In this document: piece by piece, positions 1 through 35,972 of the stretch
Layout: each line of letters begins with the position of its first letter
How positions within the stretch are numbered: the first letter of the stretch is position 1
Source: Dysgonamonadaceae bacterium
GTDB lineage: Bacteria; Bacteroidota; Bacteroidia; Bacteroidales; Azobacteroidaceae
Direction: 5' to 3'
Length of the DNA stretch: 35,972 nt
NCBI GenBank assembly: GCA_031259075.1
Contig: JAIRLY010000329.1
Coordinates: 1 to 35,972, forward strand
The notes under the pieces: model-generated
Databases searched by the model: none
The model's input: the letters and a program-made list of their open reading frames with translations, nothing else
Told to the model about the DNA's origin: nothing
Position numbers and translations under genes: made by a program

Positions 1-2
1 TA

Positions 3-131
3 AATTCTTTGGAAAAAGTGAGTTATACCGCCAAAGACGGACAATTTTTGCGTTGGGACTATCGCAGTAAGAAAATGCGTGAATCCGCAGAGTACCGTGA
101 AAAAAACGGCAAAGCGCCAGCAGAAAGGTAA
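3..131 (+). CDS. C-terminal tail of an unidentified protein truncated by the window edge
   Basis: Open frame ...NSLEKVSYTAKDGQFLRWDYRSKKMRESAEYREKNGKAPAER* ending in TAA at 129-131; no family recognised. Confidence 0.35.
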   Translation, partial: NSLEKVSYTAKDGQFLRWDYRSKKMRESAEYREKNGKAPAER

Positions 132-237
132 CAGTAGCCAACAGATGGCAAAATTTGGACGTGTGCCTTTGCGGAAAAGTATTACTGTTTGGGAAAAACC
201 ATAAATTTATTTTATTTAGATAAAATGAAGCGATGTT

Positions 238-350
238 TGAGGGGTTGAAAGCGTCGCCAACATCCCGTTTGCCCCCAATCGTTTCGCTTCATTGGGGGGT
301 ATTCAAATTAAAAGCTTTCGGCTTTTCTTTCTCTATTTTCCATTCTCAAC
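238..350 (-). repeat. Hairpin-containing repeat element, copy 1 (inverted relative to copy 2 at 34428-34543)
   Basis: Reverse complement gaatggaaaatagagaaagaaaagccgaaagctttt...gaataccccccaatgaagcgaaacgattggggg...gcgacgctttcaacccc closely matches 34428-34543. Confidence 0.8.
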
Positions 351-360
351 TCAACTCAAC

Positions 361-930
361 TTAACTTTTAGTTTTTAACTTTTCGTTCTCAGTTTCTAGT
401 TTTCTAAAGAAGCTGAAATTGACGGCGCCATAAACTCTTTTTTGAGAAAAATAAGGCAAAGTGGAAAAATCATATTCTTTCGGATGTTCCATTACAAAAA
501 CGCCACCCGTTTTTAATAAATCGTTAGAAAAAACCATTTCCGGGATTCTGTTCAGATTTTTTAAAGCATAAGGCGGATCGGCAAAAATGAAATCGAACGA
601 TTGTTTGCAGGATTCAATGAATCGGAATACATCTCCTTTAATCGTAATTAAATCCTCATTTTTTAATTCTGTTTTTACTTTTATTATAAAAGCATAATGT
701 GCAGCTTCTTTTTCAACACATACAACTTTTTTACAACCACGCGAAAGCAATTCAAAACTAATACTTCCTGTCCCGGCAAATAAATCCAAAGCGTTTGTTC
801 CTTCCAAATCAAATTGATTTACAATAATATTGAATAGATTTTCTTTCGCAAAATCAGTAGTAGGACGCGCTTTGAAAGATTTCGGAATTTCAAAACGGCG
901 ACTTTTATATTTCCCGCTTATAATTCGCAT
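361..930 (-). CDS. rsmD: 16S rRNA (guanine(966)-N(2))-methyltransferase RsmD
   Basis: MRIISGKYKSRRFEIP, RPTTDFAKENLFNII, LDLFAGTGSISFELLSRG, FIFADPPYAL motifs. Confidence 0.95.
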   Translation of the reverse strand: MRIISGKYKSRRFEIPKSFKARPTTDFAKENLFNIIVNQFDLEGTNALDLFAGTGSISFELLSRGCKKVVCVEKEAAHYAFIIKVKTELKNEDLITIKGDVFRFIESCKQSFDFIFADPPYALKNLNRIPEMVFSNDLLKTGGVFVMEHPKEYDFSTLPYFSQKRVYGAVNFSFFRKLETENEKLKTKS

Positions 931-1706
931 AATGATAATGCTGTTATTTCGAAAGGAACGGCTTCTTGTCTTTCTATCGAAACAATATTACAGACGTAGT
1001 CTTTCAAACGGTTCTTCAAGTCGCCTTTTTCTTCCAAAATGTAAATAAAGTCTTTTAACTGATTGAATTTCAATTGTCTCCAAACAAACAGAGCGTAATA
1101 AACCGCATCTGACAGTTGCGAACAAGTAAAATGATTGCCTAATAGAAAATTATCACGTGAAAAACAAAAAATATCTATTCCTTCTTTCCGCTTATTAATA
1201 ATCATCCGGTTTCCGTTTATCAATTGTCCTTTCTCCTGAAAATAAGTAATCAACGGAACTGTATAATGAATAATCCGGGCATCTGCAAAAGAACGTTGAA
1301 AAAAATTGTATTTATTTTCCGACATTCCATAAACAATAACCATTTCCGGTTTTTGTACGGTTTGATGAAGTATTCTCCCCGCATTTTCCGTAAACAAAAA
1401 TTTCAAGTATTCTTCTTTATCCTTTTCCTCATACAGCAAAGTGGGAATAAATGTAAATACTTGCGTATAATTGATTATATATATTTTTTTGAACGGTAAT
1501 GTAAAAAAATCATTATCGAAAAAAATATTTTGAAAATAAGAAAATACATCCGGTTTTTTATCACCGGAAATACTGTAATGGAAATAATCCGAATTTTTTA
1601 CCGGATTATATAGAAAAAATGAAATTTGATCCGAATGGACTTCAATGGCCAATATATATTGTTCGGAACAATTTAAGTCGATATTTTCAGGGATTTGAAT
1701 TTTCAT
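918..1706 (-). CDS. DUF3822 family protein (start probably at the internal MKIQIPENIDLN)
   Basis: Overall pattern and location directly upstream of rsmD, as in other Bacteroidales. Confidence 0.75.
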   Translation of the reverse strand: MKIQIPENIDLNCSEQYILAIEVHSDQISFFLYNPVKNSDYFHYSISGDKKPDVFSYFQNIFFDNDFFTLPFKKIYIINYTQVFTFIPTLLYEEKDKEEYLKFLFTENAGRILHQTVQKPEMVIVYGMSENKYNFFQRSFADARIIHYTVPLITYFQEKGQLINGNRMIINKRKEGIDIFCFSRDNFLLGNHFTCSQLSDAVYYALFVWRQLKFNQLKDFIYILEEKGDLKNRLKDYVCNIVSIERQEAVPFEITALSLCEL

Positions 1707-1836
1707 TTTCAAAACGTTCAAAAACAGACGTTTTTTCAACATTTTCACTTACCATTCCCTGCCGGATACTCTTTATACACATGTAAAAGAGCGTGACTGC
1801 AACGATAAATAAAAGAATTTGAATGATCCGTTTCAT
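1687..1836 (-). CDS. Small single-TM protein
   Basis: MKRIIQILLFIVAVTLFYMCIKSIRQGMVSENVEKTSVFERFENENSNP; overlaps the DUF3822 start by about 20 nt, with a promoter upstream. Confidence 0.55.
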   Translation of the reverse strand: MKRIIQILLFIVAVTLFYMCIKSIRQGMVSENVEKTSVFERFENENSNP

Positions 1837-1886
1837 AAAATTTAATTTTCTATCTTTAGAATAAGAGATTTTTTTAATCCGCACCG

Positions 1887-1894
1887 CAAATATA
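1887..1894 (-). promoter_or_regulatory. Bacteroidetes -7 element (TATATTTG) for the rsmD operon
   Basis: TAnnTTTG consensus on the minus strand just upstream of the operon. Confidence 0.5.
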
Positions 1895-1943
1895 CGTGAA
1901 ATTTTTCGATTAGATGCAAATGGATAAAACAGAAAATTTCATG

Positions 1944-1951
1944 TAACTTTG
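1944..1951 (+). promoter_or_regulatory. -7 element TAACTTTG upstream of the NUDIX gene
   Basis: TAnnTTTG consensus. Confidence 0.45.
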
Positions 1952-1969
1952 TTGTAAATATTATTTTTT

Positions 1970-2467
1970 ATGGACGAATTATTGCCTTTGGTAGATGAGT
2001 GCGGGATTGTGATTGGCAGTGTTTTGCGCAGTATATGTCACGATGGAAGCAAGCCGTTGCATCCGGTAGTTCATCTTCATGTATTGAATGAAAAAGGAGA
2101 AATACTTTTGCAAAAACGCTCAATGAATAAAGATCTTCAACCGGGGAAATGGGATACATCCGTAGGCGGACATGTCGATTTTGGCGAAAAAATCGAAGAA
2201 ACATTGATAAGAGAAGCTCGCGAAGAACTTGGAATCAAAGAAATGAAACCGATCTTTCTTCGTTCTTATCTATTTGAATCGGATATTGAAAAAGAAATGG
2301 TTTATTCGTATCAAACACTTTACGAAGGTATTTTTGAATTTAATACGGAAGAAATAGATGAAATCCGATTCTGGAGTTGGGCGGAAATCAAAGAAAATTT
2401 AGGTAAATCCGTTTTTACGCCGAATTTCGAAATGGAGTTTCAATGGCTCTCTACGAACAATAGATAA
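1970..2467 (+). CDS. NUDIX hydrolase
   Basis: NUDIX box GGHVDFGEKIEETLIREAREELGI. Confidence 0.93.
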   Translation: MDELLPLVDECGIVIGSVLRSICHDGSKPLHPVVHLHVLNEKGEILLQKRSMNKDLQPGKWDTSVGGHVDFGEKIEETLIREAREELGIKEMKPIFLRSYLFESDIEKEMVYSYQTLYEGIFEFNTEEIDEIRFWSWAEIKENLGKSVFTPNFEMEFQWLSTNNR

Positions 2468-2620
2468 CAACCGTAAATAAGAGCATGCAGAATCGCCACT
2501 CTCGTTATTTTTGAAAAAAGATAGAATAAAACGATTTATTTTGATAAAAAACAGAATAAAGAAAGGTAAATTTTATGAATTTTGTAAATTCTGTAATTCT
2601 GTTTTTCCTGATTAAATGAT

Positions 2621-2628
2621 TATCTTTG
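2621..2628 (+). promoter_or_regulatory. -7 element TATCTTTG upstream of the MATE gene
   Basis: TAnnTTTG consensus. Confidence 0.45.
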
Positions 2629-2655
2629 TTCACAATTTTCAAATATAAACAAATA

Positions 2656-4017
2656 ATGAAAAATGAGAATGCTCCCCTCAGTCTGGGAACAGAAAAAATA
2701 GGGAAACTTCTGATGCAATACGCTATTCCTGCAATTATTGCCATGACAGCCGCTTCGTTGTACAATATAACCGACAGCATATTCATCGGTCATGGCGTAG
2801 GACCTTTAGCTTTGTCGGGATTAGCGATAACTTTTCCTTTGATGAATTTGGCCGCTGCTTTCGGTTCACTGGTGGGAGTTGGCGCTTCGACCTTATTATC
2901 GATCCGGATGGGACAAAAAGACTATCAAACGGCAAATGATATTTTGGGAAACGTTTTTGTATTGAATCTGATTATGGGAACAGGTTTTTCTATTTTTGCG
3001 CTTCTTTTTCTAAATCCTATTCTGCAATTCTTCGGCGCCGGCAGCGAAACACTCGAATATGCTCGCGATTTCATGATCATTATATTATCCGGAAATGTAG
3101 TTACCCACATGTATTTCGGTTTGAATGCCTTAATTCGTTCGGCGGGAAATCCCCGGAAAGCAATGCTGGCGACTATTTACACAGTGCTTATTAATCTGGT
3201 ATTGAATCCTTTGTTTATCTTTGGTTTCAATTGGGGAATTCGAGGATCCGCTTTTGCTACTATTATTTCACAGGTAATTGTCCTTTGCTGGCAAATACAT
3301 TTATTTAATAATAAGGAATATTTTATCCACTGGAAAAAAGGAATTTATAAACTAAAAAAGAAGATTGTAATCGATTCTTTATCCATCGGCATGTCTCCTT
3401 TTCTAATGAATGCCGCCAGTTGTTTGATCGTAATTATTATCAATCAACAATTGATTCGAAACGGCGGCGATTTAGCGGTGGGCGCTTACGGTATTGTCAA
3501 CCGCATGGCATTCCTGTTTATTATGATTGTAATCGGACTAAATCAAGGCATGCAACCGATTGCGGGATACAACTACGGCGCTAAATTGTATGAACGGGTG
3601 ATTGCCGTTTTGAAAAAATCTATTTTCTATGCAACAATTATCATGGTAGTCGGATTTACACTTGTGGAACTATTTCCCCGAACAGTAGCTTCTATTTTTA
3701 CAACGGAAGAGCAATTGGTTGATATTGCTGTTCCGGGGCTTCGCTGGGTATTCGCTGTTTATCCTTTAGTCGGATTTCAGATGGTAAGTTCCGCTTTTTT
3801 CCAAAGTATCGGAAAACCTCAGAAATCCATTATTCTGGCCATGACCCGTCAGGTTATTTTCCTTATTCCCATTCTTCTCATTCTCCCCAATTATTTAGGA
3901 ATAACGGGCGTTTGGGCCAGTATGACTATTTCCGACTTTATATCCGTAATATTAGCGGTATTTTTATTGAGCAGGGAACTGAAATTGAATAAACAAATAA
4001 TAAATAAACATAAATGA
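2656..4017 (+). CDS. MATE family efflux transporter
   Basis: About 12 TM segments; PAIIAMTAASLYNITDSIFIGHGVGPLALSGLAITFP, INLVLNPLFIFGF; start taken at MKNENAPLSLG. Confidence 0.93.
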   Translation: MKNENAPLSLGTEKIGKLLMQYAIPAIIAMTAASLYNITDSIFIGHGVGPLALSGLAITFPLMNLAAAFGSLVGVGASTLLSIRMGQKDYQTANDILGNVFVLNLIMGTGFSIFALLFLNPILQFFGAGSETLEYARDFMIIILSGNVVTHMYFGLNALIRSAGNPRKAMLATIYTVLINLVLNPLFIFGFNWGIRGSAFATIISQVIVLCWQIHLFNNKEYFIHWKKGIYKLKKKIVIDSLSIGMSPFLMNAASCLIVIIINQQLIRNGGDLAVGAYGIVNRMAFLFIMIVIGLNQGMQPIAGYNYGAKLYERVIAVLKKSIFYATIIMVVGFTLVELFPRTVASIFTTEEQLVDIAVPGLRWVFAVYPLVGFQMVSSAFFQSIGKPQKSIILAMTRQVIFLIPILLILPNYLGITGVWASMTISDFISVILAVFLLSRELKLNKQIINKHK

Positions 4018-4649
4018 TAATTATGGAAAAAAATAATCCGGAAGTGAATTATACAGTTACGATTGGACGCCAGTTAGGAAGCGGAGGAAAACAAATCGGC
4101 GAACGATTGTCTCAAAAACTAAATATTCCCTGTTATGACAAAGAATTGATCCAAATAGCTTCTCGGGAGAGCGGGCTGGGGAAGGAGTTTTTCGAAAAAG
4201 CCGATGAAAAAAATACCCATAGCTTCTTCGGCAATTTTTGGGGATTTCATTCCGGTTATATGGGCGATAATTTGGGGAATTATCTATGCAATGAAACGTT
4301 GTTTAAAATACAAAGCGATGTAATCAAAGAATTGGCAGAGAAAAAATCCTGTATTTTCGTCGGACGTTGTGCAGATTATATTTTGCGGGATCATCCTTCC
4401 TGTCTTAAGATCTTTATTACAGCAAATACAGAAGAAAGAATCCGAAGAATCAGCCAAAATGAGAATATTTCAGAAAAAGAAGCTGCAATTTTGATTGAAC
4501 AAACGGATAAAAAAAGAGCTGCCTATTATAATTATTACAGTAATAAAGAATGGGGAAAAGCGACTTCTTATGATCTTTGTATCAATTCATCTGTTTTTGG
4601 TATTGATGTCGTTGTTTTGCTTATAGAAACATTTATCCGGAAAAAATAG
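4014..4649 (+). CDS. Cytidylate kinase-like family protein
   Basis: VTIGRQLGSGGKQIGERLSQKLNIPCYDKELI, FVGRCADYIL, FITANTEERIRRI; 4-nt overlap with the MATE gene. Confidence 0.88.
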   Translation: MIIMEKNNPEVNYTVTIGRQLGSGGKQIGERLSQKLNIPCYDKELIQIASRESGLGKEFFEKADEKNTHSFFGNFWGFHSGYMGDNLGNYLCNETLFKIQSDVIKELAEKKSCIFVGRCADYILRDHPSCLKIFITANTEERIRRISQNENISEKEAAILIEQTDKKRAAYYNYYSNKEWGKATSYDLCINSSVFGIDVVVLLIETFIRKK

Positions 4650-4666
4650 ATATGAAATATTTATTT

Positions 4667-4683
4667 TTAACAAGAACTTAACA
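4667..4683 (+). promoter_or_regulatory. Putative Pho box (TTAACA-N5-TTAACA)
   Basis: Two TTAACA repeats with 11-bp periodicity (4667-4672, 4678-4683) upstream of pstC. Confidence 0.5.
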
Positions 4684-4767
4684 AAAAATCCATTGAATTA
4701 TTGTTTATCTACTTTATTTTTGTTTCTTGAAACAATTATATAGACATAAAGAAACTTTTTTGAGCAC

Positions 4768-5598
4768 ATGAATAAAGTCCTTTCAATCCATAGTTGCTTA
4801 TTATTCAAAATAGCGTTATTCATCTCTGCATTAATAATTTTGTTATTAACGGGTGGAGTACTTTACTCTTTGATTTTTCAATCGTTACCGGCTTTCAGAC
4901 ATTTCGGCTTCTTATCCTTTTTCTGTTCTTCCGGTTGGAAAACCGGTGAAGAAGAATATAGAACGTTATCCTTTATCGCTGGAACTTTTTCTACCGCTAT
5001 TCCGGCTTTGCTTATTTCTATTCCTTTTTCGCTTTCACTTGCACTATTAAACAATGTATATCGCAAAGGAACAAAAATAGCTCGCGGAATAAATGCGGCT
5101 GTCGATTTATGCGCTCAGATTCCTTCGATTATTTTAGGCGTATGGGGTTATTTTTCATTGCGTCCGCTACTTCTATCGTTACATGCGGAAACTTATGGTC
5201 TCCGTATTTTCGCAACTGCTTTAGTACTTTCTCTCATGATTATTCCGTATATCACTTCATTAATCGTATATTTTTTCGACAAAATTCCCGAAAATATAAA
5301 AGAAGGCGCCTATTGTCTGGGGGCTACTCATACGGAAGTGATTCGAAAAGTCTATTTTCCTTTTGCCCAAAAAGGAATAGCTGTTGCCTGCCTCATGGCT
5401 TTTGGAAAAGTGTTAGGAGAAACGATGATTGTTTGTATGCTTGCCGGAAACACGATCACATCTCTTATTGCCGGTCAGTTTGAAAATGCCGGTGAATTGC
5501 AATTAAGCGAATTATTTGCGGTCGCCTTATTCCTTTTTTTGACTACTGCAATTATCAATTCGATTACCATCTATATAAAAAAACGTATTACTCTATGA
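4768..5598 (+). CDS. pstC: Phosphate ABC transporter permease PstC
   Basis: Membrane permease; KIPENIKEGAYCLGATHTEVIRKVYFP, AFGKVLGETMIVCMLAG. Confidence 0.92.
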   Translation: MNKVLSIHSCLLFKIALFISALIILLLTGGVLYSLIFQSLPAFRHFGFLSFFCSSGWKTGEEEYRTLSFIAGTFSTAIPALLISIPFSLSLALLNNVYRKGTKIARGINAAVDLCAQIPSIILGVWGYFSLRPLLLSLHAETYGLRIFATALVLSLMIIPYITSLIVYFFDKIPENIKEGAYCLGATHTEVIRKVYFPFAQKGIAVACLMAFGKVLGETMIVCMLAGNTITSLIAGQFENAGELQLSELFAVALFLFLTTAIINSITIYIKKRITL

Positions 5599-6461
5599 GA
5601 ACTCGTCTGAAACATCCGGTACTTGTTGATCGAATTTGTTTCGTTATCGTTTGCTTATTTTCCGTTATAGCGTTAACTCCGTTCATTATACTTGTTTTTG
5701 AACTGTTTAAGAGAGGTTTTAAGCAATTCAACTGGGATTTTTTCACAGAAACAGCTCCGGGTTCGGTAGAGGCAATGCTGGCGCAAATAGGAGGCCATCC
5801 CGTAACGGGCGGCATAGTGAATGGAATATACGGGAGTTTGGCGGTTATTCTGATCGCAGTCGGTTTTGCGGTCCCGATCGGAATTTTTGCCGGAATTTAT
5901 ATTTATGAAAAACAAACTTGTAAACTAAGTACCGCAGTACAATATGCCGGTATCATCCTGAAAGGAACATCTTCTGTTATTGTCGGTTTAGTGGCATATC
6001 TGTGGATTTCCCTGTTTTTTGATCATTCTCCGGTTTTGGCAGGTGGTTTGTCTCTAACTATTTTATTGCTCCCGTCGATCATTCAATCGACATGGCACAC
6101 ATTGTTATCTATACCGGAAAATTTAAAAGAAAGCGGCTTTGCATTAGGCGCTTCGTATTCAAATGTGTGGTTTCAAATCATTTTACCCTCGGTTCGAAAA
6201 CCGCTATTAAGTAGAATTTTGACGTCGTCGACCCCAATTGTCGGATCTACAGCTCCTTTGATTATCGCGGTTTTGGGATCTTCCGCGATAAACAGAGATG
6301 TGGATAATTCCGCTACAACTCTTTCTCTATTGATTTGGCGCTTTTTCAATCATCCGAATATGGTCGATTTGATGTGGGGCGCTTCCTTATTTTTGTTTTT
6401 AATCGTTGTAATGTTGAATCTTATCAACAGGCATTTAAAAAAGAACAGACATGAAAAATGA
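5595..6461 (+). CDS. pstA: Phosphate ABC transporter permease PstA
   Basis: GGIVNGIYGSLAVILIAVGFAVPIGIFAGIY, IPENLKESGFALGASYSNVWFQIILPS, STPIVGSTAPLI. Confidence 0.92.
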   Translation: MRTRLKHPVLVDRICFVIVCLFSVIALTPFIILVFELFKRGFKQFNWDFFTETAPGSVEAMLAQIGGHPVTGGIVNGIYGSLAVILIAVGFAVPIGIFAGIYIYEKQTCKLSTAVQYAGIILKGTSSVIVGLVAYLWISLFFDHSPVLAGGLSLTILLLPSIIQSTWHTLLSIPENLKESGFALGASYSNVWFQIILPSVRKPLLSRILTSSTPIVGSTAPLIIAVLGSSAINRDVDNSATTLSLLIWRFFNHPNMVDLMWGASLFLFLIVVMLNLINRHLKKNRHEK

Positions 6462-7215
6462 ATACATCCTCGAACTGAAAAATTTGAACGTATCTTATTC
6501 TCCGGGAAAATATGCAGTGAAAAAATTATCCGCCGCAATAAAATCCAATCATGTAATTTCCGTTATCGGATTACCGCAATCGGGTAAGAGTACTTTGCTA
6601 CGATCGATTAACCGTTTACACGAATTGTATCCGAATATCAAAATCAGTGGAGAAATCCTGTTAAAAGGGAAAAATATCATGGATTTAAATCCAATTGAAG
6701 TAAGGAAAAAAATAGGAATGATATTCTCAAGTCCGAACCTTTTTCCGAATATGAATATTTACAATAATTTAATATCCGGTTTTCAATTCGGTCGCATCTC
6801 GCTTTCTAAAAAGGAAAAAGACATTATAGTAGAGAAAAGTCTGACAGAAACCGGTTTATGGGATGAAATTAAAGATATTCTTCATGGAAGATACGATATT
6901 CTCTCTACAGGGCAACAACAGGTTTTGTGTATCGCTCGGTCGATAGCCCTTCATCCTGAAATAGTGTTGATGGACGACCCTACTTTTACTCTTGACTCTC
7001 AAAGCAGCGACAGAATCGAAACGTTGCTCCATCAGTTGAAAGAAAAACATACAATCATCATAGCCACTCAAAATCTTTCCCAAGCCGCCCGGATTTCAGA
7101 TTATACCATGTATTTGGAAGCCGGCGAAATGATCGAATACGATGTTACTTCCAAATTGTTCTGGACACCCAAAGACAGCCGGACCGAAAAATATATTACA
7201 AGTCAAACCGGATAA
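6451..7215 (+). CDS. pstB: PstB-type ABC ATPase with divergent catalytic motifs
   Basis: Collinear with PstB (QQQ.LCIARS, SQAARISDYTMYLEAGEMIEYD, YITSQTG) but Walker A, Q-loop, signature, Walker B, D-loop and H-loop residues are changed. Confidence 0.87.
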   Translation: MKNEYILELKNLNVSYSPGKYAVKKLSAAIKSNHVISVIGLPQSGKSTLLRSINRLHELYPNIKISGEILLKGKNIMDLNPIEVRKKIGMIFSSPNLFPNMNIYNNLISGFQFGRISLSKKEKDIIVEKSLTETGLWDEIKDILHGRYDILSTGQQQVLCIARSIALHPEIVLMDDPTFTLDSQSSDRIETLLHQLKEKHTIIIATQNLSQAARISDYTMYLEAGEMIEYDVTSKLFWTPKDSRTEKYITSQTG

Positions 7216-7226
7216 CAATCATTTTT

Positions 7227-7910
7227 ATGAATACGACTATAAAAAGTTTGCAACAAAAGCAATTGAATAAAGGATTGGAGCTTATCTCTACCGTCGTGTT
7301 GCATCAATCTAACTTAACGGAGGAATTAATCAATGGAAAGTGTCAAGAAAGTACATATAAACAAATCGTCGAAAACGAAAAAAAGATAAATAACCTGGAA
7401 GTTGTGATAACAAAAAAACTTTCGGTTATGATTATCTTATTTACTCCCAAAGCGGTAGAATTGCGTGAAATAATATCCTGTCATGAAACCGTTTTACTTT
7501 TGGAAAGAATTGGAAATCTGCTGGTCGACATAGCCGGATATCTGAAAAAAAGCAACTTAGAATCACCGGAATACGTTGAGATCAAATCACAGTTAAAAAA
7601 AATATTCGCTTCCTTAAAGGCCACAATAAGCGCAAGTATCTATTCTTTCTTTAAAAAAGACAAATCAGAAGCTTATCAAATTATTGAAAAAGAGCGCGAG
7701 ATTAAAAAAGGCTCTCAAGAAATATCCGAAAATCTTATTGCCGCATTTCAAGAAATACCTTTGAACGGTCGCGAATTAACAAATATCATTCATTTACATT
7801 CCATTGCTTATATTTTAGAAAAAATCGAAAATTATGTAATTAATATCGCTAAATCAACTATCTTTGCAATTGAAGGGATAGATTACAAGTATCGAAATCT
7901 TGAAAAATAA
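7227..7910 (+). CDS. phoU: PhoU-like phosphate regulatory protein
   Basis: Helical protein of PhoU length directly after pstB; NLEVVITKKLSVMIILFTPKAVELREIISCHETVLLLERIGNLLVDIAGY. Confidence 0.8.
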   Translation: MNTTIKSLQQKQLNKGLELISTVVLHQSNLTEELINGKCQESTYKQIVENEKKINNLEVVITKKLSVMIILFTPKAVELREIISCHETVLLLERIGNLLVDIAGYLKKSNLESPEYVEIKSQLKKIFASLKATISASIYSFFKKDKSEAYQIIEKEREIKKGSQEISENLIAAFQEIPLNGRELTNIIHLHSIAYILEKIENYVINIAKSTIFAIEGIDYKYRNLEK

Positions 7911-7919
7911 ATGTACGTT

Positions 7920-8627
7920 ATGAACCGAACTAAGTTATTAATTGTAGATGATGAAGAGGATATTCGAGAAATACTACAGTTTAACCTTGAAAACGAAGGC
8001 TTCCAAATAGATGCCGTTTCTTCCGGAGAAGAAGCATTGGAAAAGCTTTCACCCGAACATAAACTCATCTTACTGGATGTGATGATGGACGGAATTTCAG
8101 GTTTCCGTATGGCCGAGAAATTAAGAAAAGAAAATGTTCAAACACCTATTATTTTTTTGACGGCGAAAAGCAGCGAAAATGATTTATTAACCGGATTTTC
8201 GGTCGGAGCAGACGATTATATTTCCAAACCGTTTTCCATAAAAGAAGTCATCGCACGGGTAAAAGCGATTACGCGCCGTGATTACGAAACAATTCCCAAA
8301 ATCAAGAAAGAGCGGGAAATAATCGTTATCGGTGATTTAAGATTAAATTTAACAGCAAAAAATCTTGAATTAAATAACAAAAAAATCTTTCTCACCAAAA
8401 AAGAATTTGAAATTCTAAGCCTCCTGATTCAACATCCTCAACGGCTTTTTTCCCGGGAAGAAATCTTGCAGGAAGTATGGCAAGATGAAAGTTATGTTCT
8501 TGAAAGAACGGTAGATGTACATGTAGCCCGGTTGCGGAAAAAACTAAATCATTACAACGTTTATATAGCCAATCGTTCCGGTTATGGATATTCTTTTAAC
8601 GATTCCGTACGCATCTTGCCACAATGA
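7920..8627 (+). CDS. phoB: OmpR/PhoB-family response regulator
   Basis: Receiver domain LLIVDDEEDIREILQFNLE, LLDVMMDGISG, ADDYISKPFS; winged-helix RTVDVHVARLRKKL. Confidence 0.9.
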   Translation: MNRTKLLIVDDEEDIREILQFNLENEGFQIDAVSSGEEALEKLSPEHKLILLDVMMDGISGFRMAEKLRKENVQTPIIFLTAKSSENDLLTGFSVGADDYISKPFSIKEVIARVKAITRRDYETIPKIKKEREIIVIGDLRLNLTAKNLELNNKKIFLTKKEFEILSLLIQHPQRLFSREEILQEVWQDESYVLERTVDVHVARLRKKLNHYNVYIANRSGYGYSFNDSVRILPQ

Positions 8628-10285
8628 AAATTAAACGCGAATTACGTATCTATCTTTATTCTTTCTGCTTTTTTTGTTTTTTTGCAAGCCTGATTGTGAT
8701 TTCTTTTATCAGTAAAGAAAACGAACTGAAAACAAAAATCATAGAATCCGATCAGATTGTATATGCTAAAATTGTAAATAATTATATCGAAAAAAATCAT
8801 TTGCAACCGGATAACCTAAACAAATTGTCTGATCTCTCCTTTCTTTTCCCCGAAAATATACATCTTACCGTTTTGAACAAAAAAGGAGATCTCCTTTTCG
8901 ATCAATTTGCTTTGAATGAAAATTTTGAACAGAAAAAAAACATCAAATTTTTGTATTATAAAAAGTTGAAAAAAGATTATATCATTCGTATCGGTTTCCC
9001 TTACACCTCCGAAATAAAGGATTTCTTAAAACCGAACTTGATGTATATCGTTTTCATCATTTTACTCTTTATTTTAGGATTCCTTTTTTTGTCTTTTGTT
9101 TACAATAGTTTTAGTTATTCCATAAAAAAGATGAAATATTATTTAACTTGTTTTCGCAGAGATGAAACTTTCCCGTCTCATATTTCTTTTGCAGATGAAA
9201 AATTAAGCGAAATTCAAGCCCTGATTGTCGAAATTTGTAATCAATTGGAATTAAATAAAAAAGGAATTTTACTCGAAAGGGAAAAATTATTGGAACATTT
9301 CCATTTTGCCGAAGAAGGAATTTCATTTTTCACGCCTTCATTTGAGAATATTTATACAAACTCTCATTTTATTCAATACTTGAATATCCTGTTAAATCAA
9401 ACGACTTTTGATGTGAATATCCTGTTCACAAGTCCTGTATTTGGTAAATTCGTGAAATTCCTTAAAAATCCGGAAAAGAAAAATACATTCAGCAAGAAAC
9501 TCCATGCCAACGGGCGTCATTTTTTCGTACAAGTGATCCTGTTTGACGATAAAAGTTTCGAGATTATTATCCGGGATATTTCAGGGATCGAAGAAAACGA
9601 TTTCGACAAGACGGCAATGACAAACAATATAGCCCACGAACTCCGCACTCCGGTAACCGGTGTACGCGGTTATCTCGAAACACTGATCGAGCACAAAAAC
9701 CTTCCTCCGGAAAAAAAAGACGAATATATGCAACGGGCTTATGCGCAGATCGTACGACTTTCCGATATTATTCAAGACATCACACTTCTCTCAAAGACAA
9801 AAGAAGCGCCTCAATATTTCACGACGGAAGACGTTAACATTCACGAAATGTTGCGTGATTTAATTGAAATAGACTTGAAAGAAGCTATCGAAAAAAACAA
9901 AAGTACCGTAAACATCCAAGTCTCCGAAAAAGTGATAATAAAAGGAAACCGCACACTCCTGTATTCCATATTCGGAAATTTGGTTAATAACGCGCTTAAA
10001 CACGCCGGAGAAAACACTGCGATCACCATTCATAATTACATGGAAGACGATAATTATTACTATTTCTCCGTCTCCGACAATGGGACGGGCATTGAAGAAA
10101 AACATCTTAAATCTATTTTTGAACGATTCTACCGGATTAACGAAGGACGAACGAGAGACAAAGGAAGTTCCGGATTGGGATTGCCGATTGTAAAAGATGC
10201 GGTCAATTTTCACAAAGGAGAAATATTAGCTAAAAACAAAACCGGCGGCGGATTGGAATTTTTGTTTACACTACGTAAGAAATAA
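8624..10285 (+). CDS. phoR: PhoR-like membrane sensor histidine kinase
   Basis: Two TM segments, H-box NNIAHELRTPVTGVRGYLETL, N-box FGNLVNNALKHA, G-boxes SDNGTGIEEKHL and GSSGLGLPIVK. Confidence 0.9.
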   Translation: MKIKRELRIYLYSFCFFCFFASLIVISFISKENELKTKIIESDQIVYAKIVNNYIEKNHLQPDNLNKLSDLSFLFPENIHLTVLNKKGDLLFDQFALNENFEQKKNIKFLYYKKLKKDYIIRIGFPYTSEIKDFLKPNLMYIVFIILLFILGFLFLSFVYNSFSYSIKKMKYYLTCFRRDETFPSHISFADEKLSEIQALIVEICNQLELNKKGILLEREKLLEHFHFAEEGISFFTPSFENIYTNSHFIQYLNILLNQTTFDVNILFTSPVFGKFVKFLKNPEKKNTFSKKLHANGRHFFVQVILFDDKSFEIIIRDISGIEENDFDKTAMTNNIAHELRTPVTGVRGYLETLIEHKNLPPEKKDEYMQRAYAQIVRLSDIIQDITLLSKTKEAPQYFTTEDVNIHEMLRDLIEIDLKEAIEKNKSTVNIQVSEKVIIKGNRTLLYSIFGNLVNNALKHAGENTAITIHNYMEDDNYYYFSVSDNGTGIEEKHLKSIFERFYRINEGRTRDKGSSGLGLPIVKDAVNFHKGEILAKNKTGGGLEFLFTLRKK

Positions 10286-10508
10286 GGCTTGAAAGAGTGA
10301 AGGCACGTTCGCATCCCTTGATATTTAGAATTATTCCTCAAATAATAAGAAAGTTGTGGTTTTTTTTGCAAATCTTGTGCAACCGGAACCTTCTGTATTT
10401 ACGGTACGATGCAGTACGATACAATAAGGCGATAGAATAAAAACACTTCAATATCAATATTTTATGTTCAGCGGAGTGAAATACGGTAAAATATAGTAAG
10501 CTTATTTT

Positions 10509-10544
10509 AGTCCCCGATTTCAAGGGGCGGGGACTGTTTTTTTG
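10509..10544 (+). terminator. Intrinsic terminator
   Basis: AGTCCCC-N13-GGGGACT followed by GTTTTTTT. Confidence 0.75.
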
Positions 10545-10660
10545 TTAAATAGCGACACCGCATCCTCTTCCGCTTTATCGGCTATGTCGATATATGGTTT
10601 CATTGACTTATAATCGCTGTGCCCCGTCCATTTGCCGAAATACGCAAAACAGCGGCTGTG
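10520..10660 (-). pseudogene. C-terminal remnant of a tyrosine recombinase/integrase
   Basis: Minus-strand translation FAYFGKWTGHSDYKSMKPYIDIADKAEEDAVSLFNKKTVPAP*, the HxxY...Y catalytic tail of Bacteroides-type integrases. Confidence 0.75.
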
Positions 10661-10673
10661 CTTTGATGGGTAC

Positions 10674-10736
10674 TTAAATCAAGAATTAATTTCTATTTCC
10701 GAATACAACGGAAAGAAAGCCGTTATCAAAATATAG
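10674..10736 (+). pseudogene. Possible N-terminal remnant of a phage antirepressor (AntA-like)
   Basis: LNQELISISEYNGKKAVIKI*; resembles the start of AntA proteins (ELI.I.E.NGKKAVNARELH) until the junction. Confidence 0.4.
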
Positions 10737-11037
10737 CAGTAGCTTTCCTTATATTGTTGAATCTATTTATCAACTTTTCATCTTTCCTGAGAACTTGCAT
10801 GTTATATTTCATTTGCAAGCGCATAAGCGTATCGGCTTCCACTCCAAGTGCAGCCTCAAACAGGATAGCATTACTTTCCGTAAGCGGCCTGCGTCCGTTT
10901 AGTATTTCGTTAACAACGGAATATGACATTTCCATTTGTTTAGCGAGTTTTTTCTGAGAAATGCCCCTGTATTCTATTTCATCCTTTAATATTTCTCCCG
11001 GATGCGTGGGGCAAAAACCATAACCTAAATTTCCCAT
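10726..11037 (-). CDS. higA: HigA-family antitoxin (XRE HTH)
   Basis: PTHPGEILKDEIEYRGISQKKLAKQMEMSYSVVNEILNGRRPLT. Confidence 0.92.
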   Translation of the reverse strand: MGNLGYGFCPTHPGEILKDEIEYRGISQKKLAKQMEMSYSVVNEILNGRRPLTESNAILFEAALGVEADTLMRLQMKYNMQVLRKDEKLINRFNNIRKATAIF

Positions 11038-11040
11038 AAT

Positions 11041-11358
11041 TTATTTATAATGATTTGACAATTCTATAATATTGCATACCGTAATAATAGTTTCCGATTC
11101 AACCGGTCTTGTTTTGAACTCAATCCTGAATTGGTCGTTTACCCGAACCGATTCCAAACCTTCTTTATCCCCTTTCAATTTTTCGTAACGCAGAGCATTG
11201 TATTTATAAAGTGATTCGACGCAAGGAACTCCTTCTAACAAGTCTATACATTTCTTATAGTTTTTGATTACCTGAAGTTGATAGCGATGCTTCTTATCAC
11301 TACATTTCCCCTCATAGTAGAGTTCTTGCAGGTATTTTTTATCGAATTTCACTTCCAT
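11041..11358 (-). CDS. higB: HigB/RelE-superfamily toxin
   Basis: KYNALRYEKLKGDKEGLESVRVNDQFRIEF...CNIIELSNHYK; directly upstream of higA. Confidence 0.9.
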   Translation of the reverse strand: MEVKFDKKYLQELYYEGKCSDKKHRYQLQVIKNYKKCIDLLEGVPCVESLYKYNALRYEKLKGDKEGLESVRVNDQFRIEFKTRPVESETIITVCNIIELSNHYK

Positions 11359-11377
11359 GATATACTATGTATGAATG

Positions 11378-11385
11378 CAAAGATA
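11378..11385 (-). promoter_or_regulatory. -7 element (TATCTTTG) of higBA module 1
   Basis: TAnnTTTG on the minus strand. Confidence 0.5.
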
Positions 11386-11400
11386 GTGGTTATTTCGATA

Positions 11401-11419
11401 ATTCGCAAAAATCGCGAAT
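11401..11419. promoter_or_regulatory. Inverted-repeat operator ATTCGC-N7-GCGAAT of higBA module 1
   Basis: Perfect 6-bp arms just upstream of the -7; matched by 11848-11865. Confidence 0.6.
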
Positions 11420-11461
11420 GTTTTTTTCCTCTGTGTTTTTTCATTACACCAAAAAGGTCTT

Positions 11462-11659
11462 GTGGAAGCTCAAATAAATTACAATGAAATAATTGATGTG
11501 AAGGCGTCTTATATCGGTACTGCCTATTATGCTGAAAATCCGACACTGCGCAATCCGGTTGATTGGTATAAGATTATTACCTCAATAGCATTGATACTGA
11601 CAGCTATTGCAACTGCGGCGGCTTTGTTCATCGGGTGCAACGCTTTGAAGGGGAATTAG
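11462..11659 (+). CDS. Small putative membrane protein (GTG start), possibly phage-derived
   Basis: WYKIITSIALILTAIATAAALFIGCNALKGN TM segment; no family recognised. Confidence 0.3.
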   Translation: MEAQINYNEIIDVKASYIGTAYYAENPTLRNPVDWYKIITSIALILTAIATAAALFIGCNALKGN

Positions 11660-11676
11660 GGTTTATTATCAATTAA

Positions 11677-11829
11677 AATACAAATATTAAAGAGGGCAAA
11701 TGGCTCAACGAACCCATCGACGCATACAACCACGCAATAGACGCTACGCGCTACGCGGTTATGAGCGAGTTGCTGGAAGGAGAAAGGAAACCGGTAAACC
11801 TGAAACGGCTGGCTAAACAGGCGTATTGA
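11677..11829 (+). pseudogene. C-terminal remnant of phage terminase large subunit
   Basis: NTNIKEGKWLNEPIDAYNHAIDATRYAVMSELLEGERKPVNLKRLAKQAY*; the D.(Y/F)NHAIDA.RYA motif is typical of TerL C-termini. Confidence 0.7.
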
Positions 11830-11847
11830 TGCTGTCAAAAAAAATAC

Positions 11848-11865
11848 ATTCGCTTTTTTGCGAAT
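11848..11865. promoter_or_regulatory. Inverted-repeat operator ATTCGC-N6-GCGAAT of higBA module 2
   Basis: ACATTCGCTTTTTTGCGAAT; matches the module 1 operator with a 1-nt indel. Confidence 0.6.
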
Positions 11866-11882
11866 CGCTAAGAAAAAAGTAT

Positions 11883-11890
11883 TATATTTG
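11883..11890 (+). promoter_or_regulatory. -7 element (TATATTTG) of higBA module 2
   Basis: TAnnTTTG. Confidence 0.5.
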
Positions 11891-11907
11891 CACCGTAAAT
11901 AAGCGAT

Positions 11908-12225
11908 ATGATTGTAACGTTTGAAAAGGAGTACTTGCGCGACCTGTACGAAACGGAAACGACGACGGATAAAAAACACCGCTTCCAGCCCGAAATAGTA
12001 CGGAAATATAGGCAATGTATAAACTTGATGCGCCGCGTAACGGATACAAATGCACTGTTAAAGTATAACGGGCTGAATTTTGAAAATCTGCAAGGCGATA
12101 AGGCGGGTATTTCTTCTATCAGGGTAAACAGGCAATACCGAATCGAATTTACGGTAACAGACAACGGCATTGAACCCGTTGCCAAAATATGTAATATTTT
12201 AGAATTGTCGAACCATTATAAATAA
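11908..12225 (+). CDS. higB: HigB/RelE-superfamily toxin (paralogue of 11041-11358)
   Basis: MIVTFEKEYLRDLYETETTTDKKHRFQPEIVRKY...RVNRQYRIEF...CNILELSNHYK. Confidence 0.9.
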   Translation: MIVTFEKEYLRDLYETETTTDKKHRFQPEIVRKYRQCINLMRRVTDTNALLKYNGLNFENLQGDKAGISSIRVNRQYRIEFTVTDNGIEPVAKICNILELSNHYK

Positions 12226-12233
12226 AAGGTATT

Positions 12234-12578
12234 ATGATTCAGATTAAAGGAGTTGACCCCCGCATGATCGCAAACAATCTTACCCCGTATAAACCAACGC
12301 ATCCGGGCGAATTGTTGAAAGATGAAATAGAATACCGCGGTATTTCACAGCGCAAACTTGCCGCGCAAATGGGCGTAGCTTATTCCGTACTCAATGAAGT
12401 ATTGAACTGCAAACGACCTGTTACTACCGAATATGCTTTACTTTTTGAGGCTGCATTGGGCGTTGACGCCGAACCGCTTATAGGTATGCAAACCGATTAC
12501 AATATACAAACCATCAAACAAAATAAATCGTGGAGCGAGCGCCTCGCCAACGTCCGCAAGGTGGCGGCGGTGCTTTGA
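12234..12578 (+). CDS. higA: HigA-family antitoxin (paralogue of 10726-11037)
   Basis: KPTHPGELLKDEIEYRGISQRKLAAQMGVAYSVLNEVLNCKRPVT. Confidence 0.92.
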   Translation: MIQIKGVDPRMIANNLTPYKPTHPGELLKDEIEYRGISQRKLAAQMGVAYSVLNEVLNCKRPVTTEYALLFEAALGVDAEPLIGMQTDYNIQTIKQNKSWSERLANVRKVAAVL

Positions 12579-12582
12579 CAAG

Positions 12583-13197
12583 TCAATTAAAAGCAATTAT
12601 TATTAATGATTCAATGTGAAATTTGACACCTCGGAGAATAATGTTTATCTTTGCCGATACAATAACAGCACCGGCAATGAATCCGTGGGCTTTTAGCCAA
12701 TCATTAATTTCCGTATTAGAATATTTATCCTTGCACATTGTAACCAATGTATTTACATCACTTGTTTTTAATTTTGTGCCATTAACTTTTTTCAAACCAC
12801 CGTCAATCAATCCTTTCACAAGCCCGTCTTTTTGTATTGTGTACCTCTCTTTAAATAAGTGTTTTTTTACCGCTTCAAGAACCTTTGAGTTATCCAATTT
12901 CAATGTATTAATTACATAGTTATACGCATTTACCATTTTATTATAACCGGTTGAATCACGGTTCGACATAAATTCCGGGAACGGCGTTTTCCTACATCCC
13001 AGTTTTGAATAAAACTCCGGCAATGTTTTTCGTGCGACAAACTCATTTGCCAATTCCATATATTTGGTTTGCAGATCAGTTTTCCGTATATACCCGACAA
13101 TATTTCTATTGTGTGTTATTTCGTGCCAGAATGTTGTCATAGCGTCTGCTTCATCAAACGTGATGCCTTTCGATTCTCCCCGTCCGATTTTCTCCAT
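12583..13197 (-). pseudogene. Fragment of a phage/mobile-element protein with an HEITH (HExxH zincin-like) motif
   Basis: EKIGRGESKGITFDEADAMTTFWHEITHNRNIVGYIRK; no proper 5' region, since the frame meets a stop about 40 nt upstream. Confidence 0.5.
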
Positions 13198-13281
13198 TGC
13201 AGACTGTACCGAACAAAACGGAGTGGAGTGAGGTTGTTAAACCGAATTTTATGGGTCGGTGTATATATCAGAACTTTTATG

Positions 13282-13289
13282 TACATTTG
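13282..13289 (+). promoter_or_regulatory. -7 element TACATTTG
   Basis: TAnnTTTG about 25 nt upstream of the ATPase ATG. Confidence 0.5.
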
Positions 13290-13313
13290 CAAAAAATAAA
13301 AAAGTAAAAGAAT

Positions 13314-14885
13314 ATGAGTAGACGTCGCTTTTTTAACACCACAGGACCCTGTAATCCGGAAAGGCATTACATGTTACCTCCTGAAGACCGTTTAGTTGGT
13401 TCTCAATTAAGCCGTTATATAAAGGATGAATTATATTGGGTTCTACATGCGCCGCGACAGACGGGAAAGACTACTTTCCTGCAAAGCTGGGCGCGCGAAA
13501 TCAATGCGGGCGAAGAAGCCGTCGCCTGCTATGTGAGCGTCGAAGACTGTCAGGGCATAGCAGAACGTGAAGAAGCAATGTTTACAATCTATCAAGACAT
13601 TTGCGATTCTGCCGGAGTAGCAGGAATACCTGTTCCATCTATTGCCGAGAGAAATCCCGAAGGGCTTTTACGTACAACTTTGATTAACTGGGCTCAATTA
13701 GTCGCTCCCAAACCGCTGATTGTTTTATTCGACGAAGTCGATGTACTTGTTGACGAAACTATGGTCAGTTTCTTAAGACAGTTACGCGGAGGATTTGCTA
13801 CTCGCGGAATCGGGAAGTTTCCGATATCCATTGCGCTGGTTGGTATGCGCGACTTGAAAGATTACCTCATCAAAGCCAAAGATGGGAAATCCGTCAATCC
13901 GGGTTCACCTTTCAATATCAAAGAAGATTCGGCTATGTTGTCCAACTTTACCAAAAATGATATAGTTAAACTGTTCGCTCAACGAACGGAAGAAACCGGA
14001 CAGCAAATCACGCAGGAAGCGCTTGATTATGTTTATGAACAATCGGGAGGGCAACCATGGATTGTAAACTCTTTGTTTAAGCGAGCTACTCTCCGCATTC
14101 TGGATGACGAAAGTACGGAAACCGTCACTTTGGAACTTGTCCGTCAAGCGCGGGATCAGATGATAGAAGCGCGGGAAACGCATCTGGATGCTTTAGGAGA
14201 ACGGCTTCGTGATCCGAGAGTGAAATTCGTGATACAGACGATTATTACCGGTAGCAGTAATCCGTTGGGACGAACAGATCCCGAAGTAGCGCTGACCATG
14301 GATTTAGGATTAATAAAATGGGATGCCAACAAGGGGTTCACTATTGCTAATCCTGTTTATGAGGAGATACTTACCCGTTTTATCAGTTCGAAATATCATG
14401 ATTCTTTTCCGCCGCCTTCGTCGTGGCAATGGCAAAAACCAAACGGCGAATTGGATATGGATAATTTACTGCGTGAATTTCAAAAATTCTGGCGGCGACA
14501 TTCGGAGATATGGGAGGAAACAGCCGACTATACCGAAGCGTTTCCACATCTCTTGCTGATGTCATTTCTCCAGCGTGTGACCAATGGAGGCGGTGATATA
14601 AACAGAGAATTAGCCGCCGGTCGCGGACGTATGGATCTACTGGTGGAATATGCCGGAAAAAGCTATATTATCGAAGTGAAAATCATTCATTATTACGACG
14701 GACCTGCCGCTGTCAGGGAAGAAGGATTAGTGCAGATTCAGGGCTATCGCGACAGGATAGACGCTTCGGCGCCGGCTTATTTAGTGATTTTCGACCGTCG
14801 CCCCAAAGCTAAAGAACTGTCGTGGGACAAAAAGATTTCGTGGACAGTAGATGAAACAAGCAATGTAACGATTTTAGGATGTTGA
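13314..14885 (+). CDS. AAA-like ATPase fused to a C-terminal PD-(D/E)XK nuclease-like domain
   Basis: Walker A HAPRQTGKTTFLQSW, Walker B PLIVLFDEVD; C-terminal GRGRMDLLVEYAGKSYIIEVKI (D-x(n)-ExK). Confidence 0.85.
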   Translation: MSRRRFFNTTGPCNPERHYMLPPEDRLVGSQLSRYIKDELYWVLHAPRQTGKTTFLQSWAREINAGEEAVACYVSVEDCQGIAEREEAMFTIYQDICDSAGVAGIPVPSIAERNPEGLLRTTLINWAQLVAPKPLIVLFDEVDVLVDETMVSFLRQLRGGFATRGIGKFPISIALVGMRDLKDYLIKAKDGKSVNPGSPFNIKEDSAMLSNFTKNDIVKLFAQRTEETGQQITQEALDYVYEQSGGQPWIVNSLFKRATLRILDDESTETVTLELVRQARDQMIEARETHLDALGERLRDPRVKFVIQTIITGSSNPLGRTDPEVALTMDLGLIKWDANKGFTIANPVYEEILTRFISSKYHDSFPPPSSWQWQKPNGELDMDNLLREFQKFWRRHSEIWEETADYTEAFPHLLLMSFLQRVTNGGGDINRELAAGRGRMDLLVEYAGKSYIIEVKIIHYYDGPAAVREEGLVQIQGYRDRIDASAPAYLVIFDRRPKAKELSWDKKISWTVDETSNVTILGC

Positions 14886-14980
14886 AAAAAACATTTTCAT
14901 CCGGAATACCGCTACACGATAATGTGATTGGGATGTACATCGAAAAACATTATTACAAAACGGGAACGTATATGAAATAA
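14879..14980 (+). CDS. 33-aa ORF overlapping the ATPase stop
   Basis: MLKKTFSSGIPLHDNVIGMYIEKHYYKTGTYMK*; may be chance or a gene remnant. Confidence 0.2.
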   Translation: MLKKTFSSGIPLHDNVIGMYIEKHYYKTGTYMK

Positions 14981-15003
14981 AAAATGCTAAAATAATTATA
15001 CCG

Positions 15004-15696
15004 ATGGTTCAATTTTATCAGCAAGAACATCGACTGTTAATTTCCGTCGATTGCATTATTCTCGGATTTAAAAACAATGAAATCAACGTTTTAATTATTA
15101 AACGAAAGTTTGAACCAATGAAAGGAGAACGTTCCTTAATGGGCGGTTTTGTTCGTGAAGAAGAAAGTCTGAACGAAACCGTATCCCGTGTCGTGGCCGA
15201 ATATACGGGTGTTGAAAATGTCTATATGGAACAAGTAGGGACATACGGAGAAGTTGCAAGAGATCCGGGCGAACGTGTTGTATCTATCGTATATTACGCG
15301 TTAATTGATATGCAACAATTTGATGATAAATTGAAAAAACAACACAATGCGGAATGGGTTAATATCAATAATGTAGGACAACTTATTCTCGACCACAATC
15401 ATTTTCTGAACGATACGATCCGCTTACTCAAGCGGAGAACGGCTACCCGACCGGTCGGATTTAACCTGTTACCGGAAAAATTCACTTTGCCGCAACTGCA
15501 ATCTCTTTATGAAACGATTTACCAAACGCCATTAGATAAACGTAATTTTCGCAAGAAAATTTTCGAAATGGATATATTGGAAAAATTAGAAGAAAAAGAT
15601 AAAGGTAACTCAAAAAGAGGCGCTTATTATTATAAATTTAATAAAGAAAAATATGATCGCCGCCTGGAAGACGGTTTTTATTTTTCATTCATCTAA
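15004..15696 (+). CDS. araR: NrtR/AraR-type NUDIX-domain transcriptional regulator (arabinose regulator)
   Basis: Degenerate NUDIX domain (GGFVREEESLNETVSRVVAEYTG) with winged-HTH C-terminus, divergent from hydrolases, next to the ara genes. Confidence 0.85.
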   Translation: MVQFYQQEHRLLISVDCIILGFKNNEINVLIIKRKFEPMKGERSLMGGFVREEESLNETVSRVVAEYTGVENVYMEQVGTYGEVARDPGERVVSIVYYALIDMQQFDDKLKKQHNAEWVNINNVGQLILDHNHFLNDTIRLLKRRTATRPVGFNLLPEKFTLPQLQSLYETIYQTPLDKRNFRKKIFEMDILEKLEEKDKGNSKRGAYYYKFNKEKYDRRLEDGFYFSFI

Positions 15697-15742
15697 ACTC
15701 TTTCTTTCCTTTTTTTAAAGCTGTTCTATAACATATTTTTAC

Positions 15743-15762
15743 AAGTGTTTATTTTAACACTT
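15743..15762. promoter_or_regulatory. Putative AraR operator 1: AAGTGTT-TATTTT-AACACTT
   Basis: 20-bp inverted repeat in the -33 region. Confidence 0.6.
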
Positions 15763-15778
15763 ATAAAAAAATTATCAT

Positions 15779-15786
15779 TACCTTTG
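15779..15786 (+). promoter_or_regulatory. -7 element TACCTTTG of the ara operon
   Basis: TAnnTTTG between the two palindromes. Confidence 0.6.
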
Positions 15787-15792
15787 CATCTG

Positions 15793-15822
15793 AAAATAAG
15801 TGTAAAAACTTACACTTATTTT
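15793..15822. promoter_or_regulatory. Putative AraR operator 2: AAAATAAGTGTAA-AAAC-TTACACTTATTTT
   Basis: Perfect 13-bp arms; the core AAGTGTAA-N4-TTACACTT also spans 20 bp. Confidence 0.7.
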
Positions 15823-15869
15823 TCAGACATATAAAACAAATCTTAATGACAGAGCGATTGATTATGTTA

Positions 15870-16547
15870 GAAAAATTAAAACAGGAAGTTTTTCAAGCCA
15901 ATCTGGATTTGGTGAAATATGGTTTAGTCATCTTTACGTGGGGTAATGCCAGTGGAATAGATAGAGAAACAGGACTTGTCGCGATTAAGCCATCGGGAGT
16001 ATCGTACGATAACATGAAAGCGGAAGATATGGTAATCGTCGATTTGTACGGCAATGTGGCGGAAGGTTCGCTCAAACCGTCTTCCGATACGGCAACGCAT
16101 TTGGAACTATACAAAGCTTTTTCTTCCGTAGGCGGTATTGTACACACACATTCTACTTATGCAACAGCTTGGGCGCAAGCCGGTCTGGATATTCCGAACA
16201 TTGGAACTACACATGCCGATTATTTTAATAATTCCATACCCTGTACACGCAATATGACGGAAAAGGAAATAAAAAGCGATTATGAAAAAGAAACAGGCGC
16301 TGTAATTGTCGAACGATTCAAAGATATTAATCCTTTGCATATTCCCGCTGTGTTGGTGAAAAATCATGGGCCTTTTGCTTGGGGCGAAAATCCGGGCCAA
16401 GCGGTACACAATGCAGTTGTAATGGAGCAAGTGGCTAAAATGGCCTGTATCTCCCGTCAAATTAATCCTCATTCTGAAATGAATGATTTGTTAACTGAAA
16501 AACATTTTTATCGTAAACACGGAATGGAAGCTTATTACGGGCAATAG
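15870..16547 (+). CDS. araD: L-ribulose-5-phosphate 4-epimerase
   Basis: [44 protein letters not shown]. Confidence 0.95.
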
Positions 16548-16594
16548 AACAAACAATAACTTTAATATTTTTAATTCTTAATATTTTTACTAAT

Positions 16595-18139
16595 ATGAAA
16601 CATAAATTATTATTCATCGCAATGTTTATCTCATTGATAGCATGGAACGGAAATGCTCAAGTACAAAACAAAATTGTTGTTAATATCAATGACGGTAAAT
16701 ACACTATCAGCAAGCATATCTACGGTCATTTTTCCGAACATCTCGGACATGGAATTTACGGTGGAATCTGGGTAGGTGAAGATTCGCCGATTCCTAATAC
16801 AAGAGGTATTCGAAACGATGTTGTAGAAGCGCTGAAATCTTTGCAAATTCCAAATCTTCGTTGGCCGGGCGGATGCTTTGCCGACGAATATCATTGGCGC
16901 GATGGCGTCGGACCACGCGAACAACGACCCAAAATGATCAATACGCATTGGGGCGGCGTGGTAGAAGATAATAGTTTCGGAACACACGAATTTCTGGATT
17001 TATGCGAACAATTGGGTTGTGAACCTTACATTTGCGGCAATGTAGGAAGCGGTACCGTCGAAGAAATGTCGAAGTGGATAGAATATATGACTTTCGACGG
17101 GGAAAGCCCAATGGCTAATTTACGAAAACAAAACGGACATCCGGAACCATGGAAAATCCGGTTCTTCGGAATAGGAAATGAAAATTGGGGTTGCGGAGGA
17201 GAAATGTCGGCGGAATTTTATGCCGACATGTATCGCCGTTATGCCGTTTACTGCCGGAATTATGGCGATAATCATCTCTATAAGATAGCCGGAGGGCCGA
17301 ATACTTCAGACTATCATTGGACGGAAACGTTGATGAAGAATGTCGGTTACCGGATGAATGCTTTGTCACTCCACTATTATACGGTTCCTAAAACTTGGGG
17401 CGACAAAGGTTCTGCCACTGTCTTCGATGAAGCGGAATACTTTACTACAATTGATAAAGCCTATTTTATGAGGGAGTTGGTTGAAAAGCATACCGCTGTT
17501 ATGGACAAATACGATCCGCAAAAAAAGATCGCATTAGTTCCCGATGAATGGGGAGGATGGTACAATGTAGAACCCGGAACCAACCCCGGATTTCTTTACC
17601 AGCAGAATACCCTGCGCGACGCTCTCTTAGCCGCAGTGACCTTAGACGTTTTCAACCAACATTGCGACCGGGTAAAAATTGCCAATATCGCCCAAATGGT
17701 CAATGTTTTGCAATCCATTATCCTTACCGATAACGAAAAAATGTTGTTGACTCCTACTTATTGGGTATTTGATTTCTACAAAGTACATCAGGAGGCAACG
17801 ATGCTTCCCCTTTCCATTGCTTGTGCTAAATATGAATTATCCGGAAAATCAATAGATGCAATCAGCGCTTCAGCTTCTCGTGATAAAAACGGTAAAGTGC
17901 ACATTACGTTAAGCAATGTCGATCCGAATAAATCCCATGTAGTTTCCTGCGAATTGCTGGGCGGCGAAGCGAAAAAAATTTCAGGTAAAATATTAACAGC
18001 TGATAAAATAACCGATCATAATACGTTTGATAATCCGAAAGTATTGTTTCCAAAAGAATTTAAAGATGTGAAGTTAATGGAAGGAAATCTGAATATTACG
18101 CTTCCGGCAAAATCAGTAGTCATATTGGAAATTAATTAA
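16595..18139 (+). CDS. Secreted alpha-L-arabinofuranosidase, GH51
   Basis: Signal peptide ending [77 protein letters not shown]. Confidence 0.95.
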
Positions 18140-18146
18140 AAAAAAT

Positions 18147-19634
18147 ATGAAATTTGAAGATTTAGAAATTTGGTTTGTTACGGGAGCGCAGCTTTTGTAC
18201 GGAGGTGACGCCGTAATAGCAGTCGATGCTCATTCGGCATCCATCGTGGAAGGTTTGAACCGGTCGGGAAAACTTCCGTTGACAGTAGTTTACAAAGGAA
18301 CGGTTAATTCTTCCTCTGAAGTAGAAGAAACATTCAAAAAAGCGAACAATGAAAAACATTGTGCGGGAGTAATCACATGGATGCACACGTTTTCGCCGGC
18401 TAAAATGTGGATTAAAGGTTTGCAGAATTATCACAAACCTTTGCTTCATTTGCATACGCAATTCAACAGGGAAATACCTTGGAGTGAAATTGATATGGAT
18501 TTCATGAATCTGAACCAGTCGGCTCACGGCGATCGCGAATTTGGTCATATAGTCAGTCGGATGCGTCGTAACCGGAAAGTCGTTGTCGGACACTGGACGG
18601 ATGAAAAAGTACAGGACCGGATTGCTGTTTGGATGCGTGTTTGCGCTGCATGGGCAGATGCGCAGGATATGATTTTGGTGCGTTTCGGCGATAACATGAA
18701 TCAGGTTGCCGTTACGGACGGTGACCGTCTGGAAGCAGAGATGCATTTGGGTTATCACGTTGATTATTATGGGGTAGGGGAGATAGCCAAAATACAGAAA
18801 ACTGTTTCGGAAGCAGATATAGACGCTTTGGTTGAAGAATATGAACGTATGTATATTTTTGCCGATAACTGCAAAAAAGGAGCGAAAAACTACGGACAAG
18901 TAAGAAACGCCGCACGTATTGAGATCGCTCTCCGTCGTTTCCTAAAAGAAAAGGGAGCCAAAGCATTTACAACCAATTTTGATGCGTTGCACGATTTGGA
19001 TCAGTTGCCCGGTCTGGCTTGCCAGCGTTTGATGGCGGAAGGTTACGGTTTCGGTGCGGAAGGCGATTGGAAAACGGCGGCTCTGATGCGCACTATGTGG
19101 GTTATGGCGCAGGGGCTTCCCGGTGGGACTTCTTTCCTTGAGGATTATACTTATCATTTTAATGGAGAAAGAAGCGCTATCCTTCAGGCACACATGTTGG
19201 AAGTGTCGCCGGAGATTACGACACAAAAACCGCGCTTGGAAGTTCATCCGCTGGGTATCGGCGGAAAAGCAGATCCGGCTCGTCTGGTGTTTACCGCTCA
19301 TGCAGGGAAAGGAATTGCCGCTACAATTGTAGATATGGGCAACCGCTTCCGGATGATCGTGAACAAGGTAGACGTCATTGAACCGGAAGCCGCATTACCC
19401 AAACTGCCGGTAGCAAGCGCTTTATGGATACCGCAACCCAATCTGGAAACAGGCGCTACCGCTTGGATACTCGCCGGAGGAACACATCATACTTCTTTTT
19501 CGTATGCGCTTACAAACGAGTTTATGGAAGACTATGCCGATATTGCCGGTATCGAACTGGTAACCATTGACGAAAATACGACTATCCCTAATTTCAAATT
19601 TGAATTAAAAGTAAACGAAGTCTTTTACAAATGA
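18147..19634 (+). CDS. araA: L-arabinose isomerase
   Basis: EIWFVTGAQLLYG, GVITWMHTFSPAKMWI, LHTQFNREIPW, LEVHPLGIGGK. Confidence 0.97.
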   Translation: MKFEDLEIWFVTGAQLLYGGDAVIAVDAHSASIVEGLNRSGKLPLTVVYKGTVNSSSEVEETFKKANNEKHCAGVITWMHTFSPAKMWIKGLQNYHKPLLHLHTQFNREIPWSEIDMDFMNLNQSAHGDREFGHIVSRMRRNRKVVVGHWTDEKVQDRIAVWMRVCAAWADAQDMILVRFGDNMNQVAVTDGDRLEAEMHLGYHVDYYGVGEIAKIQKTVSEADIDALVEEYERMYIFADNCKKGAKNYGQVRNAARIEIALRRFLKEKGAKAFTTNFDALHDLDQLPGLACQRLMAEGYGFGAEGDWKTAALMRTMWVMAQGLPGGTSFLEDYTYHFNGERSAILQAHMLEVSPEITTQKPRLEVHPLGIGGKADPARLVFTAHAGKGIAATIVDMGNRFRMIVNKVDVIEPEAALPKLPVASALWIPQPNLETGATAWILAGGTHHTSFSYALTNEFMEDYADIAGIELVTIDENTTIPNFKFELKVNEVFYK

Positions 19635-21268
19635 AATATGTTATAGGTTTAGATTACGGTACGGATTCTTGCCGTGCAATTATTGTAGACGCTACAGACG
19701 GAAAAGAAATAGCCTCTGCCGTACAGTATTATTCCCGCTGGTCGGAAAGAAAATATTGCGATCCTCAAAAGAATCAATACCGCCAACATCCGCTGGATTA
19801 TGTCGAAGTGATGGAAAAGAGTATTCGGGAAGCTTTGGAGAAAAGTCCTGCCGGAACTGCGGAAAATGTAACAGGTCTTGCTTTCGATACCACCGGTTCG
19901 ACGCCTGTCCTTACAAACAAAGAAGGAATGCCTTTGGCTTTATTGCCTGCTTTCTCCGAAAATCCCAATGCCATGTTTGTCTTGTGGAAAGATCATACCG
20001 CTGTGAAAGAAGCGGCGGAAATCAATAAACTGTCGAAAGAATGGCCGGTCGATTATACGGCTTACGAGGGAGGTATTTATTCTTCCGAGTGGGTTTGGGC
20101 GAAGATGTTGCATCTTTTGCGTACAGATGCATCCGTTCGGGAAGCCGCTTACTCTTGGGTCGAACATTGCGACTGGTTACCGGCTTTGCTGACCGGCAAC
20201 ACAAAACCCGAAACACTGTTTCGCAGCCGTTGCGCCGCCGGACACAAGGCTCTGTGGCATTCTTCATGGAACGGTTTGCCTCCGGAGGAGTTTCTAACAA
20301 CGTTGGATACACTGTTGGCCGGTTTCAGATCTCGGTTGTTTAGCGAAACCTTTTCCAGCGATACAAAAGTCGGTTATCTGACGGAAGAATGGGCGCAACG
20401 TTTGGGCTTGACGACAAATGTTGCTGTAGCGGCAGGCGCATTCGATTGCCACATGGGTGCAGTGGGAGCGCAAATTACTTCCGGCACATTTGTAAGAGTA
20501 ATCGGGACTTCCACTTGCGACATTATGGTTGTTCCGTACGATAAAATAAGTGATAAACCAATTCCCGGCATTTGCGGTCAAGTAGATGGGTCGGTCATTC
20601 CGGGTATGGTTGGCTTGGAAGCAGGGCAGTCGGGATTCGGCGACATTTACGCATGGTTTAAACATGTTCTGGAATGGCCGTTAATACATTTGCTCGGTAA
20701 AGAAGAAAATCTAATCAAGGAAATAACTGATAAAATAATCCCCGAATTATCGAAAGAAGCGAGTAAGATTCCGGTTACGGAAAGTTCCATCATTGCTACC
20801 GACTGGATGAATGGCCGGCGTACACCCGACGCCAATCAGTTGTTGAAAGGCTCTATTACCGGCTTGACATTAAGCAGTTCTGCTCCTTTGATTTTCAAAG
20901 CGCTGGTAGAGGCCACCGCTTTTGGTTCCAAAGCCATTGTGGATCGTTTCGTTGAAAACGGGATTGAGATTAAAGAAGTAATCGGGATTGGCGGTATTTC
21001 CTTGAAGTCGCCGTTTGTGATGCAAACGTTAGCCGATGTGTTAGGTATGCCGATTAAGGTAGCACGGATAGAACAAGCTTGCGCTTTCGGCGCCGCTATG
21101 TTTGCATCGGTAGCCGCAGGCGTCCATGCTACGGTAGAAGATGCTCAGAAAGCTATGGGACAAGGATTCGCTTTTGAATACATCCCGAATCCGGATAACC
21201 ATCAGCTTTATATGGAACTGTATAAAAAATACCTGTCGTTAGGTAAATTTACGGAAACTCTTTTTTGA
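19631..21268 (+). CDS. araB: Ribulokinase
   Basis: IGLDYGTDSCRAIIVDATDG, TSTCDIMV, GGISLKSPFVMQTLADVLGMPIKV. Confidence 0.95.
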   Translation: MKYVIGLDYGTDSCRAIIVDATDGKEIASAVQYYSRWSERKYCDPQKNQYRQHPLDYVEVMEKSIREALEKSPAGTAENVTGLAFDTTGSTPVLTNKEGMPLALLPAFSENPNAMFVLWKDHTAVKEAAEINKLSKEWPVDYTAYEGGIYSSEWVWAKMLHLLRTDASVREAAYSWVEHCDWLPALLTGNTKPETLFRSRCAAGHKALWHSSWNGLPPEEFLTTLDTLLAGFRSRLFSETFSSDTKVGYLTEEWAQRLGLTTNVAVAAGAFDCHMGAVGAQITSGTFVRVIGTSTCDIMVVPYDKISDKPIPGICGQVDGSVIPGMVGLEAGQSGFGDIYAWFKHVLEWPLIHLLGKEENLIKEITDKIIPELSKEASKIPVTESSIIATDWMNGRRTPDANQLLKGSITGLTLSSSAPLIFKALVEATAFGSKAIVDRFVENGIEIKEVIGIGGISLKSPFVMQTLADVLGMPIKVARIEQACAFGAAMFASVAAGVHATVEDAQKAMGQGFAFEYIPNPDNHQLYMELYKKYLSLGKFTETLF

Positions 21269-21336
21269 GATGACAGGTAAGCAAGTAAACAAGCAACGAG
21301 TTATAACTCATAATTCATAACTTATAATTAAAAAAC

Positions 21337-23019
21337 ATGTTTGTATTAGATTGGATTGTTATTGGAGTCTTTGCACTCTTTCTTATTGCCGTTGTTCTTT
21401 GGGTTTTCAAGCAAAAGCAGCACACTTCGGGCGATTATTTTTTGGCCGGGCGGGATGCTACATGGTTGGCAATAGGCGCATCTATTTTTGCGTCCAACAT
21501 TGGTTCTGAACATTTGATTGGTTTAGCCGGCGCCGGCGCTTCCAGCGGGATGGCGATGGCTCATTGGGAAATTCAAGGTTGGATGGTTTTGATTCTTGGT
21601 TGGGTTTTTGTTCCTTTTTATTCGCGGAGTATGGTTTACACGATGCCGGAATTTCTGGAAAAACGTTACAACAAAGAATCCCGTACTATATTATCCGTCA
21701 TCTCATTGGTTAGCTATGTACTGACGAAAGTTGCCGTAACGGTTTATGCCGGAGGATTGGTTTTCAAGGAAGTATTCGGCATACAGTCCATTTGGGGCAT
21801 TGATTTCTTTTGGATTGCCGCCATCGGTTTGGTTTTGATTACAGCGCTTTATACGGTTATCGGAGGTATGAAGTCCGTTTTATACACATCCGTGCTTCAA
21901 ACGCCTATTTTACTTTTAGGTTCGCTGATTATCCTTGTATTGGGATTGAAGGCGGTTGGCGGTTGGGAGCAAGTGCTTGAGGCTTGTCGCTCGGTACAGG
22001 TGAATGAATACGGCGACAGCATGACGAATTTGATTCGGAGCAATCGTGACGCGAATTTTCCGTGGTTAGGCGTTTTGATCGGTTCGTCCATCATCGGTTT
22101 TTGGTATTGGTGTACCGATCAGTACATTGTTCAACGGGTACTTTCAGGAAAAGATGAAAAGCAGGCGCGGCGCGGCGCTATTTTCGGCGCTTATCTGAAA
22201 CTGACGCCGGTCTTTCTGTTCATGATACCCGGAATGATTGCTTTTGCCATGATGAAAAACGGCGTTATAGTGAATGGAGAAGTATTTACGCTGAATTCTG
22301 CAGATGCAGCATTCCCTACGCTGGTAAGCAAACTGTTGCCGGCAGGTATTAAAGGATTGGTCGTTTGCGGTATTCTGGCTGCCTTGATGAGTTCGTTGGC
22401 GTCTTTGTTTAATTCTTCCGCCATGCTGTTTACAATTGATTTTTACAAACGATTCAAGCCGGAGGCTTCGGAAAAAACCTTGCTCTATGTCGGACGAATG
22501 GCTACCGTTGTGATTGTTATTTTCGGCATCCTTTGGATACCGGTAATGAAAAGCGTAGGTTCTGTACTTTACAATTATTTGCAGGATGTACAATCGGTAC
22601 TGGCTCCCGGCATTGCGGCCGCATTCCTGTTAGGGATTCTTTCAAAAAAGATTACGCCGAAAGGTGGTATGTGGGGATTGATTGCCGGTTTTGTTATTGG
22701 GATAACCCGGTTGGGAGCCAAAGTTTTCTATACCTCTTCGGCAGGTTTGACTTCGGGCGACAATTGGTTTAAAAACCTTTTCTACGACGTCAACTGGTTG
22801 TTTTTCTGCGGAGGAATGTTTTTGTTCTGTATATTGGTGATTCTTTTGGTCAGTTGCTTTACAGCGCCGGCTCAAGCGAGTCAGCTGAAAGGACTTACTT
22901 TCGGTTCGATTACTCCGGAACAAAGAGCGGCTACCCGCGCCGGCTGGAACAAATGGGATGTGATTCATACTGCTATTATATTGGGAATCACGGTTCTGTT
23001 CTATGTTTACTTTTGGTAA
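21337..23019 (+). CDS. SSS-family sodium:sugar symporter (probably arabinose)
   Basis: GDYFLAGRDATWLAIGASIFASNIGSEHLIGLAGAGA, WWCTDQ-like YWCTDQYIVQRVLSGKDEKQARRGAIF. Confidence 0.93.
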   Translation: MFVLDWIVIGVFALFLIAVVLWVFKQKQHTSGDYFLAGRDATWLAIGASIFASNIGSEHLIGLAGAGASSGMAMAHWEIQGWMVLILGWVFVPFYSRSMVYTMPEFLEKRYNKESRTILSVISLVSYVLTKVAVTVYAGGLVFKEVFGIQSIWGIDFFWIAAIGLVLITALYTVIGGMKSVLYTSVLQTPILLLGSLIILVLGLKAVGGWEQVLEACRSVQVNEYGDSMTNLIRSNRDANFPWLGVLIGSSIIGFWYWCTDQYIVQRVLSGKDEKQARRGAIFGAYLKLTPVFLFMIPGMIAFAMMKNGVIVNGEVFTLNSADAAFPTLVSKLLPAGIKGLVVCGILAALMSSLASLFNSSAMLFTIDFYKRFKPEASEKTLLYVGRMATVVIVIFGILWIPVMKSVGSVLYNYLQDVQSVLAPGIAAAFLLGILSKKITPKGGMWGLIAGFVIGITRLGAKVFYTSSAGLTSGDNWFKNLFYDVNWLFFCGGMFLFCILVILLVSCFTAPAQASQLKGLTFGSITPEQRAATRAGWNKWDVIHTAIILGITVLFYVYFW

Positions 23020-23059
23020 ATAATACCCAAAAACGATGACAGGCACTAATTTCAGCTCA

Positions 23060-23118
23060 AATTGCAGGGGGGGCCACTTTTGACTTCGACACTTTGTTTA
23101 GGATTATTTTGGAATCAG
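23060..23118. mobile_element. Possible IS21-like terminal remnant
   Basis: ggggggccacttttgacttcgacactttg resembles the GGCCACTTTTG multi-repeat ends of IS21-family elements; no transposase. Confidence 0.3.
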
Positions 23119-23137
23119 GTATAAATCAATTCATTGA

Positions 23138-23176
23138 AAGTTATTGCGTCACCGATTTGGGTGACGCAATAACTTT
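23138..23176. repeat. Perfect 17-bp inverted repeat with 5-nt loop
   Basis: AAAGTTATTGCGTCACC-GATTT-GGTGACGCAATAACTTT. Confidence 0.95.
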
Positions 23177-23181
23177 GCGGC

Positions 23182-23220
23182 ATGTTTGTACGTAAAAAGA
23201 AAAACAGGTCCGGCAGGCTA
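23182..23220 (+). mobile_element. 5' remnant of an IS transposase (IS4/IS1634-like, MFVRKKKNRSG...)
   Basis: ATG TTT GTA CGT AAA AAG AAA AAC AGG TCC GGC = MFVRKKKNRSG, preceded by -7 TAACTTTG (23170-23177); frame then loses similarity. Confidence 0.5.
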
Positions 23221-23250
23221 CTAACAGATCCATTGTCAAATACTTGATTT

Positions 23251-24393
23251 TCAACTTATTCTTTTTTTATAATCTTCGTAAGTGAATTGACGGTAGATTT
23301 CCAGTGAGTTGTCTTTTTTCCACAAGCATAAATCCGGATGGGGAATTCCATTAAATAAAGTTGTTTTAACTATTGTGTAGTGAATCATATCTTCAAAAAT
23401 GATTTTATCTCCTATTTGTAATTCTTTATCGAACGACCAATCGCCCATATAGTCGCCGCTCAAACAGGAATTTCCTCCCAAACGATATGCGGGTTTTCTT
23501 TTTACAGGTTTTTGGTATGCCCCTCGAACAACCGGTTTATAAGGCATTTCCAAACAATCGGGCATGTGACAGGTAAAAGAAACATCCAAAATAGCCGTTT
23601 TTATTCCTCTGTTTTCAACAATATCAACAACCGATGAAAGTAAAAAGCCGGTTTGCCAAACGAAAGCAGCGCCCGGCTCCAATATAATTTCCAAATGGGG
23701 ATATTTCTTTTTAAAGTTCTGCAATAATTGAATGAGATGTTCCACATCGTAATCTTTCTGCGTTATCAAATGACCGCCGCCCATGTTTAGCCATTTTATT
23801 TGAGGAAAAAAATCGCCAAATTTAGCTTCTACCTGCTTTAATGTGTTTTCTAAAGCATAAGAGGTTGATTCGCAAAGCGTATGAAAATGCAAACCTTCTA
23901 TTCCATCCGGAAGATTATCTCCTAATTCTTTTCGGATAATTCCTAATCTTGAACCCGGAGCCGCAGGGTTGTACAAATCGGTTTTTACTTCCGAATATTC
24001 CGGATTAATCCGTAATCCGCAAGAAATCTTTGCAGGATTATCCAACGTTTCCCTGTAAAAACGTTGGAATTGGGAAAGTGAATTAAAGGTAATATGCGAA
24101 CTACAATCTTTTATAATAGAAAAGTCTTTTTCGGTATAAGCCGGCGAATAGGTATGGGCTTTACTTTTCATTTCTTCCCAAGCGAGTTGAGCTTCCCATG
24201 AAGAACTTGCAGTAGAACAGTGAATGTATTCCTTAATAATAGGGAACGCTTTCCATACGGAAAATGCTTTGAAAGCCAAGATGATATTCACGCCGGCTCG
24301 TTCTTTAACCGATTGAATTAAAGAAAGATTTTTACGGAGAAGTTCTTCTTCTATTACATAAGCAGGAGAGGTTATTTTGTTGAGATTAATCAT
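23251..24393 (-). CDS. nspC: Carboxynorspermidine decarboxylase
   Basis: SPAYVIEEELLRKNLSLI, ILAFKAFSVWKAFPIIKEYIHCSTASSSWE, GGGHLIT, GNSCLSGDYMGDW. Confidence 0.93.
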   Translation of the reverse strand: MINLNKITSPAYVIEEELLRKNLSLIQSVKERAGVNIILAFKAFSVWKAFPIIKEYIHCSTASSSWEAQLAWEEMKSKAHTYSPAYTEKDFSIIKDCSSHITFNSLSQFQRFYRETLDNPAKISCGLRINPEYSEVKTDLYNPAAPGSRLGIIRKELGDNLPDGIEGLHFHTLCESTSYALENTLKQVEAKFGDFFPQIKWLNMGGGHLITQKDYDVEHLIQLLQNFKKKYPHLEIILEPGAAFVWQTGFLLSSVVDIVENRGIKTAILDVSFTCHMPDCLEMPYKPVVRGAYQKPVKRKPAYRLGGNSCLSGDYMGDWSFDKELQIGDKIIFEDMIHYTIVKTTLFNGIPHPDLCLWKKDNSLEIYRQFTYEDYKKRIS

Positions 24394-24402
24394 CTGTTTG
24401 TA

Positions 24403-26685
24403 CTATTTTACAATTTCAAATTTCGCAAATTTCAGTAGTAACTGTTTTGTTCCTAAAGCTTCAAACTTTATAACTGCCTTTGCATTTTCTTTTTCACCCG
24501 ACAATTCTATTATTTTTCCAATCCCAAATCGTTCATGTTTGACGGTATTACCTACAGTCAGGTTTCCAATACTATGATGAGTGATTAAATCGGATTTATC
24601 AGTTTCAATTTGTGCTAATTTTCTTTGATTTGTATAATAACCGGGTTGCACAAAATTTGGACGAGGGTCGGATTCGAACCCGAAAATTTTGTTATTCGGT
24701 TTTTTGAAAGAAAAATCACTTGGCAAATGCAAATATTCAGGATCAATATCATTGATAAACCGGCTGGGGTTGGTCGTAATGAATTCTCCTTTGGAAAAGC
24801 GATTTTTTGCATAAGTCAAAATTACATTTTCTTCGGCTCGTGTTATGGCAACATAAAACAGACGACGTTCTTCTTCCATTTCTTTAGGCTTGTCTCTGTT
24901 TCGTTCGGAAGGAAATAGATTTTCTTCTAAACCGACTACGAATACATTTTTAAATTCTAATCCCTTTGCAGAATGGATAGTCATCATCGTCACATAATTG
25001 ACATTTTCATTTTCTTTATCCGTATCCTGGTCGGTTAACAGAGAAATCTCAGCCAAAAAATCACCTGTATAAATATTCGTATTTCCTTCTTCCATCCGGC
25101 TGGAAACGAATGTATATAAACTGTTCATCAATTCATTTATATTTTGAATGTGGCTTAATCCTTCAGGCGTTTTATCTTCGTATAACTCGCTTAACAACCC
25201 TACCGTTTCAATAATACTTCCTCCTAATTCGTATACGTTCATTGAAGTATTGTTTTCGCGAAAACTATTTATTAATTCTTTGAATCCGGACAATTTCCTT
25301 GCTGTTCCGCTATTGATATTCAGATTGTAATCCTGCGGATTGGACAATATTTCCCATAAACTGACGCCGTGAATACCGGCTGCTGCTATTATCTTATTCA
25401 ATGTTGTATCTCCAATTCCACGAGCCGGATAATTGATAATTCGTTTAAGCGCTTCCTCATCATTCGGATTAATCACTAATCGCATGTAAGCGATCACATC
25501 TTTTATTTCTTTACGTTGATAAAAAGATAGACCGCCATAGATTTTATATGGAATATTTATTTTACGCAAAGCTTCTTCAAAAATCCGGCTTTGAGCGTTG
25601 GTGCGATACAGTATTACAAAATCTTTGTATTCATATTGGCGCAACATCCGCATTTCTGTAATTAAACTTGCTACATTATATCCTTCTTCGTAATCCGAAT
25701 AAGTGCGAATTACTTTAATCTTTTCTCCCTGTATTTTTTCCGAATAGACCGTTTTGTATATTTGTTCTTTATTTTTCCGGATCAGAGAGTTGGCTGCATT
25801 AACAATCATTTGGGTAGAACGATAATTTTGTTCGAGTTTGAATAATTTGCTTTCGGGATAAGTTTCTCTAAAATTCAGAATATTTCCGATATAAGCGCCG
25901 CGAAAAGAATAAATACTTTGTGCGTCGTCACCCACTACACATACGCGGCGGTGGTCGGCCGCCAATAATCTTACTATTGCATGTTGCACTTGGTTTGTAT
26001 CCTGATATTCATCCACCATGATAAACCGGAATTGATTCCGGTATTGTTCGAGTATCTCCCTGTGACCGTCGAAAAGCAAGTAGGTGTATAACAAAAGATC
26101 GTCAAAATCCATTACTTCGGAAGTCTTGCACCGGTTCCAGTAAGTGGTATAAATTTCATGTGTTCTTCCTCTTTTCAGTTGATTGTCCATTTCAATCAAA
26201 TTTCTGTCTAATGTGTAATTTTTGGGCGTAATCAGTGCATTCTTAACTCTGGAAATATGCGATTGAATGGTTGATGGTTTATATATTTTATCATCTAAAC
26301 AACATTCTTTGATGATGGCTTTGATCAGATTTCTAGAATCTTGCGAATCATAAACTGTAAAATCGGAACGGAATCCGATTTTATCCGAGTTTCGTCTGAG
26401 AATACGGGAAAAAAGGGAATGAAAAGTTCCCATCCACAAGCGGCGTGCAATATCTTCTCCCATGATTTGAGCGATACGTGATTTCATTTCCCGTGCGGCT
26501 TTGTTGGTAAAAGTCAGTGCTAATATATTATAAGGAGATATTCCGTTCTTCAACAAATAAGCTATTTTGTAAGTAAGAACCCGCGTTTTCCCTGATCCTG
26601 CGCCTGCAATAATAAGCGAAGGCCCCTCGTTATAAAGTACTGCTTCCTGTTGACTCTTGCTGAGTTGTTGAAGAAGTTGTTCCAT
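24403..26685 (-). CDS. pcrA: UvrD/PcrA-type ATP-dependent DNA helicase
   Basis: SKSQQEAV, IIAGAGSGKTRVLTYKIAYLL, FIMVDEYQDTNQVQ, VVGDDAQSIYSFRGA, MMTIHSAKGLEFKNVFVVGLEE, RRLFYVAITRAEENV. Confidence 0.97.
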   Translation of the reverse strand: MEQLLQQLSKSQQEAVLYNEGPSLIIAGAGSGKTRVLTYKIAYLLKNGISPYNILALTFTNKAAREMKSRIAQIMGEDIARRLWMGTFHSLFSRILRRNSDKIGFRSDFTVYDSQDSRNLIKAIIKECCLDDKIYKPSTIQSHISRVKNALITPKNYTLDRNLIEMDNQLKRGRTHEIYTTYWNRCKTSEVMDFDDLLLYTYLLFDGHREILEQYRNQFRFIMVDEYQDTNQVQHAIVRLLAADHRRVCVVGDDAQSIYSFRGAYIGNILNFRETYPESKLFKLEQNYRSTQMIVNAANSLIRKNKEQIYKTVYSEKIQGEKIKVIRTYSDYEEGYNVASLITEMRMLRQYEYKDFVILYRTNAQSRIFEEALRKINIPYKIYGGLSFYQRKEIKDVIAYMRLVINPNDEEALKRIINYPARGIGDTTLNKIIAAAGIHGVSLWEILSNPQDYNLNINSGTARKLSGFKELINSFRENNTSMNVYELGGSIIETVGLLSELYEDKTPEGLSHIQNINELMNSLYTFVSSRMEEGNTNIYTGDFLAEISLLTDQDTDKENENVNYVTMMTIHSAKGLEFKNVFVVGLEENLFPSERNRDKPKEMEEERRLFYVAITRAEENVILTYAKNRFSKGEFITTNPSRFINDIDPEYLHLPSDFSFKKPNNKIFGFESDPRPNFVQPGYYTNQRKLAQIETDKSDLITHHSIGNLTVGNTVKHERFGIGKIIELSGEKENAKAVIKFEALGTKQLLLKFAKFEIVK

Positions 26686-26716
26686 TGACTATTTAATTGT
26701 CTTATGTAAAGTTTGA

Positions 26717-27103
26717 TTATTCCGGATTATCAATCGCAATTACTTCTATTTCTACTAAAGCATTTTTGGGTAATGTTTTTACGGCCACTGCCGAACGGGC
26801 CGGATAGGGTTCTTTGAAATGTTTTGCGTAAACTTCGTTCATAGCGGCAAAGTCGGCCATATCGGATAAAAAAACAGTTGTTTTCACTACATTATTCAAT
26901 GTTAGATTAGCTTCCGTTAATACCGCTTTTATGTTCGTGAAAATTTGTTCGGTTTGTTCGACAACGAATCCCGGAACAAACGTTCCGGTTTCCGGATTGA
27001 TTCCTAACTGTCCGGACAGGAAAACAATATTTCCCGTTTTAACTGCTTGAGAATAAGGGCCGATAGCGGCAGGAGCATTTTTAGTAGCGATGGATTGTTT
27101 CAT
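26717..27103 (-). CDS. ridA: RidA family reactive intermediate/imine deaminase
   Basis: APAAIGPYSQAVKTGNIVFLSGQLGI, YPARSAVAVKTLPKNALVEIEVIAI. Confidence 0.95.
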   Translation of the reverse strand: MKQSIATKNAPAAIGPYSQAVKTGNIVFLSGQLGINPETGTFVPGFVVEQTEQIFTNIKAVLTEANLTLNNVVKTTVFLSDMADFAAMNEVYAKHFKEPYPARSAVAVKTLPKNALVEIEVIAIDNPE

Positions 27104-27148
27104 TTATTTTGTGTTTTTAATAAATTTAAAACGCTATGATATTATCTG

Positions 27149-27156
27149 CAAAGGTA
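27149..27156 (-). promoter_or_regulatory. -7 element (TACCTTTG) upstream of ridA
   Basis: TAnnTTTG on the minus strand. Confidence 0.45.
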
Positions 27157-27186
27157 ACGACTAAATATGAAATAAAAAAGGACGTC

Positions 27187-28146
27187 TTACAACCAGCCGT
27201 TTGTGCGGTACCATTTCAAACATTCGTTAATTCCGCTTTTTAAATCATAATCGGCTTGGAAGTCCAAGTCGGCTTTAAGAGGAAACGTATCGCAAGTCCA
27301 GTCGCGTTGTTTCATAATATTGTATTTATCGCGGTTGAGTGTTGCGGGTTTTTTTGTAAACCGGGCCATTTTTTCGGAAATGATGCATACTGTTTTTAAT
27401 AAAGCGAAAGGGATTCTTATTTTGAGAACATGTCTTTTTCCTAAAGCGTTTTTAACTATTGTGATATATTCTTTATCTAAATAACTGTTTCCATCCGTAA
27501 CAAAGTAAGTTTTCCGGACAACCGGACGTTCTAAAGCAAGAAAAACAGCTTTTACCAAATCTTTCACATAGATGAAAGTCAGCTTTTGTGTTTCCAAACC
27601 GGCAGCTATATCTAAGCCTTTTTGAACGGCTTTAAGAATAAGAAAATAATCTTTTTCGCGAGGACCATATACTCCTGTTGGGCAAAGAATCAGATAAGGA
27701 AATGCATTTTGATTTTCTAAAAATAGTTCTGTTTTCCGTTTACTTTTTCCGTATTCCGTTTCACATTGGGAATGAGCGCTCAAGCTGCTCATAAAAATAA
27801 ATTTTTCAGGTATTGCGCCGGTTTCTTGAAGCGTTTCAATTAAATTTTTTGTGAAAAGATAATTTATACGTTCAAAATCGGATGGATTTAAACATTTGGT
27901 TATTCCTGCATTATGGATTATATAATCCCATTTTCCGTATTGATCGACTTGTTCGAGAATCTGCTTTTTTAGTTGATCCTTATCTGCATAATTCAAATCA
28001 ATAAAGCGGATGGATAAATCTTTTAAATATTCCTTATTGCTATTTTTACGGACGCCCGCCCATGTTTGCCAACCGTTATTCACTGCTTCTTCGACTAAGA
28101 AACTTCCGATAAATCCGTTTGCACCTGTAATTAAAATTTTTTTCAT
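27187..28146 (-). CDS. NAD-dependent epimerase/dehydratase (extended SDR)
   Basis: KKILITGANGFIGSFLVEE, IIHNAGITK, YGKSKRKTE. Confidence 0.92.
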   Translation of the reverse strand: MKKILITGANGFIGSFLVEEAVNNGWQTWAGVRKNSNKEYLKDLSIRFIDLNYADKDQLKKQILEQVDQYGKWDYIIHNAGITKCLNPSDFERINYLFTKNLIETLQETGAIPEKFIFMSSLSAHSQCETEYGKSKRKTELFLENQNAFPYLILCPTGVYGPREKDYFLILKAVQKGLDIAAGLETQKLTFIYVKDLVKAVFLALERPVVRKTYFVTDGNSYLDKEYITIVKNALGKRHVLKIRIPFALLKTVCIISEKMARFTKKPATLNRDKYNIMKQRDWTCDTFPLKADLDFQADYDLKSGINECLKWYRTNGWL

Positions 28147-28586
28147 CGTTTATTTTGAAAAAAGCGTTTCATTAAACCGGCTGCTTCTTCGGCCAAAATT
28201 CCATGCGTCACTCTGGTTTGAGGATGTAATGTCAGAGGTGCAAATTTCAAGTAACCTCTTTTTTCGTCCGATGTTCCGTAAACAATTCTTGAAATCTGCG
28301 ACCATCCCAGTGCGGCAGCGCACATCGGGCACGGTTCCACAGTCACATAAAGGGTACAATCAATCAAATATTTTCCACCCAAAAACGAGGATGCAGAAGT
28401 AATTGCTTGCATTTCTGCATGAGCGGTTACATCGGTAAGCGTTTCCGTAAGATTATGGGAACGGGCAATAATCCGGTTATTACAAACAATAACAGCGCCC
28501 ACCGGAACTTCGTCTTTTTCATACGCTTTTTGCGCTTCCAAAAGCGCTTGTTTCATATAGCGTTCGTCGTAATTTAATTCTTCCAT
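28143..28586 (-). CDS. tadA: tRNA-specific adenosine deaminase
   Basis: DEVPVGAVIVCNNRIIARSHN, TAHAEMQAI, LYVTVEPCPMCAAALGWSQISRIVYG. Confidence 0.93.
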   Translation of the reverse strand: MEELNYDERYMKQALLEAQKAYEKDEVPVGAVIVCNNRIIARSHNLTETLTDVTAHAEMQAITSASSFLGGKYLIDCTLYVTVEPCPMCAAALGWSQISRIVYGTSDEKRGYLKFAPLTLHPQTRVTHGILAEEAAGLMKRFFQNKR

Positions 28587-28674
28587 TCGGGATACAAAAA
28601 TAAATCCTTAGATTCGAATTAAAAAGGAAAATGGAATATTTTTTTCTACTGTCGACCGACTAAATGCTTTTTAC

Positions 28675-28682
28675 TATCTTTG
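28675..28682 (+). promoter_or_regulatory. -7 element TATCTTTG (upstream promoter P1 of the cassette leader)
   Basis: TAnnTTTG about 200 nt upstream of the first cassette ORF. Confidence 0.4.
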
Positions 28683-28799
28683 CTCATAAATTGTAATTTC
28701 TATTGTGGTACAACAACAAAATTGTAACTTTTGGCCGTTCTTTATTACGGCTGAAATTTTAGCCGGTCAGTTATGTTGTAAAACATAAAAATAAATTAG

Positions 28800-28823
28800 T
28801 ATAGATATAATATTATATCTATA
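28800..28823. promoter_or_regulatory. Perfect 24-bp palindrome TATAGATATAATATTATATCTATA, putative operator
   Basis: 12-bp arms without mismatch, overlapping -7 TATATTTG (28820-28827). Confidence 0.7.
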
Positions 28824-28827
28824 TTTG
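28820..28827 (+). promoter_or_regulatory. -7 element TATATTTG (P2 of the cassette)
   Basis: TAnnTTTG. Confidence 0.5.
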
Positions 28828-28888
28828 CAAAAAAATGTAAAATTTATCTCCGGCGGAGCCAGCCGGTTTAACAAAACGGACAAACAAC

Positions 28889-29440
28889 ATGTATAAGGAA
28901 CTCACTGAACGGCTAAATCAAGTATTAAGACGTAAAAATGTCATTGTGAAACTTTGGAACGAAGAAAAATTTAACAAATGTACATCTGAAGAACTGAAAA
29001 TATTTACTTCGGAACTGGAACAGGGCGCGATGAAAAATGTCCCTTGCTACGAATCGAATAAACGAGGGAAAAACTGGATGGCTAAAATCAGCATCAATCC
29101 GGGAGCGCCAAACGGTATGAATCGAGTGTTCTGTAAGCGTGCTTATGGTGATTTTTACTATTTTGTAGATGAATTAAATGTTAACGACATTGTCGAATTT
29201 GGTGCAGATTATTATTACGGTCGAGGAAACAGATCTTCTCACAGAGAGTATGGAGTTATCATCTCGTTGTCTGAAGTTGAAATTCAATTTGCACTTTTTG
29301 AAAATCATTATGATGCTTTTCATTTGGTGAAGAAAAATCATTATGATCCTAAACACGGATTACTTCTTGAAAAAGAACGTCTTGAAAAGCGATTGAATGA
29401 AATAAACCAAAAACTCATTGAGAATGGACACATTAGTTGA
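28889..29440 (+). CDS. Uncharacterised protein with C-terminal coiled-coil-like tail
   Basis: Long ORF, first gene of an overlapping operon; no family recognised. Confidence 0.75.
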   Translation: MYKELTERLNQVLRRKNVIVKLWNEEKFNKCTSEELKIFTSELEQGAMKNVPCYESNKRGKNWMAKISINPGAPNGMNRVFCKRAYGDFYYFVDELNVNDIVEFGADYYYGRGNRSSHREYGVIISLSEVEIQFALFENHYDAFHLVKKNHYDPKHGLLLEKERLEKRLNEINQKLIENGHIS

Positions 29441-31079
29441 TATAAAAAATCGGATAAGAGGTTCAAAACTTTGGACGAAAAGTGGAATTACCCGCGTCTA
29501 TCTTCCATATCGCATTAATAAAAAAAATGTAAGAACAGACTGTTACTTAGAAATTATTAATGACAAATTGGAACTATTGGTTAAAGTTAGGTCGCTTTTG
29601 TGGGATGTACACCCTAATTGGTGCGATTTGCAAGCCGAAAAACTGAAAGAAAACCTTACAAAGCAATATTATGAAATTATCCATGATTGCGAAAAGAAAC
29701 GGCGGAAAATTCCGCTTCATATCCGCCTGCAAGATAATACGATCCCTCTATGTCATAACAGTATGTTGCATCAAATTAAAGCGTTAAAATTCCTTTGCTC
29801 TATGAAAGTAGCCGCATATTTTGGCGATACCGGCGTCGGAAAAACGAAAGTAGCGATTGATCTGGCGTCCTCTCGTTTCGTTGCTGGAAAAATAAATAAG
29901 GTGATGGTATTTTGTCCGGTTTCAACCATTGATAATTTCAAAATCGAAGTTAATTTATTTTGCCGGTTCTCAAAGTTAATTTGGCAATATTTTGGGATCG
30001 AAAGTATGAGCATGAGCGATCCGGTTTATCTGGAGGCTTTGAACATGGTCGATAATGAAACTATGATTATCATTGATGAAAGCCATTTTGTGAAAGGAGT
30101 AAAAGCAATCCGTAGCGAAAGAATCAAAAAAGTTTGTGATCGTTGTACATACAAACTGATCATGACCGGAACTCCAACCACGGATAACGTTCATGATTTG
30201 TATATGCAGTACAGTATGTTAAGCGAATTGATAACAGAATGTAAATCATGGTCGAAATTTGCCGAACAATTCCTCATATTAGGTGGTTGGGATTGCAGAC
30301 AAATTATCGGATACAAAAATCTTGAATATTTGACAAGCCTTATTGAACCATACACTTATCAAACATTGAAAAAAGAGTGTCTGCAATTACCGAAAAAATC
30401 ATTCCAAACATTTACTTGTAGACTTACAGAAAATCAGGAATATTACTATTACCTGTTAAAGAAAAAGCTACTTGAAATTATTGAAAATACCAAAGACGAT
30501 AATTTGCGTCCGGAAACGATATTTCTTTATCTGACGCGGATGCAACAAGTATCATGTGGATATATTCGACACGACGACGGACAGTTCGAATATATCGGAA
30601 CAAAAAAATTTGATCTGATAGATAATTATATAGATATTAGTAAGCAAACAATATTTTTTTGTAAATATATATTTGAAGTTGACTTATTGATTGAATATCT
30701 TGGAGATATAAATTGTGTAGAATTTACCGGAAGAAATCGAGGAAACCGCTATGAAAAATTAAAACAATTTTCAGAAGGAAAAAAGAAATATTTTGTAGCA
30801 ACGATGAGTTCCGGAGGAATCGGTTTGAATGGGCTTCAACAATGCAGTCAAATGATCTTTTTTTCCAACTCGTTCAAATATTCGGAGCGAAAACATTCTA
30901 TCGGAAGAATCGACAGGGAAGGGCAAAAAAACCAAATGTTGATAACCGATATGATTACTTCTGCCGGGATTGACTGGAAAATAATACACAATTTGTCTCG
31001 TAAACGTAATTTATCGGATGAAATAAAACGGTTAATAGGAAATAAAATTAAACTCCGAGAGTACATACAATCAATTTAA
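29424..31079 (+). CDS. SNF2-like superfamily 2 helicase/ATPase
   Basis: Motif I YFGDTGVGKTKVA, II IIDESHF, III LIMTGTPTTD, V VATMSSGGIGLNGLQQ, VI HSIGRIDREGQ. Confidence 0.9.
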   Translation: MDTLVDIKNRIRGSKLWTKSGITRVYLPYRINKKNVRTDCYLEIINDKLELLVKVRSLLWDVHPNWCDLQAEKLKENLTKQYYEIIHDCEKKRRKIPLHIRLQDNTIPLCHNSMLHQIKALKFLCSMKVAAYFGDTGVGKTKVAIDLASSRFVAGKINKVMVFCPVSTIDNFKIEVNLFCRFSKLIWQYFGIESMSMSDPVYLEALNMVDNETMIIIDESHFVKGVKAIRSERIKKVCDRCTYKLIMTGTPTTDNVHDLYMQYSMLSELITECKSWSKFAEQFLILGGWDCRQIIGYKNLEYLTSLIEPYTYQTLKKECLQLPKKSFQTFTCRLTENQEYYYYLLKKKLLEIIENTKDDNLRPETIFLYLTRMQQVSCGYIRHDDGQFEYIGTKKFDLIDNYIDISKQTIFFCKYIFEVDLLIEYLGDINCVEFTGRNRGNRYEKLKQFSEGKKKYFVATMSSGGIGLNGLQQCSQMIFFSNSFKYSERKHSIGRIDREGQKNQMLITDMITSAGIDWKIIHNLSRKRNLSDEIKRLIGNKIKLREYIQSI

Positions 31080-31133
31080 ATTACTACTTTTATATTTTAG
31101 AACTCATTTTTAACTCTTAATTCATTTATTTGT

Positions 31134-31574
31134 ATGAATAAAAATATTCGATTTGAAGTTTTCCACGGCTTAGATGAACACGTGTATCGCTATGTAGCGC
31201 CTTATGCCATGACAATGTCTTACATTAAACGTAATGGAAACCCAATTACTACATCCGAAAAGCACAGTTGGTATGTAGGATTCGATGAAGATAATCAGAT
31301 GGTTTGTTTCTGTTCCGTAAAAGCTCAGAATAAAGCTAAAAAAATGCAAATTGGGAACTTGTTTATTTTTTCAAGAGAGAAAAAAATTTTTAATTTACTG
31401 GTAAAAAAGCTGATTAAAGATATTGCAAGCAAAGGAATATCTTTGGCGGCGTATGCCAATAATGAAAACAAAAACTGGTTTGTATTGTTAGGATTTGAAA
31501 CCGTTCGCACCGGCGTCAACTGGCATAACATGAAATATAATGACCGTTTACGAGGCAACAATAAAAAGACTTGA
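31134..31574 (+). CDS. GNAT-like/unknown small protein
   Basis: MQIGNLFIFSREKKIFNLLVKKLIKDIASKGISLAAYANNENKNWFVLLGFETVRTG resembles a GNAT-fold C-terminal half. Confidence 0.55.
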   Translation: MNKNIRFEVFHGLDEHVYRYVAPYAMTMSYIKRNGNPITTSEKHSWYVGFDEDNQMVCFCSVKAQNKAKKMQIGNLFIFSREKKIFNLLVKKLIKDIASKGISLAAYANNENKNWFVLLGFETVRTGVNWHNMKYNDRLRGNNKKT

Positions 31575-32832
31575 ATTTGTATTTTCGGAATTTGAATATG
31601 TATATGTTTCATTCTCAGGAGGTAAAGACAGTGGAGTATTACTCAATATCGCTATAGATTACGTCAGAGAACATTATCAAGACAGGAGGCTTGGTGTTTT
31701 TCACATTGACTATGAAGCGCAATATCAGTTCACAACCGATTATGTAAAACAAATTTTCGATTCCTTACCCAATTTCTGCGATAAATATTGGGTTGCCATT
31801 CCGTTGACAGTTCCGTCCTGTACCAGTATGTACAGCAACCATTGGATACCTTGGAATATACCTGAAAAAGATATTTGGGTGCGCCAATTACCGGAAGAAA
31901 GCATTAATATCCTGAATCATAAATTTGATTTCTATGAGTACGGAATGTTGGATTATGATTTTCAAAGACAGTTCGGGGATTGGATTCAACGAAAGACAGG
32001 AAAAAAAACGGCTTGCCTGGTTGGTATTCGGAGTAGAGAAAGTATAGACAGGCGCATTATGCTTGCCAATAGATTTAATGAGCGTAAATACAAAGATATT
32101 CTTTGGAGTACCGGAGGCTTATCGGATAGCCGGTTGCAATATAATTTTTATCCAATTCACGATTGGACTTCGGAAGACATTTGGATATACAACGGACGGT
32201 TTTGTAAACCATACAATAAATTATATGATTTGTTTTACAAAGCCGGTTTAAGCGTCGACCAAATGCGCGTTGCCAGCCCTTTTCTTTCGCAGGGACTGAA
32301 AACACTGCATTTATATAAAGTGATCGAGCCGAATACATGGGGACGAGTAGTAAGCCGTGTCAACGGCGTGAATTTTGCCGGAATATATGGCGGAACAACT
32401 GCTATGGGCTGGAAATCAATTAAAAAACCAAAAAGTCATACATGGAAATCATACCTCAAGTTTTTATTGTCTACACTACCGGAAAATACCCGTAATGCAT
32501 ACATCAAAAAATTCAAAGTATCGGAGGAATTTTGGAGCAAACGGGGTGGGGTATTGGGAGATGATGTAATTGGCGAAATCCAAGAAAATACGGATGCAAA
32601 GATTGAAATTATTGAAGAATCAAATTACAAAACAACAAAACGCACAGTGAAATTTCTCGAATATCCGGATGAACTGAATATCAGTGAATTTCAGGCTGTT
32701 CCATCCTACAAACGTATGGTTGTGTGTATCTTAAAAAACGACCACCTTTGCAAATACATGGGTTTTACAATGACAAAAGAAGAAATCGAAAGAAGAAAAA
32801 ATATAATGGAGAAGTATAAAAATACGCTATGA
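31540..32832 (+). CDS. DUF3440 PAPS-reductase-like (PP-loop) protein, IbrA/YbdN family
   Basis: PP-loop VYVSFSGGKDSGVLLNIA; FDFYEYGMLDYDFQRQFGDW; C-terminal SYKRMVVCILKNDHLCKYMGFTMTKEE typical of DUF3440. Confidence 0.9.
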   Translation: MTVYEATIKRLEFVFSEFEYVYVSFSGGKDSGVLLNIAIDYVREHYQDRRLGVFHIDYEAQYQFTTDYVKQIFDSLPNFCDKYWVAIPLTVPSCTSMYSNHWIPWNIPEKDIWVRQLPEESINILNHKFDFYEYGMLDYDFQRQFGDWIQRKTGKKTACLVGIRSRESIDRRIMLANRFNERKYKDILWSTGGLSDSRLQYNFYPIHDWTSEDIWIYNGRFCKPYNKLYDLFYKAGLSVDQMRVASPFLSQGLKTLHLYKVIEPNTWGRVVSRVNGVNFAGIYGGTTAMGWKSIKKPKSHTWKSYLKFLLSTLPENTRNAYIKKFKVSEEFWSKRGGVLGDDVIGEIQENTDAKIEIIEESNYKTTKRTVKFLEYPDELNISEFQAVPSYKRMVVCILKNDHLCKYMGFTMTKEEIERRKNIMEKYKNTL

Positions 32833-33365
32833 TGCAACAAAATGAAGTCAATGCGAGTTACAAAAGTCCGGTGTATAATGTGATCGCTGTACCTGTGGAG
32901 AAAGTACAGGCAAACAGCTACAATCCGAACACTGTTGCACCGCCGGAAATGCAATTACTATACAAATCGATAAAAGAAGACGGCTATACGATGCCGATTG
33001 TCTGCTATTATCTACCCGAAATCGACTGCTACGAAATTGTAGATGGTTTTCACCGTTATACTATAATGCTGAAACACAAAGATATATACGACCGCGAAAA
33101 TGGAATGATACCGGTGGTAGTAATCAATAAAGACATATCAAACCGGATGGCTTCTACTATACGACATAACCGTGCACGCGGTATACATAATATCGAATTG
33201 ATGAGTAATGTGGTTTCCGAATTAACAAAATCCGGTATGTCGGATGCTTGGATCATGAAAAACATAGGGATGGATGCCGATGAATTGCTACGTTTAAAAC
33301 AAATATCAGGTTTGGCTGATTTATTCGCAAATAAAGAATTTTCCGAAGCAAATAATATACTGTAA
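32829..33365 (+). CDS. ParB/sulfiredoxin-fold protein, IbrB/YbdM family
   Basis: VPVEKVQANSYNPN, YEIVDGFHRYTIM, TIRHNRARGIHNIELMSNVVSELTKSGMSDAWIMKNIGM; ATGA overlap with the DUF3440 gene. Confidence 0.9.
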   Translation: MMQQNEVNASYKSPVYNVIAVPVEKVQANSYNPNTVAPPEMQLLYKSIKEDGYTMPIVCYYLPEIDCYEIVDGFHRYTIMLKHKDIYDRENGMIPVVVINKDISNRMASTIRHNRARGIHNIELMSNVVSELTKSGMSDAWIMKNIGMDADELLRLKQISGLADLFANKEFSEANNIL

Positions 33366-33607
33366 TGGCAAAATATCCTAAATTTTTCATCGCTAAAAAT
33401 CTGATGGCAGATCCGGATGGTATTTATATTTTTCACAGCAGAAAACCGCGTTTTTTGGCAAAAGTGGAAAATAGCGCTTTTGAAATAATGGACGATATTG
33501 ACAATGCTTCGGAATATTATCATGGCGATGCGGATAAATTGAATAAATTAATTAAACGCATGATAGACTGGTATAAATTATATAGAATACAAAAATGGCA
33601 GAAATAG
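33365..33607 (+). CDS. Small hypothetical protein
   Basis: 80-aa ORF translationally coupled (TAATG) to the ParB-like gene. Confidence 0.6.
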   Translation: MAKYPKFFIAKNLMADPDGIYIFHSRKPRFLAKVENSAFEIMDDIDNASEYYHGDADKLNKLIKRMIDWYKLYRIQKWQK

Positions 33608-33807
33608 ATAAATTTACGGAGAAAATTAAATATCTGAAATGTCGCAGTTTTTTTCCGGATTATTGCGGTATAAGATATACTTCAGGGATACTTCGTAAAC
33701 TTTCCGGAAAGAATGCAAATGGAAATCCCGGAAAATTCACAGACGAGCAAAAAAAAACAATTATAGAGGGATTGGAAAAATTTATATCTGAAATAAAAAC
33801 ATTATAA
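33595..33807 (+). CDS. Small hypothetical protein
   Basis: 70-aa ORF overlapping the preceding ORF by 13 nt. Confidence 0.55.
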   Translation: MAEIDKFTEKIKYLKCRSFFPDYCGIRYTSGILRKLSGKNANGNPGKFTDEQKKTIIEGLEKFISEIKTL

Positions 33808-34052
33808 AAAACACTGACAAATTTCCTCCGGTCGATGACCTGCGATTATGAAAATTACATCCTACCAGGACTTTTGAGACGGCATTATTCATTATTCATT
33901 TTACATTTAATTCCTAATTCTTTGTAATATTTATTGTTTTTCTAAATCACTAATTTTGTCCGATTTTTAAACAAATTTTTCAATTTTTCATAAAGAAACA
34001 GACAGTATTTTTTAACATTATATATTAATTGAGAAAGCGTTAGCTTATATTC

Positions 34053-34231
34053 TTGCTTACAGAAATATCGACAATTTCAGCATATACAAGGATAAGTTAG
34101 TAAGCGCTCACGTGGATGCGTGGGTATAACTTATTTGTATATGCGGGTAGTCGATAACCTCTGTAAGCAAATAAAGTTAAAAGTCCCACGCTTCGTATTT
34201 TTAAACCGCTTCTCTTCGGGACCTGGAAGCG
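34053..34231 (+). ncRNA. Candidate structured RNA: nested long stem with apical hairpin, possible pseudoknot and 3' hairpin
   Basis: Stems TTGCTTACAG/CTGTAAGCAA, TATCGAC/GTCGATA, GCATATACAA/TTGTATATGC, ATAAGTTA/TAACTTAT, CTCACG/CGTGGG; GCGTGGG (34118-34124) complementary to CCCACGC (34185-34191); CGCTTC/GAAGCG. Confidence 0.55.
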
Positions 34232-34316
34232 AACTAAGAACTAAGAGTTAAAAACTAAAAGTTAAAAGTTAAGAATGGACGCCGCGCCTGTATCACAATA
34301 GTTTATTCCGGTCGAA

Positions 34317-34385
34317 GGTAAAGACAACTATTCGAATCAAAAAATCATTTTTCTCATTGTTTAATAAAAGCCGGTTGTCTTTACC
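34317..34385. repeat. Inverted repeat GGTAAAGACAAC ... GTTGTCTTTACC
   Basis: Perfect 12-bp arms (34317-34328 / 34374-34385). Confidence 0.9.
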
Positions 34386-34427
34386 GGAGACGGAAATTGA
34401 GAACTAAGAGTTAAGAACTAAGAGTTA

Positions 34428-34543
34428 AGAATGGAAAATAGAGAATAGAGAAAGGAAGGCCGGAGGCCTTCAATATGAATAACCCCCAATGAAGCGAAGC
34501 GATTGGGGGGACAAACAAAAAACAGCGACGCTTTCAACCCCGA
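34428..34543 (+). repeat. Hairpin-containing repeat element, copy 2
   Basis: gaatggaaaatagagaa...aaggccggaggcctt...gaataacccccaatgaagcgaagcgattgggggg...gcgacgctttcaacccc; inverted match to 238-350. Confidence 0.8.
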
Positions 34544-34623
34544 AGCGGGTTGAACAGGTAAAAGAGAACGTAATCACGGAACTAAAATAAATAACATTAT
34601 TAAAATTTTAATTTTTATTAAAC

Positions 34624-34968
34624 ATGAAACAAAAGATGATTTTTTTGATGCTGATGCTCTTCGTTTTGAGCGCGGCAAGTGTGAAAGCACAGGTATTAAT
34701 CGGCGGCGAGGTAGACGATGAACCGCACAGTGGGGCTATCCTGGATTTATCCCTCCTGGGTACACAAAAATTAGGCTTACTGTTGCCGAATGTGGAATTA
34801 GGCACAACGGCTACCGACTTTATGTTGGTGGCTGATGCGAGCGAGGAACAAAAAACCACTGCTTGCGGAATGGTGGTTTACAATACAAAGTCCGGCGTTT
34901 TGAACGGCGTCGGTCTTTATGTCTGGACGGGTAGTAAGTGGGTCGTAGTCGCTTTAGCCGGAAGCTAA
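34624..34968 (+). CDS. Small secreted protein with GLLLPNV...GMVVYNT...YVWTGSKW surface-protein module
   Basis: Signal peptide MKQKMIFLMLMLFVLSAASVKAQ; module shared with the downstream gene. Confidence 0.8.
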   Translation: MKQKMIFLMLMLFVLSAASVKAQVLIGGEVDDEPHSGAILDLSLLGTQKLGLLLPNVELGTTATDFMLVADASEEQKTTACGMVVYNTKSGVLNGVGLYVWTGSKWVVVALAGS

Positions 34969-34993
34969 GGATGCTGGTTGAGGAAATAAAAAT

Positions 34994-35972
34994 ATGAGAA
35001 AAATACTTTATTTCGTATTACTGCTGCTCATGAGTAGCGGTAATCTTTCGGCTCAGGTAAGTATTGGCTCGGAAGACGGGCCTCGGCCCGGCGCCGGTCT
35101 GGATTTGAACAGTAAAACGAAAGGACTGTTATTGCCGAATGTATCTCTTTCTGCTCCGGCCACCGAATTTCAATTGAGCGGCGGTGATCCGGCCACAGCG
35201 AGCGGGATGCTGGTTTATAATACAAGCGACGATTTGGATGGCCCCGGTGTTTATGTCTGGGACGGTAGCAAATGGATTTTAAATACCTGTGTTCCGGCAA
35301 CTCCTACCGGTATTACGTTCTCTAAAACGGCGAACATTAAATTGGATGAAACGATCACTGCCACGGCTACTCCCGAAGTTACGTTCGGGAACGCGAAACC
35401 GAATCACTATAATTGGACAATTCCCGACAACTATTTTGAGATTCTCGACAGTGAGAATACACGGGTTATCAAGCTCAAAGCCAAAGCCGCCGGCTCGTCG
35501 ATTACCGGTACAATAAAAGTAAATGCGGAGAATGCCTGCGATAAGAGCGCCGATTATAGTAATACTACCGCTCTCAACATTTTAGATTGTTCTGATGTTC
35601 CGGCTACACCGGGTACAATTGAGTTTTCTGCAACAACCGTTAATCTGACCGGCATGTTTACAGCTTCGGTACCTGAAGTGACTACGGGCACACAAATTCC
35701 GACGTCCTATACATGGACATTGCCGAGCGGCCTGACCGGTTCGTCTACATCACGTTCAATTACCATTACGGGCGCAACAGCCGGAACGTATGCAGTGGGC
35801 GAAATCCAGGTGACGGCAACCAATGTCTGCGGAACGAGTGCGGCACAAAGCAACGCTTCGGCAGTGACGGTTCATCCTTGTACGGCTGCTCCGACAATTT
35901 CGTCTCCTGTTGCGGATGAAACGAAAATCACTAAAGTGAATGTAGAGCTTCTGTCGGAGTTGTCGATTACCG
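34994..35972 (+). CDS. Secreted surface protein with the same N-terminal module followed by PKD-like repeats; runs off the window (absent from the supplied ORF track)
   Basis: Frame open from ATG 34994: MRKILYFVLLLLMSSGNLSAQVSIGSEDGPRPGAGLDLNSKTKGLLLPNVSL...GMLVYNTSDDLDGPGVYVWDGSKWILNTCVPATPTGITFSK... to the last base. Confidence 0.88.
   Translation, partial: MRKILYFVLLLLMSSGNLSAQVSIGSEDGPRPGAGLDLNSKTKGLLLPNVSLSAPATEFQLSGGDPATASGMLVYNTSDDLDGPGVYVWDGSKWILNTCVPATPTGITFSKTANIKLDETITATATPEVTFGNAKPNHYNWTIPDNYFEILDSENTRVIKLKAKAAGSSITGTIKVNAENACDKSADYSNTTALNILDCSDVPATPGTIEFSATTVNLTGMFTASVPEVTTGTQIPTSYTWTLPSGLTGSSTSRSITITGATAGTYAVGEIQVTATNVCGTSAAQSNASAVTVHPCTAAPTISSPVADETKITKVNVELLSELSIT

Follow-up and report, generated by a model that had tools for sequence, protein, structure and literature searches.

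The window (the whole stretch of 35,972 nucleotides that was analysed) carries at positions 28889-33807 a cassette of seven open reading frames, all on the + strand (Table 1). The open reading frame survey of the window agrees with the initial annotation on the coordinates, the common direction and the overlap of most of the frames; SNF2 and orf3 do not overlap and are separated by a gap of 54 nt. On one hand the cassette is flanked by tadA and an epimerase gene, and on the other it adjoins genes of PKD-domain surface proteins. The host genome, a 3.8 Mb assembly of 424 contigs from a gut Bacteroidales bacterium, has one DUF3440 gene. No Rfam elements were found in the window, and the cassette frames encode no sulfur donor, nuclease, toxin or other effector.

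Table 1. Features of the cassette and of the region preceding it (window coordinates)
Feature	Position	Strand	Length	Remarks
Putative promoter/leader region	28770..28888	+		Bacteroidetes-type -7 element (TATATTTG) and GC-rich CCGGC...GCCGG leader hairpin
orf1	28889..29440	+	183 aa	
SNF2	29424..31079	+	551 aa	
orf3	31134..31574	+	146 aa	
IbrA	31540..32832	+	430 aa	
IbrB	32829..33365	+	178 aa	
orf6	33365..33607	+	80 aa	
orf7	33595..33807	+	70 aa	

About 110 bp 5' of orf1 are shared with the related locus L034 and contain a GC-rich leader hairpin together with a TTTG motif that resembles a promoter element. The succession ACATAAAAATAAATTAG...TTTGCAAAAAAA...CTCCGGC..GCCAGCCGG is common to both, and farther out the two sequences are unrelated. 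In our reading, the upstream boundary of the shared region probably lies near position 28770. A perfect 24-bp palindrome at 28800-28823, which is unusual by composition, was rejected as a conserved operator because it is missing upstream of the L034 copy.

Among the small proteins, orf1, orf3 and orf6 match no Pfam family above the cut-off. Orf1 is a member of an undescribed family of small phage proteins with the signature VPxxE..RGxNWxA..EFGADYY..RxY, relatives of which occur in nine viral contigs of IMG/VR. In those contigs whose neighbours could be mapped, IbrAB does not stand beside the orf1 relative. The AlphaFold (AF2) model of orf1 consists of a beta-rich domain and a C-terminal helix (mean pLDDT 80, core >90), for which neither PDB nor BFVD holds a counterpart at E<=0.001. 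As orf1 has no Pfam or PADLOC family either, the family and structure searches gave no known family to which it could be assigned, and a match in genome G165, which falls inside a glycosidase-like protein, was discarded as chance. Orf6 has homologues in L034 and L016 (partial) and in L086 (1.2e-50), where the gene lies at the end of a prophage and adjoins IbrB as well as two integrase genes. Orf7 has a sub-threshold match to DUF5053 (PF16476, E=3.2e-4) and no homologue in the other loci examined; it is only a candidate member of the module.

The IbrA-IbrB pair and its partners

The DUF3440 and ParB-like genes had been annotated initially as the IbrA/IbrB (YbdN/YbdM) pair, and Pfam, PHROGs and the sequence motifs all agree with this identification. 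IbrA matches PF11922 (DUF3440) with E 7.4e-82 (273.9 bits, the cut-off being 25) and phrog_2302 with E 1.4e-102, and it is predicted to be a DUF3440 PP-loop ATP pyrophosphatase of the PAPS-reductase/DndC superfamily. Its SGGKDS and GIRxxESxxR motifs are conserved in an alignment of 53 homologues. IbrB matches phrog_2159 with E 3.3e-80 and ParB_N (PF02195) with E 6.8e-6, the latter just above the cut-off (26.5 against 26.3 bits), and is predicted to be an NTP-binding protein of the ParB/sulfiredoxin fold. It contains the motifs DGFHR and NRARG, of which D72, G73, H75, R76 and N114/G118 are invariant; we take the DGxHR and NRARG positions to be equivalent to the NTP-binding motifs of ParB and SerK. 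IbrA and IbrB form the core of the module. For more than twenty years the two proteins have been annotated as 'co-activator of prophage gene expression', and we know of no biochemical activity of either. The window genes and E. coli IbrAB (ybdNM) are homologous over about their full length, adjacent and overlapping, and the PP-loop and GxHR are kept, but the E. coli pair is without SNF2, GNAT-fold, orf1 or orf6 partners, and the window IbrA is without two cysteines common in the IbrA family.

The presence of a PP-loop PAPS-reductase-like enzyme is also a feature of the Dnd/Ssp systems and of type 4 BREX (BrxP), and Dnd has, in addition, a ParB-fold partner, DndB. The distant similarity of IbrA to DndC, together with the resemblance of the PP-loop and ParB-like pair to DndC and DndB, might suggest that the cassette is a Dnd/Ssp-like variant of DNA phosphorothioation with IbrA as the DndC equivalent. 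This is very improbable. The DndC match is at superfamily level (27.8 bits against the TIGR03183 cut-off of 290.4), and among the near-invariant cysteines of the 53 aligned sequences only C404 is also present in the window IbrA, which therefore has no DndC-like cysteine cluster. Instead of a cysteine desulfurase, DndD/E, SspB/C/D or PglZ, the cassette encodes the SNF2 and GNAT-fold partners. BrxP gives only a weak superfamily match, and the cassette has no other BREX core genes. The missing partners and cysteines led us to reject membership of Dnd, Ssp or BREX, and the earlier view that the cassette is distinct from Dnd/Ssp is borne out by the lack of DndA/D/E and of the DndC-like cysteine set. 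The Dpd system of 7-deazaguanine DNA modification also encodes an SNF2 helicase, DpdE, to which the match is weak only; the cassette differs from it by having no transglycosylase DpdA, and IbrA is unrelated to the Dpd enzymes.

The SNF2 protein (PF00176, E 8.5e-20, plus PF00271; phrog_62, E 3.9e-76) belongs, like IbrA and IbrB, to a PHROGs phage family. Every ATPase motif is intact in the motif alignment, and the protein, which carries an N-terminal extension of about 110 aa, is a predicted dsDNA translocase/helicase of the SNF2 family. In the SNF2 tree it falls into a second, longer lineage together with L025, L086 and an ATPase-dead group (support 0.998). The homologues in L035, L036 and L085 have lost the residues of Walker A, DExH, motif III, motif V and motif VI, and these degenerate proteins are full-length and encoded in an SNF2-orf3-IbrA operon. 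As dN between L035 and L036 is 0.36 and dS about 3, selection keeps an SNF2 protein that is unable to hydrolyse ATP in the usual way. The loss of the ATPase motifs in three homologues means that motor activity is not always required.

Orf3 directly precedes IbrA in 41 of the 45 genome loci that could be scored on their upstream side (16/17 at the family level and 25/28 at the order level); it is thus the usual partner of IbrAB in Bacteroidales. The description of orf3 as GNAT-like holds for its fold: the AF2 model, of moderate confidence (pLDDT 65), matches GCN5, PCAF and PaiA in Foldseek (E ~1e-5, at best 1.2e-5; prob 1.0). It does not extend to the acetyl-CoA pyrophosphate loop Q/RxxGxG/A, which is absent from orf3 and from all 41 relatives, and orf3 is therefore treated as an adaptor or as a protein with another activity. 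In L025, the orf3 domain is fused to the C-terminus of the SNF2 protein, with a weak Acetyltransf_1 match at residues 604-668; this is the single such fusion. No orf3 was found in viral contigs.

Phage and chromosomal forms of the module

DUF3440 is present in 18/48 genomes of the same family, in 34/393 of the same order and in 5/396 of a phylum-wide sample. The chromosomal form in Bacteroidales is usually a stand-alone orf3-IbrA-IbrB operon, patchily distributed and with unrelated neighbours. SNF2 occurs in 11 of the 45 scorable genome loci; as most chromosomal copies are without it, IbrA, IbrB and orf3 can function without the motor.

The viral form consists of a phrog_5809 protein of about 107 aa, an SNF2 protein of about 400 aa, IbrA and IbrB. 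It was found in Streptococcus phage PY1 and Lactobacillus phage CR28 (the small protein being called by its profile only in CR28 of these), in contig L046 and the uncultured viral contigs L050-L056 (L052 and L053 having no call for the small protein), and in the prophage-like loci L040, L082 and L084. Flavobacterium phage 6H has the order small protein (97 aa)-SNF2-IbrB-IbrA, and Fusobacterium phage phiFN37 the order IbrA-IbrB-126 aa protein-SNF2. In Flavobacterium phages, IbrA, SNF2 and the small protein each have matches in 90 records, the gene layout having been read in one. Three different gene orders thus exist among the phage modules, and the association of SNF2 with IbrA/IbrB despite this rearrangement argues for a functional linkage. 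SNF2, orf3 and phrog_5809 all co-occur with the DUF3440-ParB pair, and the SNF2 partnership proposed initially is a genuine one that recurs in phages and chromosomes. The authors of the Flavobacterium phage FCL-2 study noted two ORFs upstream of IbrAB and named no system (PMC4541368). Our literature search, which did not extend to subscription papers or preprints, turned up no account of SNF2 and IbrAB as one system. The IbrAB pair is already known, and the SNF2-linked module is widespread but apparently undescribed.

Prophage copies adjoin integrases in L046, L052, L082 and L086. The integrase side is the usual place for lysogenic-conversion genes. A serious alternative, although rather unlikely, is that the module serves anti-phage defence or superinfection exclusion, carried by prophages and then domesticated, with SNF2 and IbrAB recognising and disabling invading DNA. 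This position, the patchy distribution and the occurrence of SNF2 proteins among the PADLOC systems are all consistent with such a role. However, PADLOC models match IbrA/IbrB no further than at the superfamily level, nuclease and toxin are absent, and no defence island is present in the flanks. Moreover, the module is carried by isolated Streptococcus and Flavobacterium phages, for which self-modification or host takeover is equally likely.

The window cassette resembles the phage module (Flavobacterium 6H/FCL-2, Streptococcus PY1, Lactobacillus CR28, Fusobacterium phiFN37) in having SNF2 within a few genes of IbrA/IbrB on the same strand, together with a small protein. It differs in that its SNF2 is of another lineage than the phage-module SNF2, orf1 stands in place of phrog_5809, orf3 is added and no phage genes lie around it. 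Phrog_5809 is absent before the window SNF2; the phrog_5809-type profile does not match orf1, nor does orf1 have a phrog_5809 match in PHROGs. The IbrA tree places the window and L045 copies together with phage contig L050 (support 1.0), and the orf3 tree unites the window copy with L045 and L076 in a single clade (support 1.0); the L076 locus is likewise a hybrid, with the order phrog_5809-SNF2-orf3-IbrA. The window IbrA stands closest to its phage counterparts, and orf1 comes from a phage protein family; the cassette is therefore a hybrid of both architectures, with the SNF2-orf3 block and the small phage genes orf1 and orf6 arranged around a phage-type IbrAB. The tree placement, the phage copies and the orf1 family all support the phage derivation that had been proposed.

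The order orf1-SNF2-orf3-IbrA-IbrB recurs in a single relative, G017 (locus L034, and also L045, from a metagenome-assembled genome of Dysgonamonadaceae), between different genes and outside any prophage. Of the two findings named initially as fatal to the idea, an order confined to complete prophage early regions and a lack of co-occurrence beyond the DUF3440-ParB pair, neither was obtained. In L034, the start of orf6 follows IbrB and the gene is partial because the contig ends there. The conservation of this order between different flanking genes shows the cassette to be a transferable unit. The protein identities between the window and the relative (L034/L045 cassette) are 79, 84, 65, 82 and 84% for orf1, SNF2, orf3, IbrA and IbrB, respectively. 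Amino-acid-changing divergence is about 0.1 (0.24 for orf3), far below the silent divergence, which is saturated or 1.7, and the five shared genes are therefore under purifying selection. Behind tadA, related genomes carry a gene that is lipoprotein-like, YraN-like or of another kind, and not the cassette; the window cassette is thus an insertion at this spot. No integrase, tRNA, packaging, capsid or other structural genes were found beside it in the survey of the flanks. A complete prophage or satellite around this copy was therefore rejected, and the initial idea of a satellite module finds no support.

Possible action on DNA

Taken together, we favour, at somewhat short of an even chance, the reading of the window cassette as a chromosomally captured, phage-derived SNF2-IbrAB module that acts on DNA. 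The SNF2 protein would move along dsDNA and position the complex. IbrA would use ATP at its PP-loop to adenylate or otherwise activate a nucleotide target, the product being perhaps a sulfur-independent modification of DNA or of a nucleotide. IbrB might bind NTP and DNA, or gate the reaction, and orf3 could be the non-acetylating adaptor that links the motor to the enzymes. The DNA so marked or remodelled might alter gene expression, as E. coli IbrAB is reported to do for prophage eib genes, or affect phage competition.

Alternatively, IbrAB, with or without SNF2 and the GNAT-fold protein, might act solely as a transcription co-activator of phage or host surface genes, with no DNA modification. 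This possibility appears improbable to us. E. coli IbrAB is reported to be an activator of the eib prophage genes (Sandt 2002, as cited in PMC10434257), and surface-protein genes adjoin the window cassette. However, such neighbours are not conserved beside the module elsewhere, and the strictly conserved SGGKDS and GIRxxES active-site motifs argue for catalysis. The eib activation itself is compatible with a DNA mark or with pure regulation.

More widely, the module could be a so far undescribed DNA-acting system of phages and bacteria from several phyla, in which an SNF2 motor, or in some lineages an ATPase-dead scaffold, would deliver IbrAB to DNA for a new modification; we regard this extension as tentative and on the doubtful side. 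A complex bound to DNA is suggested by the recurrence of the SNF2 motor, by the GNAT-fold adaptor and its fusion to SNF2, and by the conserved ATPase-dead variants, all of which offer concrete mutants and partners for work on IbrAB. If the module does modify DNA, common phages would carry a further DNA modification chemistry.

Several indirect observations were counted for a role on DNA: the SNF2 protein itself, the methyltransferase-like ORFs that separate SNF2 from IbrA in L086, one of them with a sub-threshold Pfam match, and the annotations of a ParB-like protein and a queuine tRNA-ribosyltransferase (TGT) near the phiFN37 module, of which Pfam did not confirm the TGT. Counted against the favoured reading were the absence of a sulfur donor, nuclease or other effector from the cassette, the many chromosomal copies without SNF2, the three SNF2 homologues without ATPase motifs, and the position of E. 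coli ybdNM, which adjoins citrate genes (PMC9068703) and so gives no hint of DNA.

Variant forms of the SNF2-IbrAB module

The prophage end at L086 is a divergent form of the SNF2-IbrAB module, in which three ORFs, one of them carrying DPPW, have the appearance of methyltransferases that are split or degenerate. At the prophage-like locus L040, a 133-aa protein without a Pfam match fills the orf3 position, with SNF2 on one side and IbrA on the other. The SNF2 homologues of L035, L036 and L085 have lost every ATPase motif, yet they are retained within SNF2-orf3-IbrA operons, and are candidate pseudo-translocase scaffolds.

Features in the window and at module loci in other genomes or viral contigs
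Locus	Positions	Feature
Window	28800-28823	Perfect 24-bp palindrome TATAGATATAATATTATATCTATA covering the cassette promoter's presumed -7 element
Window	33930-34575	Dispersed intergenic repeat (~500-650 nt), immediately right of the cassette
L086	6618-12319	Prophage end: SNF2, methyltransferase-like ORFs, IbrA-like, IbrB, orf6, two integrases
L040	8116-8517	133-aa protein with CxGCGVCC motif
L035	351-2063	SNF2 homologue, ATPase motifs lost
L036	5636-7279	SNF2 homologue, ATPase motifs lost
L085	5122-6753	SNF2 homologue, ATPase motifs lost

The cassette promoter and the orf1 family

The pattern of the promoter palindrome is expected to give 0 matches in shuffled sequences; it is not conserved in L034, a relative's copy with the same cassette order. 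The small protein orf1 belongs to a family of phage small proteins (pattern RGxNW...EFGADYY; members at L043, L090, L092 and L096-L098), which has neither a strong Pfam or PHROG match nor a structural match. The L043 member adjoins a 517-aa ORF, by its appearance a putative TROVE-domain protein.

The repeat right of the cassette

The repeat is present in at least 40 copies in the source genome (40 of 95 candidates were scored), with 83-89% identity across a 221-nt core. It is absent from Rfam, and the genes flanking its copies are unrelated. A very stable hairpin of ~110 nt lies inside it (fold z-score -6.7), and many genomes of the same genus carry weaker relatives. The repeat looks like a non-autonomous element, such as a MITE.

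Elsewhere in the window, a HigB-like toxin and an HTH antitoxin form a pair on the minus strand (10726-11358).

Follow-up and report, generated by a model that had tools for sequence, protein, structure and literature searches.

What is the function of an elaborately foldable stretch, with no gene in it, that lies close to the 3' end of the window (the whole 35,972-nucleotide stretch of DNA analysed here)? The preliminary description proposed a candidate novel structured RNA at 34053-34231 and offered three functions for it: a trans-acting ncRNA, a riboswitch-like leader or a mobile structured element. The nested helices and the apical hairpin on which that proposal relied were all found where it had placed them, and the stretch is indeed free of genes, the ORF listing giving only a mechanical ORF of 43 amino acids. 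The minimum free energy of 34053-34231 was −60.1 kcal/mol, compared with −37.5±3.7 kcal/mol for shuffled controls (z −6.16; none of 200 shuffles as low). The element proved to be slightly longer than first reported, starting at AAGCGTTAGCTT (34035) with its conserved part ending in GGGAC (34222). Its parts, the promoter box upstream and the genes behind it are as follows.

33951-33958, + strand: Bacteroidota-type −7 promoter box TAATTTTG (TANNTTTG)
34035-34222, + strand: structured RNA element as modelled (P0 to d), 217.7 bits in cmsearch with model R1
34035-34040, + strand: P0 5' strand AAGCGT, complementary to the final bases of c (ACGCTT)
34053-34063, + strand: P1 5' strand, hypervariable, complementary to 34160-34170
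34066-34072, + strand: P2 5' strand TATCGAC, variable (covariation, helix 2)
34080-34089, + strand: lower P3 5' strand GCATATACAA, variable (covariation, helix 3)
34106-34112, + strand: strand a, GCTCACG, 5' side of the apical hairpin, partner b
34118-34124, + strand: strand b, GCGTGGG, partner a or c
34135-34144, + strand: lower P3 3' strand TTGTATATGC (covariation, helix 3)
34150-34156, + strand: P2 3' strand GTCGATA (covariation, helix 2)
34160-34170, + strand: P1 3' strand, complementary to 34053-34063
34183-34191, + strand: strand c, GTCCCACGC, partner b, the P0 5' strand or d
34192-34202, + strand: U-rich stretch TTCGTATTTTT 3' of c, an uninterrupted U-run in most relatives
34207-34231, + strand: 3' hairpin CGCTTC...GAAGCG (stems 34207-34212/34226-34231), as described earlier; its loop carries d
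34218-34222, + strand: strand d, GGGAC, complementary to c
34624-34968, + strand: first gene behind the element, a 114-residue secreted protein (MKQKMIFLMLM...AQVLIGG), a short member of the family found behind other copies
34994-35971, + strand: second gene, another secreted member of that family, bearing PKD-like domains (PF19408 PKD_6, E 1e-16), running off the window

The fold also contains an upper P3 helix (GATAAGTTA/TAACTTAT), and the apical hairpin GCTCACG/CGTGGG pairs 34106-34112 with 34119-34124.

The element is highly repeated in its own genome. A DNA search of the assembly (G000; 3.80 Mb in 424 contigs, 97% complete but fragmented) found 40 copies at 83-90% identity, and R1, a covariance model built from 39 of these, found 79, including a few partial or decayed ones. 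Aligned copies share a near-invariant framework (AAGCGTTAGCTTATATTCTTG ... GAAA ... ACAATTTC ... AAGAATAAG ... CGCTCACGTTGGATGCGTGGG ... ACTTATTTG ... GGGTA ... ACCTC ... ATAAAGTTAAAAGTCCCACGCTTCGTATTTTTAAACCGCTTCTCTTCGGGAC), within which three stems differ in nearly every copy with their complementarity kept. In A1, a plain MAFFT alignment of 39 own-genome copies that was not fitted to any structure, 97.7% of the cells of the window fold are paired, 21 of 46 pairs show double changes and 271 cells are compensatory; the covariation score is 0.452, compared with 0.159 for shuffled alignments and about 0.06 with the partners slid. For P1 (helix 1), the own-genome copies are 98.5% paired, with double changes in 7 of 11 pairs. 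Such compensatory change in other copies is the strongest proof that the nested helices and apical hairpin did not arise by chance.

The pattern of substitution also identifies the strand under selection. The stems contain 204 G-U pairs and 12 A-C mismatches in the own genome, and 662 and 70 respectively in the relatives; because G-U pairs are so far in excess of A-C mismatches, the + strand RNA is the selected molecule. This bears directly on a DNA-level explanation, in which the element would be a MITE-like repeat, an attC-like folded recombination site or a cassette for shuffling surface-protein genes, perhaps linked to a DGR. Such an explanation would account for the 79 dispersed copies, which share a sharp left edge about 130 nt 5' of the element, for the variable stems within a fixed structure, for the mosaic reuse of stems among copies and for the assembly breaks just 3' of the element. 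However, selection on DNA would show no strand preference, the element keeps a fixed orientation to promoter and gene, and it is widely spread before unrelated genes. We regard a DNA-level element as highly improbable; attC or MITE was rejected as the main reading because the G-U pairs favour one strand and the orientation relative to promoter and gene is constant, and the mobile element of the preliminary description is unsupported as a general explanation.

The copies have diverged very unevenly. Variable stem positions are only 38-53% identical between own copies (near saturation), whereas identity is about 86% in the flanks and 94% in the unpaired framework. In 12 copy pairs (1.8 expected) the P3 stems are the same and the P1 stems are no more alike than average, and this sharing of P3 beside unrelated P1 suggests that whole nested modules may have been exchanged between copies. 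As a speculation, a need to keep some 80 similar transcripts from pairing with one another would account for the maintained diversity of the stems.

The element is by no means confined to this genome. R1 detected it in 21 of 41 near genomes. With R2, a model from 29 diverse copies, 148 of the 343 genomes searched within the order proved to carry it, representing 96 of 191 genera, and with R3 it was found in 32 of 247 genomes drawn from the phylum as a whole, some of them belonging to other orders of the class or to other classes. The model E-values are rough throughout. Plasmids of Chryseobacterium shandongense and Rhizosphaericola mali carry named copies (97-100 bits with R3); the first annotated gene behind the copy in C. 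shandongense, about 850 nt away, encodes a T9SS-sorted protein. Viral contigs and phages gave no match to the element. In A6, an alignment of 101 relatives which, like all of A2-A7, is fitted to a model and leans to it (only A1 and the b:c test described below are free of this), the nested structure has a covariation score of 0.598, compared with 0.182 for shuffled alignments, and 1187 compensatory cells. Rfam 15 at gathering thresholds matched neither the window copy nor any of 20 loci of relatives, and permissive scans gave only sub-threshold chance matches, far below threshold. The very strong covariation among homologues and the absence from Rfam support the earlier reading as a candidate novel structured RNA; judged from these comparisons of sequence, the element is an uncatalogued structured RNA spread across the Bacteroidota. 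No description of such a leader was found in the papers searched, an unnamed earlier listing (e.g. in the motif list of PMC8040213) being possible.

The surroundings of the copies are as regular as their folds. The TANNTTTG box lies about 83 nt 5' of the element in 70 of 80 own copies (shuffled mean 5.6) and at −115 to −20 in 66 of 100 relatives (shuffled 6.4), and in many other copies TTTG stands 19 nt further 5' of the box, compared with 14 nt in the window copy. For 94 relatives the downstream sequence was long enough to be read. In 89 of these the following gene has the same orientation as the element and its ATG lies at a median distance of 51 nt, which is the position of a leader RNA shortly before a coding gene. 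A signal-peptide-like start, judged by a simple and crude rule, was seen in 68 of these 89 downstream genes, compared with 29% of own-genome ORFs, a background that itself contains the secreted-protein family. Judged from sequence starts, the downstream genes in relatives include PKD, TPR and CsgG-like proteins and, in family f119, SusC/TonB-type receptors about 204 nt on; lipoproteins are also among them, and a minority are XRE- or LytTR-like regulators. Copies at L057 and L065 (XRE-like) and at L147 and L149 (LytTR-like) stand directly before small DNA-binding regulators, and L057 has two copies, each before a near-identical XRE-like gene.

In the own genome, almost all intact copies with sufficient contig sequence behind them precede one secreted-protein family (MKQKMIFLALTL...AQVxIGG...), many members of which have a C-terminal Fib_succ_major domain; many other copies lie at contig ends, and thus their downstream genes could not be read. 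The assembly holds 56 Fib_succ_major ORFs, e.g. the genes in L013, L019, L037 and L039. A regulon consisting of FISUMP proteins only was considered and rejected, as in relatives the element precedes many other exported proteins and a few regulators. The Fib_succ_major proteins share an N-terminus and have variable C-termini (FWSSS...AWxR...SVRCKK) resembling DGR variable proteins. The DGR idea prompted by these C-termini was rejected because no DGR reverse transcriptase was found in the own assembly (97% complete, fragmented); the sole RVT_1 ORF (L048, G000:C329) looks like a group II intron protein, which it probably is, and seemingly interrupts a topoisomerase gene.

The same surroundings bear on the main rival, an independent trans-acting sRNA with its own promoter, a structured body and an end at the U-run, for which the proximity of genes would reflect linkage or shared origin. 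A promoter box close 5' of the element and a U-run right after a GC-rich strand able to pair are what such an sRNA would have, and multicopy sRNA families, e.g. FopS, act on SusC genes in Bacteroides (PMC11697453). Against this, the same-strand gene follows closely in 89 of 94 relatives, and a second TANNTTTG box in the gap between element and gene was found in only 4 of 89 cases, leaving 85 without one. Furthermore, the element has no conserved single-stranded seed, most of its conserved unpaired bases lying in the internal loops of one hairpin, and copies before different genes keep the element rather than a common target sequence. We therefore consider the trans-acting sRNA unlikely, although it ranks above the other rivals. 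Of the three functions first suggested, the promoter and the gene context favour the riboswitch-like leader.

The preliminary description had noted that GCGTGGG (34118-34124) is perfectly complementary to CCCACGC (34185-34191) downstream, with a pseudoknot or an alternative pairing as the possible outcome. The complementarity is as claimed, and b:c covaries even though it is absent from the alignment models, so that its conservation is a fair test. In this test, 91.7% of b:c cells are paired, compared with 29-61% when the partners are slid, and the 15 double-change cells exceed all 500 shuffles. The mean complementarity of each b with its own c is 21.26, compared with a maximum of 20.07 in 200 permutations. 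Off-consensus b strands are often matched by off-consensus c strands, and in L056, L059, L062, L064, L149, L172 and one L057 copy the copy's own c is a better partner of b than the consensus c.

Both strands have another conserved partner. The pairing a:b (helix 9) is present in 99.7% of cells in 101 relatives, compensatory changes included, and the P0 5' strand is a second partner of c (AAGCGT:ACGCTT), likewise with covariation, 94.9% of P0 cells in the relatives being paired, with compensatory changes among them. There are thus two covarying sets of helices: state 1 consists of P0:c plus a:b and forms one long nested hairpin, and state 2 consists of b:c. As b:c breaks both P0:c and a:b, the two states cannot coexist, and two exclusive conserved pairings of this kind are a trait of riboswitches and attenuators. 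We infer from these sequence patterns that the RNA may move between the two states. This result also bears on the proposal that the element is a passive 5' structure, protecting the 5' part of the mRNA from decay or insulating the gene without any switching. The very stable fold and the leader position agree with that proposal, but it needs neither conserved internal loops nor a covarying b:c helix, and we consider it improbable, more so than the sRNA.

A U-run (at least 7 T in 9 nt) follows c directly in 93 of 101 relatives. Strand d (GGGAC) occurs 3' of the U-run in 24 of 100 relatives (1.8 in shuffled sequences), and the longer TTGGGAC in 13 of 100 (0.16 in shuffled sequences). A pattern scan for + strand terminators found none in the window.

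Taken together, the element is best explained as a cis-acting, two-state 5' leader that follows a Bacteroidota-type promoter and precedes exported-protein genes, riboswitch- or attenuator-like in its action, a reading drawn from sequence to which we assign a probability of about 0.6. Starting at the upstream promoter, transcription would pass through the element and continue into the gene. The choice between the states might depend on a ligand, on a protein or on the course of folding; b:c against the U-run would act as a termination (or RNA-processing) signal, and in read-through RNA c could pair with d near the start codon. Expression of surface and secreted proteins would thereby be switched. 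It is clear that, in this genome, the leader has multiplied along with a paralogous secreted-protein family.

Several features sit less well with the two-state leader. The partner b lies about 55 nt from c, and the resulting b:c loop is unlike that of ordinary intrinsic terminators. P0:c abuts the U-run too, so that both states could stop transcription, and d, being 3' of the U-run, cannot act on termination. The window copy has an interrupted U-run, and 402 nt separate the element from the start of its first gene; in the own genome this distance is about 400 nt, far greater than in most relatives. With its short promoter spacing, interrupted U-run and short first gene, the window copy may be a weak member of the family. 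The downstream genes are too varied for a ligand to be named, and as no Rfam class matches, we do not claim any known riboswitch class for the element. A broader proposal, which we put forward only tentatively, is that of a new phylum-wide class of ligand- or protein-sensing leaders that would switch batteries of surface and secreted proteins by strand exchange (P0:c plus a:b versus b:c) and whose stems, in genomes with dozens of copies, would be diversified to keep each leader from folding with any other.

The element shares with riboswitches and attenuators the 5' leader position, conserved internal loops, covarying stems, exclusive helices and a U-run after one alternative strand; it differs from them in matching no Rfam riboswitch class, in a regulon of mixed exported proteins, in reaching about 80 copies in one genome and in its very long b:c loop. 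Like the paralogous sRNAs FopS and GibS of Bacteroides (PMC11697453), it is multicopy, occurs in Bacteroidota, has its own promoters and is linked to outer-membrane protein genes. However, FopS consists of a single-stranded 5' seed and a terminator hairpin (PMC11697453), whereas the present element is one long multi-loop hairpin in front of genes, and GibS gave only a chance-level match on the other strand in the permissive Rfam scan. Structured RNAs restricted to Bacteroidota are also known from the 2010 motifs of Weinberg, namely Bacteroidales-1, Bacteroides-1, Bacteroid-trp, Flavo-1 and 6S-flavo (PMC2864571); Flavo-1 is likewise widespread with an unclear function (PMC9723704). All of these motifs with Rfam entries were included in our scans, and none matched the element. 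The BrickBuilt MITE of Porphyromonas gingivalis (PMC4596501) is similarly multicopy and intergenic with long predicted stem-loops, and has promoter activity. It is composed of 23-nt direct repeats and is bidirectional (PMC4596501), whereas our element lacks such repeats, has one orientation and shows strong covariation.

A common conserved leader that Rfam does not contain would give surface-protein genes a further, shared level of control. Bacteroidota live by their surface proteins, which include SusC-type receptors, adhesins, T9SS cargo and lipoproteins. To our knowledge, about 80 copies in one genome would rank among the most repeated cis-acting RNA elements, and stems that are hypervariable yet complementary pose a clean evolutionary question.

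Some further observations concern the sequence around the copies. Between element and gene, the window carries AACTAAG/AGTTAAG heptad tracts (34232-34280 and 34400-34430), the number of which varies among copies, and an inverted repeat, GGTAAAGACAAC...GTTGTCTTTACC (34315-34390), lies 3' of the element and is 89-94% identical in most copies. Upstream in the window, a SNF2-type helicase, a PAPS-reductase/DUF3440 protein, a ParB-like protein and small ORFs are clustered at 28889-33807, and this cluster is probably part of a mobile element. A decayed copy on the − strand of L096 (3860-4040) stands before a tRNA(Ile)-lysidine-synthase-like ORF, and its stems are identical to those of the L027 copy.
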